This document shows positions 1 to 64,000 of a DNA stretch of 64,000 nucleotides, in pieces. Position 1 is the stretch's first letter. Each line of letters begins with the position of its first letter. The stretch comes from Candidatus Pelagibacter communis. Lineage in GTDB: Bacteria > Pseudomonadota > Alphaproteobacteria > Pelagibacterales > Pelagibacteraceae. The position numbers and the translations under genes were made by a program. The notes beneath the pieces are model-generated. The model worked only from the letters and a program-made list of their open reading frames with translations. It was not told the origin of the DNA and ran no database searches. The stretch lies in NCBI RefSeq assembly GCF_001179985.1, contig NZ_CVSI01000073.1, positions 1-64,000 on the forward strand. Reading direction: 5' to 3'.

Positions 1-1460
1 GTAATATTATAAGTATCAGTATCTAAATTGCTTCCAGCGTTTCCAACATCCACATCGTTTTTGCCGAATCTAAATGCTAGACCTTTTATTCCATTATTTT
101 TAGTAAATCTATCGGATCCAAATGTGATAGCATTAGTATCAATTTTTCTTGTGGAAGAAATGCTTGTATCTCCAATTTTACCTAAGGAAATACTTCCCTC
201 GCTCCAATAAAATACATTCTGGTCCTTATCATTATTTGTTTTCTTTTTAATTGCAGTTTTTTTAACAAGCTCTGTCAAGGAAGCCAATCTTTGATTGGTA
301 AAATTAAAATCAATATTTAGGTTTGATAAATTTTGTTTGTCTTTATTTCTTCTTATCCACTTTAATCGGTTTAATGCAGTATCTACTGAATGATCAATAG
401 TTCTTTTAGCAATTTCTATTTGACCTAATGCAATTCCAGTTCTATCTTTATTTTCTGTAGTTGAAGTACATTTTCCAGAAATAATATTAAAAGGACATGC
501 AAGACTAAACTCAAATATTTCATCATCACCTTCATCATCTGATACAAACATTTTAAATCCATTTTTGCTAAATCCAAGTGCTCTAGTTTGTCTGTTATTG
601 TCAGAAGTTAAATTTTGTATGCTTACTGAACCATCTTTTGTGAATGATGACGTATCGTATGGATTATTTAGAGTGAACTGTGTGACAGTATATTTGTCAT
701 GATCTGTTACAAATAACCTTTTTCCACTTAAACCAATAAAAATTGCGTCAGGGTTAAATCCAGCCGCACCCTCAGATAGATGGATACCACCACTTGTTAC
801 TAGAGACATAGTTGCAATATCATATGGAGTTGAAAGATTATATTCCTTAACACCATCACCGTTATCATTGACATCATTAAAAACTAAAAATATTTTCGTA
901 CCATCTGGATTAATCTCTATACCCTGAACATGGTATTTTTTTTTATCGGACCTACCTCCAAAACTTGTACCTGCAAGAGCATCAGTATCAGGATCAATGT
1001 CTTTAACAAATGCACATGTTGAAACATCATAAGCTATTGTTAAGTCATATCTGTATAAACGATCATTATTGCTGTTATTGGTTCCCCTACTCAAGATGAA
1101 GATCTTAAGTCCATCACTACTAAATGCCATATCACCGACATTTGATGGGTTTAAACCATATTGACCTGATCCAACATCTAAATCACACCTTTCATCATCA
1201 CCTGCATAAGTTTTTGTAGAAATATCAAAAGGTGTTGAAAGATTATATTCATAAATAAAATCAATGTTAGCATTTCCTGTTGAGGCTGAAGTAGAAACAA
1301 ACATTTTTGTTCCGTCAGGATTAAAAACTATTCCATTTTGAAATGCCTGTCCACCATCGTCAAAGATCTGTCGATCAACAAGAGTTACCACTGATGCAAA
1401 AGAATTAGAAATCGGAAATGATAAAAACAGTATGATTATGATTTTTTTTATTGAAGACAT
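1..1460 (-). CDS. Secreted beta-propeller protein with autotransporter-like C-terminal region (3' end beyond window)
   Basis: Reading the minus strand from the ATG at 1460, the frame stays open for 486 codons to the window edge, so the C-terminus is missing. Residues 1-23 are a signal peptide (basic start, Ile/Leu-rich core, ending SNSFAS). Residues about 24-320 are repeated blades of the type FNPDGTKMFV, INPDGTKIFLV, FSKNGFKMFVSD, each followed by YNLSTPYDI-type strands, as in secreted YVTN-like propellers. A helical linker follows, and from about residue 415 the chain reads FYWSEGSISLGK, then alternating strands with DVDVGNAG, resembling the start of an autotransporter beta-domain. The likely role is a surface-displayed or exported propeller; its ligand is unknown. 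It lies upstream of a second outer-surface gene on the same strand. The barrel assignment is inference because the end is not visible. Confidence 0.7.
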   Translation of the reverse strand, partial: MSSIKKIIIILFLSFPISNSFASVVTLVDRQIFDDGGQAFQNGIVFNPDGTKMFVSTSASTGNANIDFIYEYNLSTPFDISTKTYAGDDERCDLDVGSGQYGLNPSNVGDMAFSSDGLKIFILSRGTNNSNNDRLYRYDLTIAYDVSTCAFVKDIDPDTDALAGTSFGGRSDKKKYHVQGIEINPDGTKIFLVFNDVNDNGDGVKEYNLSTPYDIATMSLVTSGGIHLSEGAAGFNPDAIFIGLSGKRLFVTDHDKYTVTQFTLNNPYDTSSFTKDGSVSIQNLTSDNNRQTRALGFSKNGFKMFVSDDEGDDEIFEFSLACPFNIISGKCTSTTENKDRTGIALGQIEIAKRTIDHSVDTALNRLKWIRRNKDKQNLSNLNIDFNFTNQRLASLTELVKKTAIKKKTNNDKDQNVFYWSEGSISLGKIGDTSISSTRKIDTNAITFGSDRFTKNNGIKGLAFRFGKNDVDVGNAGSNLDTDTYNI

Positions 1461-1523
1461 TAAGGTTTTTTATATAAATTATAATTTAATTCATCTTTAA
1501 ATATACCAAAATTTGGTTACAGA

Positions 1524-3299
1524 TTAAAAAGCAAGTTTATAGGCTAAATTTCCTGAAAAACTTATCAGTTCTTGAGTGCTTATTCTGCTATCTAGTGAAA
1601 ATTTAAGAAAATGATCGTTAGATACATTTTTTTCAAAACCAAAATTTGTAGCTAAAGTAACTTCTCGAATTTGGTCATTTTTTTGTGAATAAGTTGCTTT
1701 AGTGCCATTAATTGAATAATCTTGGTCTTTTCCAAAAAAAGTATTTCTTACATCTAATATCCATCCAAGATTAAGATTATAGTCTTTGCCTAAATTCATT
1801 TCATATTCATCATCAACGTAAACAGATAAATTTCCTACACCTTTGCCGTTCCATCTGTATAGATGGCTTTCACTATGACTAGGGGTATATGATAAACCAA
1901 TTGTTGTTCCAAAATTAGGTATCAAAGACTCGTTATTCATCTTAGATCCTGCAATAAGATCATACGATTCATAAATATCTTCAATACTAAGTTTGCCTGA
2001 TGATCTTGTATTAGTCAAAATTTCTCTTTCACTATCGTGTATATTAATTCCTGCTAAAATAAAATTTTCATCTAGAAATTTTGTTAATATTGTTTGATCT
2101 TTAAAATATAATCCAGAATGTAAAGAGTACCTTTTTATGTCGTGATCTTTAGTAAATTGCTGATTACCACTACCTAAAGACAGAATAAAATCTTTACCTT
2201 TATAAGGGTTTATCAAATTTAGTGTAACCCCAGTAAGATTGAAACCTAATGTAAGATCTTGATTGTTTTGTTTTCTTTTAAATGTTGAAAAATTAATTTC
2301 ACCCCAACCATTTCTATCATCTAAATCTTTTTCTGCTTTTTTATATTTGGTTAGAGACTGTCTAATATCTAAAGACTTTGTGCTTAATAATTCATCAAGT
2401 ATTTCGCTACCACCTTGGCCGACGGAGCTTGCTGATCCGTTGACAATTTGGTTTCCATCTAAATCCTCGAGTGAAAAATCTCCATCTGTTTCATAATAAT
2501 AACTTTGACCAACTCCATGATTAATTTTTAATGTGCTACCTGTTATGCCTGCTCCATGGGCAATTTTACCAACTACAATTCCTTGATCTTTTAAAGTAAT
2601 CGTTGAATTGTTTCCGTATAATTTAATCGAGTCGTAATCAACATCATTCTTTATTGTTCCACTATTTGCTACACTTGAGTTGACACCCACTCTTATAGTT
2701 GCATTGTCAGCATCAGAGTTAGTAATTTCTCCACCCACTTTATTAGTAATTGTCACTGTATTACCAGCAGCAGTTCCAAAAATAGCAGAGCCATTTGTGG
2801 CTGTAATTGTTCCTGAGTTAGTAATTGTCATTCCAGTAGTATTTGTGCCACCTGTTTTGCTAACTCTAATGGTATTTCTATTTGATGAAATTGTTCCTCC
2901 AGAATTATTTGTAATTGTTGCATTAGTTGTAGCTTTTGCATCGATGGCAGTTGTGCCGCTAGCTGTAATTGTTCCTGAGTTGGTCACTGTCAAATCAGAT
3001 GTAGTGTCTCCAAAAACAGCTACGGTATTAGCACTAATAGTTGATCCAGACTCGACCGTAACTGTTACACTATCTCCAGTTACATTTGCTGCTTTAGTAG
3101 TTGCACCTGTAGCCAAAGTTGAGCTATTTTTTACAGTTAAAAATTCTCCCTCACCATCAATATTTTGTTGATCAGTTTCAGTTCCGCCATCTTGAATAGT
3201 ATTACTATCTGCGCTTACATAGGAATAACAAAAAAATAAAAATAAAATTTTTATAAAAACAATATTAAACCTTAAAACTTTATTTTTTGTGACCAACAT
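1524..3299 (-). CDS. Autotransporter with short beta-solenoid passenger
   Basis: A 591-residue protein starting at ATG 3299. Residues 1-30 form a signal peptide ending VSA. Residues about 40-270 are a Thr/Ala/Asn-rich beta-solenoid passenger built from repeats such as NSGTITASGTTAI and NSGTITATNGSAIF. A helical segment near 295-325 leads into a barrel-type region (about 325-591) of alternating strands that ends in Phe, as outer-membrane barrels recognised by the BAM complex do. The passenger is short compared with typical autotransporters. It probably sits in the outer membrane with the solenoid outside. The skewed passenger codons leave a long open frame on the opposite strand (2680-3171), which is not a gene. 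The binding target cannot be told from sequence. Confidence 0.8.
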   Translation of the reverse strand: MLVTKNKVLRFNIVFIKILFLFFCYSYVSADSNTIQDGGTETDQQNIDGEGEFLTVKNSSTLATGATTKAANVTGDSVTVTVESGSTISANTVAVFGDTTSDLTVTNSGTITASGTTAIDAKATTNATITNNSGGTISSNRNTIRVSKTGGTNTTGMTITNSGTITATNGSAIFGTAAGNTVTITNKVGGEITNSDADNATIRVGVNSSVANSGTIKNDVDYDSIKLYGNNSTITLKDQGIVVGKIAHGAGITGSTLKINHGVGQSYYYETDGDFSLEDLDGNQIVNGSASSVGQGGSEILDELLSTKSLDIRQSLTKYKKAEKDLDDRNGWGEINFSTFKRKQNNQDLTLGFNLTGVTLNLINPYKGKDFILSLGSGNQQFTKDHDIKRYSLHSGLYFKDQTILTKFLDENFILAGINIHDSEREILTNTRSSGKLSIEDIYESYDLIAGSKMNNESLIPNFGTTIGLSYTPSHSESHLYRWNGKGVGNLSVYVDDEYEMNLGKDYNLNLGWILDVRNTFFGKDQDYSINGTKATYSQKNDQIREVTLATNFGFEKNVSNDHFLKFSLDSRISTQELISFSGNLAYKLAF

Positions 3300-3341
3300 T
3301 ATTAAATATTCATTAAATTATATAATATAAGTATTTTTAGT

Positions 3342-3752
3342 TTATTTTTTTAAATCTTTAAATATCTTAGGTGCCCAATTTTTGGCATCCTGGGAGGTTA
3401 CATGAAAGTCATATTTTTCAGGCTTTATAAACATTTGGTTAGTGTCTTCAAATCTACCTTTTTGAATAGTATCAACCCAAACTACATAATCTGCTGGAAA
3501 TAAATCTCTAGCTTTTGGGGTGGGACAAATAAAATCTGCAATTACAAAATTACCTTCCTCTTTTAGCTTTGTTGCAAAATCGGCCATTCTTTTTGCTTGT
3601 CTAGTTCTTCCCTCCGGTGAAAAATCCCAGTCGTTTGCGGCTTTACGCACTTCGTCTGCATTTAGTCTTTTAGCATTCAACATTGGTGCAAGCTCATCTG
3701 CTAGAGTTGTTTTGCCTGCGCCGGGTAGCCCCATTATTAATATAATTTTCAT
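3342..3752 (-). CDS. APS-kinase-like small P-loop kinase
   Basis: A 136-residue cytosolic protein with a Walker A motif GLPGAGKTT at residues 8-16. It then has LNADEVRKAANDWDFS (about 30-45), which lines up with the substrate-binding D-x-x-R segment of adenylylsulfate kinases, and FVIADFICPTPKARD, as in that family. The ending (KYDFHVTSQDAKNWAPKI) is the short form seen in stand-alone relatives; full CysC proteins are about 180-200 residues. No sulfate-reduction gene is nearby, so the substrate need not be APS; another small phosphoryl acceptor is possible. The start at ATG 3752 puts the P-loop at the usual distance. Family assignment is solid, exact reaction is not. Confidence 0.65.
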   Translation of the reverse strand: MKIILIMGLPGAGKTTLADELAPMLNAKRLNADEVRKAANDWDFSPEGRTRQAKRMADFATKLKEEGNFVIADFICPTPKARDLFPADYVVWVDTIQKGRFEDTNQMFIKPEKYDFHVTSQDAKNWAPKIFKDLKK

Positions 3753-3881
3753 AATTAATTTTATTTTTATATATTAGATAAAAGAAGATATTTATAGATC
3801 CAAATAGGTCCATATTTGCCAGCCTTATTTAGTGCCAATATTTTTATAGACAGATAATTGAAAATAAATAATGATCGCCGA

Positions 3882-4610
3882 ATGAATTTTTCTATAGAAA
3901 TTGGACCAAAAACTAACTTGGATACCTTGCCGGCTCTTAAAGATGTTTACATTACAATGCTACCTGGTGGTGATTTTAAGGAAACAGCTCAACAAGCAAT
4001 CAACTTAGTCAAAAAGGGTTTTAATCCAGTTCCTCATTTTCCAGCAAGATCTATGGCTAACGAGGCACAACTTAAAGAATATGTAACAATGTGTAAAGAC
4101 GGTGGGGTAAAGCAAGCTCTTGTAATTGGTGGTGGCAGAGAGCCCATGGGAAAATTTGATAGTTCTTTCCAGCTTTTAGAGACTGGTTATTTTGAGAAAT
4201 TGAAGATAGGAATTGCTGGACATCCAGAGGGGAGTCCTGATATATCCGACGAAGTGTTAGAAAAAGCAATGATTGATAAAAAGCCCTATGCTGATTACAT
4301 TGTAACTCAATGGTTAATGCAGTCAGAACCAATTATTGATTTTATTTCTAAACAGTCTGTCCCAGTTCATGTTGGAATTACTGGACCTATGAAAATATCA
4401 AGCTTAATTAAGTTTGCTAATATTGTAGGAGCAAAAAATTCTATAAATTTTATTAAATCTAATTTTAGTAGGGCAATTGATTTATTAAAACCAAAAGACC
4501 CAAATGATCTTGTAGATAAAATTAAAGAGCATACAAAATATTTTCACATCTATACGTTTGGTGGGCTTAAGGAAACCAACAACTGGCTAAAGGAAAATAA
4601 CTATGCCTAA
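3882..4610 (+). CDS. Methylenetetrahydrofolate reductase-like protein (MTHFR fold)
   Basis: The frame opens at a TTG (3858), but the ATG at 3882 is the better start because it gives MNFSIEIGPKTN, the equivalent of the SFEFFPPKT opening of MetF. The Glu in this segment is the conserved catalytic-type residue. Further MetF-like landmarks are VPHFPARSM, ALVIGGGREPMG and IGIAGHPEGSPD. At 242 residues it is shorter than MetF (about 290). It overlaps the following DmdA/GcvT-like gene by 8 bases, so the two are translated together. The pair suggests that a methyl group is moved to tetrahydrofolate by the downstream enzyme and then oxidised through this flavoprotein. That it runs in the oxidative direction is inference; an ordinary methionine-cycle MetF role is the alternative. 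Confidence 0.75.
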   Translation: MNFSIEIGPKTNLDTLPALKDVYITMLPGGDFKETAQQAINLVKKGFNPVPHFPARSMANEAQLKEYVTMCKDGGVKQALVIGGGREPMGKFDSSFQLLETGYFEKLKIGIAGHPEGSPDISDEVLEKAMIDKKPYADYIVTQWLMQSEPIIDFISKQSVPVHVGITGPMKISSLIKFANIVGAKNSINFIKSNFSRAIDLLKPKDPNDLVDKIKEHTKYFHIYTFGGLKETNNWLKENNYA

Positions 4611-6012
4611 AAAAAGAAAAAAAGCAAAAAAGTCCAACGGAAAATTATCACCAAGCAGAATTATAGAGAAAGTTGATTATTCTAAAGTTTCTCACACAAC
4701 AAAAGTAGATCAATCAGATAGACATGTTCCATATAACTTAAGGCAAAGTGGACCAACAAAAGTAGAATTACTAATGTCAACAAGGGTTAGAAAATCTCCA
4801 TATTGGCATCTATCAATGAAAGCAGGATGTTGGAGAGCAACTGTTTATAATAGAATTTATCATCCGCGTGGATACGTAAGACCTGAAAAGGGCGGAGCGA
4901 TGGTTGAATATAAAGCAATCAAAAATCACGTTACAATGTGGAATGTAGCAGTAGAAAGACAAATAAGAGTAAAAGGTCCTGATGCAGAGAGATTTACAGA
5001 TTATGTGATCACTAGAGATGCAACAAAGATTTCTCCAATGAGAGCTAGATATGTAATTCTTTGTAATTATAAAGGTGGTGTTCTTAATGATCCAATTTTA
5101 TTAAGAATTTCAAAAGATGAATTTTGGTTTAGTTTATCAGACAGTGACATAGGATTGTATCTTCAAGGAGTAAACGCAGATAAAAGATTTAATGTTGAGA
5201 TAGATGAAATAGATGCATGTCCTGTACAAATTCAAGGTCCAAAATCAAAAGCTTTGATGAACGACTTAATTGGTAAGCAAGTTGATTTAGATAATATGCC
5301 TTATTATGGATTAGCTGAAGCGAAAGTTGGTGGAAGAAGTTGTGTAATTTCTCAATCTGGTTTTTCTGGTGAAGCGGGTTATGAAATATATTTAAGAAAC
5401 GCAACACTTTATGCTGAGGATATGTGGAATGCAGTTTTAAAAGCAGGTAAAAAACATAAGTTAATGGTAATCGCTCCTGCGCATCACAGAAGAATTCAAG
5501 CTGGAATTTTATCTTGGGGTCAAGATATGGACAACGAGCATAATCCATTTCAATGTAATCTAGGCTATCAAGTTTCATTATCTGGAAAAGGTGAATGGGC
5601 TAAAAAAGGAGATTACATTGGTAAAGAAGCACTAGAAAACATGAAAAAAGAATTATTAAATGGACAAAAACCTTACAAACTCCAATTAGTAGGTATGGAA
5701 CTAGGTGGAAAACCAATTGAGGAATATGCTCCGGATTTTTGGTTAATATCAAAAGATGGAAAAAACCCTATCGGTTTTGTTACATCACCTTGGTATCATC
5801 CAGAAAAAGGAACAAATATTGCAATGGGTTATGTTCCATTTGACGGAACAATTAATAAAAATGGATTTCCTAAAGGAAATGTAGGTGATAAATTTAAAGT
5901 TCACTTACCTAAAAAATATTGTGAAAAAGGAAGTAATCCCGTTGATGCAGTTGTTGTAGATATTCCTTTTACAGAGTCTTATAATCCAAATACTAGGGAA
6001 GTTGCAAATTAG
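4603..6012 (+). CDS. DmdA/GcvT-family folate-dependent demethylase-like protein
   Basis: A 469-residue member of the aminomethyltransferase fold. The core begins near residue 100 with VTMWNVAVERQIRVKGPDA, close in style to the opening of the DMSP demethylase DmdA. It continues with GVLNDPILLRISKDEFWFS, VQIQGPKSKALM, SQSGFSGEAGYEIYL and IQAGILSWGQDMDNE, and the C-terminal barrel carries IGFVTSPWYHPEKGTNIAMGYV. Compared with DmdA and GcvT (about 370 residues) it has an additional N-terminal region of roughly 95 residues that starts very basic (PKKRKKAKKS). It is co-translated with the upstream MTHFR-like gene. The likely reaction is transfer of a methyl group from an O-, S- or N-methylated compound to tetrahydrofolate. 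I would not call it DmdA itself; the substrate is unknown. Confidence 0.75.
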   Translation: MPKKRKKAKKSNGKLSPSRIIEKVDYSKVSHTTKVDQSDRHVPYNLRQSGPTKVELLMSTRVRKSPYWHLSMKAGCWRATVYNRIYHPRGYVRPEKGGAMVEYKAIKNHVTMWNVAVERQIRVKGPDAERFTDYVITRDATKISPMRARYVILCNYKGGVLNDPILLRISKDEFWFSLSDSDIGLYLQGVNADKRFNVEIDEIDACPVQIQGPKSKALMNDLIGKQVDLDNMPYYGLAEAKVGGRSCVISQSGFSGEAGYEIYLRNATLYAEDMWNAVLKAGKKHKLMVIAPAHHRRIQAGILSWGQDMDNEHNPFQCNLGYQVSLSGKGEWAKKGDYIGKEALENMKKELLNGQKPYKLQLVGMELGGKPIEEYAPDFWLISKDGKNPIGFVTSPWYHPEKGTNIAMGYVPFDGTINKNGFPKGNVGDKFKVHLPKKYCEKGSNPVDAVVVDIPFTESYNPNTREVAN

Positions 6013-6036
6013 ATTGTTATAAGTATCAATTTTTGA

Positions 6037-6141
6037 ATGACAAAAACTGTCATAATAATTGCAAGTATTATTATTGCTATTATTTTGTTAATATTTCCTT
6101 TAATAGTTTCATTAATTGAAAAAAAAAATAATAAAAAATAA
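6037..6141 (+). CDS. 34-residue single-pass membrane microprotein
   Basis: An unannotated-size ORF starting at ATG 6037. It encodes a short polar start (MTKT), then one long Ile/Leu/Val-rich membrane helix (residues about 5-27), then a charged tail EKKNNKK. Its stop TAA overlaps the ATG of the next gene by one base (TAATG at 6139-6143), the coupling seen throughout this genome segment. It lies 24 bases after the DmdA-like gene. Support is the clean hydrophobic-plus-charged architecture and the coupling; no homologue is known to me and it could still be a chance ORF. Confidence 0.5.
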   Translation: MTKTVIIIASIIIAIILLIFPLIVSLIEKKNNKK

Positions 6142-6686
6142 TGTTTGCACAATTTTTAAGCATAGTATTTAGATCGATAAAACTCGATAAGAATCTTTAC
6201 AGAGAAAGCAAAAGCTTTAATGAAGCTGGTATTTATTTTGCAGCACTAATCATAGTCCTTGACGGTGTGGCAGGTGCTATAGCTGCAAATACTTTTTTTA
6301 AAACATCCATAGGTTTATCAGCAATTACTTCAATATTAACATGGTTCATTTGGGCTATGTTTATATTTGTAATTGGAGTCAAACTTTTTCCAGATAAAGA
6401 CAGCAAAATTCCATTTAAAAAAATATTAATAGCTGTAGGTTTTGCTCATGCGCCAGGTCTACTAAGATTTTTTGCTATCACACCAACAATGGTGATGCCA
6501 ATAATTTTTTTTACACAATTATGGATTTTTGCTTCTCTTATAATTTGCACAAGAGAAGTATTGCAACTAAAATCTAATTTTAAGTCATTTGGAATTATAT
6601 TTTTGTCCTTTTTAATTTTAGCTATATTATCGGCATCTTTCGTTATGAGTAGAATGGAAACTTTGCCGATAAGCAATGTGACTTAA
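6141..6686 (+). CDS. Yip1-like multi-pass membrane protein
   Basis: A 181-residue integral membrane protein with an N-terminal cytosolic segment and about five hydrophobic stretches (near residues 30-50, 57-83, 95-110, 112-135 and 148-170). The opening AQFLSIVFRSIKLDKNLYRESKSFNEAG and the spacing of the helices resemble bacterial Yip1-domain proteins, whose biochemical role is undefined. It is coupled to the upstream 34-residue membrane ORF through TAATG and follows the MTHFR/DmdA-like pair, so it may share their transcript. Its end overlaps the convergent 52-residue gene by four bases. I see no catalytic motif. Confidence 0.55.
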   Translation: MFAQFLSIVFRSIKLDKNLYRESKSFNEAGIYFAALIIVLDGVAGAIAANTFFKTSIGLSAITSILTWFIWAMFIFVIGVKLFPDKDSKIPFKKILIAVGFAHAPGLLRFFAITPTMVMPIIFFTQLWIFASLIICTREVLQLKSNFKSFGIIFLSFLILAILSASFVMSRMETLPISNVT

Positions 6687-6841
6687 ATTGGAAATATTGT
6701 TTTAGATACCCTGCAAGATTTACAAATTTTAAATCCAGTAAGTATTAAGTTGTGAATGACACTTTCGTCACTTTTTTTACATTCTTCACATAATTCGTTT
6801 AATGATTCATCAATATGATTATTATTATTTTCTTTAGTCAT
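6683..6841 (-). CDS. 52-residue CxxC/CxxC putative zinc-ribbon protein
   Basis: A small ORF starting at ATG 6841. It encodes an acidic/Asn-rich start, then CEEC at residues 18-21 and CKSC at 40-43, separated by 18 residues: the layout of a minimal zinc ribbon. Its ATG overlaps the stop of the upstream DUF3726-like gene (8-base overlap), so it is the last gene of the four-gene operon beginning at 10073. At its other end it overlaps the convergent Yip1-like gene by four bases. The paired cysteines and the translational coupling argue for a real gene; its function is unknown. Confidence 0.6.
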   Translation of the reverse strand: MTKENNNNHIDESLNELCEECKKSDESVIHNLILTGFKICKSCRVSKTIFPI

Positions 6842-7445
6842 TGTCCGTTAAGCCCGCACCAGCAGCAGTATTTTTTAAACTTTCATTTTCTTTTACAAAA
6901 GTTTCTTCTGATAGTTTATATAACTCTTCCCAATCTTTTTCATCAAAGGTATTTTTGTTTTTTAAAAATTCTATTTCTAATACTTCAGCTTTATCTTTTA
7001 AATTACTTAAGTTACTTTTTAAATGTATAGACTGGTTAAAATTCAGTAAAAAAGTTTCATTCTCAACTTTAAGGCTCAACCTTTTTCCGATTATTTCTGA
7101 CGATCTCGAAATAAATGGTATCAGTAAAATAGGATAAGCCATATTATTAAAAGTTATTTTATTGTATTTTTCTAGAGTATGGATTTGATCCATAAAATTT
7201 ATACCCGTTATTAGAGGACAGTAAGGAATTTTGTTAGAAATATTTATGTCTGTTATTAAGCTGATATTCTGAAACTGATTTTTTTTGATAACCTTAAAAT
7301 AGTTGTTAAGATTCTTTAACCCTGGTAATCCAAACATCTCCATCAGTTTTATAGATTTTCCAATTTCTTCAGAGACTCCCCATGAAAAACCTATACCTTT
7401 GGAAGCCCTTTTAGATAATGTATCAATTTCGCTTAATGATCTCAT
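6834..7445 (-). CDS. DUF3726-like protein
   Basis: A 203-residue soluble protein. The opening SLSEIDTLSKRASKGIGFSW followed by GVSEEIGKS, and the ending AAGAGLTDND, are as I remember the DUF3726 family, for which no function is known. There is no signal peptide, membrane helix or recognised catalytic motif. The conserved C-terminal GAGLTDND lies at the very end of the chain. Its ATG overlaps the stop of the upstream 553-residue gene by one base (TAATG) and its own stop overlaps the 52-residue CxxC gene, so it is translated within a four-gene unit with the M19-like protein. The context hints at an enzyme complex or pathway acting on an amide or peptide-like compound, but that is inference. Confidence 0.6.
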   Translation of the reverse strand: MRSLSEIDTLSKRASKGIGFSWGVSEEIGKSIKLMEMFGLPGLKNLNNYFKVIKKNQFQNISLITDINISNKIPYCPLITGINFMDQIHTLEKYNKITFNNMAYPILLIPFISRSSEIIGKRLSLKVENETFLLNFNQSIHLKSNLSNLKDKAEVLEIEFLKNKNTFDEKDWEELYKLSEETFVKENESLKNTAAGAGLTDND

Positions 7446-9106
7446 TAGTTTAAAGAATTATAAATCCAATTATCTTTAAAGTTATTAAGTTCTTCTGGCA
7501 AAGGAGCTCCTTGAAACATACAAATCCTTAACCACTTGTCTGATCTTGGGTCAAATTTACAAGCACCAAAGAAAGACAATTTAAGTCTTAGCATGTCAAT
7601 CGGGATTAATTTGTGTCCAATTGTATTATCTTGTATTTCTGAATACGGGAATTTTTCAATTAGGAAAGCTCTCCTAACAACATGTCTTAAATCATTATTA
7701 TCTACTAAAAATCTACTTACCGGCAAACTCTGCTTAAAATTCGTAGCTCTAAAATATAATTGATTAATATCTCTTGCTATTGCAAGCGGTTGCTCTAATT
7801 CAGATCCTTGTTCTTTAAATCTATTTGCGATCCTTGGTTCCTCTTTATTTTGAGAAATAAACCAAAAATTTTGGTTATTTTCATTTTTATTAAAATCGAT
7901 CTTGATTAAATTTCCATAATATTTTTCTATAATATTTACTAAATCTCTGATAGTTTTATGAGTTGGTATATTAAAATATTTATCCTCATTTGAGCTCATC
8001 GTTGAAATCAATGGTTCGGTTATATTATCAAAAGGTTCCATTAACATTGAAACTATGTATTCAATACCCTCTTCGCTTAAATTATTCTCAGCCCATAAAT
8101 AAAACTCATTAAAAAAATAATCCTTTTTTTCAGAATAATTTGTATCTAAGAAATCTGTTACTTTTTCTAAATCTTTTTTTAAATTTTGTATCTTTCTTTT
8201 TTGATAATCACTATCTGTTTCCCAAGAAAAAATATTCTTGAGAGACTTTTTTAAACAATCTAAAAAATAATTGTAATCATTACTACTAATTATTTTTAAT
8301 TCTCTAATTTTTTTTAATGCAACTTCCCTGGCAATTATCCAATTATTTAATAAAGTTGGATGATTTATTATAAATGGTGCCATACCTAATCCTGTTGAAT
8401 TACCTATGCCCAAACTTCTACAAATATTTTTATCCAATTCGACCGCAGATCTAGGGTTTTTAGATTTTGCAATATGATTAACTTGATCAAACGTAAACTG
8501 TCTTACAAAATAAACTAACATCATTTCTAGTCTAAAAGGACCAACTATTTCTGGTCTATTTTTAATTCTAAATCTATCTGCTAAACCAAATTTTCCTGAG
8601 CCATATACTGCTGTGGTCCTATAAAGATATCCAATTTTGCCTATAATACTTTTATCTGGTTGTTTTCCATTACATAAACAGTCGACTACATAATTAAAAG
8701 CTCTTAACGATTTATTGGCTCTTGAAAGTGTCAATTCTTTATAAGTCATTCTACCAATTTCTTGTTTTGGGACATTTTTTTTTAATCTATCAATATCTTT
8801 TTTGGTGGGCACACCATCAAAGAGTGTGAAGCTCGCATCCCATTTAGTAGCGATAACTCTGTCTGATCTTTCATGATCACCAATTTTATTTGAAAAACAA
8901 ATTAATGAATAATTTCTAGTTTTTTTTTTAAATGAATAAACAGCAACACCATGTCCATTTTCATCTAAATTAAACATGTCTCTTTTGTAATCCCAGTCTT
9001 TAAATTCTCTTAGAAAAGATCTTAAAAATGATAATTTCGATTGATGAAATGAACCCAATCTTGAGAGTTTCATAATTTTTTTTGGATCTCTTAATTCTAT
9101 TTGCAT
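7445..9106 (-). CDS. 553-residue conserved-looking protein of unknown function
   Basis: I do not recognise a family. The chain is soluble, without a signal peptide. Segments that look conserved are GHGVAVYSFKKKTRNYSLI (about 51-69), GKIGYLYRTTAVYGSGKFGL (156-175), RSAVELDKNICRSLGIGNST (about 230-250) followed by GLGMAPFIINHP, and near the C-terminus KLIPIDMLRLKLSFFGACKF with a final DKWLRICMFQGAPLPEEL. The middle (about 270-430) is charged and helical. The glycine- and Arg-rich GSGKFG/GIGNSTGLGMAP segments could bind a phosphate or nucleotide, but there is no proper P-loop. It is separated by one base from the M19-like gene upstream and overlaps the DUF3726-like gene downstream, so it is the central member of the operon. 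Confidence 0.6.
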   Translation of the reverse strand: MQIELRDPKKIMKLSRLGSFHQSKLSFLRSFLREFKDWDYKRDMFNLDENGHGVAVYSFKKKTRNYSLICFSNKIGDHERSDRVIATKWDASFTLFDGVPTKKDIDRLKKNVPKQEIGRMTYKELTLSRANKSLRAFNYVVDCLCNGKQPDKSIIGKIGYLYRTTAVYGSGKFGLADRFRIKNRPEIVGPFRLEMMLVYFVRQFTFDQVNHIAKSKNPRSAVELDKNICRSLGIGNSTGLGMAPFIINHPTLLNNWIIAREVALKKIRELKIISSNDYNYFLDCLKKSLKNIFSWETDSDYQKRKIQNLKKDLEKVTDFLDTNYSEKKDYFFNEFYLWAENNLSEEGIEYIVSMLMEPFDNITEPLISTMSSNEDKYFNIPTHKTIRDLVNIIEKYYGNLIKIDFNKNENNQNFWFISQNKEEPRIANRFKEQGSELEQPLAIARDINQLYFRATNFKQSLPVSRFLVDNNDLRHVVRRAFLIEKFPYSEIQDNTIGHKLIPIDMLRLKLSFFGACKFDPRSDKWLRICMFQGAPLPEELNNFKDNWIYNSLN

Positions 9107-9107
9107 T

Positions 9108-10073
9108 TTATATTTCTTTATAAAAATTAAACCAATTATTACCTAGTATTGCACTAATATCATTATTGTCAAAACCAACTTTTTTAAGTCCATTTTCAAT
9201 ATTATTGAAACCTCTCGCGTCTTTAAACCATTCAGGTTGATCAGGAAATCCTTGATTGGTTTTTGACCCCTCTCCTAAATTTTTTGACTTTGTCCATGTT
9301 CCATTTCTCATCCACTCGACAACACTATCAGGTTGATTTAAGCAAAGATCTGAACCAATACCAATATTTTTAATCCCCATGACATCAACTAATCTTGCTA
9401 CCATTTCGCAAAAACTATCTAATGAACAATTTGTTCCATCTTTTAAATGGTGTGGATAAAGTGATAAACCTAGCATACCCCCACTTTGTGATAATGTTTT
9501 AAGAAGGTCATCTGACTTACTTCTTTTAGTTTGATGCCAAAAAGATGGATTAGCGTGAGTAATAGCAATAGGTTTTTGGCTTAAGTCAATTGCATCGTAA
9601 GTACTTTTTTCTCCTGAATGAGACATATCAACAACAATTCCTAATCTATTCATTTCTTTTATTGCCTCTCTTCCAAAATTAGTAACACCTCCATCATTTT
9701 TTTCATAACATCCTGAGGCTAATAAAGACTGATTGTTATAAGTGAGCTGCATAAATCTGCACCCGTGCTCATAAATCTTTTCAATTAAATTTATATCATC
9801 CTCTATTGGTGAACAGTTTTGAAAACCAAAAAAAATAGCTGTTTTATTTTCATTTTTTGCTTTTTCAATATCTTTGAAGTTTTTACCTAAAAAAATTAAA
9901 TCTTTGTTTTCCTCAAAATTTTTTTTCCACTCTAAAAGTCTCTTTTTAAATTCATCAAAATCTTCATGATAAACAACTGTCACATGTACTGCATCTAAAT
10001 TAGCTTCTCTATTAATCTCAAAAACAGATCTTTCCCATTTGCAGTATTGTAAATTGTCAATTTTGAAATTCAT
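9108..10073 (-). CDS. M19 (renal dipeptidase)-like protein with altered metal site
   Basis: A 321-residue cytosolic protein of the M19 membrane-dipeptidase fold. Recognisable are VVDMSHSG (His152), ITHANPSF (His173), TKRSKSDD (Arg184) and IGIGSD (Asp242), which correspond to the second metal's histidines, the substrate Arg and the catalytic Asp. The first-metal elements are missing: the usual N-terminal DGHxD is IDNLQY (residues 5-10), and the bridging Glu segment (EGG) reads GFQN (83-86). It may therefore be mononuclear or act on another substrate; loss of activity is also possible. It is the first gene of the operon to 6683, and its ATG lies 47 bases from the divergent purE. Confidence 0.75.
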   Translation of the reverse strand: MNFKIDNLQYCKWERSVFEINREANLDAVHVTVVYHEDFDEFKKRLLEWKKNFEENKDLIFLGKNFKDIEKAKNENKTAIFFGFQNCSPIEDDINLIEKIYEHGCRFMQLTYNNQSLLASGCYEKNDGGVTNFGREAIKEMNRLGIVVDMSHSGEKSTYDAIDLSQKPIAITHANPSFWHQTKRSKSDDLLKTLSQSGGMLGLSLYPHHLKDGTNCSLDSFCEMVARLVDVMGIKNIGIGSDLCLNQPDSVVEWMRNGTWTKSKNLGEGSKTNQGFPDQPEWFKDARGFNNIENGLKKVGFDNNDISAILGNNWFNFYKEI

Positions 10074-10120
10074 AACAATAGTTATATATTAGTAGATAAT
10101 TTTTTGATATTAAAAGATAA

Positions 10121-10612
10121 ATGAGTAGTAAAAAATTAAATAAAGTAGCAATCATAATGGGTAGTCAATCTGATTATTCTACTATGAAGTATTCAAAAAA
10201 AGTTCTTCAGAGCTTTAGCATAAAATGTGATGTGAAAATAGTTTCAGCGCACAGAACTCCAAAAAGAATGTTTGAATTTGCTAAAAATGCCGAAAGAAAT
10301 AATTACTCTGTGATAATTGCAGGAGCTGGTGGTTCCGCACATCTTCCTGGTATGGTTGCATCTTTGACTAGCATTCCAGTTATTGGAGTTCCAATTGAGT
10401 CAAAAAAATTAAAAGGTATGGACAGTCTTTTATCAATAGTACAGATGCCAAAAGGTATCCCAGTTGGCACAGTTGCTATCGGTAAAGATGGTGCAATAAA
10501 TGCTGGACTTTATGCTGCATCAATTATTGGACTTCAAAATAAAAAAGTTAAAAATTCATTATTAAAGTTTAGATTGAAACAATCAAAATCAGTAAAAAAA
10601 AAACCTAAGTAG
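10121..10612 (+). CDS. purE: N5-carboxyaminoimidazole ribonucleotide mutase
   Basis: A 163-residue class I PurE that converts N5-CAIR to CAIR in purine synthesis, after PurK. The signature IIMGSQSD (residues 11-18) binds the ribotide phosphate. SAHRTP carries the conserved catalytic-type His-Arg, and GAGGSAHLPGMVAS is the second signature. The C-terminal tail is lysine-rich (KSVKKKPK). It is followed after one base by purK, the standard pairing. It is divergent from the M19-like operon with 47 bases between start codons, which must hold both promoters. Confidence 0.95.
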   Translation: MSSKKLNKVAIIMGSQSDYSTMKYSKKVLQSFSIKCDVKIVSAHRTPKRMFEFAKNAERNNYSVIIAGAGGSAHLPGMVASLTSIPVIGVPIESKKLKGMDSLLSIVQMPKGIPVGTVAIGKDGAINAGLYAASIIGLQNKKVKNSLLKFRLKQSKSVKKKPK

Positions 10613-10613
10613 A

Positions 10614-11663
10614 ATGACTAAAATTTCTTTAGGTATAATTGGTGGAGGCCAACTTGGATCTTTACTTTGCGCGGCAGGAAAAAATATAAACATAAATACA
10701 GTAGTGATTAGTGATGATGAAGACTCGCCAGCCAAACATTTTGCAGATCATTTTATTTATTCTAAATATGATAATGAGGAAAATTTGACAAAGTTTACTT
10801 CAATGGTAGATAAAATAACTTATGAATTTGAAAATATTCCTTATGATGTATTGTCAAAATTAAACAAAGTTAAAAAAGTAGATCCTAATCCAGAAGTTAA
10901 CAAAATTGTTCAACACAGATACTCAGAAAAAAATTTTCTTATAAAAAAAAACATTAAAACTACAGATTTTGAAAAAATCGTTAATGAAAGTGATATAAAA
11001 AAAAATAAAAATTTATTACCTGGAATACTAAAAACTTCTACACTTGGGTACGATGGTAAGGGCCAATATAAATTAAATAATTTGGAAGATTTAGATAATC
11101 ATAAAATTAACTTTGATAGAGAATTTGTACTAGAAAAATTAGTAAATTTAGAAAAAGAAATTTCTGTAGTAATTACAAGATTTTCAAAAGATAATTATGA
11201 AATTTATGAACCAATAGAAAATTTACACGAAGAACAAATTTTAAAATATTCAACAATTCCAGCCAAAATTAATTTGTCTCATTTTAAAAAATCTCAAGAA
11301 TGGGCTAAACTTATTTCTGAAGAACTTCAGTATGTTGGAACTTTATGTGTTGAATTTTTTATAGATAAAGATCAAAATTTATACGTAAACGAAATTGCAC
11401 CAAGGGTTCATAATTCAGGTCATTTAACTATAAATGCATATAATATTAGTCAATTTGAAAATCATATCAGGGCTGTTTGTGGATTAGAAAAAATAAAACT
11501 AGAAAAAATATGTAATGCAAAAATGATAAATATTATTGGTGATGAAATAAATAATTACAGAAATAAAAAATATACTGAAAAAGAGTTTTTTTTTGATTAT
11601 TTAAAAAAAGAAATTAAACCTAAAAGGAAAATGGGACACTTAACTATAATTGAAAATAAATGA
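10614..11663 (+). CDS. purK: 5-(carboxyamino)imidazole ribonucleotide synthase
   Basis: A 349-residue ATP-grasp enzyme that makes N5-CAIR from AIR, bicarbonate and ATP. The N-terminal dinucleotide-like motif IIGGGQLG (residues 8-15), the glycine-rich loop TSTLGYDGKGQY, the ATP-grasp segment VLEKLVNLEKEISVV and the metal/ATP residues in VEFFIDKDQNLYVNEIAPRV followed by HNSGH are all present. Length matches the family. It starts one base after purE and its stop overlaps the next ATG (ATGA), so purE, purK and the MBL-fold gene form one unit. Confidence 0.95.
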   Translation: MTKISLGIIGGGQLGSLLCAAGKNININTVVISDDEDSPAKHFADHFIYSKYDNEENLTKFTSMVDKITYEFENIPYDVLSKLNKVKKVDPNPEVNKIVQHRYSEKNFLIKKNIKTTDFEKIVNESDIKKNKNLLPGILKTSTLGYDGKGQYKLNNLEDLDNHKINFDREFVLEKLVNLEKEISVVITRFSKDNYEIYEPIENLHEEQILKYSTIPAKINLSHFKKSQEWAKLISEELQYVGTLCVEFFIDKDQNLYVNEIAPRVHNSGHLTINAYNISQFENHIRAVCGLEKIKLEKICNAKMINIIGDEINNYRNKKYTEKEFFFDYLKKEIKPKRKMGHLTIIENK

Positions 11664-12700
11664 AAAAAATTTTATTTATTTTATTTTTAATTATTAATAC
11701 AACCAGTATTGCAATGGAAAATAAACCTTCACATCATCAGTCTAACGGTACGTTCAAAAATCCTGAGGGCTCACCAGAACGTTCTGGAAAAATAAAATGG
11801 TCTTGGAGTACGTTTAATAAAGAGAAAAAAAAATTAGATATGACAGTGCCAAAAAGCCATGTTTTAGATAAAAATGAGGTTTTAAAAAATTTAGAACTAT
11901 ATAAAGATAAAGATTACATTGGGTGGATTGGTCATGCTACTTTTTTAATAAAACTCGGAAACACAACTATTATTACTGATCCAGTTTTTTCTAAAAATGC
12001 AGGACCATTAATATTTGGCCCAAAAAGATATGTTGATCCAGCTTTAAGTTTAAAAGAAATTCCTAAAGTGGATTTATTTTTACTTACGCATAACCACTAT
12101 GATCATCAAGATACAGCAACAATCAGAAAGTTTCCTTATAAAGATGCAGATGTTATTGTGCCTCTTAAGTTGGGTAAGTATTTTACCAAATATAATTATA
12201 AAAAAGTTAATGAACTCGATTGGTATCAAACAATTGAAGTAAATGATTTAAAAATAACATTGTTGCCAGCTGTTCATTGGTCAAAAAGAAGTTTGACAGA
12301 TACTAATAAAACACTTTGGGGAAATTTTTTAATAGAATATAAAAATAAAAAAATACTATTCGCATGTGATACTGGGTATGGACAAATATATAAAAAACTT
12401 GGTGAAAAATTTGGTCCAGTCGATCTTACAATGATTAATATAGGTGCATACGACTTTAGACCGATGTTTGAAAAATCTATTTACCACACAAATCCAGAAG
12501 AGGCTTTACAAGTTGCAAAAGATCTTGAAAGCAAAAAAGTAATAGGAACTCATTGGGGTACTTTTGTACTTTCTTTAGAACCTATTATGGAACCTCCTGT
12601 TCGTTTTAAAAATAATGCAGAAAATTATGGTTTTCAAAAAAAAGATGCCATTATTTTTAAAATTGGAGAAATAAGACCTCTGCAAGAAATATTAGATTAG
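11660..12700 (+). CDS. Secreted MBL-fold hydrolase (NAPE-PLD/RomA-like)
   Basis: A 346-residue metallo-beta-lactamase-fold protein. Residues 1-18 are a signal peptide. The core begins at WIGHATFLIKLG, then IITDPVFS, and the metal motif HNHYDHQD is at residues 144-151. Further ligands come from PAVHWSKRS, ACDTGYG and GTHWGTF. The GPKRYVDPAL stretch after the first strands is typical of the NAPE-phospholipase-D/RomA branch, which suggests a phospholipid or lipid-like phosphodiester substrate in the periplasm; that is inference. It overlaps purK by four bases. Confidence 0.8.
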   Translation: MKKILFILFLIINTTSIAMENKPSHHQSNGTFKNPEGSPERSGKIKWSWSTFNKEKKKLDMTVPKSHVLDKNEVLKNLELYKDKDYIGWIGHATFLIKLGNTTIITDPVFSKNAGPLIFGPKRYVDPALSLKEIPKVDLFLLTHNHYDHQDTATIRKFPYKDADVIVPLKLGKYFTKYNYKKVNELDWYQTIEVNDLKITLLPAVHWSKRSLTDTNKTLWGNFLIEYKNKKILFACDTGYGQIYKKLGEKFGPVDLTMINIGAYDFRPMFEKSIYHTNPEEALQVAKDLESKKVIGTHWGTFVLSLEPIMEPPVRFKNNAENYGFQKKDAIIFKIGEIRPLQEILD

Positions 12701-12745
12701 TTTTTATTTGATAAATCAAATATTCAATATAGATATTCTATTAAT

Positions 12746-13201
12746 ATGAAAACTATTGAGGGTAATTTTGATAATCCAGAAGTTAATCAACTTTTAAAAA
12801 AACATTTTATCGAATTAAGATCAGTTTCACCTAAGGGAAGTACTCACGTACTAGACATCGAAGGTTTGCAAGACAAAAGTATTAAGTTTTGGAGTATATA
12901 TGAAAACGATGAGTTAATCGGGTGTGGAGCTTTAAAATTTTTAGATCCTCAGCATGGTGAATTCAAATCAATTCGTGTTTCTGATTCTTTTAGAAAAAAA
13001 GGTTATGGAAATAAAATTATTAAAGTTCTTATTGATAAATCTCGAAAATTAAATATTCAAAAAATTAGTGTCGAAACAGGGTCAGGCGATTTTTTTCTAC
13101 CAGCTCGTAAATTATTTAAAAATTCAGGTTTTGCAGAATGTAAACCTTTCAGCCATTACGTAGACGACCCAAACTCATGTTACATGTCCCTAAAAATTTA
13201 A
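12746..13201 (+). CDS. GNAT-family N-acetyltransferase
   Basis: A 151-residue acetyltransferase. The acetyl-CoA pyrophosphate loop is in SIRVSDSFRKKGYGNKI (around residues 73-89), preceded by the strand IGCGALKFLDPQHGEFK and followed by KISVETGSGDFFLPARKLFK and a C-terminal FAECKPFSHYVDDPNSCYM. The last part resembles small PhnO/YafP-like relatives that act on free amino compounds; the substrate is not determined. It stands 45 bases downstream of the MBL gene and converges on the gene at 13213. Confidence 0.8.
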   Translation: MKTIEGNFDNPEVNQLLKKHFIELRSVSPKGSTHVLDIEGLQDKSIKFWSIYENDELIGCGALKFLDPQHGEFKSIRVSDSFRKKGYGNKIIKVLIDKSRKLNIQKISVETGSGDFFLPARKLFKNSGFAECKPFSHYVDDPNSCYMSLKI

Positions 13202-13212
13202 AAGTTAATTGA

Positions 13213-14322
13213 TTATTTTTTTTCTATGACGAATAATTCATTTTTAAAATATAGGCCTTTATATTTATTAACCACTTGTTGAACTATTTTTTGATAATTT
13301 TTTGATCTTTGCACTTTAAAAATTTGTTCATCTGTCATTTGATTAACATATACTGCAGCATTCCAAGCTGAAAAAACCAAAGAAGTGGCAATACCCCCTT
13401 TTATTTCATTTGGAAGAGCTCTTAAAACATAACTAATTTTTTTTACTTTATGAAATTTCAAAGTTTTCAAAAATGATTTTTCTGTATTAGATTTTATATA
13501 TTTTTCAATTGAGGAATATAGATATGGGAATGGATTTTCTTTCGGCCACAACTTTTTAATTATCTTATTGCCTGGATCTCCGCCACATGCGTGTATTACA
13601 ACTAATTTTCCTTTTTTAGCTAAAGATTTTAACATTGGATCGATCACATACTTTACTTTTTTTTCAGCAGAAACTCTAGATCGATAAGGTTGTGATGCTA
13701 TAATTAGATCATAATCAGTTTTGCCATTATTTTTTTGTGGAATTACATTTTTAAGAACAAATTCTTGATCTTTTCTGTAGATTACTATTACTGATGGTTC
13801 TTTGTAAGTTGATGTACCGGTTTTAGGGTTTGTTTCGACTTGCCATTTTTTTGCTAGGAATTCTTGATTAAGTTTTCTTAATTGATTAGAAAAATCTAAA
13901 GATGAATTTCCTCTAAGTTTTACAACTTTCCAATTCATTTTTTTTTGTTTTTTGATATTTCTTGATTTTAAGGAAGTAGATTCAACATAATTTAAATTTG
14001 ATATCACAAAAACAGTATTTTTATGTTCAGCAAATCTGTCTGGAAGTTTTTCTAAACCAAGTCTAACATCTTCCATGCTAATTTCTTTTGTTGAAACCAA
14101 CAAAGGAATGTTGGGCATTTTTTGATGACATTGTCTCATAACGTTCATAAGTAAAGACCCATCTCCCATACCAGCATCAAAAACTTTTAATGCAGGATTT
14201 TTAGGTTTTAAATTTTGAACAATTGGCTTTAAGGCATCAGCAATTTTATTTTTTTCGTTAGTGGTGGTAACAAAAAGTAGATATTTTTGTCTATTATCGA
14301 AAAAACGGAAATTTTTTTTCAT
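13213..14322 (-). CDS. Methyltransferase-like protein (Rossmann SAM fold)
   Basis: The frame can open at GTG 14325, but the adjacent ATG at 14322 is preferred, giving 369 residues. A SAM-binding motif I, KVFDAGMGDGSLL, lies near residue 45, followed by a segment starting STKEISMEDVRLGLEKLP. A second Rossmann-like part has YDLIIASQPYRSR, where motif IV would be, then KKGKLVVIHACGGDPGNKII. This looks like a class I methyltransferase with an insertion of about 100 residues (EFLAKKWQVETNPKTG and onward) between motifs. The substrate is unknown. It is a single gene between convergent GNAT and divergent fhs. Confidence 0.55.
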   Translation of the reverse strand: MKKNFRFFDNRQKYLLFVTTTNEKNKIADALKPIVQNLKPKNPALKVFDAGMGDGSLLMNVMRQCHQKMPNIPLLVSTKEISMEDVRLGLEKLPDRFAEHKNTVFVISNLNYVESTSLKSRNIKKQKKMNWKVVKLRGNSSLDFSNQLRKLNQEFLAKKWQVETNPKTGTSTYKEPSVIVIYRKDQEFVLKNVIPQKNNGKTDYDLIIASQPYRSRVSAEKKVKYVIDPMLKSLAKKGKLVVIHACGGDPGNKIIKKLWPKENPFPYLYSSIEKYIKSNTEKSFLKTLKFHKVKKISYVLRALPNEIKGGIATSLVFSAWNAAVYVNQMTDEQIFKVQRSKNYQKIVQQVVNKYKGLYFKNELFVIEKK

Positions 14323-14417
14323 CACATAAGATATGTATTATGTAATTAAATGTCCATTATAAATATTTCTTTTAAAGTAGATAAATAAAGTATAAACACC
14401 CATAAAAAACCCGAGTA

Positions 14418-16106
14418 ATGAAAAAATTTAAATCTGATATAGAGATTGCAAGAAGTTGTAAACTAAAACCAATCTCAAAAATTTTAAAAAAAATAAATGT
14501 TCCAGATAACCCAAAAGCTTTTAGTCCAATGGGGAGACACATAGCTAAAATAAATTTTGAATTCTTGGATAAACTTAAAAATAAAAAAGATGGTCATCTT
14601 ATTCTTGTAACAGCAATCACACCAACACCAGCTGGAGAAGGTAAAACAACAACATCAGTAGGTCTAAATGATGGATTAAATAAAATTGGAAAAAAATCTA
14701 TTGTTTGTTTGAGAGAGCCAAGTCTTGGCCCTTCTTTCGGAATGAAGGGAGGTGCAGCTGGAGGCGGTAATGCGCAGGTAGTTCCTATGGAACAAATAAA
14801 TCTTCACTTCACTGGTGACTTTCATGCTATTACATCAGCTCATAATCTTTTGTCAGCTTTAATCGATAATCATATTTATTGGGGAAATAAACTTAACATT
14901 GATGAAAAAAAAATTGTTTGGAAAAGAGTTGTGGATATGAATGATCGGGCTTTAAGATTTATAGATATAAATACTAAAGGGGTAGCAAAGGATTTTGCCA
15001 GAGAAGATGGTTTTGATATTACTGTGGCATCTGAGGTGATGGCAATTTTCTGTTTATCTAATGATTTGAATGATTTAGAAAAAAGAATTGGAAACATTAC
15101 AATTGCTTATGATAAAAATAATAAGCCAGTCTATGCAAAAGACTTAAATGCTCAAGGTCCAATGACAGTCCTTCTGAAAGAAGCAATTAGGCCAAATGTT
15201 ACTCAAAGTCTAGAGCATAACCCGGCTATAATTCATGGAGGACCATTCGCTAACATTGCTCACGGATGTAATTCAGTAATTGCAACTAAGTCAGCTTTAA
15301 AGTTATCTAAATACGTAGTAACAGAGGCAGGTTTTGGTGCTGACCTTGGTGCTGAAAAATTTTTGGATATTAAATGTAGAAAAGCAAATATAAAACCAAG
15401 TTGTGTTGTTATAGTTGCCACAGTTCGTGCTTTAAAAATGCATGGTGGTGTGGAAAAAGGAAATTTAAAAACCGAGAATATTGATGCTCTAAAAGAAGGA
15501 TTATCAAATTTAGACAGACATATAAATAATATTAAAAAATTTGGCATAGAACCAATAGTTGCGATTAATCATTTTGTTTTAGATACTAAAAAAGAAATAC
15601 AAACAATAATAAATTTTTGTAAGAACTTAAATGTTGAAGTTAGTAATTGTAAACACTGGGCAGAAGGTGGAGCAGGAACAGTTGATTTAGCAAAAAAAGT
15701 TGTACGAGTTTGTAATAATTCAAAAAAACAAAAATTTAAATTCTTGTATAAAGATAGTAAAAGTTTATGGGAAAAAATTGAGATTATTGCAAAAGAAATA
15801 TATAGAGCTGATAAAATTACAGCAACAGAGGACATTAAACAAAAATTAAAGACTTTTGAAAATAATGGGTTTAAAAATTTTCCAGTTTGTGTAGCAAAAA
15901 CTCAATATAGTTTTTCTACTGATCCAAAATTAAAAGGTGCGCCAACAAATCATGAAATACCAATTAGAGACGTAAGATTATCTTCTGGGGCAGAATTTAT
16001 TGTTGTGATATGTGGATCAATTATGACTATGCCAGGGTTGCCGAAAATTCCTGCTGCAGACAAAATTAAATTAAATAAAAAGGGTCAAGTAGAAGGTTTA
16101 TTTTAA
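14418..16106 (+). CDS. fhs: Formate-tetrahydrofolate ligase
   Basis: A 562-residue enzyme that makes 10-formyl-THF from formate, THF and ATP, or runs in reverse to yield ATP and formate from C1 units. The P-loop TPAGEGKTT is at residues 70-78. [36 protein letters not shown] and [14 protein letters not shown] are family signatures, and the end [15 protein letters not shown] is also typical. Length matches the family. In a methylotrophy-like context it would be the last step of oxidising THF-bound C1 groups, which the DmdA/MTHFR-like pair at 3882-6012 could supply. Its end overlaps convergent gshB by nine bases. Confidence 0.95.
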
Positions 16107-17033
16107 TTTTTCTAGCTCGTCCCAATAATTTTTTGCAAGATTTATTCCAGTTAATTCTTTAAATTGAGGAAGCCCTGTTGGTGATGTTACATTTATATCA
16201 CCAATTAGATAACCAGAAACTAGATCTATACCTGCAAAAAATATTCCATTTTTTTTTAAGACTTTGGCTACTTGATTTGAGACGTTAATCTCTTTATGAC
16301 TAAGAGTGGTTTTTACAGCTTTCCCCCCTTGGGATAAATTTGATAAAATTGAATTTGAAGAAGGTACGCGGCTTATTGCACCTTTAACCTTGCCGTTAAT
16401 TATAAAAACTCTTTTGTCACCATATTTAATTCCTGGTAAATATTTTTGGGCCATAACATGACCAATTTTTTTTAAATATTTTCTAATTCTTTTTATATTT
16501 GAAATGCCGTTAATATAAATTATGTCTTTTCCTGCATATCCATGAATAGGTTTTAATACAATTTTTTTGTTAATTTTTATAAATTTTTTAATCTCATCTA
16601 AATTTTTAGTGAAAATTGTCGGTGGCATAAGTTTTTTAAAATTTATTGAAAATAATTTTTCAGATATATTTCTGATAGAGGTTGGGTCATTAACTATCTT
16701 TACGCTATTTTTTATAGTATCTAAGAATAATGTAGAAGTTACGTAATCCATATTGAAAGGTGGATTTTGCCTTATAAAAATAACTTTTGATTTTTTTAAT
16801 TCAAAATTCTTTTTTGATATAATTTTAAAGTAAGTTTTATTATTTTCTAAAAATTTAATATGACAAACCTCAGCAATCAATTTTGAATTTATAAAATTTA
16901 TATCTTTTGTCTCATACCAGTAAATCTTATAATTTCTTCTTTGTGCCTCTAGAGCTAAAAGATATGTTGTGTCTGTGATAATGTTGAGATTTTTAAAAGA
17001 GTTACCTTGTATTGCTAATATTTTTTCGGCCAT
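16098..17033 (-). CDS. gshB: Glutathione synthetase
   Basis: A 311-residue ATP-grasp ligase that joins gamma-glutamylcysteine and glycine. The N-terminal domain opens [20 protein letters not shown] (residues 4-23). [18 protein letters not shown] is the family's substrate-domain signature, and [14 protein letters not shown] is the ATP-grasp loop. The C-terminus has [20 protein letters not shown] followed by PTG. Its start follows gshA after two bases. It is the last gene of gpsA-GATase-gshA-gshB and converges on fhs with a nine-base overlap, leaving no room for a separate terminator. Confidence 0.9.
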
Positions 17034-17035
17034 AT

Positions 17036-18292
17036 TTATAATTTTTCCAATACCTTTTCGGCTCTAGTTTTTTTTTCATTTAATATATTTTCAACATTTT
17101 TTAAAAAAACTGTCTCATCTTGATTATTGCTATTTATATATTTTCTTTTTTTTAGACCATCTTTTGAAATATCTAGGAAAATCTTACCCCATTCTAAAAT
17201 GGTTTTATTATTTATCAGTGTGTTTAAACCTTTTTTAGGTGAGTCATAATATGCATTTAGAATTTCACTTTGGTCCCATTTTTTTATTACATCTAAAGAT
17301 TCCTCTAAATTCCCGTAAATTAAACCGGTATAAAATGCGGGTCCTGCACAATGACAATCCCATTCGCACTCATCTATTGACCTAACCTCTAAATATTTTT
17401 TTAACCTCACCTCGGTAAATATTGTACTTAAATGCAGTCCAAGATCTCTATCAGTCGGTATAGATTTGTTAGATTGTAAATTTCCCTCCATAAAGTCTTT
17501 AAATGTTTGGTCGCCCCCATAATGGTAAGAGTTATTTTTTTCAATAAATAATAAAGGAAATTTAATAATGAATTCTGCGTATTTTTCAAAATCCATGTTT
17601 TCTAAAAATATTTTCGGTAGACCTGCTCTTGCAGTATTTTGCCAGACTTTTGCACGATAAGATAAATAACCACTTGCTCTGTTTTCATATACAGCTGAAT
17701 TAGCAAATATGCCAATGGCTAAAGGTGTTAAGTAACACATCAACTTAAATTTTTTTTTAAAATCTTCCTCAGAGCTATAGTCCATATTTACTTGCGTTCC
17801 AGATGTTTGGTACATCATATTCAAACTTAGCTCGCCACCTTTTGGCATTTCATTTGTCATTATTTTATATCTTTCTTTAGGATTATTGGGTGCATCCTTT
17901 AATTTAGTCACAGGATCATACCCTGTTGCCATGTTTGTTAAATTAGTATCAAAACAAGCTGAGTCTAATTCTTTTTGAAAATTGTGTAACTCTACACAAA
18001 CCTCATGAATATTTTTTAATTTGTCTCCTGATAACTCAATTTGATTTCCTGGCTCTAGCGATATTGATTTACCATTAAATTTTAGCCCTATTAAATTTTC
18101 ATTTTCTTTAATTTCTTGCCAGCCAAATTTTGTTATAAAAATTTGTAATAATTTTTTAATATTTTCGTATTCAGCTCTTTTGTTCGTTTTAATGTTGAAT
18201 AAAAACTGCTCATTCTCAACACCTATTAATTCATCTTGCTTAATGCCTGATGCAAAATAATCTATGATGTCATTTTTAGATTTAATTTCCAT
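17036..18292 (-). CDS. gshA: Glutamate-cysteine ligase (plant/alphaproteobacterial type)
   Basis: A 418-residue gamma-glutamylcysteine synthetase of the GCS2-like class found in alphaproteobacteria and plants. Signatures are IGVENEQFLF, SLEPGNQIELSG, MYQTSGTQVNMDYSSE, ANSAVYENRASGYLSYRAKVW and VRSIDECEWDCHCAGPAFYTG. The metal- and glutamate-binding Glu residues fall in the first two. It overlaps the upstream amidotransferase gene by 11 bases and precedes gshB by two, so both steps of glutathione synthesis are translated from one message. Confidence 0.9.
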   Translation of the reverse strand: MEIKSKNDIIDYFASGIKQDELIGVENEQFLFNIKTNKRAEYENIKKLLQIFITKFGWQEIKENENLIGLKFNGKSISLEPGNQIELSGDKLKNIHEVCVELHNFQKELDSACFDTNLTNMATGYDPVTKLKDAPNNPKERYKIMTNEMPKGGELSLNMMYQTSGTQVNMDYSSEEDFKKKFKLMCYLTPLAIGIFANSAVYENRASGYLSYRAKVWQNTARAGLPKIFLENMDFEKYAEFIIKFPLLFIEKNNSYHYGGDQTFKDFMEGNLQSNKSIPTDRDLGLHLSTIFTEVRLKKYLEVRSIDECEWDCHCAGPAFYTGLIYGNLEESLDVIKKWDQSEILNAYYDSPKKGLNTLINNKTILEWGKIFLDISKDGLKKRKYINSNNQDETVFLKNVENILNEKKTRAEKVLEKL

Positions 18293-19076
18293 TTATACTA
18301 CCTAGCCAGTTCTTTAATTCTATCATTCTATGATTTATTTCAGATTTTGATAATTCATTTTTTATCAAACTTATATGATGATCGATCTCATCATACGATT
18401 TAAAAGCTTTTCTTTGATTTATTAATCTATCTTTTCTAAATTTAATTAATTCTATCATTTTTTCATATTTAATCTCTGGATGATACTGAATTCCCCATAC
18501 TTCACTTTTTTCATGATTAAAAGATATACTAGAAATTTTATTAATATTATTTGAAGCTAATAGAGTTGCATCTTTTGGTAAAGTAACCACCTCATCAAAA
18601 TTAAAAGCTGGTGAACAAAATTTATTTTTTTTACCTTTGTAGATAGGATGTTTTTGACCATTAGGGTTTAATTCAATATCAAAAGCAATACCTATATGAG
18701 ATCCATTAGATGATTTTTTGACCTCTCCCCCTGCTGCCACTACAGCAACTTGCATGCCCCAACAAATTGCTAAAATCTTTTTTATTTTTTTTTGACATTC
18801 TTTCATAAACATTATTTGTCTCTTAATTTCATCAGTATTATTGTAAATATTTAAACTACTACCACCCCAAACTGTCCCATCATATTTTTCTAAATTTCCA
18901 ATATTTTCAAAAATTTTAGGATCAGCAGATGGATTAACAACATCTATATCGAGATCTTTAGTAATGTAAGCAAGACTTTCTTTTAAACTTTCTGTATGTG
19001 TTTGAATACCAGCGTTTTTAAAATTTTGATTTTCCTCTTGTAAGTTTCCTTCGACTATTAATAATTTAATTGTCAT
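18282..19076 (-). CDS. Class I glutamine-amidotransferase-like protein
   Basis: A 264-residue stand-alone GATase1 domain of the GMP-synthase-amidotransferase type. The nucleophile elbow ILAICWGMQ has Cys105, and GIQYHPE supplies His199 and Glu201, so the triad is complete. KYDGTVWGGSSLNIYN is the usual first signature. There is no synthetase domain or partner subunit here. It sits between gpsA and gshA with an 11-base overlap into gshA. Relatives of this class include gamma-glutamyl peptidases that cleave glutathione conjugates, which would suit the neighbours; that is inference, and an amidotransferase role on a distant partner is the alternative. Confidence 0.75.
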   Translation of the reverse strand: MTIKLLIVEGNLQEENQNFKNAGIQTHTESLKESLAYITKDLDIDVVNPSADPKIFENIGNLEKYDGTVWGGSSLNIYNNTDEIKRQIMFMKECQKKIKKILAICWGMQVAVVAAGGEVKKSSNGSHIGIAFDIELNPNGQKHPIYKGKKNKFCSPAFNFDEVVTLPKDATLLASNNINKISSISFNHEKSEVWGIQYHPEIKYEKMIELIKFRKDRLINQRKAFKSYDEIDHHISLIKNELSKSEINHRMIELKNWLGSINGN

Positions 19077-19097
19077 GATTAAAGATTAATTAAAATA

Positions 19098-20126
19098 TCA
19101 CCAACTGATTTCTAATTTTTTATTTTCACAAATACATTCAATAACACTAAACATAAGCGGAAAATCTTTTTCATTTAAGTCTTCTTTTAATTTTTTTCCC
19201 ACTTCAGTTGCAAGTTCAGCTCCCTCAACAGTAACTTCGTCCATAAATTTCTTTTTAGCTTCTTTGTATAAAAATCCCTCACCTAAGTATTTTCCCATTT
19301 GACTATTTCTTCCGCCAATTGCGCTTACATACAAATCTCCAAGTCCAGCTAATCCATAAACAGTATCTGATTTACCTCCGTAGTGTTTTACAAATTTTGC
19401 CATTTCAGAAATTGATTTATGTATTAATGAAGCGGATGTATTATGAAAATATTTAGATTTAACCTCGCTTTTTGCAGATGAACTACTCAATCCCTCTGAG
19501 GCTCCGATAATCATAGAATAAATATTTTTAATTGCTCCAGATAATTCAACTCCATTAAGATCCTCTGAAATTTCTGTTGAATAATAATCTGTTGAAATTA
19601 TTTTTTGTAATTTTTTGGCTTCATCAATATTAGGGCTTGCAATTAATGTGCTTGTTCTAATTTTGTTAGCTAGACCAGCTGCTAAGCAAGGGCCTTTGAT
19701 TGCAGATATATTTGTATATTCAATTCCTTTTTCACTTAACATGTTTTTTATCTTATCTGAAATAGTGCTGAGTTTTTTATTAACAATTGAGAGACCTTTA
19801 GTGAGTATTACCAAAGAGGTTTTGTTATCAATTTTGTCTGCAATTTTATCTACAAACCAGTCAATTCCGATAGAACTTACTCCAACAACCAACACATCTG
19901 GTATTTTCTTCATCAAATCATCAAGTTTTTCAATTTTTTCTACTTTTAATTTTGAAGACAAACTTACATTTAATTTTGGATGAAAATTATTTTTAGATTT
20001 AATCGTTTCAATCAAACTATCTTCGAGGTGGGTCCCTATAAGAGATACATTATTATTATTTTCAACACAAGGTACCGAAAAAGCTGAACCCATTGCTCCT
20101 GCACCAATAATTAAAATATTTTTCAT
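19098..20126 (-). CDS. gpsA: Glycerol-3-phosphate dehydrogenase [NAD(P)+]
   Basis: A 342-residue enzyme that reduces dihydroxyacetone phosphate to sn-glycerol 3-phosphate for phospholipids. The NAD-binding motif IIGAGAMGSAFS lies at residues 5-16. ILTKGLS, IKGPCLAAG, ELSGAIKNIYSMIIGASEG (with the catalytic Lys) and GLAGLGDLYVSA are GpsA signatures. It leads the four-gene run into the glutathione genes with a 21-base gap before the amidotransferase. About 90 AT-rich bases upstream (20127-20222) presumably hold its promoter. Confidence 0.9.
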   Translation of the reverse strand: MKNILIIGAGAMGSAFSVPCVENNNNVSLIGTHLEDSLIETIKSKNNFHPKLNVSLSSKLKVEKIEKLDDLMKKIPDVLVVGVSSIGIDWFVDKIADKIDNKTSLVILTKGLSIVNKKLSTISDKIKNMLSEKGIEYTNISAIKGPCLAAGLANKIRTSTLIASPNIDEAKKLQKIISTDYYSTEISEDLNGVELSGAIKNIYSMIIGASEGLSSSSAKSEVKSKYFHNTSASLIHKSISEMAKFVKHYGGKSDTVYGLAGLGDLYVSAIGGRNSQMGKYLGEGFLYKEAKKKFMDEVTVEGAELATEVGKKLKEDLNEKDFPLMFSVIECICENKKLEISW

Positions 20127-20222
20127 GATATAAAATTTATTACAATCAAATTAATACTTAGTTTTATAAATTGATATAAAATTTTTATTAGTTGTTTAGC
20201 GATTAATTTTAAATGAAGTATA

Positions 20223-20256
20223 AAAAAAAGGCCCCATATATGAATATGGGGCCTCT
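20223..20256 (-). terminator. Intrinsic terminator of the GMC dehydrogenase genes
   Basis: A perfect 11-base-pair inverted repeat (AGGCCCCATAT at 20231-20241, ATATGGGGCCT at 20246-20256, four-base loop) is followed on the minus strand by a run of eight or nine U residues (A-run at 20224-20231 on the plus strand). It begins 14 bases after the stop codon of the GMC subunit. It is one of only two textbook intrinsic terminators in the window. Confidence 0.9.
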
Positions 20257-20269
20257 TTAAATTAGTTAA

Positions 20270-21832
20270 TTAAACGTTACCTTTTTTTAGTTGATCAGCA
20301 AGATATTCACCTTGTCTGATAGCTAATGCAGTAATCGTTAATGTTGGGTTACATGCTGCACCTGTAGTCATGACAGAACCATCTGATACGAAAAGATTTT
20401 TCACATCATGACATCTGCCCCATTTATCTACAACACCATCTTTTGCCTTAGCGCTCATTCTCATAGAGCCAAGGTTATGTGTGTGTGGATATGGTGTAAC
20501 TCTGTATGTTTGTGTTGCACCAACAGCTTTGTATATTGCTTCACCTTTTTCATACGCATGATTTCTCATTGCAGTATCATTCGGGTGATCATCAAAGTGA
20601 ACGTTAGGAGCAGGAAGACCAAAAGCGTCTTTTGCAGATCCTAAAGTTATTCTGTTGTTGGCTTGAGGCATATCTTCACCTACAATCCACATACCAGCCA
20701 TATTTTGATATCCATCCATCATGTCAGCAAATTTCTTGCCCCATTTACCTGGATCTAAGAAAGCTCCTAAGAATGATGGTCCTAAAGCTAATGTCTCAAG
20801 ATAGTATCCACCTACGAAACCTCTTTTAGGATTGTGTTTTACTTCATCTGCTAAGAACCCAGCCATAGTCTCTCCTCTAAAGAAGTTAACTGGCTTATCA
20901 AATGTAGCATAAACTGAACCTGTTAAGTGTCTCATGTAGTTTCTTCCAACTTGATCAGAGCTGTTAGCTAAACCATTTGGAAATCTTGATGAAGCACTCA
21001 TTAAGAACAATCTTGGTGTCTCAATTGAGTTACCAGCAACACAAATAACTTTAGCTTCTTGTCTGTGTAAAGCTTTAGTTTTTGTGTCCATGTATAAAAC
21101 ACCATCAGCTTTTCCTGAACTGTCAGTAGTTATCTGAACAGCTTGAGAGTTTGTTCTTAGTTCTAATTTTCCAGTTGCAAGGGCTTTTGGAATTTCACTT
21201 ACGTTAGGATTCCATTTTGAACCATTTTTATCACCTTGGAAATTAAAACCATCTTGAATTGATGCTGGTCTTCCATCATATGGAGCTGCATTAGTACCGT
21301 AAGGTCCTGTTGCATAGAACTTGTAACCGACTCTTTTTGCTCCTTCAGCAAAAACTTTATAGTTGTTGTTTGCTGGTAATGGAGGACGTCCACCTCTATG
21401 TGTTGATCCGATAGCATCTTCAGCCTTTACGTAGTAAGGCTTCATCTCTTTTCCATCGATCGGCCAGTCCATTAGAGTTGCACCGTCAACGCTTCCGTAT
21501 GTTGATTTAGTTTTCCACTCATAGTCAAGAAAACGTGGAGTAGCACCTGCCCAGTGTGTAGCAGTTCCACCCACAGCTTTTACTAACCATGTTGGTAAAC
21601 CGTTAAAGTCTTTAACTATTCTAGCATTACCTGACATAGTTCTTTTGTCTAACCAAGCCATTTGGCTGAAAGCTGGCCATTCTTCGTTTACGTACTCTTC
21701 TTTCATAATACGTCTTCCAGCTTCTAAAAGAACAACAGGAATACCCTGTTTAGTTAATTGATAAGCTACTTGTGCGCCACCAGGACCAGATCCTATAACG
21801 ACAACAGCTTTTTCTTTTTTGTCTATTTTCAT
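20270..21832 (-). CDS. GMC-family dehydrogenase, FAD-binding large subunit
   Basis: A 520-residue flavoprotein of the glucose-methanol-choline family. The FAD motif VVVIGSGPGGAQVAYQLTKQ starts at residue 10 and continues into LLEAG. MSGNARIVKDFNGLP and AVGGTATHWAGATPRF are the second signature. The catalytic-type His is in YPHTHNLGSMRMS, and the C-terminus ends GAACNPTLTITALAIRQGEY. This form, paired with a small Tat-exported subunit, is that of membrane-linked gluconate, sorbitol or related alcohol dehydrogenases. A strong Shine-Dalgarno (GGGGAG) precedes the ATG. The substrate is unknown. Base composition is less AT-rich than the neighbours, in keeping with high expression. Confidence 0.85.
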   Translation of the reverse strand: MKIDKKEKAVVVIGSGPGGAQVAYQLTKQGIPVVLLEAGRRIMKEEYVNEEWPAFSQMAWLDKRTMSGNARIVKDFNGLPTWLVKAVGGTATHWAGATPRFLDYEWKTKSTYGSVDGATLMDWPIDGKEMKPYYVKAEDAIGSTHRGGRPPLPANNNYKVFAEGAKRVGYKFYATGPYGTNAAPYDGRPASIQDGFNFQGDKNGSKWNPNVSEIPKALATGKLELRTNSQAVQITTDSSGKADGVLYMDTKTKALHRQEAKVICVAGNSIETPRLFLMSASSRFPNGLANSSDQVGRNYMRHLTGSVYATFDKPVNFFRGETMAGFLADEVKHNPKRGFVGGYYLETLALGPSFLGAFLDPGKWGKKFADMMDGYQNMAGMWIVGEDMPQANNRITLGSAKDAFGLPAPNVHFDDHPNDTAMRNHAYEKGEAIYKAVGATQTYRVTPYPHTHNLGSMRMSAKAKDGVVDKWGRCHDVKNLFVSDGSVMTTGAACNPTLTITALAIRQGEYLADQLKKGNV

Positions 21833-21849
21833 TTATATATCTCCCCTAG

Positions 21850-22419
21850 TTAAAATGTTTTTTTAATTTTCAAAGACGCATATTTTTTCGGCGAGCTGTC
21901 GTCTAGAAAAGCAGTTAAATCTGGGTGCTCTTCTATTCTTGGCTCCGGTAACCATGATAGGTCATTATATTCACCGTCTTTGTAACCACCTTTATCAAAG
22001 CTTGCACCTTGGTATCCAAAGATTTTGTGAACTTCTTTGTGATCATAAAGTGCTACTACCGTATGACCTCTTACTAAGCCAAAGAACGGAGTGTTCTCTA
22101 TTGATTTTAGGTATTTAGTTTGTTTTTTAAAGTTCATCTTGTCGAACTTATTAATTTTCAAGCCATCTAAACCAGCTCTAAAGGAAATTTTTGCGCCTGT
22201 ATCTGCATTTCCTTTTTTGATAGCTCCAGCAGCTACATCCATGTAGATACTCATCGGGAATCTATCATGCGGATATAGAGCTTTGCACATAGAAGCGATC
22301 ATTTCTTGATCACCTGGCTGTGCAGCGATATTAACTTCAGCATTAGCTAGTGAACCCAACTGTGAGTAAGCAAGTAAAGATCCAGCACTAATAAGAAGTT
22401 CTCGTCTAGTTATTTTCAT
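21850..22419 (-). CDS. Gluconate 2-dehydrogenase subunit 3-like small subunit (Tat signal)
   Basis: A 189-residue protein. The N-terminus MKITRRELLISAGSLLAYSQ has the twin arginine at residues 5-6 and a hydrophobic core, then an ANA cleavage site, so it is exported folded and can carry the flavin subunit across. The mature part, with MIASMCKALYPHDRFPMSIY and ENTPFFGLVRGHTVVALYDH, fits the subunit-3 family of two-component GMC dehydrogenases. It starts the operon, with GGAGGA at 22427-22432 as ribosome-binding site and a leader of about 90 bases. The large subunit follows 17 bases after its stop. Confidence 0.8.
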   Translation of the reverse strand: MKITRRELLISAGSLLAYSQLGSLANAEVNIAAQPGDQEMIASMCKALYPHDRFPMSIYMDVAAGAIKKGNADTGAKISFRAGLDGLKINKFDKMNFKKQTKYLKSIENTPFFGLVRGHTVVALYDHKEVHKIFGYQGASFDKGGYKDGEYNDLSWLPEPRIEEHPDLTAFLDDSSPKKYASLKIKKTF

Positions 22420-22437
22420 CTATTCTTCCTCCAATTG

Positions 22438-22477
22438 TTGAGAGCGGGAAACTTGAGGGCTTCAAGTGCACTCTCAA
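22438..22477 (-). promoter_or_regulatory. Nested hairpin in the leader of the GMC dehydrogenase genes
   Basis: On the minus-strand RNA an outer stem TTGAGAG/CTCTCAA (22471-22477 with 22438-22444) encloses an inner stem ACTTGA/TCAAGT (22462-22467 with 22451-22456) with a five-base loop. It ends about five bases before the GGAGGA ribosome-binding site, so folding could change access to it. Whether it responds to a ligand is unknown. I could not match it to a named riboswitch. Confidence 0.55.
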
Positions 22478-22494
22478 AATTTAACGTTAAATTT
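22477..22494. promoter_or_regulatory. 18-bp perfect palindrome, possible operator
   Basis: AAATTTAACGTTAAATTT reads the same on both strands. It lies downstream of the predicted promoter at 22521-22549 and directly before the leader hairpin, a position where a dimeric repressor could act. AT-rich DNA yields chance palindromes, but 18 perfect bases in a short leader is unusual. Confidence 0.45.
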
Positions 22495-22520
22495 ACCTAA
22501 TGATAAATTTTATAACTTAA

Positions 22521-22549
22521 ATTTAACATGATCTAAAAAAAGAAGTCAA
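22521..22549 (-). promoter_or_regulatory. Sigma70-type promoter of the GMC dehydrogenase genes
   Basis: On the minus strand TTGACT (22544-22549) and TTAAAT (22521-22526) are separated by exactly 17 bases. Transcription would begin near 22513, giving a leader of about 90 bases that contains the palindrome and the hairpin. Confidence 0.6.
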
Positions 22550-22613
22550 TTATATTGATAATAATTCGCAACGAAAAAAATTATTTTAATCAACTTCAGA
22601 TTGTAAAATCTAG

Positions 22614-23165
22614 CTAAATTTTTCCCATCTCTTTAACGATATTTGCAACTTTTTTTGATTGAACAATTTCAATCCAATATCCATCTGGATCTTTTATAAA
22701 AGCTAAACCTTTCATAGATCCATCGTCTGGTTTTTTAACAAATTCAACTCCGTTTTCTTCGAATTTTTTACAAGCTGCGTATATATCAGGAACTGAAAAA
22801 CATATGTGTCCAAAACCTTTTGGCTCTGCATTCCCATCATGGAATTTTACTTTATCATCATTTTCTGATCCCCAATTATGCGTAAACTCGAGCATTCCTT
22901 TTTGGGTGAAAGTCCATGCAGACCTATCAAAATTATCTTTTGGAACATTTGCAATTTCTTCATCTGTAAGATTGCCTAAAAAATATAGAGAAAACTTCAT
23001 TGTAGGAAAGTCAAATTTTTTAATTAGTCTCATTCCCATTAATTTTGAGTAGAAATTTAATGTTTTTTTGGGATCTTTTATTCTTAGCATTAGATGGTTA
23101 AAAACAAATCCATCAGTGTCTTTATCTGGAGCCATTAAACCATCGGCTTCTTCACAGTGTTTCAT
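22614..23165 (-). CDS. gloA: Lactoylglutathione lyase (glyoxalase I)
   Basis: The frame opens at 23207, but the ATG at 23165 is preceded by a strong GGAGGA seven bases away, giving 183 residues, the usual length of the longer glyoxalase I form. The enzyme isomerises the glutathione hemithioacetal of methylglyoxal. Metal ligands are visible in [10 protein letters not shown] (His), [10 protein letters not shown] (Glu), [11 protein letters not shown] (His) and GYWIEIVQ (Glu). The glutathione genes at 16098-18292 provide its cofactor. It has its own AT-rich upstream region shared with divergent dpaL. Confidence 0.92.
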
Positions 23166-23299
23166 ATTTCCTCCGTAATTAGTTCTTTGAAAATGATAGG
23201 CTAGCATTAATAAGTATAAAATTAAATAATTATTTCATAAATATTATAATAAAATACACCTATACGTTTAAAAATTTTTAAAATAACTTAAAAAAATAA

Positions 23300-24445
23300 A
23301 TGGTAAAAAAATATTTAAATTTTAAATTTTCTGAATTTACTACTAATAAAAATTTTAATTTTAACAGGAAAAAGATACTCAAAGTACTACCAGAAAAGCA
23401 TCTAATAGATGCTTATAAAGTAATTTCAAAATGGAAAGGATATAAAAAAACCCCTCTAATTAATCTAAGAATATTGTCTAAAAAATTGCACACAAATAAC
23501 ATTTTTTACAAAGATGAATCTAAGAGATTTGGCTTGAAATCTTTTAAAGCATTAGGTGGGGCTTATGCAGTAGAAAAAATTGTTAAAAACAAAAAAAAAG
23601 TAACAGTATCAACTGCAACAGCCGGAAATCATGGGAAATCTGTATCCTGGGGAGCAAAAAAAATAGGAGCAAGATGTAAAATTTTTATAAGTGAAAATGT
23701 GAGTAATGCTAGAGCTATTGAGATGAAAAAACTTGGAGCTGATGTAATTAGGGTGAAAGGAAATTATGAAAAATCTCTAAAAGTTTGCAAAGAGATATCA
23801 AAAAAGAAAGGGTGGAAAATTGTTCAAGATGTTGCCTGGCAGAATTATGAAAATGTTCCTAAATTAACAATGGCTGGATATTCCGTAATGATCAAAGAAA
23901 TTTCTAATCAAACAAAACATTACATTACACATGTTTTTCTTCAAGCTGGGGTTGGTGGTATGGCAGCAGGAATTATAAGTGGGATTGCTAAATATTTTAA
24001 AAGAATTCCAAAAATAATTGTTATTGAACCAGAGAATGCAAATTGTGTAATGAAAAGTATTAAATATGGATATCAAAAAAAAGTTAATATTCAAAAACAA
24101 AGTATTATGGGTGGAATGTCTTGTGCTGAGGTATCTTTGGTCCCATGGCGAATTTTAAAAAATGCTATAAATAATTGTGTGAGTGTATCAGATAAATATG
24201 TGCCTCAAACTTTAACAATGTTAGCAAAAAAAAAATTTAGCAATACAAAAATAATTGCAGGGGAATGTTCTACTCCTGGTGTAATAAGCGTAATCTCTTG
24301 TTGTAATGATCAACTTGTGAAAAAAAAATTAGAAATAAATGAAGAATCTAATATTTTAATAATTGGTTGTGAAGGTGATACAGACAAAAATTTATATAAT
24401 AAATTGTATAAAATAGGTAATAAGAAATTAAAAAAATATGATTAA
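23300..24445 (+). CDS. dpaL: Diaminopropionate ammonia-lyase
   Basis: A 381-residue PLP enzyme of fold type II that splits 2,3-diaminopropionate into pyruvate and two ammonia. The Schiff-base lysine is Lys83 in KDESKRFGLKSFKALGGAYA. TATAGNHGKSVSWGAKKIGA and QAGVGGMAAGIISG are the PLP phosphate and core signatures, and QDVAWQNYENVP is typical of this subfamily. Length is close to the E. coli enzyme (about 398). The last eight bases overlap the photolyase gene. It could supply nitrogen and carbon from a non-protein amino acid. Confidence 0.85.
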   Translation: MVKKYLNFKFSEFTTNKNFNFNRKKILKVLPEKHLIDAYKVISKWKGYKKTPLINLRILSKKLHTNNIFYKDESKRFGLKSFKALGGAYAVEKIVKNKKKVTVSTATAGNHGKSVSWGAKKIGARCKIFISENVSNARAIEMKKLGADVIRVKGNYEKSLKVCKEISKKKGWKIVQDVAWQNYENVPKLTMAGYSVMIKEISNQTKHYITHVFLQAGVGGMAAGIISGIAKYFKRIPKIIVIEPENANCVMKSIKYGYQKKVNIQKQSIMGGMSCAEVSLVPWRILKNAINNCVSVSDKYVPQTLTMLAKKKFSNTKIIAGECSTPGVISVISCCNDQLVKKKLEINEESNILIIGCEGDTDKNLYNKLYKIGNKKLKKYD

Positions 24446-25856
24446 AAATTCTATAGTTTGGATAAGAGATGATTTTAGATTACAGGATAATTCCGCGCTA
24501 TCCTTTGCAACAAACAATCATGAATTTGTTTCTGCAATTTATATTTATGATAAAAAGGAATTTGATAATATTAGAGAAGCTCAAAAGTGGTGGATATCTA
24601 AGTCTTTAAAAAGTTTAAATGAGGATTTAGTTAAAAATAATATAAATTTGGAAATTGTTGAAGATAATCAAATAAACTTTTTCAAAAAATTTAAATCAAA
24701 TGATATCGCGGTTTATTGGAACAAAATTTATGAACCACAAGAACTAAAAAAAGATAAAGAAATAATTGCTGAATTGGAAAAAAATAAAATAAATTACAAA
24801 TTTTTCAAAGGAAATGTTCTAAATGAATATAATGAAATTACGAAGAATGATGGTACTCCATTTAAGGTTTACAGTCCTTTCTGGAGGAATGCCGAAAATT
24901 ATTATATTGAGAGTGTTCCGCTAAAAAACAAATCTTTAAAAAAATTAAAAAAAATTAAAAACTTATTTAAAAATAAAGTGAAACCTGAAAAAATACTACC
25001 CAATAAAAATTGGTATAAAAAATTTGAAAAATATTGGACTCCCTCAGAAAATGACGCTGGTAAATTACTACAAAATTTTATTAATAAAAAAGTAAAAGAT
25101 TATGGTACATTAAGGGACTATCCAAGTATCAATGGAACATCTAGACTATCTCCATATATAAGAAGTGGTCAGATACATGTAAGTTTAATTTGGAGAAAAT
25201 GTAACGAAATAAAACCAAAAAATATTGGTATAAAAAAATATGTTAATGAAATTGGGTGGCGTGAATTTTCACATAGTTTAATAAACTATTTTCCAGAGAT
25301 GCTTAAAGGGAACCTAAGAAAAGAATTCGACAGATTCCCTTGGGTAAAGAATAAAGAATTTTTGAATGCATGGAAGCAAGGTATGACTGGTTATCCTATC
25401 GTTGATGCTGGAATGAGACAGCTATATGAAACAGGTTGGATGCATAATAGAATAAGAATGGTTGTAGGTTCATTTTTAGTAAAACATTTGAGGATAAATT
25501 GGGTTGAAGGTGAAAAACATTTCAGAAATTGTTTATTAGATTTTAACGAGGCAAATAACGTAGCACAATGGCAGTGGGTAGCTGGATGTGGTGCAGATGC
25601 AGCACCATACTTTCGAATTTTTAATCCTATATTACAAGGTGAAAAGTTTGATAAAGAGGGAACGTATGTTAAGAAATGGGTTCCTGAACTCAGTAAAGTT
25701 CCATCAAAATATGTTCATAAACCTTGGGAAATGGAGGATGAATATCAAAAAGCCATAAATACTGTTATAGGAAAAGATTATCCTAAACCGATAGTTATAC
25801 ACGAACAAGCAAGAGCTGAAGCTTTAAAGGCATTTCAAAGTATAAAAAAAAATTAG
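24438..25856 (+). CDS. phrB: Deoxyribodipyrimidine photolyase
   Basis: A 472-residue class I photolyase/cryptochrome that repairs cyclobutane pyrimidine dimers with blue light. The antenna domain opens NSIVWIRDDFRLQDNSAL. The FAD domain has YPSINGTSRLSPYIRSGQIH, GWREFSHSLINYFPEML, GMTGYPIVDAGMRQLYETGW and NEANNVAQWQWVAGCGADA-type signatures, including the electron-transfer tryptophans. It is coupled to dpaL by an eight-base overlap, with no evident functional link, and its end overlaps convergent yjbQ by four bases. Confidence 0.93.
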   Translation: MIKNSIVWIRDDFRLQDNSALSFATNNHEFVSAIYIYDKKEFDNIREAQKWWISKSLKSLNEDLVKNNINLEIVEDNQINFFKKFKSNDIAVYWNKIYEPQELKKDKEIIAELEKNKINYKFFKGNVLNEYNEITKNDGTPFKVYSPFWRNAENYYIESVPLKNKSLKKLKKIKNLFKNKVKPEKILPNKNWYKKFEKYWTPSENDAGKLLQNFINKKVKDYGTLRDYPSINGTSRLSPYIRSGQIHVSLIWRKCNEIKPKNIGIKKYVNEIGWREFSHSLINYFPEMLKGNLRKEFDRFPWVKNKEFLNAWKQGMTGYPIVDAGMRQLYETGWMHNRIRMVVGSFLVKHLRINWVEGEKHFRNCLLDFNEANNVAQWQWVAGCGADAAPYFRIFNPILQGEKFDKEGTYVKKWVPELSKVPSKYVHKPWEMEDEYQKAINTVIGKDYPKPIVIHEQARAEALKAFQSIKKN

Positions 25857-26272
25857 TCACCGATGTAATGATGAACGATAGTTCTTTTATGACTATCTAA
25901 TCTGTGTTCAAATAAATAAATACCTTGCCAAGTTCCTAGGATTAATTTTGACTCTTTTATACTTAATGAAATTTGGTTGTTAGTAAGTGCAGACTTTATA
26001 TGTGCTGGCATGTCGTCTTTACCTTCAGATGAGTGAATGTAAAGTTTTTTATCCATAGGAACTAGTTTATCAAAATAATTTATTAAGTCTGTTTGAACGT
26101 CTGGATCTGCGTTTTCTTGTACAATTAGTGATGCACTAGTATGTTGAATACTCATATTCAACATTCCATTTGTAAAATTATTTTTTTCTATCCATTCTAT
26201 TGTTTTATCTGTAATCTCATATAATCTTTGACCAGATGTATTAACCACTAAATTAAAAAATTTTTGTATCAC
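25853..26272 (-). CDS. yjbQ: YjbQ/UPF0047-family protein
   Basis: A 139-residue protein of the UPF0047 family, members of which show weak thiamine-phosphate synthase activity. The signature NMSIQHTSASLIVQENADPD with ILGTWQGIYLFEHR and KRTIVHHYIGD is complete. The start codon is GTG at 26272, which overlaps the upstream stop as GTGA; there is no better ATG and the coupling supports it. It is the last gene of the run from acnA through yfgM, bamB and the cupin-like gene. Confidence 0.85.
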   Translation of the reverse strand: MIQKFFNLVVNTSGQRLYEITDKTIEWIEKNNFTNGMLNMSIQHTSASLIVQENADPDVQTDLINYFDKLVPMDKKLYIHSSEGKDDMPAHIKSALTNNQISLSIKESKLILGTWQGIYLFEHRLDSHKRTIVHHYIGD

Positions 26273-26700
26273 TTAATTTTAGTGTTAAAGTCAATTCCAT
26301 ACTCTGATCTTGGTCCTTTTCTTAATCCAAATGGTCCTGAAATAAAAAGTGTTAAAGGTTTAGTTCCAGGTTTTAAATCTACTCTATGATGGGTATTTGC
26401 TGATCTAAAACCTATATAACCTGGTGGCCTCCAATGTCTTCCACTTTTAAGTGTTTCCCAATATCCATCCCTCAAAATAATTGTTATAAATGGAAATAGA
26501 TGATTATGTACTCCTTCACCATGATCATCGGCAAGCATCTCGTGTATTAATATATTAAACGGAAACCATCTTGGTCTATGTCTAAAAATTAAATAGTATC
26601 TGTTCATCCATGGTTTTGCCTCATTATATTTTGGATGTGATGGCCCTCTATCTAAAACGACTTTTTTTCTTCCTATTTTTTCTAAAAATTTTAAAAACAT
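26269..26700 (-). CDS. Cupin-like protein of unknown function
   Basis: A 143-residue soluble protein with the spacing of a small cupin: HGEGVHNHLFPFITIILRDG and, about 40 residues later, ANTHHRVDL, which offer a His-x-His pair and later His residues for a metal. NRYYLIFRHRPRWFPFNILI comes before and ISGPFGLRKGP after. The ATG overlaps the bamB stop by one base and its stop overlaps yjbQ. No substrate can be given; it resembles proteins annotated as cupin-domain or phage-type hypothetical proteins. Confidence 0.5.
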   Translation of the reverse strand: MFLKFLEKIGRKKVVLDRGPSHPKYNEAKPWMNRYYLIFRHRPRWFPFNILIHEMLADDHGEGVHNHLFPFITIILRDGYWETLKSGRHWRPPGYIGFRSANTHHRVDLKPGTKPLTLFISGPFGLRKGPRSEYGIDFNTKIK

Positions 26701-27986
26701 TAATTTATTTTAATAATTGAATTGTCTTTTGCAATGTAAAGTTCTCTTTGAAAATAAACGGGTCTTTGTAATGTCTCCTTGTCTAGCTTAAGTATTTTTT
26801 GTAACTCACTATTAGAAAAGTTAATTATAAATAGCCTACCGTTTTTTGTTGAAATATATACTTTACCATCACTAATTATAAATCCTACTGGATGGTATTT
26901 TTCACGTTTTTTTTTCTTAATGTTTTTTAAAATATTATTAATTCTTAATATGTTTCCATCATTTTTATTTAATAGCACCAATAAGCCTTCATTTGATATT
27001 GTAACAATATAATTTGATATAACGACTGGTCTTATTTCAGAGTTAATTTCTTGTTTCCATTTAATTATTCCAGTTTTTATATCTAAAGCAATAAATTGAT
27101 TTTTGTTACTAGACAGAAAAACAAGATTTCCGTCAGAAACTATATCTGAGTTTCTTAAAGTAATATTATTTGCAAACTTAAGAATTTGAGTTGGAGTTTG
27201 CCAAATTATTTCACCACTCTTATAATCAACAGCAGTTAAATCTCCAATAGAGTTTGAAAATATCACTAAGTTACCAACAATAATTATTGACTGTTTCTTT
27301 TGTGAGCTGACTACAGTAAATTCTGTAGGGACAGACCATAAAATATCCCCATTTTTTATAGAGAAACATCGTAAAGTATTTTCCATATCGACTACAAAAA
27401 TTCTATTATCCTTAATTTTAATTTGTGAATTAAAAGATGAGGTATGTTTTTTTTTCCATTTTAAATTACCATTTTCTTTATTTAATAAATAATAATTTGC
27501 GTTATTGTCAGCTACAAATAAATTATTACCTTCAGATGCTAAAAATAAAATTGGATTATTTTTCTTATCTGATTTTGAATAATAGTTTTTTTTCCACTCA
27601 ATTTTTGATCCTTTACTAAATTTAATTACAGATCCTTTATTATCGAAAAAAAATACATTCTTGTTATCAATTAATATTTCTGGTTCATAACCTGAAAAAT
27701 TTTCAATTTTAGAAAATTTAAATTTAGAAATATTATTGCTAATAATTTTCTCATTGGTAAATCCATCATTATTTAAGTTATGACTAATGCTCTTAATTTT
27801 ACTTTTTGGTAAATTAACTTTCAATTTAGGGTTAAATTCATTCTCATTTGGTTTAACATCTTTAAATAATATTTTTTCTATAGCTTTATCAGTTTCGGCT
27901 TTCTTTGTCTTAGTCCAAAAGGCTGAGTCAGAGTTCAAAGAACATCCTAAAATTAAAATTAGAAAAAAAAATGAAAATTTATTCAT
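26700..27986 (-). CDS. bamB: BamB-like outer-membrane assembly lipoprotein
   Basis: A 428-residue beta-propeller with PQQ-like repeats: GNLKWKKKH, GDILWSVPT, GEIIWQTPT and GIIKWKQEI are successive blades. The N-terminus has a lipobox LILGC with Cys15, so it is a lipoprotein of the inner leaflet of the outer membrane. BamB helps BamA insert barrel proteins, such as the autotransporters at 1-3299. It overlaps the upstream TPR gene by eight bases, and that pair (yfgM-bamB) is conserved in many proteobacteria. Confidence 0.8.
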   Translation of the reverse strand: MNKFSFFFLILILGCSLNSDSAFWTKTKKAETDKAIEKILFKDVKPNENEFNPKLKVNLPKSKIKSISHNLNNDGFTNEKIISNNISKFKFSKIENFSGYEPEILIDNKNVFFFDNKGSVIKFSKGSKIEWKKNYYSKSDKKNNPILFLASEGNNLFVADNNANYYLLNKENGNLKWKKKHTSSFNSQIKIKDNRIFVVDMENTLRCFSIKNGDILWSVPTEFTVVSSQKKQSIIIVGNLVIFSNSIGDLTAVDYKSGEIIWQTPTQILKFANNITLRNSDIVSDGNLVFLSSNKNQFIALDIKTGIIKWKQEINSEIRPVVISNYIVTISNEGLLVLLNKNDGNILRINNILKNIKKKKREKYHPVGFIISDGKVYISTKNGRLFIINFSNSELQKILKLDKETLQRPVYFQRELYIAKDNSIIKIN

Positions 27987-28620
27987 TAAAATCTCTGTTT
28001 AATCTTCTTTCTACGTCGGTTTTTATTTTGGGATTTATATTACTTAATTCAGTAATTTTTTCGAAAAATTCTTTCGATTTATTAAATTCCTTTTTTTGAT
28101 AGTAAAAGTCGCCCATAAGTAGCAAACCATGCTGTTTCCATATACTGTCAGAATTAATTAATGGATTTAATATTTCCAATAACTTAATTTCAGTATATTT
28201 GTCAGAAAAATATAATGCTTTTTTAAAAATAATTAAATTCTTGAGCTCTTTATCATCGCTAATTGATATAACCTGATCGAAATACTCGCTTATTTTATTT
28301 TGGTCATCTACTAATTTATTGTCTATTAAATAATATAATGCTAATGCTGAATAGGTATCAACTTTTTCATTTACAATTTTTATCATTTTATTTTTTATAT
28401 CATTCTGTTCATATTGATTAGTGTTGAAGATAATACCATTATACAGCTGAGCTAACTTTTCTTTTTTTCTTTTCTTCAATTCGTCAAAAACAAAAAAAAT
28501 TAATAGCGCTATAAAAATTATTGATAATGATATAATTATTTTTTTTGAATTTTTCTTAAAGAAATCTTTTAATAAAGAAACCCTTGTGTTTTGATTTACT
28601 ATTGCAATATCCTCATCCAT
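27979..28620 (-). CDS. YfgM-like membrane-anchored TPR protein
   Basis: A 213-residue protein with a short cytosolic start, a membrane helix at about residues 29-46 (IIISLSIIFIALLIFFVF), then a periplasmic helical region with TPR character (LLMGDFYYQKKEFNKSKEFF). This is the layout of YfgM, the ancillary SecYEG-associated chaperone. It sits directly before bamB, as in many proteobacteria, and begins one base after the acnA stop. Repeats are degenerate, so the family call rests mainly on architecture and neighbours. Confidence 0.7.
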   Translation of the reverse strand: MDEDIAIVNQNTRVSLLKDFFKKNSKKIIISLSIIFIALLIFFVFDELKKRKKEKLAQLYNGIIFNTNQYEQNDIKNKMIKIVNEKVDTYSALALYYLIDNKLVDDQNKISEYFDQVISISDDKELKNLIIFKKALYFSDKYTEIKLLEILNPLINSDSIWKQHGLLLMGDFYYQKKEFNKSKEFFEKITELSNINPKIKTDVERRLNRDFNE

Positions 28621-28621
28621 T

Positions 28622-31291
28622 TTAGATCATATTTCTAAGAACATATTGTAGAATTCCACCATGTTTATAATATTCAAGTTCATTATTAGTGTCTATTCTG
28701 CAAAGCATTTCAATTTTTTTCGTGTCTCCATTTTTATATTTAAATTCTACTGATACTTTGTCCCCAGGTTTTAAACCTTCCTTAATTCCTTTAATAGAAA
28801 TCAATTCTGACCCGTTTAAGTCAAGTTTTTTTCTATTTAATCCATTAATAAACTGTAGTGGGATAATACCCATGCCAATCAGATTTGATCTATGTATTCT
28901 TTCAAAACTCTCAGCTAAAACAGATTTAATTCCAAGTAACTTTGTGCCTTTTGCTGCCCAGTCTCTTGATGATCCTGTTCCGTATTCTTTGCCACCTATC
29001 ACAACTAAGTCTGTTCCTCTTTTTTTATATTCCACAACTGCATCATATACAGGCATAATTTTTTCTTCGGGATGCAGTTTTGTAAAACCACCCTCTGTTC
29101 CTGGAGCCATCTCATTTCTTATTCTTATATTTGCAAATGTTCCTCTGGTCATAACCTCGTGATTGCCTCTTCTTGAGCCATACGAATTGAAATCTTTTTG
29201 AAGAACTTGGTTTTTCATAAAGTACTCACCAGTTGGACTGTCTTTTTGAATTGTTCCAGCGGGTGAAATATGATCAGTTGTTACCATATCACCTAAAATT
29301 AATAATGGTCTTGCATTTTCAATATTTTCAAATTTTTCAGGTTCATCTTTTAAATTTTCAAAAAACGGCGGTTTTTTTACATAAGTAGAATTTTCGTCCC
29401 AATTATAAATGCTTGATGCTTTAGTCTGAATTTTTTGCCACTGGTCAGGACCTTTTGAAACATCAGAATATCTTTTTATAAACATAGATGCGTTGAGAGA
29501 TTCTTTTAAAACATCCTCTATCTCTTGATTAGTTGGCCAAATATCTTTTAAAAAAACGTTTTTTCCTTCTTTTGATTTTCCTAAAGGATCTTTATACAAA
29601 TCTATATGCATATTTCCAGCAATCGCGTAAGCTACTACTAAAGGTGGTGATGCTAAATAGTTTGCCTTAACTAATGGAGATATTCTACCCTCAAAATTTC
29701 TGTTTCCTGAAAGCACTGAGACAGCATATAAATTGTTTTTACTTACAGCTTCAGAAATATTTTCTGCTAAAGGTCCAGAATTGCCAATGCAAGTTGTACA
29801 ACCATAACCGACTAAATTAAAACCTAATTTATCTAAATATGTATTTAGACCAGCTTTTTCTAAATAGTCAGTTACCACTTGAGAGCCTGGTGCTAACGAG
29901 GTTTTAACCCAAGGTTTGGAATTTAAACCTAGTTCACATGCTTTTTTTGCTAAAAGGCCTGCACCTATAAGTACGTTAGGATTAGAAGTATTTGTGCAGG
30001 ATGTTATTGCAGCAATTAAAATTGAGCCATCTTGGATTTCAAAATCTGAGTTATTAACTTTTGTTTTTAAAAAAACTTCTCTATTCGTGTATTTTTTAAA
30101 ATTTTCTATAAAATTCTTTGAAGCATCTGTGAGTAAAACTTTATCCTGAGGTCTTTTAGGTCCAGATATGGTTGGAACTACAGTTGACATATCTAAAGAT
30201 AAAGTATCACTAAATTCTATGTCACTACTAGCCCAAAGACCCTGTTCAATTGCATATTTCTTTACTATTTCTACTTGAGTTTTATCTCTTCCTGAGAATT
30301 CTAAATATTTTAGAGTTTCCTCATCAATTGGAAAAAATCCACAAGTTGCTCCATACTCAGGTGCCATATTAGCTATAGTCGCTCTATCTGCTAAAGTTAA
30401 ATTTTTTAAACCTTCTCCATAAAATTCAACAAATTTACCAACTACTCCTTTATCTCTTAACATTTTTACAACTGTAAGAACTAAATCTGTGGCTGTAGTA
30501 CCCTCTGGAAGTTTATTTTTAACTTCGAATCCAACTACTTCAGGTATTAACATAGAAATAGGTTGGCCAAGCATACCTGCCTCTGCCTCAATACCACCAA
30601 CACCCCATCCTAAAACTGATAAACCATTTACCATTGTTGTGTGACTATCAGTTCCAACAAGAGTATCAGGAAATATGTATTCCTGATCATTAAATTTTTC
30701 CATCCAAACAACTTTTGACAAATATTCTAGGTTTACCTGATGACAAATGCCTGTTCCTGGAGGAACAATTCTAAAATTATTAAATGCTTGCTGACCCCAT
30801 TTTAGAAATGAATATCTTTCAGCGTTTCTCTGGAACTCAATTTCTACATTTTCTTTTAGAGAATTTAACGTTGAGTATTTATCAACCTGAACTGAGTGAT
30901 CTATTACAAGATCTACTGATGATAACGGATTTATTTTATTTGGATCTTTATTTTTCTCTTTGACCGCTTCTCTCATGGCTGCTAAGTCAGCTACTGCTGG
31001 TATACCAGTATAGTCTTGTAGTAAAACTCTTGCAGGTCTGTAGGCTATTTCAGTATCTGATTTTTTATTTTTAAGCCACAATTCTAGTGCTAGAATCTGA
31101 GATTTTGTTACTGATTTATTGTCTTCATATCTTAATAAGTTTTCTAACAGTACCTTTAAAGATTTGGGTAATTTAGATATTCCATTTAATCCATTCTTTT
31201 CAGCTAATTTTAAAGAATAATAACAGTATTCTTTACTATTAATATTTATTGTTGTTAAAGACTTAAAAGAATTTTTATTACCTGGTTTCAT
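28622..31291 (-). CDS. acnA: Aconitate hydratase A
   Basis: An 889-residue aconitase of the AcnA/IRP type that interconverts citrate and isocitrate. The 4Fe-4S cysteines are in TSCTNTSNP and GCTTCIGNSGP. TDSHTTMVNGLSVLGWGVGG, MVTTDHISPAGTIQKDSPTG, SYGSRRGNHEVMTRGTFAN and GGKEYGTGSSRDWAAKGTKL are swivel-domain and active-site signatures. Length is normal. It leads the run acnA-yfgM-bamB-cupin-yjbQ, with an inverted repeat 13 bases before its ATG. Confidence 0.95.
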   Translation of the reverse strand: MKPGNKNSFKSLTTININSKEYCYYSLKLAEKNGLNGISKLPKSLKVLLENLLRYEDNKSVTKSQILALELWLKNKKSDTEIAYRPARVLLQDYTGIPAVADLAAMREAVKEKNKDPNKINPLSSVDLVIDHSVQVDKYSTLNSLKENVEIEFQRNAERYSFLKWGQQAFNNFRIVPPGTGICHQVNLEYLSKVVWMEKFNDQEYIFPDTLVGTDSHTTMVNGLSVLGWGVGGIEAEAGMLGQPISMLIPEVVGFEVKNKLPEGTTATDLVLTVVKMLRDKGVVGKFVEFYGEGLKNLTLADRATIANMAPEYGATCGFFPIDEETLKYLEFSGRDKTQVEIVKKYAIEQGLWASSDIEFSDTLSLDMSTVVPTISGPKRPQDKVLLTDASKNFIENFKKYTNREVFLKTKVNNSDFEIQDGSILIAAITSCTNTSNPNVLIGAGLLAKKACELGLNSKPWVKTSLAPGSQVVTDYLEKAGLNTYLDKLGFNLVGYGCTTCIGNSGPLAENISEAVSKNNLYAVSVLSGNRNFEGRISPLVKANYLASPPLVVAYAIAGNMHIDLYKDPLGKSKEGKNVFLKDIWPTNQEIEDVLKESLNASMFIKRYSDVSKGPDQWQKIQTKASSIYNWDENSTYVKKPPFFENLKDEPEKFENIENARPLLILGDMVTTDHISPAGTIQKDSPTGEYFMKNQVLQKDFNSYGSRRGNHEVMTRGTFANIRIRNEMAPGTEGGFTKLHPEEKIMPVYDAVVEYKKRGTDLVVIGGKEYGTGSSRDWAAKGTKLLGIKSVLAESFERIHRSNLIGMGIIPLQFINGLNRKKLDLNGSELISIKGIKEGLKPGDKVSVEFKYKNGDTKKIEMLCRIDTNNELEYYKHGGILQYVLRNMI

Positions 31292-31303
31292 ATTTATATG
31301 TGT

Positions 31304-31322
31304 TTAAATCGGTTCGATTTAA
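31304..31322. promoter_or_regulatory. Inverted repeat in the acnA leader
   Basis: TTAAATCG-GTT-CGATTTAA is an eight-base perfect repeat around a three-base centre, 12 bases before the acnA start codon. It could be a repressor operator or a small RNA hairpin next to the ribosome-binding region. No match to a named regulator's site is claimed. Confidence 0.4.
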
Positions 31323-31374
31323 CACAATTAAGCAATTTAATAAAACTATCATTTGTCGCAAAGTTACTTAATAA

Positions 31375-31716
31375 TTAAGCAATCGTTAATCCATTTTCAG
31401 TTTTTTGGGATGGATGTAATAAAACTACTTTACCATCTGAGTCGATTGCTCCAAGTATTAAAACTTGTGACACTACGCCAGCAATATTTTTTTCAGCAAA
31501 ATTACAAACACCTATTACTTGCTTATTCATTAAATTTTCCTCATTATAATAATGAGTAATTTGGGCAGAAGATTGTTTAATCCCAATATCTTTTCCAAAG
31601 TCTACTTCAACCACAAGCGAGGGTTTTCTAGCTTTTTCATTTTTTTTAACTGAAATCACTGTACCAATTCTGATATCTACTTTATCAAAAATATCATACG
31701 TTATTTGTTCTTTCAT
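31375..31716 (-). CDS. csaA: CsaA-like tRNA-binding-domain protein
   Basis: A 113-residue OB-fold protein of the EMAP/tRNA-binding type. FDKVDIRIGTVISVKKNEKA opens the fold, KQSSAQITHYYNEENLMNKQ and VIGVCNFAEKNIAGVVSQVL are the central signature, and the chain ends PSQKTENGLTIA, as in CsaA, a stand-alone dimer described as a secretion chaperone. It precedes acnA on the same strand by about 80 bases and is divergent from the M20 gene with 27 bases between start codons. Confidence 0.85.
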   Translation of the reverse strand: MKEQITYDIFDKVDIRIGTVISVKKNEKARKPSLVVEVDFGKDIGIKQSSAQITHYYNEENLMNKQVIGVCNFAEKNIAGVVSQVLILGAIDSDGKVVLLHPSQKTENGLTIA

Positions 31717-31743
31717 GAATTTAATATATAATTAATTTTATAT

Positions 31744-32928
31744 ATGAGTACAGAAAATAATTTAGATAAAACATTCAATAGTTCAGTAAAAATACTCTCT
31801 GACCTTATAGCTTTTAAATCAATTTCTGGGGAAGATAATAATACTATAATAAATTATTGTGAAAAAATTTTTAATGACTTAGGAGCAGAGTCATTTAAAA
31901 TTTATGATACTGATAAAAAAAGGGTAAATCTTTTTGCTACCCTAAAATCAAAAAATAAAAATGGTAAAAAACCTATAATTTTATCTGGTCATACAGATGT
32001 CGTCCCAGTTTCGAAAGGTTGGTCATCAGATCCTTTTATAGCTACTATAAAAGATGAAAAATTATATGGACGAGGCTCGTGTGACATGAAGGGATTTCTT
32101 GCTTGCTTACTTGCCTACGCCCCAATTTTCTCAAATTCAAATATGGATAGAGATCTTCACTTTTCATTCACATTTGATGAGGAGACAGCTTGTCAAGGTG
32201 CGCCGTTATTAATTAAAGAATTAAAAAAAAGAAATATTAAAGATGCAATTTGTGTAGTTGGCGAACCTACAAATATGAAAATTATAGATGCTCACAAGGG
32301 CTGTTACGAATACACAACTCATTTTTATGGATTAGCAGGACACGGTTCTCAACCTGATAAAGGGGTAAATGCTGTTGAGTATGCTTCTAAGTTTATACAA
32401 AAACTTTTAGAGATTAGAGAACATTTAAAAAATAACCCACCAAAAAATTCTATTTTTAATCCACCTCATACAACTCTTCAAATTGGTGGCATATCAGGAG
32501 GTATAGCAAGGAATGTGATTGCAGATAAATGTAAAGTTGATTGGGAACTAAGACCTGTTGTAAAAAAAGATGGTGAATTTGTAAATAGTGAAATTGATAA
32601 ATTTATTAATAAGAAATTGTTACCTGAAATGAAAAAAACTTATTCTGGTTCCAAAATTGAAAAAGAAATTATCGGAGAAATAGTTGGTTTTGATAGAGAG
32701 GAAAAATCTGATGCATGTGAACTTGTTTCGAGTATTACAGGTGATAATTCAAGAAATGTTGTATCGTTTGGAACTGAAGCGGGTTTATTTCAAGAAATAG
32801 GAATTAGTACTGTAGTGTGTGGTCCTGGATCAATTGAGCAAGCTCATAAAGTTGATGAATTTATTGAATTAAATGAGTTAAAGAAATGCTTAAAATTTTT
32901 AGAAGGTATTAAATCTAAAGCAAATTAA
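31744..32928 (+). CDS. argE: M20 deacetylase, acetylornithine deacetylase-like
   Basis: A 394-residue di-zinc M20 enzyme. Metal motifs are SGHTDVVPVS (with GWSSDPF following), GRGSCDMKGFLACLLAY and FDEETACQGA (catalytic and metal Glu). CVVGEPTNMK, HKGCYEYTTHFYGLAGHGSQ and SFGTEAGLFQ follow the ArgE order. It most likely releases ornithine from N-acetylornithine. Other alphaproteobacterial M20 proteins of this type act on related N-acyl amino acids, so substrate is less certain than family. It converges on the aldehyde dehydrogenase gene with a four-base overlap. Confidence 0.8.
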   Translation: MSTENNLDKTFNSSVKILSDLIAFKSISGEDNNTIINYCEKIFNDLGAESFKIYDTDKKRVNLFATLKSKNKNGKKPIILSGHTDVVPVSKGWSSDPFIATIKDEKLYGRGSCDMKGFLACLLAYAPIFSNSNMDRDLHFSFTFDEETACQGAPLLIKELKKRNIKDAICVVGEPTNMKIIDAHKGCYEYTTHFYGLAGHGSQPDKGVNAVEYASKFIQKLLEIREHLKNNPPKNSIFNPPHTTLQIGGISGGIARNVIADKCKVDWELRPVVKKDGEFVNSEIDKFINKKLLPEMKKTYSGSKIEKEIIGEIVGFDREEKSDACELVSSITGDNSRNVVSFGTEAGLFQEIGISTVVCGPGSIEQAHKVDEFIELNELKKCLKFLEGIKSKAN

Positions 32929-34358
32929 TTCCAACCGCCAACAGATTTAACTTCTAAAAATTCTAATAAACCTTCCTTACCTGCTTCTCTTCCAATTCCT
33001 GAATGTTTAAATCCTCCAAAAGGAGCATCCACTGCTATACCAGCGCCGTTAACATCAACCATTCCAGATCTTAATTTTCTTGCTACTCGATTTGCTTTTT
33101 CTTTATCTTGAGTTTGGATATAATTTGTAAGTCCATAATCAGTATCATTAGCTATCTCAATTGCCTCCTCTTCATTTTCGAAAGGTATAATTGACAAAAC
33201 AGGTCCAAAAATTTCTGTTCTTGCTATTTCCATATTATTATTGACATCAGCAAAAGCTGTAGGTTTTACAAAATATCCTTTTTCAATACCATCCGGTTTT
33301 CCAGTGCCACCAGCGATGAGTTTAGCGCCTTCATCAATTCCTTTTTGAATTAATGATTGAATTTTTTTATATTGAATTTCTGAAACAACTGGACCAATGT
33401 GCTCTCCCTCTTTAGTAGGATCACCAACTTTCATTTCGTTTGCAAATTGTTTCACTCTCTCGACTGCTTGTGCATACATACTTTTTTCGACTAACATTCT
33501 TGTTGGTGCATTACACGATTGACCAGAATTTCTAAAACATCTGAGAGCTCCTCTTTCAATTGCTTTAGGATCTGCATCTTTAAATATTATATTAGCACCT
33601 TTCCCACCTAGTTCGAGACTAACCCTTTTAAAATCTTTTGCAGCATTTTGTGATATTAATGCACCAGCCCTAGTTGACCCGGTAAAAGAAATCATATTTA
33701 TGTCTGGGTGACTTGTAAGCGCATCACCTGTGCTTGCTCCATCTCCATTGACTAAATTAAAAACGCCTTTTGGAAATTTAGCTTCATGAATTAATTCAGC
33801 AAGTATCATTGCTGATAGGGGTGCCACCTCCGATGGCTTAAGAACCATTGTGCAGCCAGATGCTATTGCTGGCATAACTTTCAAACAGGTTTGATTCATG
33901 GGCCAGTTCCAAGGAGTAATCAAAGCACACACTCCTTTAGGTTCGTAAATTATTCTTTGATTTTTTGCATGTTCACCTAAAGGTTTTTCAAAGTTAAATT
34001 CTTTCAAATATCTTATAAATGTTTTTATATGTGCAGCTCCAGTACCAGCCTGAAGTTTAGTTGCAAAATCTTTTGGTGCACCCATTTCCAATGTGATTGC
34101 CTCCGCAATATCTGCCCATCTTTTTTTATAAAGCTCATATAATTTCTCTAATGGAGCTAGTCTTTCCTCTTTTGTTGAGAACGCCCAAGTTCTAAAAGCT
34201 GTTTTAGCAGATAGAACGGCTTCATTAACATCATCTTTATTTCCTAAAGATATCTTTGCACAAACATCCTCTGTTGCGGGATTTATTATATCAATTGTTT
34301 GGCTACTTTTAGGATTAACCCACTCTCCATTGATATAGAATTTTTTTTTATCTAACAT
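32925..34358 (-). CDS. NAD(P)-dependent aldehyde dehydrogenase
   Basis: A 477-residue ALDH-superfamily enzyme. The NAD site ITPWNWPMNQTCLKVMPAIA leads into the AS-GCTMVLKPSE segment. The general base lies in SLELGGKGANIIF and the nucleophile Cys in NSGQSCNAPTRMLV. EIFGPVLSIIPFENEEEAIE and GGFKHSGIGREAGKEGL are further signatures. It follows the agmatinase gene by 14 bases, so gamma-aminobutyraldehyde or another amine-derived aldehyde is a reasonable substrate; that is inference from context. Confidence 0.85.
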   Translation of the reverse strand: MLDKKKFYINGEWVNPKSSQTIDIINPATEDVCAKISLGNKDDVNEAVLSAKTAFRTWAFSTKEERLAPLEKLYELYKKRWADIAEAITLEMGAPKDFATKLQAGTGAAHIKTFIRYLKEFNFEKPLGEHAKNQRIIYEPKGVCALITPWNWPMNQTCLKVMPAIASGCTMVLKPSEVAPLSAMILAELIHEAKFPKGVFNLVNGDGASTGDALTSHPDINMISFTGSTRAGALISQNAAKDFKRVSLELGGKGANIIFKDADPKAIERGALRCFRNSGQSCNAPTRMLVEKSMYAQAVERVKQFANEMKVGDPTKEGEHIGPVVSEIQYKKIQSLIQKGIDEGAKLIAGGTGKPDGIEKGYFVKPTAFADVNNNMEIARTEIFGPVLSIIPFENEEEAIEIANDTDYGLTNYIQTQDKEKANRVARKLRSGMVDVNGAGIAVDAPFGGFKHSGIGREAGKEGLLEFLEVKSVGGWN

Positions 34359-34372
34359 GAAAAGAAATTAAC

Positions 34373-35335
34373 TTATCCTTTAACTTTTGCAAATAAATTA
34401 GTCAGCTCGTAAATTATAGTCGCTGCAGCCAAAGATGTAACCTCTGCATGATCATATGCCGGTGATACTTCAACAACGTCTGCTGATATTAATTTTAATC
34501 CTGATAATCCTCTAATAACATTAACCATTTCTCTTGTGGACATACCAGCTATCTCAGGTGTCCCTGTGCCTGGAGCAAAAGCAGGATCTAATACATCTAT
34601 ATCAATCGAGAGATACAATGGATTATTACCCACTCTTTTTCTTATTCTACTTACTATTTTATCAATTCCCTCAGTTTGAAACTCATCACAATGAATAATT
34701 TTAAAACCAAAACTTTCGTCGTTTTTTAAATCGTCTCTGCTGTATAAAGGACCTCTAATTCCAACGTGCATGGATGCATCATCAAGAAATAAACCTTCTT
34801 CTCTTGCCCTTCTAAAAGGAGTCCCATGAGTAAATGGTGCACCCATATAAGTATCCCAGGTATCAAGGTGAGCATCAAAGTGTACTAAAGCTACAGGCCC
34901 CTCATTAATTTTATTTACTGCTCTAAGGAGTGGAAATGCAATTGTATGATCACCTCCCATGCTAATAATGCCACCTGTTTGTTTTAAAAGATCGAGAGCT
35001 CCGTTTTCTATTTGATGTATAGCCTCTTTTATATTGAATGGATTACAGGTTATATCTCCTGCATCTGCAACTTGTTGAACTTTAAATGGTTCAACATCAT
35101 AATCTGGGTGGTAATTTGTTCTTAAATGTCTAGATGCTTGTCTAATACTTTGTGGTCCAAATCTTGCACCAGGTCTATAACTTGTTCCTGCATCAAAAGG
35201 AATTCCTACAATTGCTACATCGCAACCTTCCACATCTCTAAGTTCTGGCAATCTTGCAAATGTACTTGGTCCTGCAAACCTTGGTACAATTGTCCCGCTT
35301 ACCGGTTGAATTGTATCTTTATTTTTTTTCTTCAT
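34373..35335 (-). CDS. speB: Agmatinase-family ureohydrolase
   Basis: A 320-residue arginase/agmatinase-fold enzyme. The binuclear manganese ligands are in GGDHTIAFP, HFDAHLDTWD and SIDIDVLDPAFAPGTGTPE, all intact. The N-terminal GIPFDAGTSYRPGARFGPQS loop is the agmatinase-type substrate loop. It likely hydrolyses agmatine or another guanidino compound, releasing urea. Some close relatives act on guanidinobutyrate or guanidinopropionate, so the exact substrate is open. It is followed by an aldehyde dehydrogenase, and a PotABCD-like transporter is encoded nearby. Confidence 0.85.
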   Translation of the reverse strand: MKKKNKDTIQPVSGTIVPRFAGPSTFARLPELRDVEGCDVAIVGIPFDAGTSYRPGARFGPQSIRQASRHLRTNYHPDYDVEPFKVQQVADAGDITCNPFNIKEAIHQIENGALDLLKQTGGIISMGGDHTIAFPLLRAVNKINEGPVALVHFDAHLDTWDTYMGAPFTHGTPFRRAREEGLFLDDASMHVGIRGPLYSRDDLKNDESFGFKIIHCDEFQTEGIDKIVSRIRKRVGNNPLYLSIDIDVLDPAFAPGTGTPEIAGMSTREMVNVIRGLSGLKLISADVVEVSPAYDHAEVTSLAAATIIYELTNLFAKVKG

Positions 35336-35386
35336 TTATTTAATCTAACATATAATATTTGATTAAAGTATAATCATAATTTTCCA

Positions 35387-36124
35387 ATGAAGTTAAACTT
35401 TTACATAATTTTGCTATTATTATTATCATTTGTAGTTAAAGCTGACCAAATTTTTGAACTAATAAAGATACCTAATTTAACTTTACATAAATTGGAAAAT
35501 AAAAACTCATTAGCATTCTTAAAGCCTACAAAAGATTTTTTTGTTGGTTCAAGTTCTGAGAATGTAAGTTGTAAAAAAAATCAATCTCAGAATTTTAATG
35601 GAAAGTATTTAGAGGCTCAAAAAAGTTTCAATAAATATAACGATGATTTTTTTAGAAAAATTGAATTAAAATATATTGTTCTATGTAGTGAATTAGAAAT
35701 AGCAGGAATACCCTCACTTGGATTTGCTAACCCTGAAATGAAAACACTTGTTTTAAATATAAATACCAACAATTCAAATTTTGAAAGAGTATTACATCAT
35801 GAGGTTTTTCATATAATTGAACATAACTTTAATGAATATTTTTTAAATATTTCTTGGAGTGAATTAAATTCAAAAGAATTTAAATATTCAGCTTGTTCGA
35901 CATGTTCTAATAACTATAGCTTAGAAAAAATTAACAATAGTAAAGGATTTGTATCTGAATACGCAAAATCAACAATGTCCGAGGATATGGCTGAAACTTT
36001 TTCTTTTATGATGTCAGACAATAAAATAATTCAGGATATGATTAGTAAAGATGAGATACTTAATAAGAAAGTAAAAACAATTAAAAATATAGTTAAAAAA
36101 ATAGATGTTAAACATCAATTTTAA
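35387..36124 (+). CDS. Secreted putative zinc metallopeptidase (HExxH)
   Basis: A 245-residue protein with a signal peptide (residues 1-19, ending VVKA). RVLHHEVFHIIEHNF carries His138-Glu139-x-x-His142, followed by His146, and SEDMAETFSFMM (198-209) offers a downstream Glu about 60 residues later, as in gluzincin peptidases. Cys101 and a CSTC pair near 170 could form disulfides. It starts 51 bases from the divergent agmatinase gene and ends two bases before the cyclophilin gene. I do not know a named family; peptidase function is inferred from the motif. Confidence 0.6.
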   Translation: MKLNFYIILLLLLSFVVKADQIFELIKIPNLTLHKLENKNSLAFLKPTKDFFVGSSSENVSCKKNQSQNFNGKYLEAQKSFNKYNDDFFRKIELKYIVLCSELEIAGIPSLGFANPEMKTLVLNINTNNSNFERVLHHEVFHIIEHNFNEYFLNISWSELNSKEFKYSACSTCSNNYSLEKINNSKGFVSEYAKSTMSEDMAETFSFMMSDNKIIQDMISKDEILNKKVKTIKNIVKKIDVKHQF

Positions 36125-36126
36125 AA

Positions 36127-36780
36127 ATGTTAAAGAAAATTAAACAAACAAAATCTGAAAAATTATTACTAATTTTTTTAATTTTACTTGCAATGTTTTC
36201 CTTAATTTCTTTTACTTTAATTAAAAATAAATGTTTGTTTGTTGAGAAAGTAAACCTCACAAAACTAAATTTTAATAATCCTGAAAATATCGTTATATTA
36301 AATGTTCCATGTGGCAATGTTGTAATCGAACTTTTTCCAAATATTTCACCAAATTCAGTCGAAAGATTTAAAAAGCTAGTTAAAAAAAAAGAATATGACA
36401 ATGTTGCATTTCACAGAGTTGTTGAAAATTTTTTAGTGCAAGCAGGAGATCTCGAATTTGGTAAAAAAGATAATATAAATTATACTTATATAGGTAGTGG
36501 AAGATCGAAATACGGTTTAATTAAACCAGAAACAAATAAACCATTTAAATTTAAAAGAGGTACAGTAGCTTTTGCAAAAAGTAAAAGTGGGAATGCAGAA
36601 GATAGTGAATTTTTTATCCTTTTGGCTGACGCCTTTTTGTTTGAGGGTGAATACACTCCTTTAGGAAGAGTTGTTAATGGTATTTCTGCTTTAGAAAAGA
36701 TTAAATTTAATGATCAATCTGAATATGTTTTAAGACCAGATTTTATTAATTCTCTAAAAATGTTTTCTGATATCAATTAA
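36127..36780 (+). CDS. Membrane-anchored cyclophilin-type peptidyl-prolyl isomerase
   Basis: A 217-residue protein with a single N-terminal membrane helix (about residues 14-36) and a periplasmic cyclophilin domain. VAFHRVVENFLVQAGDLEFG contains the active-site Phe/His-Arg/Gln region and RGTVAFAKSKSGNAEDSEFF, then ILLADAFLFEGEYTPLGRVV follow the standard order. It starts two bases after the HExxH protein, suggesting joint work on exported proteins. Its end overlaps the convergent beta-oxidation gene by eight bases. Confidence 0.85.
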   Translation: MLKKIKQTKSEKLLLIFLILLAMFSLISFTLIKNKCLFVEKVNLTKLNFNNPENIVILNVPCGNVVIELFPNISPNSVERFKKLVKKKEYDNVAFHRVVENFLVQAGDLEFGKKDNINYTYIGSGRSKYGLIKPETNKPFKFKRGTVAFAKSKSGNAEDSEFFILLADAFLFEGEYTPLGRVVNGISALEKIKFNDQSEYVLRPDFINSLKMFSDIN

Positions 36781-38995
36781 CTAGTGGCTTTCCAGTAGCT
36801 AAGGTATGTCTTATTCTATCTTTGGTCTTATCTGTTTCAATTAAGTTCATGAATGATGCAAGCTCTAACTGGTATAAGTTATCCTCAGTTAATAATCTAT
36901 CTGAAGTAGTATCTCCACCGCTCAAGACATTTGCAAGTTCTGTTCCTACTTTCATGCCATGATCTAATATTACTTTTTCATTATAAAGTTTTTCCAGCAC
37001 CTTAATCATTTTCTCTTTTAATGGTTTTCCTGATAATTTAAATGTACATTCAGTTGGAGATTCAAAATTTTGATTTTGATCTATTATTTTTTTTGACTCG
37101 GAAAAAAGACTATTTCTATTCATTATTTTTTTATCTTCGGGTTTTAGATATTTCAAAGGCTCGGCTTCAATTGGGGAGGTGGCAGTTTTCCCATAACCAA
37201 TAATATCAAAAACTTTTAACGGTGCAAAGTCAGGATCACTTTTTGCCTCAGAAGTTTGTGACCATCTCCATAACATTTCTTTACATCCACCTCCAGCTGG
37301 AACAAGTCCGACCATGGTTTCAACTAATCCAACTACTATATTTGTATGGGATGCAACAAAATTACTTTGTACTAAAACTTCAAATCCTCCACCCAAAGTA
37401 AGACCAGATGGAGCTGATACCACTGGATATTTTGAATATTTTAATTCCTTGCAGGTATCTTGAAAATATTTAATAAATTTTTCTATTGATTTATAATCAT
37501 TTTTTTCTGCAAAGTTCATAGTGTAACTAAGATTTACACCTGCAGAAAATTGCATACTTTCATTAATTACTATTAATGGTTTATCAGTTGCTTTTTTAAG
37601 TGCATCCATAGAGTCGTAATCTAATGCGCAAGCCTTTGTAGTAAATTCAACAATATTGAAGTCTTTAAATCTATATATTTCAGCTGACTTATTTTTATCC
37701 GTTTTTATTGCCTTGGGTTTTACTTTTCCTAAAGTTTCAATATCAGTATATAATTGTCTAGAACCATAAAAATTCTCATCTTTTGTTTTTGATAAATTTT
37801 CTAGAAAGGCGTTATTTTTGAAGTCGTCTATTCGATTAAAAAATTCATTAACTCCAATAGATTTAAGCATCTCGAAAGGACCAATAGCCCAATTAAATCC
37901 TAGTCTCATTGCTTCATCAATGTCATTGAATTTATCTGTAATACCTGGAACTAATGATGATGCATATTTGATTATTTTTGATATGACTGACCAAGAATAT
38001 TCGCCGTATTTGTCTTTTCTATTAATTAGTTCTTTTAGATTTACAGTATCAATCCCCATGTCTATTTTTTTAGATGGAGAATAATCGCCTGATTCTAAAT
38101 TTATAGCCTCTAATATTTTTTGATTATTTTCTTTATTCATTCGATAGAAACCGCCCTTGCCTTTCCTTCCTGTATACCCAGTCTCAATTAATTTTTTTAC
38201 TAAAGGTATTTCTTTAGCAACTTCTTGAAATGGATCTTGCTCAGGAAGCTCTTTTATAAAACTTTTTAATACATCGGCCATAAGGTCTATTCCGATTAGA
38301 TCATATAAACCAAAAACACCTGTTTTTGGAATACCCATTGGTCTTCCAAAAACAGCATCAGCTTCTTCAATTGATAATTTCATTTTGAATGCTTCAGTCA
38401 TAGCTACTTGCATTGCATAAACACCTATTCTATTTCCAAGAAAACCAGGTGTATCATTACAGACGATTGCACCTTTGCCTAATTCATTTTCACAAAATCT
38501 TTTTAAAGAATCTATTTTTTTTAAATCGTTATTTTCGTTTTTGACAATCTCTAAAAGTCCCATGTATCTAACAGGATTAAAGAAGTGTGTTATACAAAAA
38601 TCTTTTTTTTCATCATCAGTTAAGTGTTCTGATAAAATTTTTATAGGAATTGAGGATGTATTAGAAGATACAATTGCACCTGATTTTCTATTTTTAAATA
38701 TTTTATCATATATTTTGTGTTTTATATCTATTCTTTCAACAACAGCTTCCACAATCCAATCAGCTTCTTTAACTACATCAAAATCATCCTCGATGTTGCC
38801 AACTTTAATATTATCAATTTTTTTTTTGTCGATTAAAAGTGGCGGTCTAGATTTAAAAATTCTTTCTTTAGCCTTTGTGCTAATATCTGTTGATAGATCT
38901 AAAAGAGTAACGGGAACATTGGCATTACATAGATGTGCAGCTATTCCACTACCCATAGTACCAGATCCAATGATGACAACACTTTTAATTTGCAT
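36773..38995 (-). CDS. FadN-type 3-hydroxyacyl-CoA dehydrogenase/enoyl-CoA hydratase
   Basis: A 740-residue bifunctional beta-oxidation enzyme. The dehydrogenase comes first: VVIIGSGTMGSGIAAHLCNA (NAD site, residues 6-25), SSNTSSIPI, THFFNPVRYM and NDTPGFLGNRIG. A second C-terminal dehydrogenase domain follows (GFNWAIGPFEML), and a crotonase domain comes last (about 430-620, SAPSGLTLGGGFEVLVQS and VETMVGLVPAGGGCKEM, where the crotonase Glu residues fall). This order is the reverse of FadB and matches Bacillus FadN. It starts seven bases after the ABC permease gene, so it may be transcribed with the transporter. Confidence 0.85.
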   Translation of the reverse strand: MQIKSVVIIGSGTMGSGIAAHLCNANVPVTLLDLSTDISTKAKERIFKSRPPLLIDKKKIDNIKVGNIEDDFDVVKEADWIVEAVVERIDIKHKIYDKIFKNRKSGAIVSSNTSSIPIKILSEHLTDDEKKDFCITHFFNPVRYMGLLEIVKNENNDLKKIDSLKRFCENELGKGAIVCNDTPGFLGNRIGVYAMQVAMTEAFKMKLSIEEADAVFGRPMGIPKTGVFGLYDLIGIDLMADVLKSFIKELPEQDPFQEVAKEIPLVKKLIETGYTGRKGKGGFYRMNKENNQKILEAINLESGDYSPSKKIDMGIDTVNLKELINRKDKYGEYSWSVISKIIKYASSLVPGITDKFNDIDEAMRLGFNWAIGPFEMLKSIGVNEFFNRIDDFKNNAFLENLSKTKDENFYGSRQLYTDIETLGKVKPKAIKTDKNKSAEIYRFKDFNIVEFTTKACALDYDSMDALKKATDKPLIVINESMQFSAGVNLSYTMNFAEKNDYKSIEKFIKYFQDTCKELKYSKYPVVSAPSGLTLGGGFEVLVQSNFVASHTNIVVGLVETMVGLVPAGGGCKEMLWRWSQTSEAKSDPDFAPLKVFDIIGYGKTATSPIEAEPLKYLKPEDKKIMNRNSLFSESKKIIDQNQNFESPTECTFKLSGKPLKEKMIKVLEKLYNEKVILDHGMKVGTELANVLSGGDTTSDRLLTEDNLYQLELASFMNLIETDKTKDRIRHTLATGKPLVN

Positions 38996-39002
38996 TTATT
39001 TT

Positions 39003-39857
39003 TTATCTATTAATTCCTCTGAGTCTTTCAGATCTTCTTCTTAACAACTCAGCTGTAACAAGAATAAGTGTAGATAAAATAATCAAACATGTCGCAACTG
39101 CAAGAATTGTTGGACTTAGCTGTTCTCTTAAACCAGTCCACATTTGAATTGGAATAGTTGTGTTCTCTAAACCAGCTAAAAATAATACGACAACAACTTC
39201 ATCAAAAGAGGTTACAAAAGCAAATAAGCCACCTGAGATTACACCCGGTAAAATTAAAGGTAATGTGATTTTCATGAAAGTATTAACTGGATCACTTCCA
39301 AGACTTGATGCAGCTCTAGTTACACTGTGATCAAAGCCAGATAAAGTAGCTGTCACTGTTATTACAACAAACGGTGTCCCCAAAATTATATGTGCTAGAA
39401 CTATACCAGTATGTGTAGCCGCTAAACCAGCTTTTGCCATAAAGAAGAAGATAGCTACACCAGAGATAATTAAAGGAACGATCATTGGAGAAATTAGTGT
39501 TGCCATAATCAATCCTTTATAAGGCATGTGTCTGCTACTTAACCCTAATGCTGCAACAGTTCCTAAAAGAACCGAACCTAATGTTGCAAAGATAGCAATT
39601 ATAAAACTATTTTTAGCTGCTAGACCCCAAGGATTTTTTGTTCCATAAATCATATCCTTATACCATCTTAAAGAAAATGCATCTGGATCAAGGTTTTTCA
39701 TCCCTTCAGAAAAACTGAGAAATTCCTCTGCATTAAATGACAAAGGAAAAATTACGAAAAGAGGTGCAATCAAAAAGAAAAATACGCATGTGCAAATAAA
39801 AATATATACGTAATGCCAAATTCTGTAATGTGGTTCTGTATATTTTGGTAACGCCAT
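39003..39857 (-). CDS. ABC transporter permease, PotC-like
   Basis: A 284-residue inner-membrane permease with six predicted helices. The EAA loop ASSLGSDPVNTFMKITLPLI (then LPG) contacts the ATPase. The FNAEEFLSFSEG segment after the first helix and the ending RRRSERL are typical of PotC-class permeases for polyamine- or amino-acid-derived solutes. It starts two bases after the PotB-like gene. Confidence 0.85.
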   Translation of the reverse strand: MALPKYTEPHYRIWHYVYIFICTCVFFFLIAPLFVIFPLSFNAEEFLSFSEGMKNLDPDAFSLRWYKDMIYGTKNPWGLAAKNSFIIAIFATLGSVLLGTVAALGLSSRHMPYKGLIMATLISPMIVPLIISGVAIFFFMAKAGLAATHTGIVLAHIILGTPFVVITVTATLSGFDHSVTRAASSLGSDPVNTFMKITLPLILPGVISGGLFAFVTSFDEVVVVLFLAGLENTTIPIQMWTGLREQLSPTILAVATCLIILSTLILVTAELLRRRSERLRGINR

Positions 39858-39859
39858 AA

Positions 39860-41113
39860 TTATCCTAGTTTTATATTATCAATTCCTACTAATTTGTTAT
39901 AAACCCAATATATTGCAAGCACTCCAGCTAATAACATCAGTCCCATTGCTGATGCGAAACTCCAATCTAGTGTACTCTTCATATGAAATGCAATTTGGTT
40001 ACTGATCAAGGTACCTGATGCACCGCCTACTAGCGCTGGTGTAATGTAGTATCCAATAGCAAGTATAAAAACTAGCAAGCAACCTGCACCAATACCTGGA
40101 ATAGTTAAAGGAAAATATACCTTCCAAAAAGTGATAAATGGTGTTCCTCCAAGTGATTTTCCAGCTCTCATTAAGCTTGGGGATATGGTTTTCATTACAC
40201 TATATAAAGGTAAAACCATAAAAGGTAATAAAATTTGTGTCATTGCAACATAAGTTCCAGTTTTATTGTACATCATCTCTGGCCGGTTATCGTCAGCTAC
40301 TAAGCCAATCATGACAAAGAAGTCATTAACCACTCCTTGCTGTTGGAGAAGTATCATCCAACTTGCGGTTCTAACTAAAAGGGATGTCCAAAATGGAAGT
40401 AGTACACAAATCATTAAAAGGTTGCTGTACTTCATTGGTAATGTCGCAAGTAAATGTGCAATTGGATAAGCCATTAAGAAACATAATAAAGTTACAAAGA
40501 AAGCAATCTCTAAAGTTCTAAGCCAAAGCACTCTATGTATTCTACGATCTTCCTCTACACTTACAATTTCACCTTCTTCATTTTTATACATGTCCATGCC
40601 CTTCAGATATTTTGCACTTGTAAATGCAGGTGCCCGTCTTTTAATAGCTCTCCAATATTCAACGTCTGCCCATCTTTTGTGAACAGACATTATTTGCTCT
40701 TTATAATTTCCTTCCTCGAAGTTTTTGGCCTTTCTTCGTAATTTTTTTAAAATACTTTTAAAACCATTCTTGGTGTAATTTAATTGAGTAGAAAGTTTTC
40801 CATCACGTTTTTCTTCTACTAATTTTTGGAAATCTATATAGAAAGCTTCGAATACTTCCTCAGGTGGTATTTCATTTCCATCCCACTTTTCCATCGATTT
40901 AAATGTTTTTGGTAACATTTCAGTAACCATTTTATCATCGACACTTCTCATGAGCATGTCGCCGATTGGAAAGATATAAGTGATTAGTAAAAATAATAAT
41001 AAAGGTGCAACTAAAAGAAATGCTTTAATTTTATTTTTTCTTTCAGCTTTTTTTAAACTTACCTCGAGAGGTATTCCGTCTGTTGTTAAAATTTTTCCAG
41101 TTTCGCTGCTCAT
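39860..41113 (-). CDS. ABC transporter permease, PotB-like, with large periplasmic insertion
   Basis: A 417-residue permease. Helix 1 (about 31-50) is followed by about 140 residues of charged, helical sequence (PKTFKSMEKWDGNEIPPEEV through EEDRRIHR) before helix 2 near 200. The rest is a normal PotB core with the EAA loop GKSLGGTPFITFWKVYFPLT. Typical PotB proteins are about 285 residues, so the insertion accounts for the extra length and should lie in the periplasm, near the binding protein. The ATG sits just nine bases beyond a terminator-like hairpin, with no Shine-Dalgarno. Confidence 0.85.
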   Translation of the reverse strand: MSSETGKILTTDGIPLEVSLKKAERKNKIKAFLLVAPLLLFLLITYIFPIGDMLMRSVDDKMVTEMLPKTFKSMEKWDGNEIPPEEVFEAFYIDFQKLVEEKRDGKLSTQLNYTKNGFKSILKKLRRKAKNFEEGNYKEQIMSVHKRWADVEYWRAIKRRAPAFTSAKYLKGMDMYKNEEGEIVSVEEDRRIHRVLWLRTLEIAFFVTLLCFLMAYPIAHLLATLPMKYSNLLMICVLLPFWTSLLVRTASWMILLQQQGVVNDFFVMIGLVADDNRPEMMYNKTGTYVAMTQILLPFMVLPLYSVMKTISPSLMRAGKSLGGTPFITFWKVYFPLTIPGIGAGCLLVFILAIGYYITPALVGGASGTLISNQIAFHMKSTLDWSFASAMGLMLLAGVLAIYWVYNKLVGIDNIKLG

Positions 41114-41148
41114 AAAATAAAAAAGGGCGGCTATAAATAACCGCCCTT
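41114..41148 (-). terminator. Intrinsic terminator/attenuator between binding protein and permease genes
   Basis: The minus-strand RNA folds AAGGGCGG/CCGCCCTT (41141-41148 with 41123-41130, ten-base loop), followed by a U-rich run (41114-41124) that touches the ATG of the PotB-like gene at 41113. Partial termination here would give more binding protein than permease, a usual need of such transporters. Confidence 0.8.
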
Positions 41149-41184
41149 AATATAATATATAATTTTAGTCTTTAAAACTTAAAA

Positions 41185-42300
41185 TTATAGACCAGACTTC
41201 ATTGCTTCCCATTTTTCACCAAGCTCTGTACCGTTATCAGCCCAGAATATTGGATCTACTAAGAAGTAATTTTTAGTGTTTGCTGGTGCAGTTGGCATTT
41301 GTGGTACCATGTTAGTCTTACCATCTTTATACCATGGCTCACCTGCTGCCATAACTTTAAGTGATGATTTTCTCCAAGGTGCATATGCAATATATTTTGC
41401 ACTTCCTGCTAAACCTTCTGTACTTGTCATCATTGCTAGTGCTTTTTTAGCATCGGCTTCGTTTGGTCCACCCTTAACTAGTACGAAATATTCGTAGTCA
41501 AGTCCTTGACCATCCCAAACTTGTTTGATTGGAGCGCCTTCACCGATTTCTGCGTTGAAGAATCTACCATTCCAACCAGTTGCCATAACAACTTCACCAG
41601 ATACTAATAGTTCTGGTGGTTGAGCACCTGCTGACCAAAATACACATCCACCGTTAGGGTCTGTGCAAAGTTCTTTGATCTTGTTCATTGCTCTGTTTAC
41701 ACCTTTTTCAGTTTCAAGAGCTTTGTAGATTTTTGCTCCACCTTTTCCTGGCCTAATACCATCTGCTGCTAAAGCGATCTCTAAGTTAGTTAGAGCGCTT
41801 TTGTAGATAGCTCTTTTTCCAGGGAATTTTTTTGTGTTAAAGAAATCTTTTATAGTCTTTGGAGTGCCTTTAACATTGTTCGTATTGTAAGCATAGTTCC
41901 AAGAATATAAAATGTTTCCTACAGCACATTTACTTGGCATCGGAGCAAAGAAATCTTTACTCGCTACAGTACCATCTGGTGCTGGTGGAAAGTCTTTGTC
42001 GAAATCAAATTCTACAAATAAACCCTCGTCACATCCAGTGATAGTGTCCATAGCAAATACGTCGATAATATCCCACGTAATTTTCCCTGCCTCTTTTTGT
42101 GCTTTAATCTCTGATAATCCACCTGAGTAGTCGACCCAATTGATCGGTACACCAAGTTTTTTAGCAGTAGGGTCACCATATCCTAACTTTTGTGACTCTG
42201 TATATGCCCCACCCCAAGATGCAACAGTAACTGCATATGCTGATGAGCTTATAGAAAGTGCAAAAGATAGAACTAGTAACAATTTACTTAGTTTTTTCAT
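41185..42300 (-). CDS. Periplasmic binding protein, PotD-like
   Basis: A 371-residue solute-binding protein with a clear signal peptide (residues 1-23, ending SSAYA). The mature start VTVASWGGAYTESQKLGYGD is the class of spermidine/putrescine- and opine-type binding proteins. WDIIDVFAMDTITGCDEGLF and FVEFDFDKDFPPAPDG follow, and VMATGWNGRFFNAEIGEGAP and VKGGPNEADAKKALAMMTS are family features. It has its own promoter, a perfect GGAGGA ribosome-binding site and a terminator, consistent with very high expression. The ligand is likely a polyamine-like or cyclic amino compound; not determinable by eye. Confidence 0.85.
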   Translation of the reverse strand: MKKLSKLLLVLSFALSISSSAYAVTVASWGGAYTESQKLGYGDPTAKKLGVPINWVDYSGGLSEIKAQKEAGKITWDIIDVFAMDTITGCDEGLFVEFDFDKDFPPAPDGTVASKDFFAPMPSKCAVGNILYSWNYAYNTNNVKGTPKTIKDFFNTKKFPGKRAIYKSALTNLEIALAADGIRPGKGGAKIYKALETEKGVNRAMNKIKELCTDPNGGCVFWSAGAQPPELLVSGEVVMATGWNGRFFNAEIGEGAPIKQVWDGQGLDYEYFVLVKGGPNEADAKKALAMMTSTEGLAGSAKYIAYAPWRKSSLKVMAAGEPWYKDGKTNMVPQMPTAPANTKNYFLVDPIFWADNGTELGEKWEAMKSGL

Positions 42301-42332
42301 TATTCCTCCGTTTAAACGTTTTTTAAAAGCTA

Positions 42333-42361
42333 ATTACAGCAATATATGAGTAAGGAGTCAA
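42333..42361 (-). promoter_or_regulatory. Sigma70-type promoter of the binding-protein gene
   Basis: TTGACT (42356-42361) and TGTAAT (42333-42338) on the minus strand are spaced by exactly 17 bases. Transcription would start near 42326, giving a 25-base leader with a ten-base palindrome CGTTTAAACG (42309-42318) and GGAGGA before the ATG at 42300. Confidence 0.7.
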
Positions 42362-42420
42362 CAGCGCATTTCATTAAAATATGCCTAATTTAATTAGATA
42401 AATTTTATTAAACCTATGGT

Positions 42421-43509
42421 TTATTTTGGGTCTAACGCTCTCGCATCATGACTATTCCAACTAACATTAATTTCATTTCCCATTTTAATATCCATGTTAG
42501 CAGAACTATTTGGGACTTTTAAAATGAATTCTTTGTTTCCAAGCAAGTCTATTCTTACCCTAGTGTGATCTCCATGGTAAATAACTTCTTCAATTTTACC
42601 TTTAAAATTATTATCCATCTTATTTTTTGTGTTTATAAGAGCTCTTTCAGGTCTTAGCGACACAGTAGTTTTGTCACCATTTGAACTTACAGATATTGGA
42701 TTTGCAATTATCTCTGAACCATTAGATAATTTTACTTTACATTGATCCTTTTGAAAATTTGTTACCTCGCCCGCAAAAGTATTATTTTCTCCAATAAACT
42801 CTGCTACAAAAGAATTAACGGGCTCTTCGTACAATTTGTCTGGAGAAGACAGTTGTTGAACTTTTCCGTCATTAAATACAGCAATCCTATTTGACATTGT
42901 AAGAGCTTCGCTTTGATCGTGCGTAACATATACAACAGTAACACCTATGCTTTCATGGATATGTTTAATTTCATATTGCATACTTTCTCTCAGATTTTTG
43001 TCTAAAGCACCTAGAGGTTCGTCCATTAAAACTACTTGAGGATCAAACACTAAAGCTCTTGCGACAGCAACACGTTGTTGTTGACCGCCTGATAGTTGTC
43101 CCGGCATTCTGTTTTCAAATCCAGATAATGACACCATTGATAATGCCTTATCAACTTTCTTATCTATATCATCTTTATTTATTTTTCTTACCTTAAGAGG
43201 AAAGGCCAAGTTTTCATAAACTGTCATGTGTGGAAACAATGCATAATTTTGAAAAACCATTCCAATACCTCTTTTATGGGGTGGTATGTTTGATATAGGA
43301 TTTTTATCTAAAAAAATTTCACCGTTTGTCGGTGTTTCAAAACCGGCTAACATCATTAAACAAGTAGTTTTACCTGAACCAGATGGTCCAAGCATCGTGA
43401 TAAATTCTCCTTCAGCAATATCAAGATTTAAATCCTTTACAACAAGGACCTTACCGTCATAACTTTTGTCTACTTTATCAAATTTTACAAATTCTTGGTT
43501 CTTTGACAT
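42421..43509 (-). CDS. ABC transporter ATP-binding protein, PotA-like
   Basis: A 362-residue ATPase. Walker A is GPSGSGKTTCLMMLAG (residues 42-57), the Q-loop is in GMVFQNYALFPHMTVYEN, the signature is LSGGQQQRVAVARAL, Walker B is VVLMDEPLGALD, and the switch His is in VYVTHDQSEAL. The C-terminal TOBE domain (about 270-362) includes VSLRPERALINT and YHGDHTRVRI. It lies upstream of the binding protein and 42 bases after the EutD-like gene, so it probably belongs to both transcripts' regulon. Confidence 0.9.
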   Translation of the reverse strand: MSKNQEFVKFDKVDKSYDGKVLVVKDLNLDIAEGEFITMLGPSGSGKTTCLMMLAGFETPTNGEIFLDKNPISNIPPHKRGIGMVFQNYALFPHMTVYENLAFPLKVRKINKDDIDKKVDKALSMVSLSGFENRMPGQLSGGQQQRVAVARALVFDPQVVLMDEPLGALDKNLRESMQYEIKHIHESIGVTVVYVTHDQSEALTMSNRIAVFNDGKVQQLSSPDKLYEEPVNSFVAEFIGENNTFAGEVTNFQKDQCKVKLSNGSEIIANPISVSSNGDKTTVSLRPERALINTKNKMDNNFKGKIEEVIYHGDHTRVRIDLLGNKEFILKVPNSSANMDIKMGNEINVSWNSHDARALDPK

Positions 43510-43551
43510 TGGATAAGGTTTAAAACATTTGTAGGCTAATAATTCAAGTTT

Positions 43552-44718
43552 TTATTTTACGTGTAAATCTCTTGAAAAGTTGCATAATAACTCATTTCCA
43601 CCTTCAGTAATCCTTATAGACTCGGAAGCTTCAACTCCCCAATCACCAAATTGCATTACAGCTATCATATGATAACAAACATTCGGTTTTAAAATTGTCA
43701 TATCACCTTTAGAAATATTAAGAGTATGTTCTCCCCAGTCTGGTGGATATCCTATTCCAATTGAATAACCGGTTCTAGATTCTTTTTTAATTTTGTATTT
43801 ATCTAATATTGCCCAAAATTTTTCAGCAACATCATTTGCAGTGTTTCCAGGTTTGCTTGCATTAATTCCAGCTTCTAAAGCCTCATTTGTAGCATTCATG
43901 GCATCAATTTTCTTTTGTTCTGGTTTTCCTAGATTAACAGTTCTTGCCATTGGAGCATGATATCTTTTATAAGTGCCAGATAATTCTACAACAGTGGCCT
44001 CTCCAGTAACAAACTTTTCATCACTTGCTGTGAGATGAGATGCGGACGTGCCTTTGCCAGTAGGCAAAAGAGTCGCGATACTTGCATATTCACCTCCAAA
44101 ATCATTTGTTCCTTTAAATAATGTTTTTTGAATTTCGGCAACAGCATCACATTGTCTTACACCTGGGTTAATTATATCCATCGCAGTCTTCATTGCATTT
44201 TCTGAGATAATTGCAGCCTTTTTCATAAAGCCTATTTCAGCTTCCGATTTAACTACTCTTACCCAATTTACTAATCTTTCCGAGTCTTTTATTGTAGCGT
44301 TGGGCAATCCCTGTTTAAGCTTTTCATAACAGTATGCTGTAAAATAATGCGCATCCATTTCTACACCAGTTTGTAGTTTATCCCATTTATTTTTTTTTAA
44401 TAAATCTACTAATGCATCGTATGGGTGAGAAGGCCAAGTATGAATATACTTTTCATCGTAAATTACTATGTTTTCTTTTTTAAGATATGTTTTTATAAAC
44501 GCCCCACCTGCATCTTGGGCTCTAATAAAACAAATAGGTTCATCGGAATTAATATGAACAATTACACATTGAGCATAATAAAATGACCATGCATCATAAC
44601 CAGTTAAATAATTTATATTTGCAGTGTCTTGGGATATTAAAAGCTCAATACCTTTTTTTTGCATTGATAATTGAACTTTTTTAAGTCGATCTTTATATTC
44701 ATTTTTGGAAAAGCTCAT
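43552..44718 (-). CDS. M24-fold hydrolase resembling ectoine hydrolase EutD/DoeA
   Basis: A 388-residue pita-bread-fold protein. The N-terminal domain has NINYLTGYDAWSFYYAQCVI, as in creatinase-like enzymes. In the catalytic domain the aminopeptidase metal Asp residues are absent: the first is Glu (TVVELSGTYKRYHAPMARTV) and the second falls at Pro/Met. The usual His motif reads GYSIGIGYPPDWGEHTLNI, and WGVEASESIRITEGGNELL closes it. That pattern is what I recall for the non-metal ectoine hydrolases. The neighbouring EutA-like gene supports the call. A DddP-type DMSP lyase or proline peptidase is unlikely because those keep metal ligands. The companion deacetylase EutE/DoeB is not in the window. 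Confidence 0.65.
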   Translation of the reverse strand: MSFSKNEYKDRLKKVQLSMQKKGIELLISQDTANINYLTGYDAWSFYYAQCVIVHINSDEPICFIRAQDAGGAFIKTYLKKENIVIYDEKYIHTWPSHPYDALVDLLKKNKWDKLQTGVEMDAHYFTAYCYEKLKQGLPNATIKDSERLVNWVRVVKSEAEIGFMKKAAIISENAMKTAMDIINPGVRQCDAVAEIQKTLFKGTNDFGGEYASIATLLPTGKGTSASHLTASDEKFVTGEATVVELSGTYKRYHAPMARTVNLGKPEQKKIDAMNATNEALEAGINASKPGNTANDVAEKFWAILDKYKIKKESRTGYSIGIGYPPDWGEHTLNISKGDMTILKPNVCYHMIAVMQFGDWGVEASESIRITEGGNELLCNFSRDLHVK

Positions 44719-44727
44719 ATTTTAATA

Positions 44728-45417
44728 TTAAGAAAATAAACTTCCATAACCTTTTATAGAGTTATTTATATTTATATATTCTAAAGTCTCCCAAATTAAA
44801 GCTTGATTACTAGATAAAACAGTTATACCCAATTTCTTTTCTAACTTTTCTATTATATTTAATACTGGTAATGACGTGCAAGATACAAATAAAGCTTCAG
44901 CATCTTTGTGATCAATTTTAGATAAAATTTCAAATAGTTTATCTTGATCTACTCTTCCAATATCAATATCAGATTCAATATCAAAATATGTATTTGAGGT
45001 AATCTCAAAATTATTATCTTTAAAAAAAATTACTACATCATCATTCACGCTTTTAATATATGGTGTTACGATAGATATCTTCTTGATATTTTTTTTTTTT
45101 AATGCATTTAAAGCCGCTGTACTAGGAGTGGTTACCAAGGTATTTGGTTTTGCCAAATTGATTTTTTTTTTAATATTGTCATAGCCAGAAACAATTGTTC
45201 CTGATGTACATCCATAAACAACACAATCAACCTCTTCTCCAGGAAGAATATTTTCTGTTACAGATGTAATATTCTCTGTCATTTTTTTTAGATTGTCAGC
45301 TGTAACCGGATTATAATTGGTTATTCTATTAACAAAAATATCAGCTGGTACCTCATTAAAAACTTTTAAAAAATCTTTTTCTATCATTACGTCAGTTGCT
45401 AGCACAATGAGACCCAC
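44728..45417 (-). CDS. Asp/Glu racemase-fold protein, EutA-like
   Basis: A 229-residue member of the maleate isomerase/arylmalonate decarboxylase/racemase group. The two catalytic cysteines are in VVYGCTSGTIVSG and LFVSCTSLPVLN, both present. The opening GLIVLATDVMIEKDFLKVFN and VTTPSTAALNALKKKNIKKI fit the EutA (ectoine utilisation) branch. The start codon appears to be GTG 45417, since no ATG lies upstream in frame. Nine bases separate it from the EutD-like gene. The reaction of EutA is not well established. Confidence 0.7.
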   Translation of the reverse strand: MGLIVLATDVMIEKDFLKVFNEVPADIFVNRITNYNPVTADNLKKMTENITSVTENILPGEEVDCVVYGCTSGTIVSGYDNIKKKINLAKPNTLVTTPSTAALNALKKKNIKKISIVTPYIKSVNDDVVIFFKDNNFEITSNTYFDIESDIDIGRVDQDKLFEILSKIDHKDAEALFVSCTSLPVLNIIEKLEKKLGITVLSSNQALIWETLEYININNSIKGYGSLFS

Positions 45418-45514
45418 TCTTGGATTATTTTTTTTTATAAATTGGGGTTTAATTTTTTTTTGAATCCATATTAATAAGTTGTATTATAGACATATAGATA
45501 TCAAGTTTACGGTT

Positions 45515-46738
45515 ATGTTAATAGATAAAACTAATACCTCACTCAATAAAACTTTGTTATTTTTGGTAGTTTATATTTTTTTTATGATACCAAATTCATT
45601 TGGTAAAAAAAATATAGAGATTAAAGTAGGTATCTTGCTAGGTTTTACTGGTGCAGTTGAAAGTTTAACACCTTCTATGGCAGACTCAGCAGAATTAGCT
45701 TTTAATGAAGTAGTCAATAATAAAGATAAGTTCAATGAAATTACTTTTAAAGTAATAAGAGCAGACACAACTTGTAACAATATAAAATTAGCAAAAAATG
45801 CTGCTAAAAAAATTATTGATGATGGTGCTAGTGCAATAATAGGTGCAGCATGTCCTAATATGACAATTGATATTGCAAAAGAGTTATCAATACCAGAGAA
45901 AATATTGATGATTTCTCCAGCCGATACATCAAATGAGTTAATTCAATTAGAAGACAATGGTTTTATTTTTAGAACGACACCTCCTAAAATTAGAGGAAGT
46001 CAAATATTAGCTGATATTACAAAAGATAGAGGAATTAGAAAGTTAGCTATTTCTTATAGCGGTGATAAGGATTATAAAAATTTTGCTGAGTTTTACAGAA
46101 ATACGTTAGATAAAAATAATATAAAGACCACAATTATGTTGCCACATGATAAGAATACTAACGATTATTCAAAACATATTTCTGCTTTAAGTGCTGCTGG
46201 AGGTGATGCATTAGCGGTGATAAGTGATTTAAATTTAGGAGGAGATCAAATTATAAAATCTATATTGGATACGGGCATGTTCGAGATATTTATCTTAAAT
46301 GAGAGCATGATAGAACAAAATTTGATTGATGATTTTAAAAAAAAAGATTTAAAAAAATCTTTTGGGTATGTTCAAGGACTATCAAATTTGGGTTCTGAAA
46401 AATTTATTAATTTAGCACAAAAATCTGGGGTTGATCCATCTAGTCCATATACAGGTGAGTCTTATGATGCTGCAGCAATTATAATATTATCAAATTTTGC
46501 AAAATTATTTTCAAATTATAATTCTATAAACAACGCTATTTACTCTGTAGCAAACAAACCAGGTGTTAAGATTTATCCGGGTGAGATCAATAAAGCAATA
46601 AGGATACTTCGTGATGGTAAATCAATTAATTATGAAGGAGCCACAAATGTAGAATTTGATAAGTTTGGTGATACTTTTGGCTCATTTGTAGAAGTTGATT
46701 TAAAAAAAGGAAAATTAAAAAGCAAAAAACTCAGATAA
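45515..46738 (+). CDS. Periplasmic binding protein of the branched-chain amino acid (LivJ) type
   Basis: The frame opens at a TTG (45479), but the ATG at 45515 is preferred, giving 407 residues and a compact signal peptide (ending NSFG). The mature protein is a type 1 periplasmic binding fold: VGILLGFTGAVESLTPSMAD, GASAIIGAACPNMTIDIAKE, FRTTPPKIRGSQILADI and PYTGESYDAAAIIILSNFAK. Members bind amino acids, amides or urea. No permease or ATPase of the Liv type lies in the window, so it either works with a distant transporter or senses a ligand. Confidence 0.8.
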   Translation: MLIDKTNTSLNKTLLFLVVYIFFMIPNSFGKKNIEIKVGILLGFTGAVESLTPSMADSAELAFNEVVNNKDKFNEITFKVIRADTTCNNIKLAKNAAKKIIDDGASAIIGAACPNMTIDIAKELSIPEKILMISPADTSNELIQLEDNGFIFRTTPPKIRGSQILADITKDRGIRKLAISYSGDKDYKNFAEFYRNTLDKNNIKTTIMLPHDKNTNDYSKHISALSAAGGDALAVISDLNLGGDQIIKSILDTGMFEIFILNESMIEQNLIDDFKKKDLKKSFGYVQGLSNLGSEKFINLAQKSGVDPSSPYTGESYDAAAIIILSNFAKLFSNYNSINNAIYSVANKPGVKIYPGEINKAIRILRDGKSINYEGATNVEFDKFGDTFGSFVEVDLKKGKLKSKKLR

Positions 46739-46740
46739 AT

Positions 46741-47517
46741 TTAATAACTATATTTTTTTGAAGGATATTTATTTTTTTTTACATCTCTACTAAAATTTTT
46801 AATGGCTAACTTAATATGTTTTCTAATATTTTGGTAACTTTTTACAAATTTTATTGTTGTTAAATTTAACCCAATTAAGTCGTCTGTTACTAAAACTTGT
46901 CCATCGCAATTAACGGAGGAGCCAATTCCAATGGTTGGGATTTTTAAGTTTTGAGTAATTTTTTTTGCTAATTTTGTTTCAATACACTCTAATACAATTG
47001 AAAAAACACCACTTCTTTGAAGTAATTGAGAATCTGTTAATAGATTTTTTTTCTCAAAACTTGTTTTTCCTTTATATCTAAATTTTCCTTTCTGAGTTTG
47101 GGGCAAAATTCCTAAATGACCCATAACATTTATTCTATTTTTCCTTAAATATTCAATAATATTAATTATTTTTTTTCCTCCCTCTAGTTTGACCGCATCT
47201 GCTTTTGTATATTTAATTATTTTTTTTGCATTCTTTAAGGCCTCTTTTTTATTTCTGTAAGTGTTGTATGGCATATCTACTACCATCAAACTTTTTTTAA
47301 CACCTCTTCTTACACTTTTTGAGTGCTCAATCATCATGTCAAGATTTACTTTCTTTGTTGTGTCAAAAGAATATAAAACTGAACCCAATGAATCACCCAC
47401 TAAAATTATGTCTGTATATTCATCTAAAATTTCAGCAAAATTTTTTGAATAAGAAGTTAAACAAATAATTTTTGTTTTATTTTTTTTTAATAAAATTTTT
47501 TTAATTTTAGCGTTCAT
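46741..47517 (-). CDS. panB: 3-methyl-2-oxobutanoate hydroxymethyltransferase
   Basis: A 258-residue enzyme that adds a hydroxymethyl group from methylene-THF to ketoisovalerate, the first step to pantothenate. ICLTSYSKNFAEILDEYTDI, ILVGDSLGSVLYSFDTT, VVDMPYNTY, AVKLEGG, GHLGILPQTQ and IPTIGIGSSVNCDGQVLVTDD are the family signatures. No panC, panD or panE is in the window. Its ATG overlaps the pxpC stop by four bases, an unusual partnership. Confidence 0.88.
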   Translation of the reverse strand: MNAKIKKILLKKNKTKIICLTSYSKNFAEILDEYTDIILVGDSLGSVLYSFDTTKKVNLDMMIEHSKSVRRGVKKSLMVVDMPYNTYRNKKEALKNAKKIIKYTKADAVKLEGGKKIINIIEYLRKNRINVMGHLGILPQTQKGKFRYKGKTSFEKKNLLTDSQLLQRSGVFSIVLECIETKLAKKITQNLKIPTIGIGSSVNCDGQVLVTDDLIGLNLTTIKFVKSYQNIRKHIKLAIKNFSRDVKKNKYPSKKYSY

Positions 47518-48461
47518 AATATTTTACTAAGAATATTGTTAGTCTCGATATTATATAATTTATATAAATTTTCAGCATCCTTTAAGTTAATCTCTTTAAA
47601 TTTTATTTTTGAACCTGGAGTTATTTGAACAAGTTTGTCATAATCTGCGCTTATAACCACACCTAGCTTAGGATAACCACCAAGTGTACCGTGATCTGAT
47701 AGCATTATGATTGGTTTTCCATCAGGTGGTATTTGAATAGTTCCTTTAACTAAACCCTCGGATTTAATATTTGTTTTTTTGATATTTTTTAATTTAGTAC
47801 CTTCTAATCTCATGCCCATTCTATCTGTAAATTTTGTTACCTCAAAGTCTTTAGAAAAAAAATCCTTAATTGACTGTTCTGAAAAATAATCAAAATTCGT
47901 TCCTTTAATTACTCTTATAAATTCTATCTTGGAATTTATAAAATCTAATCTTTTATTTGATAATTGATTTGGCTCGTTAAGTTTTATATCCTGACCGTCA
48001 ATTAATTTATTACCGTTGTTTGGTCCAATCTGTGCTCTAATAGTAGTAGAGAAACTATCCCAAACTTTGTCCAACTTAAAACCTCCGCTTACAGAAAAAT
48101 AACCATAAACAGACTTGTTTGTTGAACAAATATCTATTGTATCCCCTTCATCTAGCTCAATAGTTCTGTAACATTCACCTTTATTTTGAGAATTATTGTT
48201 TTTTATAATTCTGAAATTAACATCTCCAGTAACCACAATATTTCTTTTTTTACCAAAATATTTTAATGAAGGACCTTGATAAGCAAATTCAAGAACTGGA
48301 TTATTTTTATTATTATCAATTAGTTTATTTGCAATTAAATAATTTCTCTTGTCCATAGCTCCACTAAAAGGTAAACCTATATGATATAAGTTTTTTCTTC
48401 CTAGATCTTGAAAAGTTGAATTTAAACCTCCTCTTGCCACGTGAAAATAATCATTTTTCAT
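47514..48461 (-). CDS. pxpC: 5-oxoprolinase subunit C
   Basis: A 315-residue protein of the PxpC/KipA (carboxyltransferase C-like) family, which with PxpA and PxpB hydrolyses 5-oxoproline to glutamate using ATP. VARGGLNSTFQDLGRKNLYH opens the family. PFSGAMDKRNYLIAN, SDHGTLGGYPKLGVVISADY and the C-terminal QITPGSKIKFKEI are in order. It overlaps pxpB by 11 bases and panB by four. Confidence 0.88.
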   Translation of the reverse strand: MKNDYFHVARGGLNSTFQDLGRKNLYHIGLPFSGAMDKRNYLIANKLIDNNKNNPVLEFAYQGPSLKYFGKKRNIVVTGDVNFRIIKNNNSQNKGECYRTIELDEGDTIDICSTNKSVYGYFSVSGGFKLDKVWDSFSTTIRAQIGPNNGNKLIDGQDIKLNEPNQLSNKRLDFINSKIEFIRVIKGTNFDYFSEQSIKDFFSKDFEVTKFTDRMGMRLEGTKLKNIKKTNIKSEGLVKGTIQIPPDGKPIIMLSDHGTLGGYPKLGVVISADYDKLVQITPGSKIKFKEINLKDAENLYKLYNIETNNILSKIL

Positions 48462-49128
48462 AAATTTTTAGATATTCTTTTTTTGTAATTTCATAAAAAA
48501 TAACCTCATCGCCAGGACTAATTAAATTTGGTGTCTTCTGTGTCGTTGTATTAAAAATAGTTATTGGAGTATTTCCAATTATGTTCCAACCTCCCGGACT
48601 TTCAAAGGTATATATATTACAGAATTGTTCTGTTAAACCAACTGAACCTCTTGGAACTTTTACTCTTGGAGTTTCTAATCTCTCTAGTTGAATCTTATCA
48701 TCGGTATCTCCTAGAAACGGCATACCTGCAACAAACCCTGTCATATAACAAAAATATTTTCTCTTTAAAAACAAATCAATTATTTCCCTTTTTGATTTTT
48801 TTAATCTTTTTTCAAGCCTATCTATATCTAATGAAAAATCGTTATGAAAACACGTGGGAATTCTGATTTTTTTAAACTCACTTTCTATTTTATCTTCAAC
48901 ATCTAAATCTAATATTTCTTGTTTTAAATTATGATAAGAAGTTTCATTAATGTCAAAAGTAATAACTAGTTTGTTATATGATGGAGATAAATTTGTTATT
49001 CCTTTAAAATTTTTTTTTCTTAAGGTCATAAAATATTTGATGACTTTTGAATTTATCTCCTTATTAACCTCGGTTCCAAAATCACAATAAATCGCTGCGT
49101 CACCAAGATTGGCTATATTTTTAATCAT
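48451..49128 (-). CDS. pxpB: 5-oxoprolinase subunit B
   Basis: A 225-residue PxpB/KipI-family protein. NLGDAAIYCDFGTEVNKEIN is the N-terminal signature, RKYFCYMTGFVAGMPFLGDT the central one, and VPRGSVGLTEQFCNIYTFES plus PGGWNIIGNTP the C-terminal one. It starts the pxpB-pxpC-panB unit. Its ATG is three bases from the first possible ATG of divergent pxpA, so its promoter must lie inside pxpA coding sequence or the two promoters overlap. Confidence 0.88.
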   Translation of the reverse strand: MIKNIANLGDAAIYCDFGTEVNKEINSKVIKYFMTLRKKNFKGITNLSPSYNKLVITFDINETSYHNLKQEILDLDVEDKIESEFKKIRIPTCFHNDFSLDIDRLEKRLKKSKREIIDLFLKRKYFCYMTGFVAGMPFLGDTDDKIQLERLETPRVKVPRGSVGLTEQFCNIYTFESPGGWNIIGNTPITIFNTTTQKTPNLISPGDEVIFYEITKKEYLKIYEK

Positions 49129-49131
49129 ACA

Positions 49132-49932
49132 ATGTTATACTTCATGAAATATTTTATGGAAATTAATATTAATTGTGATTTAGGTGAAAAATCTGAGCTT
49201 CACTCTACAAAGCATGATCCAGATTTATTAAAAATTATTAATTCAGCAAATATTGCTTGTGGTTTTCATGCGGGTGATGAGCAATCAATGAAGAATACAA
49301 TTGAAATTTCAAAAAAAAATAATGTTAGTATCGGCGCACATCCCTCATTTAATGATCGTAAAAACTTTGGGAGAAAAAGACATTATTTACCTGAGGATAA
49401 AATAAAAAAACTTATAATAGACCAATATGAGATATTAGAATGCATTGCTGAAAAACTTGGTACAAAAGTTACACATATCAAGCCCCACGGAGCTTTAAAT
49501 AATATGGCATGCGAGGATCTAGATTTATCTAAAATATTAGCAAAAACAATTTTTGATATTGATAAAAATTTAATTTATTTAGTACCAACCGGATCAAAGA
49601 TGGAAGAAGCAGCTAGAAATTTTGATATGAAAATAGCTTGTGAAATATTTGCAGACAGAAATTATGAAGATGATGGGAATTTGGTCTCCAGAAATAAGGC
49701 AGATGCTATTATAACTAATCCTGAAAGATGTAAAAAACATGTTCTTAATATGATTGAAAACCAATCCCTAATTTGCATGTCTGGAAAAAAAATTAGATGT
49801 GAAATAGACTCTGTTTGTATCCATGGTGATAATATAGGATCTTTAGAAACTGCGAGGGAAGTTAAAAAAGTTCTTGAAGATAATAATATATGTCTTAAAC
49901 CTTTAAATAATTTAAAAAAATTTAGTAAATAA
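49132..49932 (+). CDS. pxpA: 5-oxoprolinase subunit A
   Basis: A LamB/YcsF-family protein of 266 residues from the first ATG. The family usually begins with the strand equivalent to MEININCDLGE, which here is the third Met (ATG 49156, giving 258 residues), so that start is more likely. Signatures are INSANIACGFHAGDEQSMKN, IGAHPSFNDRKNFGR, THIKPHGALNNMA and CEIFADRNYEDDGNLVSR. PxpA supplies the hydrolytic subunit. It is split from pxpBC by divergence, while in many genomes the three lie in one operon. Confidence 0.88.
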   Translation: MLYFMKYFMEININCDLGEKSELHSTKHDPDLLKIINSANIACGFHAGDEQSMKNTIEISKKNNVSIGAHPSFNDRKNFGRKRHYLPEDKIKKLIIDQYEILECIAEKLGTKVTHIKPHGALNNMACEDLDLSKILAKTIFDIDKNLIYLVPTGSKMEEAARNFDMKIACEIFADRNYEDDGNLVSRNKADAIITNPERCKKHVLNMIENQSLICMSGKKIRCEIDSVCIHGDNIGSLETAREVKKVLEDNNICLKPLNNLKKFSK

Positions 49933-49933
49933 A

Positions 49934-50440
49934 ATGAAAAAAATTTTATTAATATTCATATTAATATTGCAAACTTCGTTGGCATATTCTGCGGGCGTGG
50001 GTAGTAAAGATGCTAAAGACACCGCCAGTACAGGTGTCGAGCCTGCTACCAAATTTGATATTGGAAAAAAATGGATTTCTAAAGGAAAAAAATTTGAGAA
50101 GAAAAAAAAACAAGCTAAAGCAAAAAATGCTTATGAAAAAGCTATAAAAAGTCTTCTTGAAGCTAATTCAAAAAATCCAAGTGATCCCGACATTTTAAAT
50201 CTTTTAGGTTTTTCTCATAGAAAAATTGGAGATTATGAAAATGCTGAAATATACTACTCAATGGGATTGGAAATTGATCCTAAGCATGTAGGTATAAATG
50301 AATATATGGGAGAATTATTTGTTGCAACGAATAGAATGGATGAAGCAAAAAAAAGATTGGCAGTTTTAGAAAAGTGTAATTGTAAAGAGTATAACGAACT
50401 TAAACAAGTAATTGAGGGTACTAAACAGTCAAAATATTAG
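49934..50440 (+). CDS. Secreted TPR protein
   Basis: A 168-residue protein with a signal peptide (residues 1-20, ending LAYSA) followed by a lysine-rich helical region and TPR repeats: KAKNAYEKAIKSLLEANSKN, PDILNLLGFSHRKIGDYENA with EIYYSMGLEIDP, and VGINEYMGELFVATNRMDEA. The end has a CNC pair. It likely acts as a periplasmic protein-protein adaptor. It starts one base after pxpA, so it is probably co-transcribed; no functional link is evident. Confidence 0.75.
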   Translation: MKKILLIFILILQTSLAYSAGVGSKDAKDTASTGVEPATKFDIGKKWISKGKKFEKKKKQAKAKNAYEKAIKSLLEANSKNPSDPDILNLLGFSHRKIGDYENAEIYYSMGLEIDPKHVGINEYMGELFVATNRMDEAKKRLAVLEKCNCKEYNELKQVIEGTKQSKY

Positions 50441-50501
50441 TTAATACTTTTAATCAATTAATTGAAAAATCTAAATATTAAATTATTATCTAAAAATTTA
50501 A

Positions 50502-51128
50502 ATGGAACAATCACTATTTATTGAACAATCTTTAATACTTTTACAAATAATATTTATCGATATTATTTTGGCTGCTGATAATGCAATAATAATTGGATTA
50601 ATTGCTGCTAATTTTGTTCCAAAACATAGAAAGCAAATTATACTTTGGGGCGTAGCAGGTGCATTAATTTTTAAAGTTATTTTTGCAATTTTTGCAACTT
50701 ATTTATTTAAGTTTTATTTTATAAAAATTTTAGGTGGGTTGCTTTTAATTTGGATAGTATATGATTTACGAAAAGATTTGTTTGAAATCAAGAAAGTGAA
50801 ATCGCCAACAAAAATTTCAAAAGAACCCTCTTACATACAGAGTGTTTACAAAGTTTTGTTTGCTGACATAACAATTAGTTTTGATAATGTAATTGGTGTA
50901 GTTGGTGCATCAAAGGGATATTTTGGTTTTATGATTTTTGGTTTGGTTTTATCAGTAATTTTAACTGGTGCTTTAGCAACATATCTTGCAAACTATATTC
51001 AAAAACACTTATGGATTGCTTATGTAGGTTTAGCTTTTATTTTAATTGTTGCAATTCAACTTATTATTGGCGGTCTTGTAGACTTAGAAATTTTAAGAGT
51101 AACTGATGAATTTAAGAAATATTTTTAA
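50502..51128 (+). CDS. TerC-family integral membrane protein
   Basis: A 208-residue membrane protein with about seven helices. The two TerC signatures are present: FIDIILAADNAIIIGLIAAN near the N-terminus and DITISFDNVIGVVGASKGYF in the second half, each with the conserved Asp-Asn pair thought to bind a metal. Relatives (YjbE, YkoY, Alx) export manganese or supply metals to exported proteins. Length matches the YjbE branch. The metal specificity here is unknown. Confidence 0.85.
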   Translation: MEQSLFIEQSLILLQIIFIDIILAADNAIIIGLIAANFVPKHRKQIILWGVAGALIFKVIFAIFATYLFKFYFIKILGGLLLIWIVYDLRKDLFEIKKVKSPTKISKEPSYIQSVYKVLFADITISFDNVIGVVGASKGYFGFMIFGLVLSVILTGALATYLANYIQKHLWIAYVGLAFILIVAIQLIIGGLVDLEILRVTDEFKKYF

Positions 51129-51175
51129 GTATTCAAATAATCTCTCAAACATCCTATAATCGTAAGTAATAAAAT

Positions 51176-51868
51176 ATGAAAAAGTTGTTAATCATTATAG
51201 TATTAATTTTTTCAACACAATTAGTACAAGGTCAAGAATGTAATTTAAATCCAGAACGAGGGAGTAAAAATTATATTATTGGCTATGGATCCTTAATGGA
51301 TAAAGAGTCTAGAATTAGAACAAATAAATCAGCATTTGTAGTGAAACCTATTTTAATTAAAGGCTTTGAAAGAACTTGGGGCCTTCAAGGGAGGATGTAC
51401 AAAATTACTTTTTTAACAATTATTAAAAAAGAAAACTCAGCTGTTAATGCAGTTTATTACCCGGTTTCGATAAAGGACTTGAATAAGACAGATAGGAGAG
51501 AGAGTGGTTATTGTAGAGTAAAAGTTGAAGGTAAAGACTTAAGTTTCTATGGGAAAAAAATAAAAACAAAAAATAAAAACTTTTGGGTTTATGCAGCTAA
51601 TCCTGGAAAAATAAAAAAACCAAGTAACACTCATCCAATTGTTCAATCATATGTCGATTTATTTATAGGTGGTTGTTTTCAGATTAAGGAGAGATATAAC
51701 ATTAACGAATTTCCAAAACAGTGTGTAGAAACAACTACTGAATGGTCAAATCACTGGGTAAATGATAGAGTGCATGCTAGAAGACCGTTTCTAGTACCAA
51801 ATTTTTATAAAATAGATAATCTTTTATCAAATTACTTTGATTACTATTTAAATAATAAATACCAATAA
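51176..51868 (+). CDS. Secreted gamma-glutamylcyclotransferase-like protein
   Basis: A 230-residue protein with a signal peptide (residues 1-19, ending LVQG). YIIGYGSLMDKESRIRTN is the family's substrate-loop motif (YGSL), and DRRESGYCRVKVEG places a Glu where the catalytic acid of GGCT/AIG2-like proteins falls. NFWVYAANPGKIKKPSNTHP and VQSYVDLFIGGCFQI follow. The family releases 5-oxoproline from gamma-glutamyl compounds. A periplasmic location is unusual and suggests action on external or exported gamma-glutamyl peptides. The nearby pxpABC genes can consume the product. Confidence 0.7.
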   Translation: MKKLLIIIVLIFSTQLVQGQECNLNPERGSKNYIIGYGSLMDKESRIRTNKSAFVVKPILIKGFERTWGLQGRMYKITFLTIIKKENSAVNAVYYPVSIKDLNKTDRRESGYCRVKVEGKDLSFYGKKIKTKNKNFWVYAANPGKIKKPSNTHPIVQSYVDLFIGGCFQIKERYNINEFPKQCVETTTEWSNHWVNDRVHARRPFLVPNFYKIDNLLSNYFDYYLNNKYQ

Positions 51869-52504
51869 TCACATTTTATACTCAAAATTTTGTGAAGTTT
51901 CATTAACTCCAATCTCAATAGCTCCATTGCTCAAATGAAATTTCCTAGCCATATCAGTAAGTGGTGAGAGTGTTACTAGTCTGTTTAAATGATTTGTTTT
52001 TTTTATTTTTTTGAAAACTTCTTTTACAATTAATCTTCCACCACCTCTTTTTTTTGACCAAACAGTGTATGCAATGGCAATTTGGCCTACTTTAAAATCT
52101 CTATTTATACTCTGTAAATAAGCATCTTTGCTCATCATATCTAATTCTTCTACAGTTTTTGGAATACTATTTGTAAATGCAAAACACATTACTGCGTGTA
52201 TCTCATCTTGATACTTTACTCCGTATATTTTTCGGCCAAAACTTGTTCTAAATTCATTATCTAGTTCTGGTCGTACCGGATCCTCAGTAGTATTACAGTT
52301 TGGCAACTCTATAATTTCGGCACCTTTTACCCAGTCGAAGAAATTTTTTACTGATTTTCCAATATCAATTTTTTTATCTTTAATGGAAGAGTTAAATTTT
52401 TTAGATATAAGATCCTTTTTTTTTGTAATTGAACGTTTAAATATTTTGCTTTTTCTTTTTAAAGAAACTTTTATTTTTCTATTTAATTGTTTTTTTTTAG
52501 TCAT
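51869..52504 (-). CDS. GNAT-like protein with basic N-terminal tail
   Basis: A 211-residue soluble protein. Residues 1-50 are very lysine-rich (KKKQLNRKIKVSLKRKSK), which suggests nucleic-acid or membrane-surface binding. The rest has a GNAT-like order: RKIYGVKYQDEIHAVMCFAF, then QIAIAYTVWSKKRGGGRLIV in the place of the acetyl-CoA loop, and LVTLSPLTDMARKFHLSNGA near the end. The classic Q/RxxGxG/A motif is only approximated. It is the last gene after lysE and proC on this strand and ends one base from the convergent cyclotransferase gene. Confidence 0.5.
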   Translation of the reverse strand: MTKKKQLNRKIKVSLKRKSKIFKRSITKKKDLISKKFNSSIKDKKIDIGKSVKNFFDWVKGAEIIELPNCNTTEDPVRPELDNEFRTSFGRKIYGVKYQDEIHAVMCFAFTNSIPKTVEELDMMSKDAYLQSINRDFKVGQIAIAYTVWSKKRGGGRLIVKEVFKKIKKTNHLNRLVTLSPLTDMARKFHLSNGAIEIGVNETSQNFEYKM

Positions 52505-52529
52505 TTTTTAAATTATAAACTAAATTATA

Positions 52530-53306
52530 TTAATTAGATTGTGACTTATTTAACCTTTTTATTATTCTATTGGATGTTTTTTCAAGTAATCTATAAAAAC
52601 CAGCTTTTCGCAAATCTTTAACAGCTTGCTCATTTAAACCGCCTGGGGTTTGTGATTCTCTAACTAATTTTTTAAGATTTTTTTTATGATTAAAGGCATC
52701 CTCTGATAAAGCAAGGAATAGAGATGATATATATTTTTGTGCATTTTCTTTTTTTATTCCTCTCTTAATTAACCAATTTGATAACGAGTATAAGATTTCA
52801 TAAAAAGGAGCCATCATAGCAGAAGTGGTCCAAAAATTTAGTGACAACTTCTCATTGCTGATTTCAACTGTAGATCCTAATTTGTCAAAAAACTTTTTAA
52901 CCTTACTATTTGGTGGATAAATCGGTACAGGTCCTTTGCATAACGCAATTGGTGGTAATGGTATTGCTCTAACAATATTTGATTTTAATCCTGTAATTTT
53001 TTTTAATTGAGTTAAATTAATTGTTGAAATGAAACTAATTATCATCTTATTTTTATTGAATTTTAAACTATTTAAAATTTTATTTCCTACGGTTGGTGTT
53101 ACCGCAAGAAAGACCCAGTCAGATTTATTAATAATATCTTGATTATTTCTAATTATTTTAATTTTTTTGCTTTTATATTTTAAAATTCTTGAAATTTTTT
53201 TATTTCTTTCAGATACAAATATTTTTGAAATTTTTAATTTAGATTTAATTACACCTGTTACAACTGATTTTGTTATTTGTCCCGTTCCTATAAAACCTAA
53301 TTTCAT
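52530..53306 (-). CDS. proC: Pyrroline-5-carboxylate reductase-like protein
   Basis: A 258-residue NAD(P)-dependent reductase for the last step of proline synthesis. LGFIGTGQITKSVVTGVIKS is the NAD(P) motif. WVFLAVTPTVGNKILNSLKF, MIISFISTINLTQLKKITG and IVRAIPLPPIALCKGPVPIY follow ProC order, and LVRESQTPGGLNEQAVKDLR is the C-terminal signature (usually SPGGTT). The PGGLNEQA variant is seen in a ProC side branch, so the substrate may differ from P5C. It lies 18 bases after lysE. Confidence 0.78.
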   Translation of the reverse strand: MKLGFIGTGQITKSVVTGVIKSKLKISKIFVSERNKKISRILKYKSKKIKIIRNNQDIINKSDWVFLAVTPTVGNKILNSLKFNKNKMIISFISTINLTQLKKITGLKSNIVRAIPLPPIALCKGPVPIYPPNSKVKKFFDKLGSTVEISNEKLSLNFWTTSAMMAPFYEILYSLSNWLIKRGIKKENAQKYISSLFLALSEDAFNHKKNLKKLVRESQTPGGLNEQAVKDLRKAGFYRLLEKTSNRIIKRLNKSQSN

Positions 53307-53324
53307 AATAAATTAATATAGTTG

Positions 53325-53939
53325 TTAATAATTTTGTGTAAATCCAATAAAAATAGCAATTAAAATCAATACACACGCCGAAATTGAGCTTATTATTCTT
53401 GGATTTGCGTTTATCCAGTGTAAAAGTTTTTTAGCTAATATTGCGTAACCAATAAGTGAGATAAAATCTAAAATCATATAAGTGCTAATTAAAATTATAA
53501 ATTGAGAAATATAATTTTCATTAAAGTTTATAAACTGCGGAAAAATTAATGGAAAAAATATCCATGCTTTAGGACTAGTACCTGCTACAATAAATCCATC
53601 TTTAAAAAACGATATTAAAGTTTTTGATTTAATTGAAGTGTTACTAAAGTTTTTTGGCCTTGATTTATAAATATCATAAGAAAGATAGAATAAATAAAAT
53701 ACACCAAACCACTTTAAAATATTTAAAGTTTCAGCATTATCAGCAATAAAAGAATCTATAAAAAAAATTACGAGAGTAGCTTGTATTAAATTTGCGGTTA
53801 CATCACCTAAGGCAATCCAAATGCAATTTTTAGTACCATAATTCATTGCATAAGAAATGATAACAATTCTTGGAGTGCCAGGTGTTATAAATAAAAAAAA
53901 TATAATCTGTAAAAATAGAAAATAATCTAAGGGAAGCAT
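53325..53939 (-). CDS. LysE/RhtB-family exporter
   Basis: A 204-residue inner-membrane protein with about six helices. FLFITPGTPRIVIISYAMNY is the family signature near the N-terminus (usually TPGPN), and AGTSPKAWIFFPLIFPQFIN is the second. Members export amino acids such as lysine, threonine or homoserine. It precedes proC by 18 bases. Its leader (53940-54004) carries a compact RNA structure and no Shine-Dalgarno is visible, so expression may be set by that element. Confidence 0.8.
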   Translation of the reverse strand: MLPLDYFLFLQIIFFLFITPGTPRIVIISYAMNYGTKNCIWIALGDVTANLIQATLVIFFIDSFIADNAETLNILKWFGVFYLFYLSYDIYKSRPKNFSNTSIKSKTLISFFKDGFIVAGTSPKAWIFFPLIFPQFINFNENYISQFIILISTYMILDFISLIGYAILAKKLLHWINANPRIISSISACVLILIAIFIGFTQNY

Positions 53940-54004
53940 TGAGAGGATAGCCCTAAAAAACCGGGAGCTAAAGATGGCTAGATAGGACTATCTAAATATA
54001 ATAT
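53940..54004 (-). promoter_or_regulatory. Structured 5' leader upstream of the LysE-family gene, candidate regulatory RNA
   Basis: The minus-strand RNA begins with TAGATAG-TC-CTATCTA (53979-53994). Part of it, GATAGTCC (53985-53992), can instead pair over eight bases (one G-U) with GGGCTATC (53946-53953) just before the start codon. TAGCC/GGCTA offers a further competing stem. The segment is clearly richer in G and C than its surroundings. Two mutually exclusive folds, one near the initiation region, are what a translational switch needs. I cannot match it to a named riboswitch. Confidence 0.45.
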
Positions 54005-54034
54005 ATCATAGGTATTAAAAATTGCATTAATCAA
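54005..54034 (-). promoter_or_regulatory. Promoter of the LysE-family gene
   Basis: TTGATT (54029-54034) and TATGAT (54005-54010) on the minus strand with an 18-base spacer. Transcription would start near 53998, so the predicted RNA begins with the hairpin described at 53979-53994. Confidence 0.5.
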
Positions 54035-54058
54035 TTTTTTCTTATTTATTAATAATTT

Positions 54059-54352
54059 ATGAAAAAAAGTCGCAGACCGATGACAAAGGTTAAAAATCCA
54101 GAGCCCAAAGTGGGTACTCAAGATTGGGTTATATGGGCAGCATGGGCAGACCGTATAACGTTTGAAGATATAAAATTAAAAACAGGATTGTCTGAAGGAG
54201 ATGTAATAAGAATAATGAGAAAATCCTTAAAATCATCTTCTTTTAAACTTTGGAGAAAAAGAGCAAAAGGACAAAGTATAAAACACAGAAAAAAATTTGA
54301 GGAGACTAGAAAAGAAATTAGAAGAAAAATTAATAAAAATGATTATATATAA
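54059..54352 (+). CDS. TIGR03643-like small protein
   Basis: A 97-residue basic protein. WVIWAAWADRITFEDIKLKT, GLSEGDVIRIMRKSLKSSSF and KLWRKRAKGQSIKH are as I recall the TIGR03643 family, which has a helix-turn-helix-like layout but no assigned function. It is followed after three bases by glutaredoxin, so the two are probably co-transcribed. The shared intergenic region with divergent lysE is 119 bases. Confidence 0.75.
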   Translation: MKKSRRPMTKVKNPEPKVGTQDWVIWAAWADRITFEDIKLKTGLSEGDVIRIMRKSLKSSSFKLWRKRAKGQSIKHRKKFEETRKEIRRKINKNDYI

Positions 54353-54355
54353 AAT

Positions 54356-54610
54356 ATGAAAAAAATTACAATTTATACGGGACCTGTTTGTAATTATTGT
54401 GATGCGGCAAAAAGATTGCTTAGAAGAAATAGTTTAGAATTTAATGAAATCGATATTTCATCTGGTCCAGAGGTTTTAAATGAAATGATTAATAAAACAA
54501 ATGGCAAAAGAACTATACCTCAAATTTTTTTTGACAATGAACATATAGGTGGCTATGTTGAAATTAGGGAATTGGAAAAAAACAATAAACTAATTGAATT
54601 TTTAAAATAA
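54356..54610 (+). CDS. grxC: Glutaredoxin 3
   Basis: An 84-residue glutaredoxin. The active site is CNYC in YTGPVCNYCDAAKRLLRRNS (most relatives have CPYC). NGKRTIPQIFFDNEHIGGYV has the cis-Pro TIP and the glutathione-binding GG-Y. Length is normal. It uses glutathione, which the gshAB genes in this window make, to reduce disulfides. It lies three bases after the TIGR03643-like gene. Confidence 0.92.
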   Translation: MKKITIYTGPVCNYCDAAKRLLRRNSLEFNEIDISSGPEVLNEMINKTNGKRTIPQIFFDNEHIGGYVEIRELEKNNKLIEFLK

Positions 54611-54627
54611 ATTTATATTAAATAATT

Positions 54628-54963
54628 ATGTTTGTAAGAAGAATATTTAAATACTTGATAACATTTGTAAAGAATACAAGGGCTTATTTAATATTTTTTT
54701 GTTTAATATTTTTAACAAACTGTGGTCAATATACCTCAATGATTGGTCCAAGTTATACACTTTTTGAATCAGGAAATGTGTTACGAGCTACAAGCTCTTA
54801 TGGTAGCTCTAACTTGTTTTCAAATGCAAAACAAAGTTACAAAGATGAAACTAATCCACAAAGAATTTGTCAAGAGTTACATAGTTCAGAATTACGCTCT
54901 ATATTTTTTGAAACACAAGACAACAAAGGTTGTATTTACGATCCAATGAGTATTTATAGATAA
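54628..54963 (+). CDS. Small lipoprotein of unknown function
   Basis: A 111-residue protein. The N-terminal part is basic then hydrophobic, ending in a lipobox LTNC (about residues 29-32), so it should be a lipoprotein with a mature part of about 80 residues. The mature chain is Ser/Tyr-rich, with conserved-looking GPSYTLFESGNVLRATSSYG and a C-terminal part containing two Cys (RICQELHSSELRSIFFETQD and NKGCIYDP). Several alphaproteobacterial genomes carry similar short lipoproteins; I cannot assign a role. It follows glutaredoxin by 17 bases. Confidence 0.55.
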   Translation: MFVRRIFKYLITFVKNTRAYLIFFCLIFLTNCGQYTSMIGPSYTLFESGNVLRATSSYGSSNLFSNAKQSYKDETNPQRICQELHSSELRSIFFETQDNKGCIYDPMSIYR

Positions 54964-54971
54964 TTTAAATT

Positions 54972-55313
54972 TTAAAAGAAAATATAATAAATCATCCAGA
55001 ATATAAGCGTATACTCAAAAAAACTTTTAAAAAGTATCAATTGCTTTTCACTAAATTTTTGTATCAAAAATTTTTTAAATAGAAAAAAAATTAAATTAAC
55101 AGTTAAAATTCCAATAACTAAACCAATAAACATAAGTTTGATTGAAAAGTTTTTATATCCAAAATAAATAGCTGCAATCAACGTGAACCAAGATACTTTT
55201 GTTATAAATATTTTAAATATAAGCCCAGCTTTTTTACTAAATACAGATTGTGTTTTTATTAATGAATAAGACCAGATTATTCCTATCAAAAAACTAGTAA
55301 ATTTTAAAATCAT
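54972..55313 (-). CDS. Small multi-pass membrane protein of unknown function
   Basis: A 113-residue integral membrane protein with about four hydrophobic segments (near 3-19, 38-52, 58-78 and 95-112) and short basic loops. Its ATG overlaps the stop of the ammonium-transporter/PP2C fusion (ATGA), so it is translated with it. In size and layout it resembles small ATP-synthase-I-like proteins, but no signature is present. A role as accessory to the fusion protein is inference. Confidence 0.5.
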   Translation of the reverse strand: MILKFTSFLIGIIWSYSLIKTQSVFSKKAGLIFKIFITKVSWFTLIAAIYFGYKNFSIKLMFIGLVIGILTVNLIFFLFKKFLIQKFSEKQLILFKSFFEYTLIFWMIYYIFF

Positions 55314-57547
55314 TTTCCGATTCCAATTATAGTCAAATCATCATCAAGTATATCATTATTATCTTTTATGCCTTTCTCTAAATAATCTTTTTTAAGACTT
55401 TTTTGCTTTATTTCCTCCGTAGCGTTGTCTAGTTCCTTTTTTAAAACTTGGTTCTCATGTTTAAGGATTAATTTTTTAACTCCATTAATACCTAATTCTT
55501 CATTATTTTCATCTAAACATTCTGAAAAACCGTCTGTGAAACAATAAATTCTTCCATTATTCAATTTAAAGCTTTCTAATTTATAAACATTTGAGTTAGT
55601 CTGTTTAACAATAGCTAATGGTGGTGTTTCAGATGGAAATTCTCTAAAATCCTTTTCTTTTCTGTACAAGGCTGGCTGATGTCCCGCGTTTGCTATTTCT
55701 ACAATATCTGTTTTTAAATTATAACACCCCACAATTGAAGTCACAAAAGTCCCAGTTGGATTTGTATCTTTTAAGTCATTATTCATTTCTAGTAAGATTT
55801 CATTTGGTTTAAATTTTAACTTTGAAAATATTTTAAATAATGTAATTGATTTAGCCATTACCATGCCAGCATTGACACCTTTTCCAGATACATCAGACAA
55901 TGTAAAATAAACCTGGTCATCGTGAAGATAAAAATCATAAAAATCACCAGAAATTTCTCTAGCAGGAATATTTAATCCATAAATAGGATAATTTGTAAGA
56001 TCCCTATTTGGCATTAGTTTTTTTTGAACATTCATTGCAAGTTTAATTTCTGAAGATACTCTTTTCTTCCATTTGTTTTTTTGTTTTTCACTTTGTTCTA
56101 ATCGATCCATTAAAATATTATATTGTGTTCCAATTATTCCACTATCTGTAAAAGGATCTTGTGGTGCTCTTAGTGAATAATCTTCAGTTTTAGCTTGATT
56201 AGTTAATACCTCTAATAATTCATGAGTATCTGTTGATGCATTATGTTCAGAAATATTTAATCCTAATTCTTCCTGAATTTTTCCAACTCTTAAAGGGAAA
56301 ACATAATTTATGGATTTAAATATTACAAATGCGGAAATAAAACAAAAGCCTCCTATACTAGTTACTCCGATTAATTGAATATATAATTGTTCCATTCTTG
56401 AAATTTCTAAACCCATCATTTCAAAATCTCCAAATATAGCAACAGACAAAGATCCCCAAACTCCAGCAATAAGATGAACCGGTATCGCGCTCACAACATC
56501 GTCAATTTTTAATTTTTCTAAAAAAACTATACCAAAGCCTGAAAGTAGTCCTCCAATACTTCCAATAAAAATAGCTTCACTTGGATTTACATAAGCACAA
56601 CTTGCTGTGATTGAGACTAATCCAGCTAAAGGTCCTGTAATCATAAATAATGGCTCAGGTTTTTTCATAACAAAAATTCCTAATATGCTTGAAAAAATTA
56701 AGCCAAAAGAGGCAGACAAAAATGTATTTATTAAAATTAATGGAATTTTTAAATCCATAGCTCCATTAGCTCCACCATTAAATCCAAACCAGCCAAACCA
56801 CAAAATCAATGCCCCAAGTGCTGCTATAGGAGTATTGCTACCTTGAAATAATTTTTTATCTTGGTTTTTCCTAAATCTACCTGTTCTACTCCCGATAATT
56901 AATAAGATTGCAAGAGCAACCCATCCTCCTACAGAATGAACCACAGATGAGCCTGCAAAATCCAAATATCCCATTTTGCCTAACCATCCAAATTTTTCAG
57001 AGGGTTCGTCAAAATTAAATGCCCAAGCCCAGTGCCCTACAATTGGATATAAAAATCCTGATGTGACAAATGTAATAATCACATAAGAAAAAAACCTTAG
57101 CCTTTCTGCAACAGCTCCAGAAATAATTGTTGCTGCAGTTGCCACAAACATAGCTTGAAAGACAAAATATGTTTGATAACCAGCAACTTTTGTTGTGAAA
57201 AAATAAAACTTATCACCAAACAAACCCATAACACTGGTCCCGTACATTAGCGCGAAACCAAAAGCCCAAAATGTAACAACAGCTATTCCAAAATCAGTAA
57301 TATTTTTTAATGCAACATTAATACTATTTTTATTTCTTGAAAGGCCAGACTCAAGACACATAAAGCCAGCTTGCATTAAGAAAACCAAAATTGCGCAAAT
57401 CAATAACCAAAATGTATCTAAATTTGCTTGAAGAATTGCTTCAAGTCGAAATTCTGTAGCTTTAAGGGCACCTTTATTTGTGAGTTCTAATTGGCTTATT
57501 TTTGACTGCAGCTTATCTATTAAAATCTGAAGATCAGCTACAGTCAT
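55310..57547 (-). CDS. Ammonium transporter fused to SpoIIE/RsbU-type PP2C phosphatase
   Basis: A 745-residue fusion. Residues 1-42 are a helical leader. Residues 43-430 are an Amt domain with eleven or so helices; the conserved Asp196 and the pore histidines His204 (LDFAGSSVVHSVGGW) and His358 (IPVHLIAGVWGSL) are present, so transport or binding should be intact. A linker helix (about 470-510) leads to a cytosolic phosphatase (515-745) with EISGDFYDFYLHDDQVYFTL, SDVSGKGVNAGMVMA, NAGHQPALYR, YCFTDGFSECLD and DDDLTIIGIG. These carry the metal Asp residues 535, 552, 672 and 736 or 737. The likely role is an ammonium-sensing phosphatase acting on a phosphorylated anti-sigma antagonist or similar protein. 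No such partner is in the window. It lies six bases after the HMA gene. Confidence 0.9.
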   Translation of the reverse strand: MTVADLQILIDKLQSKISQLELTNKGALKATEFRLEAILQANLDTFWLLICAILVFLMQAGFMCLESGLSRNKNSINVALKNITDFGIAVVTFWAFGFALMYGTSVMGLFGDKFYFFTTKVAGYQTYFVFQAMFVATAATIISGAVAERLRFFSYVIITFVTSGFLYPIVGHWAWAFNFDEPSEKFGWLGKMGYLDFAGSSVVHSVGGWVALAILLIIGSRTGRFRKNQDKKLFQGSNTPIAALGALILWFGWFGFNGGANGAMDLKIPLILINTFLSASFGLIFSSILGIFVMKKPEPLFMITGPLAGLVSITASCAYVNPSEAIFIGSIGGLLSGFGIVFLEKLKIDDVVSAIPVHLIAGVWGSLSVAIFGDFEMMGLEISRMEQLYIQLIGVTSIGGFCFISAFVIFKSINYVFPLRVGKIQEELGLNISEHNASTDTHELLEVLTNQAKTEDYSLRAPQDPFTDSGIIGTQYNILMDRLEQSEKQKNKWKKRVSSEIKLAMNVQKKLMPNRDLTNYPIYGLNIPAREISGDFYDFYLHDDQVYFTLSDVSGKGVNAGMVMAKSITLFKIFSKLKFKPNEILLEMNNDLKDTNPTGTFVTSIVGCYNLKTDIVEIANAGHQPALYRKEKDFREFPSETPPLAIVKQTNSNVYKLESFKLNNGRIYCFTDGFSECLDENNEELGINGVKKLILKHENQVLKKELDNATEEIKQKSLKKDYLEKGIKDNNDILDDDLTIIGIGK

Positions 57548-57553
57548 AAAATT

Positions 57554-57886
57554 TTATTGATCTATTAATTTTCTTGCTTTTTCTGCGTCTGTTATAATTT
57601 CATCAACTGTCATTACTTTAACAACTTCAAATCCAGTTCCAAGAATTGTATTTTTGTATTCTTCTTCTGATATAGGTGATTTTTCAGCAAAACTAGAAAC
57701 GGCAACTCCCTCCGGCCAAGATACTTTTACCTTTGCATTAGGCATTGCTTCTTGGAGAGCCTTGGTAACCATTTTCTGACATTTAACACACATCATTCCA
57801 TTTACTTGAGCAATTTGAGTTTGTGCAGCAAATAAATTTGTGGTCATGAAAAAAAATATAACAAATAAGATTGTTTTTTTAATCAT
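57554..57886 (-). CDS. Secreted heavy-metal-associated (HMA) domain protein
   Basis: A 110-residue protein with a signal peptide (residues 1-20, ending LFA) and one HMA fold: VNGMMCVKCQKMVTKALQEA with Cys33 and Cys36 as the metal pair. The second half (about 60-110) ends in a charged helix EIITDAEKARKLIDQ. The layout is that of periplasmic MerP/CopZ-like proteins, most likely binding copper. A good ribosome-binding site (GGAG) precedes the ATG. It is six bases upstream of the Amt-PP2C fusion, an unexplained pairing. Confidence 0.75.
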   Translation of the reverse strand: MIKKTILFVIFFFMTTNLFAAQTQIAQVNGMMCVKCQKMVTKALQEAMPNAKVKVSWPEGVAVSSFAEKSPISEEEYKNTILGTGFEVVKVMTVDEIITDAEKARKLIDQ

Positions 57887-57935
57887 AAAACTCCTTTGTA
57901 GAAATAGTGTAATTTATTTATTATTAATTTACTAA

Positions 57936-58304
57936 TTAAATTTTAGGTTTAAATACCAAACAGAGTCCATTATTACAGTATCTTTTGCCAGTAGGTTTGG
58001 GGCCATCCTCAAATATGTGACCATGATGACCGCCACAACTTTTACAATGATATTCGGTTCTTGCATAACCAATGTGATGATCTGTTTTAGTTTCAAATGC
58101 ATCTGGAAGAGATTCAAAAAAAGATGGCCATCCAGAGCCACTCTCATATTTCTTTTTTGAGTCAAAGAGTTTTACATCACAATTTACACAATGATAACTT
58201 CCTTCCCTTTTTTCAAAATTTAATTCACTAGATCCTGGTCTTTCAGTTCCTTCCTCAAATAAAATTAATTTTTGCTCTGGTGTTAAATTAGGATTTTTTT
58301 TCAT
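57936..58304 (-). CDS. msrB: Peptide-methionine (R)-S-oxide reductase
   Basis: The frame opens at 58319, but the ATG at 58304 is preferred because it overlaps the upstream stop as ATGA, giving 122 residues. MsrB reduces methionine-R-sulfoxide in proteins. The zinc cysteines are in YHCVNCD and YHCKSCGGHHGHIFEDGP, and the catalytic Cys is in GKRYCNNGLCLVF. There is no signal peptide, so it is cytosolic. It ends the run that starts with mrdA. Confidence 0.92.
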   Translation of the reverse strand: MKKNPNLTPEQKLILFEEGTERPGSSELNFEKREGSYHCVNCDVKLFDSKKKYESGSGWPSFFESLPDAFETKTDHHIGYARTEYHCKSCGGHHGHIFEDGPKPTGKRYCNNGLCLVFKPKI

Positions 58305-59194
58305 ATGATAGATGCACAAGTTTTGTGTAATATAGCATGAAGTCTTACCAATGTTTCAAAATCTTTATTGTAACCACCGCCCAAAACTCCACAAATAGGA
58401 ATATTTTTTTCAAAAAAATTGTTTATTATTATTTCTTCTCTTTTTTTAATTCCTTCTTCAGAAACTTTTAATTTACCCAATCTGTCATTTAAATGTATAT
58501 CAACTCCTGCAATATAAAATACAAAATCGTACTTTTCTTGGTTTAAAAATAAAATATTTTCCTTAAGTTTTTTTAGATATTCTTCGTCTTCAGCGTTATC
58601 ATCTAAGTCCACATCTAAATCACCATTTGTTTTTTTCGCGGGATAATTAGATTTACAGTGCATACTAAAGGTGAAAACAGATTTATCGTTTTTGAAAATA
58701 TCTGAAGTTCCATTTCCCTGATGAACATCAAGATCAACTATTAAAACATTTTTTGCATAGCCTTTAGATTGTAAATATCTAGTCGCAACAGCAACATCAT
58801 TAAAAACACAATAACCAGCACCTTCATTATAACTTGCATGATGACTTCCTCCAGCAGTATTACATGCTATACGATGATCAATCGCAAGTTTGCTTGCCAA
58901 AACAGTTCCTCCAGTTGCTCTAAAAGATCTATTTACAACACTATCATTTATTGGAAAACCAATCTTTTTTTGAGATTTGGTGTCTAGAGTTTTTTTTTTG
59001 ATACTGTTTATATACTCTAGAGAATGTGCTCTACTCAAAGTATTCTCAGAACAATACTCTGGTTTAAAAAATTTATCTACTATTTTTTGTTGAATTAAAT
59101 AATCCGCAAGTTCACCAAACTTTCTTATTGGAAATTTATTGTCATCATTAATTTTTGCGACATAATCCTGATGATTGACTACTGGTAGTTTCAT
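58301..59194 (-). CDS. Histone-deacetylase-family amidohydrolase
   Basis: A 297-residue member of the arginase-fold deacetylase family (HDAC/AcuC/acetylpolyamine amidohydrolase). GGSHHASYNEGAGYCVFNDV carries the catalytic His pair. VLIVDLDVHQGNGTSDIF carries the metal Asp and His, and YIAGVDIHLNDRLGKL the further metal Asp. CGVLGGGYNKD is the last signature. There is no signal peptide. Bacterial relatives remove acetyl groups from polyamines, short amides or proteins. Four-base overlaps tie it to the EamA exporter upstream and msrB downstream. Confidence 0.85.
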   Translation of the reverse strand: MKLPVVNHQDYVAKINDDNKFPIRKFGELADYLIQQKIVDKFFKPEYCSENTLSRAHSLEYINSIKKKTLDTKSQKKIGFPINDSVVNRSFRATGGTVLASKLAIDHRIACNTAGGSHHASYNEGAGYCVFNDVAVATRYLQSKGYAKNVLIVDLDVHQGNGTSDIFKNDKSVFTFSMHCKSNYPAKKTNGDLDVDLDDNAEDEEYLKKLKENILFLNQEKYDFVFYIAGVDIHLNDRLGKLKVSEEGIKKREEIIINNFFEKNIPICGVLGGGYNKDFETLVRLHAILHKTCASII

Positions 59195-60084
59195 TTAATA
59201 ATTTTTTTATTTGACAAATAAATCCCTGACAAAATAAATGAGGCTCCTATAAAATGATAAAGTTTAAATGTCTCTTGAAAAATTAAAATTGCTAGAACTG
59301 CACTTAGAAGTGGCATTAGTTGAATAAACATTGTAGCCCTATTTGGTCCTACTATTTCTATGCCTTTCTGCCAACAGAAGTATGCGGTTAGGGCTGGAAA
59401 AATGACAACATAAAAAAGTATAATAAAAAATATATTATTAAATTCTACCTGTAGCCCTATAGACTTTTCAAAAAAAAATTGGGGTAATAAAAATATAATT
59501 CCAACTGAAACCATCAATTGTATTAATGTAAATTGTGAAAGCTTGAAACTATACTTTTTAAGTAATGTCGAATAAAGTGACCAACAAATAACACAAACCA
59601 ACATCCAAAGATCACCTTTATTGAAATTTAAAGATAAAATTTTATTTATATCAGCATTTGAAATAATTGCGCTAATTCCTAGAACAGACAGTAACAGTCC
59701 AATTAATTGAAAGATATTTGTTTTATCTACTTTCATTATCGATGAAATAATTATTGTTACTGCTGGAATGGCTGCTAAAACTAGCGCTACGTTTATTACC
59801 TGTGTGTAGTTTAACGCAAAATATACTACTGAATTAAAAGTGCTTATTGATATTACTCCCATAAAACTTATTGGGATCCAATTTTTTTTTATGTAATCCC
59901 AATTACAAAAAATTTCTTTATATGTAAATGGCATTAAAATAAACCAAACTGAAATCCATCTAAAAAAATTTAATGTTAATGGAGGTATTTCAAATAGATA
60001 AGCAAATTTTCCCACAATAAAATTTCCTGACCAACAAAACGTAGCAAAAACAAGTAAAGTATAAGCTAAGTAATTTTTTTGCAA
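59191..60084 (-). CDS. DMT-superfamily (EamA) transporter
   Basis: A 297-residue membrane protein with ten predicted helices in two EamA repeats. LVFATFCWSGNFIVGKFAYL is the first repeat's signature, and WMLVCVICWSLYSTLLKKYS the second. Members export amino acids or other metabolites. The start appears to be TTG 60084, because no ATG lies between it and the in-frame stop upstream. It follows the DadA-like gene by eight bases. Confidence 0.82.
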   Translation of the reverse strand: MQKNYLAYTLLVFATFCWSGNFIVGKFAYLFEIPPLTLNFFRWISVWFILMPFTYKEIFCNWDYIKKNWIPISFMGVISISTFNSVVYFALNYTQVINVALVLAAIPAVTIIISSIMKVDKTNIFQLIGLLLSVLGISAIISNADINKILSLNFNKGDLWMLVCVICWSLYSTLLKKYSFKLSQFTLIQLMVSVGIIFLLPQFFFEKSIGLQVEFNNIFFIILFYVVIFPALTAYFCWQKGIEIVGPNRATMFIQLMPLLSAVLAILIFQETFKLYHFIGASFILSGIYLSNKKIIK

Positions 60085-60092
60085 ATTAACCC

Positions 60093-61337
60093 TTAATTAA
60101 ATCTTGAAGAACTGTAAGGAGATAGGTCTAAATTAGTTTTATCACCAACAATCATTTTAGATACTATCTTCCCTGAAATCGCTCCCAATGTCCATCCTAA
60201 ATGGTGATGACCAAATGAATAGTAAACATTATTATAATTTTTCGATTTACCAATTACAGGAAGAAAATCAGGCAATGTTGGTCTGAAACCTAACCATTCA
60301 TCTTCATGGTCTTCATTCTCAGGTAAACCGTTAAGCATGTCTTTTGCATTTAAAATTAAATTTTTAACTCTGGATTTAGATAACGGGTTCTTTAAACCAC
60401 CAAATTCAACTGTTCCTACAACTCTCAACCCCTGTTCCATAGGAGTAATACCAAAACCCCTATCTGCCCATACCACTGGCCTTGACAGTAATTTTGAGTA
60501 ATTTTTGAAATGAATATGATAACCTCTTTCAGTATCTAATGGAATTTTTTCATCTAATATATCTGTAAATTTTTTTGAAAATGCTCCACAAGCAATAACA
60601 ACTTTATCAAATAACAGTTTATCTTTTTCAGTAATTAAAACAGGTCTTTGATCTTTAAAATCAATATTATTAATATTTGTTTTTTTAAATTTACCGCCTT
60701 TGTTAATAAAGTTAACAAATAATTTCTCTATAATCTTTTTTGGATTTCTTGCATGTCTTGCATATTCATAAAATACTCCTCCATCATAAAAAGGTTTTAA
60801 ATTTGGTTCTAGATCGTGAACCTCCTTAGGATTTAGAATTTTTTGTTTTACACCTAATTTTTCTCGAATATTAATTTCAATCTGTCTACTTTTAATTCCT
60901 TTTTGTTCCCAAACGTACATTATGCCTTTATTTTCAACAAGACCCTCTAAATTAATGTCAGCAAACAATTCATCATAAGCATTTAGAGATAGATCTAAAA
61001 TTTGATGCATATATTTGGCTGTGTGCATCATTTTTTTTTCAGAACAATTCATTATATATTTTGAAAACCAAGGAATCATTTTAAAAAAATAATTCCATTT
61101 TAAAGCTAGCGGTCCTCTACTGCTTAATAGCATAGCAGGTACATCAGATAGCACATCTGATCTGTTTAACTGCAAGGAGGCATATGGTGAAAAATGACCT
61201 GCATTTCCATAAGAAGCTGCGCAACCTGGTTCATCTTTATCAAATAAAGTTACATCAATTCCTTTTTTTTGTAAAAATAAAGCATTGCAGACACCTTGAA
61301 TACCAGCACCAATAATAGCAACTTCGCTTTTTGACAT
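60093..61337 (-). CDS. D-amino-acid dehydrogenase-like FAD oxidoreductase
   Basis: A 414-residue flavoenzyme of the DAO/DadA group. The FAD motif AIIGAGIQGVCNALFLQKKG starts at residue 7, and GCAASYGNAGHFSPYASLQL is the DadA-type second signature. VIACGAFSKKFTDIL and the C-terminal SFGHHHLGWTLGAISGKIVS complete it. It oxidises a D-amino acid, or a similar secondary amine, to the keto acid plus ammonia, feeding electrons to the respiratory chain. It follows rodA by about 43 bases; D-amino acids from peptidoglycan turnover are a natural substrate for this position, which is inference. Confidence 0.82.
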   Translation of the reverse strand: MSKSEVAIIGAGIQGVCNALFLQKKGIDVTLFDKDEPGCAASYGNAGHFSPYASLQLNRSDVLSDVPAMLLSSRGPLALKWNYFFKMIPWFSKYIMNCSEKKMMHTAKYMHQILDLSLNAYDELFADINLEGLVENKGIMYVWEQKGIKSRQIEINIREKLGVKQKILNPKEVHDLEPNLKPFYDGGVFYEYARHARNPKKIIEKLFVNFINKGGKFKKTNINNIDFKDQRPVLITEKDKLLFDKVVIACGAFSKKFTDILDEKIPLDTERGYHIHFKNYSKLLSRPVVWADRGFGITPMEQGLRVVGTVEFGGLKNPLSKSRVKNLILNAKDMLNGLPENEDHEDEWLGFRPTLPDFLPVIGKSKNYNNVYYSFGHHHLGWTLGAISGKIVSKMIVGDKTNLDLSPYSSSRFN

Positions 61338-61380
61338 TGAAGTAATCTACATCATGAGAAAAAAAAATTATCGCGACAAA

Positions 61381-62505
61381 TTATGCAATAATCTGTTTTT
61401 GATAAATTTTTGTGCTCATTACAACACTAAAACCTATCATTGTAGCTAGCATAGAAGAACCTCCATATGACATGATAGGTAGGGGTGACCCTACAATTGG
61501 AAGTAGTCCTAAAACCATGCTCATATTAACTGTAACATAAATAAATATAGAGGAAGCGAATCCGTAACAAAATAATTTTCCAAAAAAGCTTCTGGCAGAC
61601 GCACCAATTTTTGCAGTTCTATAAATTATAATTGCGTAAAGAAAAAGTAATAAAACCGAACCAATAAATCCATGTTCCTCTGAAAATAACGTAAATATAA
61701 AATCCGTATGCTTTTCAGGTAAAAAGTCCAAATAGCTTTGTGTCCCTTTGAGGAAGCCTTTTCCTGATAAACCACCTGAACCTACGGCAATTTTTGATTG
61801 TATTATTTGATATCCTACACCAAGCGGATCTCTATCTGGGTTAAAAAAAGTTAATATTCTAAGTTTTTGGTACGGTTTTAAAAAAGATATTAAAAACGGT
61901 AAAGAAATTAATAAAATTAAAGAAGAATAGATGAAATATTTTACATTAACTCCAGATAACCATAAAACAACTAAACCACTCAAACCAATTAAAATTGAGG
62001 TACCTAAATCTGGTTGGCTTACAACTAATAAAATTGGTAAAATTAATACTACCATTGGAACTATTATATTTTTAAAACTATTAACTAAATGAATTTGGGT
62101 TCGGTGATAAAATTTCGCAAAACACATAATTATTGCAACTTTCATTAACTCAGAGGGTTGGAGATTAATAAAGTACAGGTCAACCCATCTTTGAGATCCA
62201 GATGCTTTTACTCCATACAAAGAAGCCCAAATTAATAAGCATAAAACCACAAAGTAAAAAATATAGCCGATTGAATGCCAAAGTTTTAAATTCACGAAGG
62301 AAAATATTAACATCATTGAAAAGAAAACTATAAATCGAATTACATGACTTTTTGTGTGGTAAAGAACTTCTCCTCCTTCTGTTGAATACATTGATAAAGA
62401 GCTTACAAGTCCAAGAATTAATAAGCAAAAAAGCAATATATAATCTAATGATCTAAGTTTTTGAAAGAAGGTGATTTGTCCACTTAGTGCTGTTTCTTGA
62501 AACAT
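61381..62505 (-). CDS. rodA: Peptidoglycan glycosyltransferase RodA
   Basis: A 374-residue SEDS-family membrane protein with about ten helices. GVKASGSQRWVDLYFINLQP followed by SELMK is the signature region. VVSQPDLGTSILIGLSGLVV, SKIAVGSGGLSGKGFLKGTQ, FLPEKHTDFIFTLFSEEHGF and GLLPIVGSPLPIMSYGGSSM are in standard order. With PBP2 it builds side-wall peptidoglycan. Its ATG overlaps the mrdA stop by one base. Confidence 0.95.
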   Translation of the reverse strand: MFQETALSGQITFFQKLRSLDYILLFCLLILGLVSSLSMYSTEGGEVLYHTKSHVIRFIVFFSMMLIFSFVNLKLWHSIGYIFYFVVLCLLIWASLYGVKASGSQRWVDLYFINLQPSELMKVAIIMCFAKFYHRTQIHLVNSFKNIIVPMVVLILPILLVVSQPDLGTSILIGLSGLVVLWLSGVNVKYFIYSSLILLISLPFLISFLKPYQKLRILTFFNPDRDPLGVGYQIIQSKIAVGSGGLSGKGFLKGTQSYLDFLPEKHTDFIFTLFSEEHGFIGSVLLLFLYAIIIYRTAKIGASARSFFGKLFCYGFASSIFIYVTVNMSMVLGLLPIVGSPLPIMSYGGSSMLATMIGFSVVMSTKIYQKQIIA

Positions 62506-64000
62506 TATGCTATAAAATTAATATTTTTTTGTTTGAATTTTTCTCTCTCTTCGTGTCTATCAATTACAACTTTAAACAATTTTTTAGCCATCGGAGCAGC
62601 AGTCGAACCGCCAGAGCCGCCATGTTCTATAAAAACGCTCATTGCATATCTTGGATTTTTGTAAGGTCCAAATGCTATATAAAGAGCGTGATCTCTGTCT
62701 TCATAAGGAATTTGGGAGATATCTAAATCAAGCTCTCTTTGAGCCTCAGTTATTCTTTTTACCTGTGAGGTTCCTGTTTTTCCCGCAAACTGATATTTCT
62801 TATCTTCAATTCTTGAAGAAAAAGATGTCCCCCTAGCCTCATTTGTAGAAGCAAACATTGCTTCCAAAACAAATTTTACATTTTCTTGATTTCTAAAAAG
62901 AGGGCTATACAAATTATCATCTTTACTAGATGACATTCCAAGATCCACCAATGCATCATCAAAATCTGGGCCCTGTATTTTTTTTTCTAAATTTTTACTC
63001 ATTTTAGATTTAATATCCTCAAAAGTTAAATCATCTTTATTTACAATTAATTTTGGATTTATTTTAAAACCACCATTAGCTAGTTGGGCTGTCATAAGAC
63101 ATAGCTGTAATGGAGTAGTTTGGATATATCCTTGACCAATACCTGTTATAAGTGTCTCACCAAGAACCCACCCTCTACCAAGAGCATTTTTTTTCCATTC
63201 TGTTGAAGGAACTAAACCAGCTTTCTCTTCATTAAAAATATTGTTAAAGACCTTATTCCCTAATCCAAATTTTTTTGCAGTTTCATTTAGACGATCAACT
63301 CCCAATCTTCTAGACATTTCATAAAAAAAAGTATCACATGAAACTTTTAGAGCATCTCTAAGATTGACAACTCCATGCCCTTTCTTTTTCCAACAGTTAT
63401 ATGTTTGCCCATACATCTCAATTTTTCCTGAACAATTAACTTTAAAATAAGGGGAGATAACATTATTTTCTAACGCTGATAGTGCAACGATCGGTTTTAT
63501 TGTTGAACCAGGAGGATATAATCCTGTAATCGATCTATTTATAAGTGGTTTTTTTGGATCACTTTTAATTGCTTCCCAATTTTCATAACTTATTCCATAT
63601 AAAAATAAATTTGGATCAAAGGACGGTGATGAATGCATTGCAAGTATATCTCCAGTGTATATATCCATAACACTTATCGATCCTGCTTTATCTTTTAAAA
63701 GATCGTTGCACTTCTGTTGAATTTTTGTATCAACTGTTAATCTTATAGATTTACCTTTTTGGCCCTCTATGTGGTCTATTTGTTTTATTCTTTTACCATA
63801 TGCATTGACTTCGTATCTTTGAACTCCATTCATGCCTATCAAATCGTTTTCTAAAGATCTCTCTAATCCAATTTTTCCAACTCTCAATCCGGGAACATGT
63901 TTTTTTTTAATTTCATCATTATTTGCAAGATCATTTTGACTTGCTTGTGCAACGTATCCTAAAAGATGAGTATAATTTTCATTGTAAGGATAATTTCTTG
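62505..64000 (-). CDS. mrdA: Penicillin-binding protein 2 (N-terminus beyond window)
   Basis: The frame is open from the window edge, so about 497 C-terminal residues are visible and the start is missing. The part before 63887 reads NYTHLLGYVAQASQNDL and then LRVGKIGLERS, a continuation of the PBP2 pedestal, so the TTG at 63887 is not the start. The transpeptidase has GLYPPGSTIKPIVALSALE (SxxK serine), KVSCDTFFYEMSRRLG (SxD variant of SxN) and FAGKTGTSQV (KTG). The chain ends FKQKNINFIA. It works with RodA, encoded next. Confidence 0.95.
   Translation of the reverse strand, partial: RNYPYNENYTHLLGYVAQASQNDLANNDEIKKKHVPGLRVGKIGLERSLENDLIGMNGVQRYEVNAYGKRIKQIDHIEGQKGKSIRLTVDTKIQQKCNDLLKDKAGSISVMDIYTGDILAMHSSPSFDPNLFLYGISYENWEAIKSDPKKPLINRSITGLYPPGSTIKPIVALSALENNVISPYFKVNCSGKIEMYGQTYNCWKKKGHGVVNLRDALKVSCDTFFYEMSRRLGVDRLNETAKKFGLGNKVFNNIFNEEKAGLVPSTEWKKNALGRGWVLGETLITGIGQGYIQTTPLQLCLMTAQLANGGFKINPKLIVNKDDLTFEDIKSKMSKNLEKKIQGPDFDDALVDLGMSSSKDDNLYSPLFRNQENVKFVLEAMFASTNEARGTSFSSRIEDKKYQFAGKTGTSQVKRITEAQRELDLDISQIPYEDRDHALYIAFGPYKNPRYAMSVFIEHGGSGGSTAAPMAKKLFKVVIDRHEEREKFKQKNINFIA

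Follow-up and report, generated by a model that had tools for sequence, protein, structure and literature searches.

In the window, the 64,000-nucleotide stretch of SAR11 DNA analysed here, a single open frame with an ATG start on the (-) strand (55310..57547) encodes a 745-aa protein, paralogue B, which is an intact two-domain fusion of an ammonium transporter (Amt) domain and a SpoIIE/PP2C phosphatase domain. The coordinates, strand and length given in the first-pass annotation were thus borne out. The protein, with all its parts on the (-) strand, begins with an N-terminal extension delimited by alignment and model (residues 1-43; 57419..57547), which is followed by a sensor-group Amt domain assigned by Pfam, alignment with Ks-Amt5 and tree (residues 44-438; 56234..57418), a linker whose first part is common to Amt-HK and Amt-GGDEF fusions (residues 439-516; 56000..56233) and a SpoIIE/RsbU-type PP2C domain assigned by Pfam and alignment (residues 517-745; 55313..55999). 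In the alignment, the extension of copy B is about 29 residues longer than that of copy A, and the structure model predicts a helix there with low confidence. Directly upstream of the fusion, a small HMA-like CxxC protein is encoded (57554..57886, (-) strand; identified by Pfam and from relatives), and such a gene lies upstream of copy B in all 46 testable loci of relatives. A short lipoprotein-like protein of cluster c18 (54628..54963, (+) strand) is also found repeatedly near the fusion in relatives.

The Pfam matches to both domains were strong, i.e., Ammonium_transp at residues 47-438 (E 1.6e-107, 360 bits against a curated cut-off of 23.2) and SpoIIE (PF07228) at residues 543-740 (E 2.4e-27, 96.6 bits against 25), which confirms the proposed PP2C homology of the C-terminal part. 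Asp196, His204 and His358 of the Amt domain are where the first-pass annotation had placed them and are D/H/H in 52/52 Amt-PP2C rows, i.e., the window protein and 51 others. D535, D552, D672 and D737, which we take to be the metal ligands of the PP2C, are Asp in all 52 rows of the SpoIIE-domain alignment (10 Amt-PP2C, 8 CHASE2-, 10 GAF- and 24 other alphaproteobacterial SpoIIE domains), in agreement with the earlier description of a complete phosphatase. A chance domain match is excluded by the Pfam scores and the invariant PP2C Asp positions. The AlphaFold model (mean pLDDT 67.7) resolved the PP2C well and the linker poorly, and all 50 Foldseek matches listed were Amt/Mep/Rh proteins. Comparison of the linker with HAMP domains gave one sub-threshold Pfam match in one relative (E 0.15) and an hhalign probability of 0.9% against a HAMP set of just 3 rows. 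The dN was lower than dS in all four regions in 7/7 pairs, with several dS values saturated.

Relationship of the Amt domain to ammonium receptors

In a tree of 40 rows, the Amt part is nested in the sensor-fusion clade containing Sd-Amt1 and Ks-Amt5 with support 100/99; the tree, which included two SAR11 transport Amts, rejects an origin from SAR11's own transport Amts. The output of Sd-Amt1 is a diguanylate cyclase, whereas that of the window fusion is a PP2C. Among solved structures, Sd-Amt1 of Shewanella denitrificans (PDB 8qj3, 8qj4, 8qpf), according to the PDB titles a receptor that has an ON and an OFF state, matches the Amt part best, both in sequence (396 bits) and in fold. Ks-Amt5 of Kuenenia stuttgartiensis (PDB 6eu6) is also an Amt receptor with a C-terminal output, but in the form of a histidine kinase. 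Amt-HisKA and Amt-GGDEF(-EAL) fusions of other Pseudomonadota share the Amt clade and the linker motif with the window fusion and differ in their HisKA/HATPase or GGDEF outputs; SpoIIE was found in 0/10 such fusions scanned with Pfam, 4 of which are cut by the locus end, while the remainder of the 26 were viewed as sequence. A C-terminal signalling domain joined to the Amt, as in the sensor Amt group, is present in the window protein as SpoIIE at residues 543-740.

When compared with the ammonium-site and pore-blocking residues of Ks-Amt5 given in PMC5764959, five of the seven site residues are identical in the window fusion (Q59, E66, N82, D85 and T140), i.e., Q, E, N, D and T109 of Ks-Amt5 are kept, while T112 is replaced by Ser and T51 by Phe. 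Q59, D85 and T140 are invariant in 52/52 Amt-PP2C, and the Q/D/T signature is also present in 6 of 22 standalone Amts. Because the Amt domain groups with sensor Amts, occupancy of a dedicated ammonium site would be likelier than passage. Transport could still be possible, as the window fusion lacks two of the three pore-blocking residues (Y30, F34) as well as T51. The lack of these two residues, the intact Phe-gate, Trp, Asp and twin-His positions, and the location of the window copy apart from pilus genes would all suit a working ammonium transporter, with the PP2C regulated by transport or acting locally on transport or metabolism and the pilus linkage incidental. We regard this as unlikely, but the strongest of the alternatives: the Amt clade and the Q/D/T signature are those of receptors, the window genome already has a separate ordinary Amt on another contig (C16) that falls in the other Amt group, and the STAS/RsbW linkage is seen again in another genus.

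Partner-switch genes and type IV pili

The window itself contains no STAS, RsbW or sigma gene, as the first-pass annotation had noted: no frame in it matches STAS or RsbW of the relatives, and in the window genome (G000; 74 contigs, 75.5% complete) the only HATPase_c_2 match is on C14 and the only Sigma70_r2 match, RpoH-sized, on C36. The suggested search elsewhere in the genome revealed on C14 a STAS protein (G000:C14:7903-8202, (-) strand), whose MDSSG motif, with Ser54 as the phospho-site serine, aligns to the phospho-site of RsbV and SpoIIAA, and beside it an RsbW-like kinase (G000:C14:7453-7893, (-) strand), the kinase role of which is predicted from sequence. The pair is part of a type IV pilus cluster, and the window fusion is not adjacent to either the pair or pilus genes. 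The scan of the genome collection yielded 330 related stretches, of which the best 80 form the locus set. In 45 of these best 80 loci, STAS, RsbW and a pilin are beside the fusion, while 26 of the 80 have none of STAS, pilin and CHASE2-SpoIIE, some being short contigs and others copy A at a second site. A fusion of another genus (G846), 49% identical, is again adjoined by STAS, RsbW and a pilin.

Across the genus, RsbW is present in 24/27 PilB-positive vs 0/34 PilB-negative genomes, and it is located 3 kb or less from PilB in 22 of the 24 RsbW-positive ones. Sixteen genus genomes have both the fusion and RsbW, 3 the fusion only, 8 RsbW only and 34 neither (Fisher 2e-6, with relatedness and incompleteness ignored); the three fusion-positive RsbW-negative genomes are 55-74% complete. 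Given that the pilus cluster harbours STAS and RsbW, and that no RsbW was detected in genomes in which PilB was not detected either, pilus assembly or activity is most likely the controlled process, and the linkage speaks for type IV pili, not nitrogen metabolism. A c-di-GMP output was set aside, as the window's own 75.5%-complete genome gave no GGDEF match, although PilB of a relative has an MshEN domain.

The system has in common with the Bacillus RsbU/SpoIIE-RsbV/SpoIIAA-RsbW/SpoIIAB switch a SpoIIE-type PP2C, a STAS protein with an aligned phospho-site and an RsbW-like kinase, but it differs in the Amt input, in the location of the genes inside a pilus cluster and in that no dedicated sigma factor was seen under the kinase, the sole RpoH-sized match of the 75.5%-complete genome being on another contig. 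For lack of such a factor in its own genome, we file the STAS/RsbW system as one that works like an Rsb-type partner switch and not as a classical sigma-controlling member. The phosphatase could nevertheless act on a STAS/RsbW switch that controls RpoH or RpoD, and hence transcription and not pili directly: sigma factors are the binding partners of classical RsbW and SpoIIAB (PMC11418112), and RpoD- and RpoH-sized factors are present in genus genomes. This appears improbable to us, as the loci listed show no sigma gene close to STAS/RsbW, judged by the gene clusters named there, and RpoD/RpoH occur also in RsbW-less genus genomes, whereas RsbW tracks PilB. HmpU-HmpV-HmpW of Nostoc punctiforme, likened here by description, is a partner switch associated with type IV pili, for which the STAS protein was proposed as the output and which differs in that the part of the report available mentions no Amt input (PMC6495340).

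Ancestry of the phosphatase and distribution of the fusion

The PP2C of the fusion is sister to the CHASE2-SpoIIE proteins of SAR11 pilus loci (support 98/95), its nearest relatives in a tree with only 24 SpoIIE loci from other genomes of the class, the best-scoring ones; these proteins have a CHASE2 sensor instead of the Amt. The window genome itself, 75% complete, yielded no CHASE2-SpoIIE; its other SpoIIE phosphatase is a GAF-SpoIIE. The PP2C could also be a Ser/Thr phosphatase of broad range that serves many phosphoproteins and not STAS specifically, in view of the SAR11 phosphoproteome, which reports 555 phosphoproteins while listing no protein phosphatase as known (PMC13198564). This is made quite improbable by the docking specificity of SpoIIE/RsbU-type domains for STAS substrates, as described in PMC11418112, and by the linkage to STAS/RsbW.

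All of the best 80 of 330 loci belong to Pelagibacteraceae (SAR11), come from many independent single-cell and metagenome assemblies and have an Amt-PP2C frame, which in L122 ends with the contig at residue 577; together they gave 108 distinct proteins of 685 aa or more. The architecture, which the first-pass annotation had suggested looking for in SAR11, was found in 50/397 sampled genomes of the family; G846 of the other genus mentioned above and the single-contig genomes G865, G874 and G882 carry it. G865, one of the 50, contains two genes for Amt-PP2C and one for a GAF-SpoIIE-like protein, about 12 kb or less from its RsbW gene. An artefact of misassembly or frameshift, or a decayed gene, conceivable for a 74-contig, 75.5%-complete assembly, is practically dismissed, because separate assemblies among the best 80 of 330 loci carry the fusion, two of them at 98-99% identity, single-contig genomes have it as well, dN is below dS and the catalytic residues are invariant. 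The class (385 genomes) and phylum (398 genomes) samples were searched with at most two candidates per genome; since only these candidates were scored and the best 80 of 330 stretches kept, Amt-PP2C may occur outside SAR11. Among plasmids, 185 records matched, with a Vibrio Amt-GGDEF as the best, and none covered 80% of the query in a single place. No Amt-PP2C appeared in the titles or abstract openings of the open-licence papers listed.

Proposed signalling route and its significance

We give about even chances to a reading based on sequence comparisons in which the fusion would be an ammonium-gated phosphatase feeding a pilus-linked STAS/RsbW partner switch, in a genus for which no PII was detected (P-II was found in 0/37 genus genomes vs 21/24 genomes of a neighbouring family). 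Ammonium or a related cation would occupy the sensor-type site in the Amt domain, and the change on binding would be passed through the linker and turn the cytoplasmic PP2C on or off, with either sign conceivable. The RsbW-like kinase would phosphorylate STAS at Ser54 of MDSSG and the PP2C would take the phosphate off, so that the phosphorylation state of STAS would decide which partner is bound, with pilus assembly or activity as the most likely process under control. GAF-SpoIIE, and CHASE2-SpoIIE in relatives, probably convey different signals to this same switch. The model is founded on the observed architecture, conserved residues, sensor-Amt and PP2C ancestry, linkage and co-occurrence. 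From these we infer its ammonium dependence, substrate, direction and target.

The first-pass annotation had proposed a simple nitrogen sensor turning ammonium passage or occupancy into dephosphorylation of a partner. This holds in part: the sensor-type Amt with a complete PP2C, the P-II result and a STAS/RsbW candidate in the genome speak for it, while occupancy is likelier than passage and the linkage is to pili and not to nitrogen metabolism. A further-reaching scheme, which we put forward only tentatively, is that in PII-less SAR11 two paralogous Amt-phosphatases read environmental ammonium and act post-translationally on the type IV pilus machine via a STAS output, with neither sigma factor nor c-di-GMP. 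Copy B would add a second, periplasmic input that its constant HMA-like CxxC partner supplies via the extra N-terminal helix, and both copies, which resemble ammonium transporters in their first domain, would be among the protein phosphatases reported as absent from HTCC1062.

SAR11 bacteria count among Earth's most abundant cells, with only a few regulators known. The 2025 phosphoproteome of HTCC1062 names RsbW (SAR11_0057) as the one Ser/Thr kinase and reports no protein phosphatase as known (PMC13198564). If G865 is HTCC1062, then the missing phosphatase, PII-less ammonium sensing and SAR11 pilus control would be testable directly in the cultured strain. The presence of Amt-PP2C beside a switch kinase and pilus genes in many relatives suggests a previously unnoticed ammonium response of these widespread marine cells.

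A sensor-type Amt joined to a PP2C phosphatase

The gene at 55310-57547 on the reverse strand is an intact 745-aa frame in which Ammonium_transp (residues 47-438, E 1.6e-107) is followed by SpoIIE (residues 543-740, E 2.4e-27; both Pfam), and it also exceeds the cut-off of NCBIfam TIGR00836 amt. The fusion of an Amt to a PP2C domain (Amt-PP2C) proposed in the first-pass annotation is therefore real in a single protein: the domain search recovers PP2C homology in the C-terminal part, D196, H204 and H358 lie where they had been placed, and the expected PP2C aspartates D535, D552, D672 and D737 are Asp in 52/52 aligned SpoIIE domains. The start of a 113-aa frame (54972-55313), with no Pfam family above cut-off, shares four bases with the 3' end of the fusion gene, to which the frame may be translationally coupled.

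By sequence, the Amt part belongs with the sensor Amts. Its nearest solved proteins are the sensors Sd-Amt1 of Shewanella denitrificans (8qj3/8qpf, 396 bits) and then Ks-Amt5 of Kuenenia stuttgartiensis (6eu6, 282 bits), with transport Amts scoring below both, and Foldseek ranks them alike. Ks-Amt5 is described as holding ammonium with Q24, E31, N47, D50, T51, T109 and T112 (PMC5764959); the aligned residues here are Q59, E66, N82, D85, F86, T140 and S143, so five are kept but T51 and T112 are replaced. E66 and N82 are common to all 22 standalone Amts compared. Q59, D85 and T140 do not vary among 52 Amt-PP2C proteins and 26/26 other Amt fusions, but these three positions read A/L/S in 16 of the 22 standalone Amts, including two from SAR11 (L004, L024). 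The remaining six (L212-L217), from other bacteria, keep Q/D/T, form the sister group to the fusions and may be sensors paired with separate partners. In the tree of 62 Amt domains, Amt-PP2C is a single clade (100/99) nested within the fusion clade (100/99). Of the three residues to which pore blocking in Ks-Amt5 is ascribed, two are changed in Amt-PP2C, which speaks against a pure sensor; the Amt part may also transport ammonium.

Other Pseudomonadota share the Amt and the linker motif, but their outputs differ from PP2C: ten of the 26 other fusions, four of them ending at the locus edge, were scanned with Pfam and gave five HisKA/HATPase, five GGDEF (three with EAL) and no SpoIIE, which argues that the SAR11 fusion is a common receptor module with another predicted output. 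Compared with HAMP, the linker gave one sub-threshold Pfam match in one relative (E 0.15) and an hhalign probability of 0.9% against a 3-row HAMP set. The sensor-Amt group is already known; a PP2C output on it appears to be new, none being evident from the titles and abstract starts of the open-licence papers listed. When 52 SpoIIE domains are placed in a tree, with only 24 outside loci and several long branches, those of Amt-PP2C form the sister group (98/95) of CHASE2-SpoIIE from SAR11 pilus loci, their nearest PP2C relatives, which carry CHASE2 instead of Amt; the larger group also contains GAF-SpoIIE and four other alphaproteobacterial proteins. The phosphatase part looks local (SAR11) in origin, and the simplest history would be a pilus-locus phosphatase fused onto the sensor-Amt module.

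Genomic linkage and the two paralogues

No window frame matches the STAS or RsbW proteins of relatives, in agreement with the first-pass annotation, and both genes were found elsewhere in the genome (contig C14, 7453-8202), between pilC and two pilin genes (Pfam), with pilB, secretin and further pilus genes adjoining. Alignment of the STAS protein to RsbV and SpoIIAA extends across the phospho-site (MDSSG, serine 54), and the kinase aligns with RsbW. GAF-SpoIIE on contig C24 is the one other SpoIIE protein of this genome; CHASE2-SpoIIE was not found in its 75.5%-complete assembly. The recurring order in relatives is pilC, RsbW, STAS, pilin, pilin, Amt-PP2C, and among the best 80 of 330 loci STAS, RsbW and pilin lie beside the fusion in 45, pilin in a further 6, CHASE2-SpoIIE in a further 3 and none of these in 26. 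In another genus (G846), a 49%-identical fusion adjoins RsbW, STAS, prepilin peptidase, pilin, PilC and PilB.

The family has two branches, A (~716 aa) and B (~745 aa, with an N-terminal extension), the window gene being B and A copies 52-55% identical to it. Both are present in many relatives, on separate contigs in AG-893-K09 and AG-912-F23 (B, L082 and L083; A, L131 and L132); A was not found in the window's own incomplete (75.5%) genome. An HMA-like CxxC gene (57554-57886), probably encoding a small secreted protein, lies directly upstream of B in 46/46 loci with sufficient upstream sequence (four more were too short) versus 0/62 for A, and likewise precedes the single A-like copy of G846. 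The genes found around B in relatives, L106 among them (HMA, lipoprotein, EamA, HDAC-like, MsrB, Grx), recur in another order at the window locus, which suggests that a rearrangement split B off from the pilus cluster.

Near the fusion, a short lipoprotein-like gene (54628-54963, cluster c18) recurs close to fusion or pilin genes in many relatives, and the window begins with a long cluster c7 protein (3-1460) bearing repeated 'FNPDGTKMF'-like motifs, whose relatives lie near pilus clusters of other SAR11. Some relatives carry two tandem STAS genes (94 and 99 aa) before RsbW (L222, 1590-2170; L038, 9822-10402; L063, 10218-10798), with one seen in the window's genome. The pilus region of one relative holds both CHASE2-SpoIIE (L026, 1942-3993) and GAF-SpoIIE (L025, 4300-5670), which suggests that several inputs converge on one STAS/RsbW pair.

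Distribution and co-occurrence

The search for Amt plus PP2C architectures suggested earlier found them in SAR11. From 330 related stretches in a genome-collection scan the best 80 were examined; all are Pelagibacteraceae, Pelagibacterales or Pelagibacter by title, and each holds an Amt-PP2C frame at 51-99% identity (two at 98-99%), counting L122, whose frame ends with its contig at residue 577. Near-full-length fusions occur in 19/61 genus genomes versus 0/40 of another family of the order. A wider search gave 50/397 family genomes (including a contig-end fragment in G969 and internal stops in G1129) in 2/14 genera, and 42/140 of high quality. Of 385 class and 398 phylum genomes, the window's own (945 kb assembly, window on contig 73) was the only one to match the profile over its full length; as at most two candidates per genome were scored, the fusion may also occur outside SAR11.

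Among the 61 genus genomes, RsbW (matches over 50 bits) occurs in 24/27 with a PilB-type MshEN match versus 0/34 without (Fisher 5e-14), and in 22/24 the two lie within 3 kb of each other. Fusion and RsbW occur together in 16, fusion only in 3, RsbW only in 8 and neither in 34 (p 2e-6), the corresponding PilB counts being 16, 3, 11 and 31 (p 5e-5); these tests ignore relatedness and incompleteness of the genomes. As RsbW exists without the fusion in eight genomes, the fusion is best read as an accessory input to the switch. P-II was found in 0/37 genus genomes versus 21/24 of the other family, and the response of Pelagibacter ubique is reportedly PII-independent, going by the title of Smith 2013. 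Nearly every Sigma70_r2 match of the genus has the size of RpoD or RpoH, with exceptions in G003, G013 and G018 and in frames ending at contig edges. In a freshwater SAR11 study, other SAR11 are said to have a PII system (PMC6018831), which disagrees with 0/37 for the Pelagibacter genus.

A possible ammonium input to pili

Beside the observed architecture, ancestry, residues and linkage of Amt-PP2C, we propose as the most likely mechanism that ammonium occupying the sensor Amt would set PP2C activity on phospho-STAS and that the STAS/RsbW pair would then set pilus state; we consider this whole reading, with the response to ammonium, its sign, the substrate and the target all inferred, about evenly balanced. 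RsbU and SpoIIE are described as dephosphorylating STAS proteins (PMC11418112). Nostoc HmpU-W is described as a partner switch connected with pili, its STAS protein being the proposed output (PMC6495340).

Relatives with single-contig genomes include G865 (1,308,759 bases), presumably HTCC1062, and G874 (1,456,888 bases), presumably HTCC7211. G865 carries A (60069-62219), B (62323-64560), RsbW (67078-67512), a GAF-SpoIIE-like gene (77115-78461) and two STAS genes; A, B, one STAS and RsbW carry their Pfam domains. That CHASE2-SpoIIE was not found in the assembly of the window's genome, and that G865 is HTCC1062 only by presumption, count against both the proposed mechanism and the bolder reading below. 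In the HTCC1062 phosphoproteome study, rsbW (SAR11_0057) is the sole Ser/Thr kinase predicted, and no protein phosphatase is reported as known (PMC13198564). Should G865 be HTCC1062, that kinase gene would have three predicted phosphatase genes within ~12 kb. In a bolder reading, which we regard as rather doubtful, the two paralogous Amt-phosphatases would act post-translationally on type IV pili via STAS, without PII, a sigma factor or c-di-GMP, the HMA-like partner would be a second input to B, and the Amt-PP2Cs would belong to the missing phosphatase set of HTCC1062.
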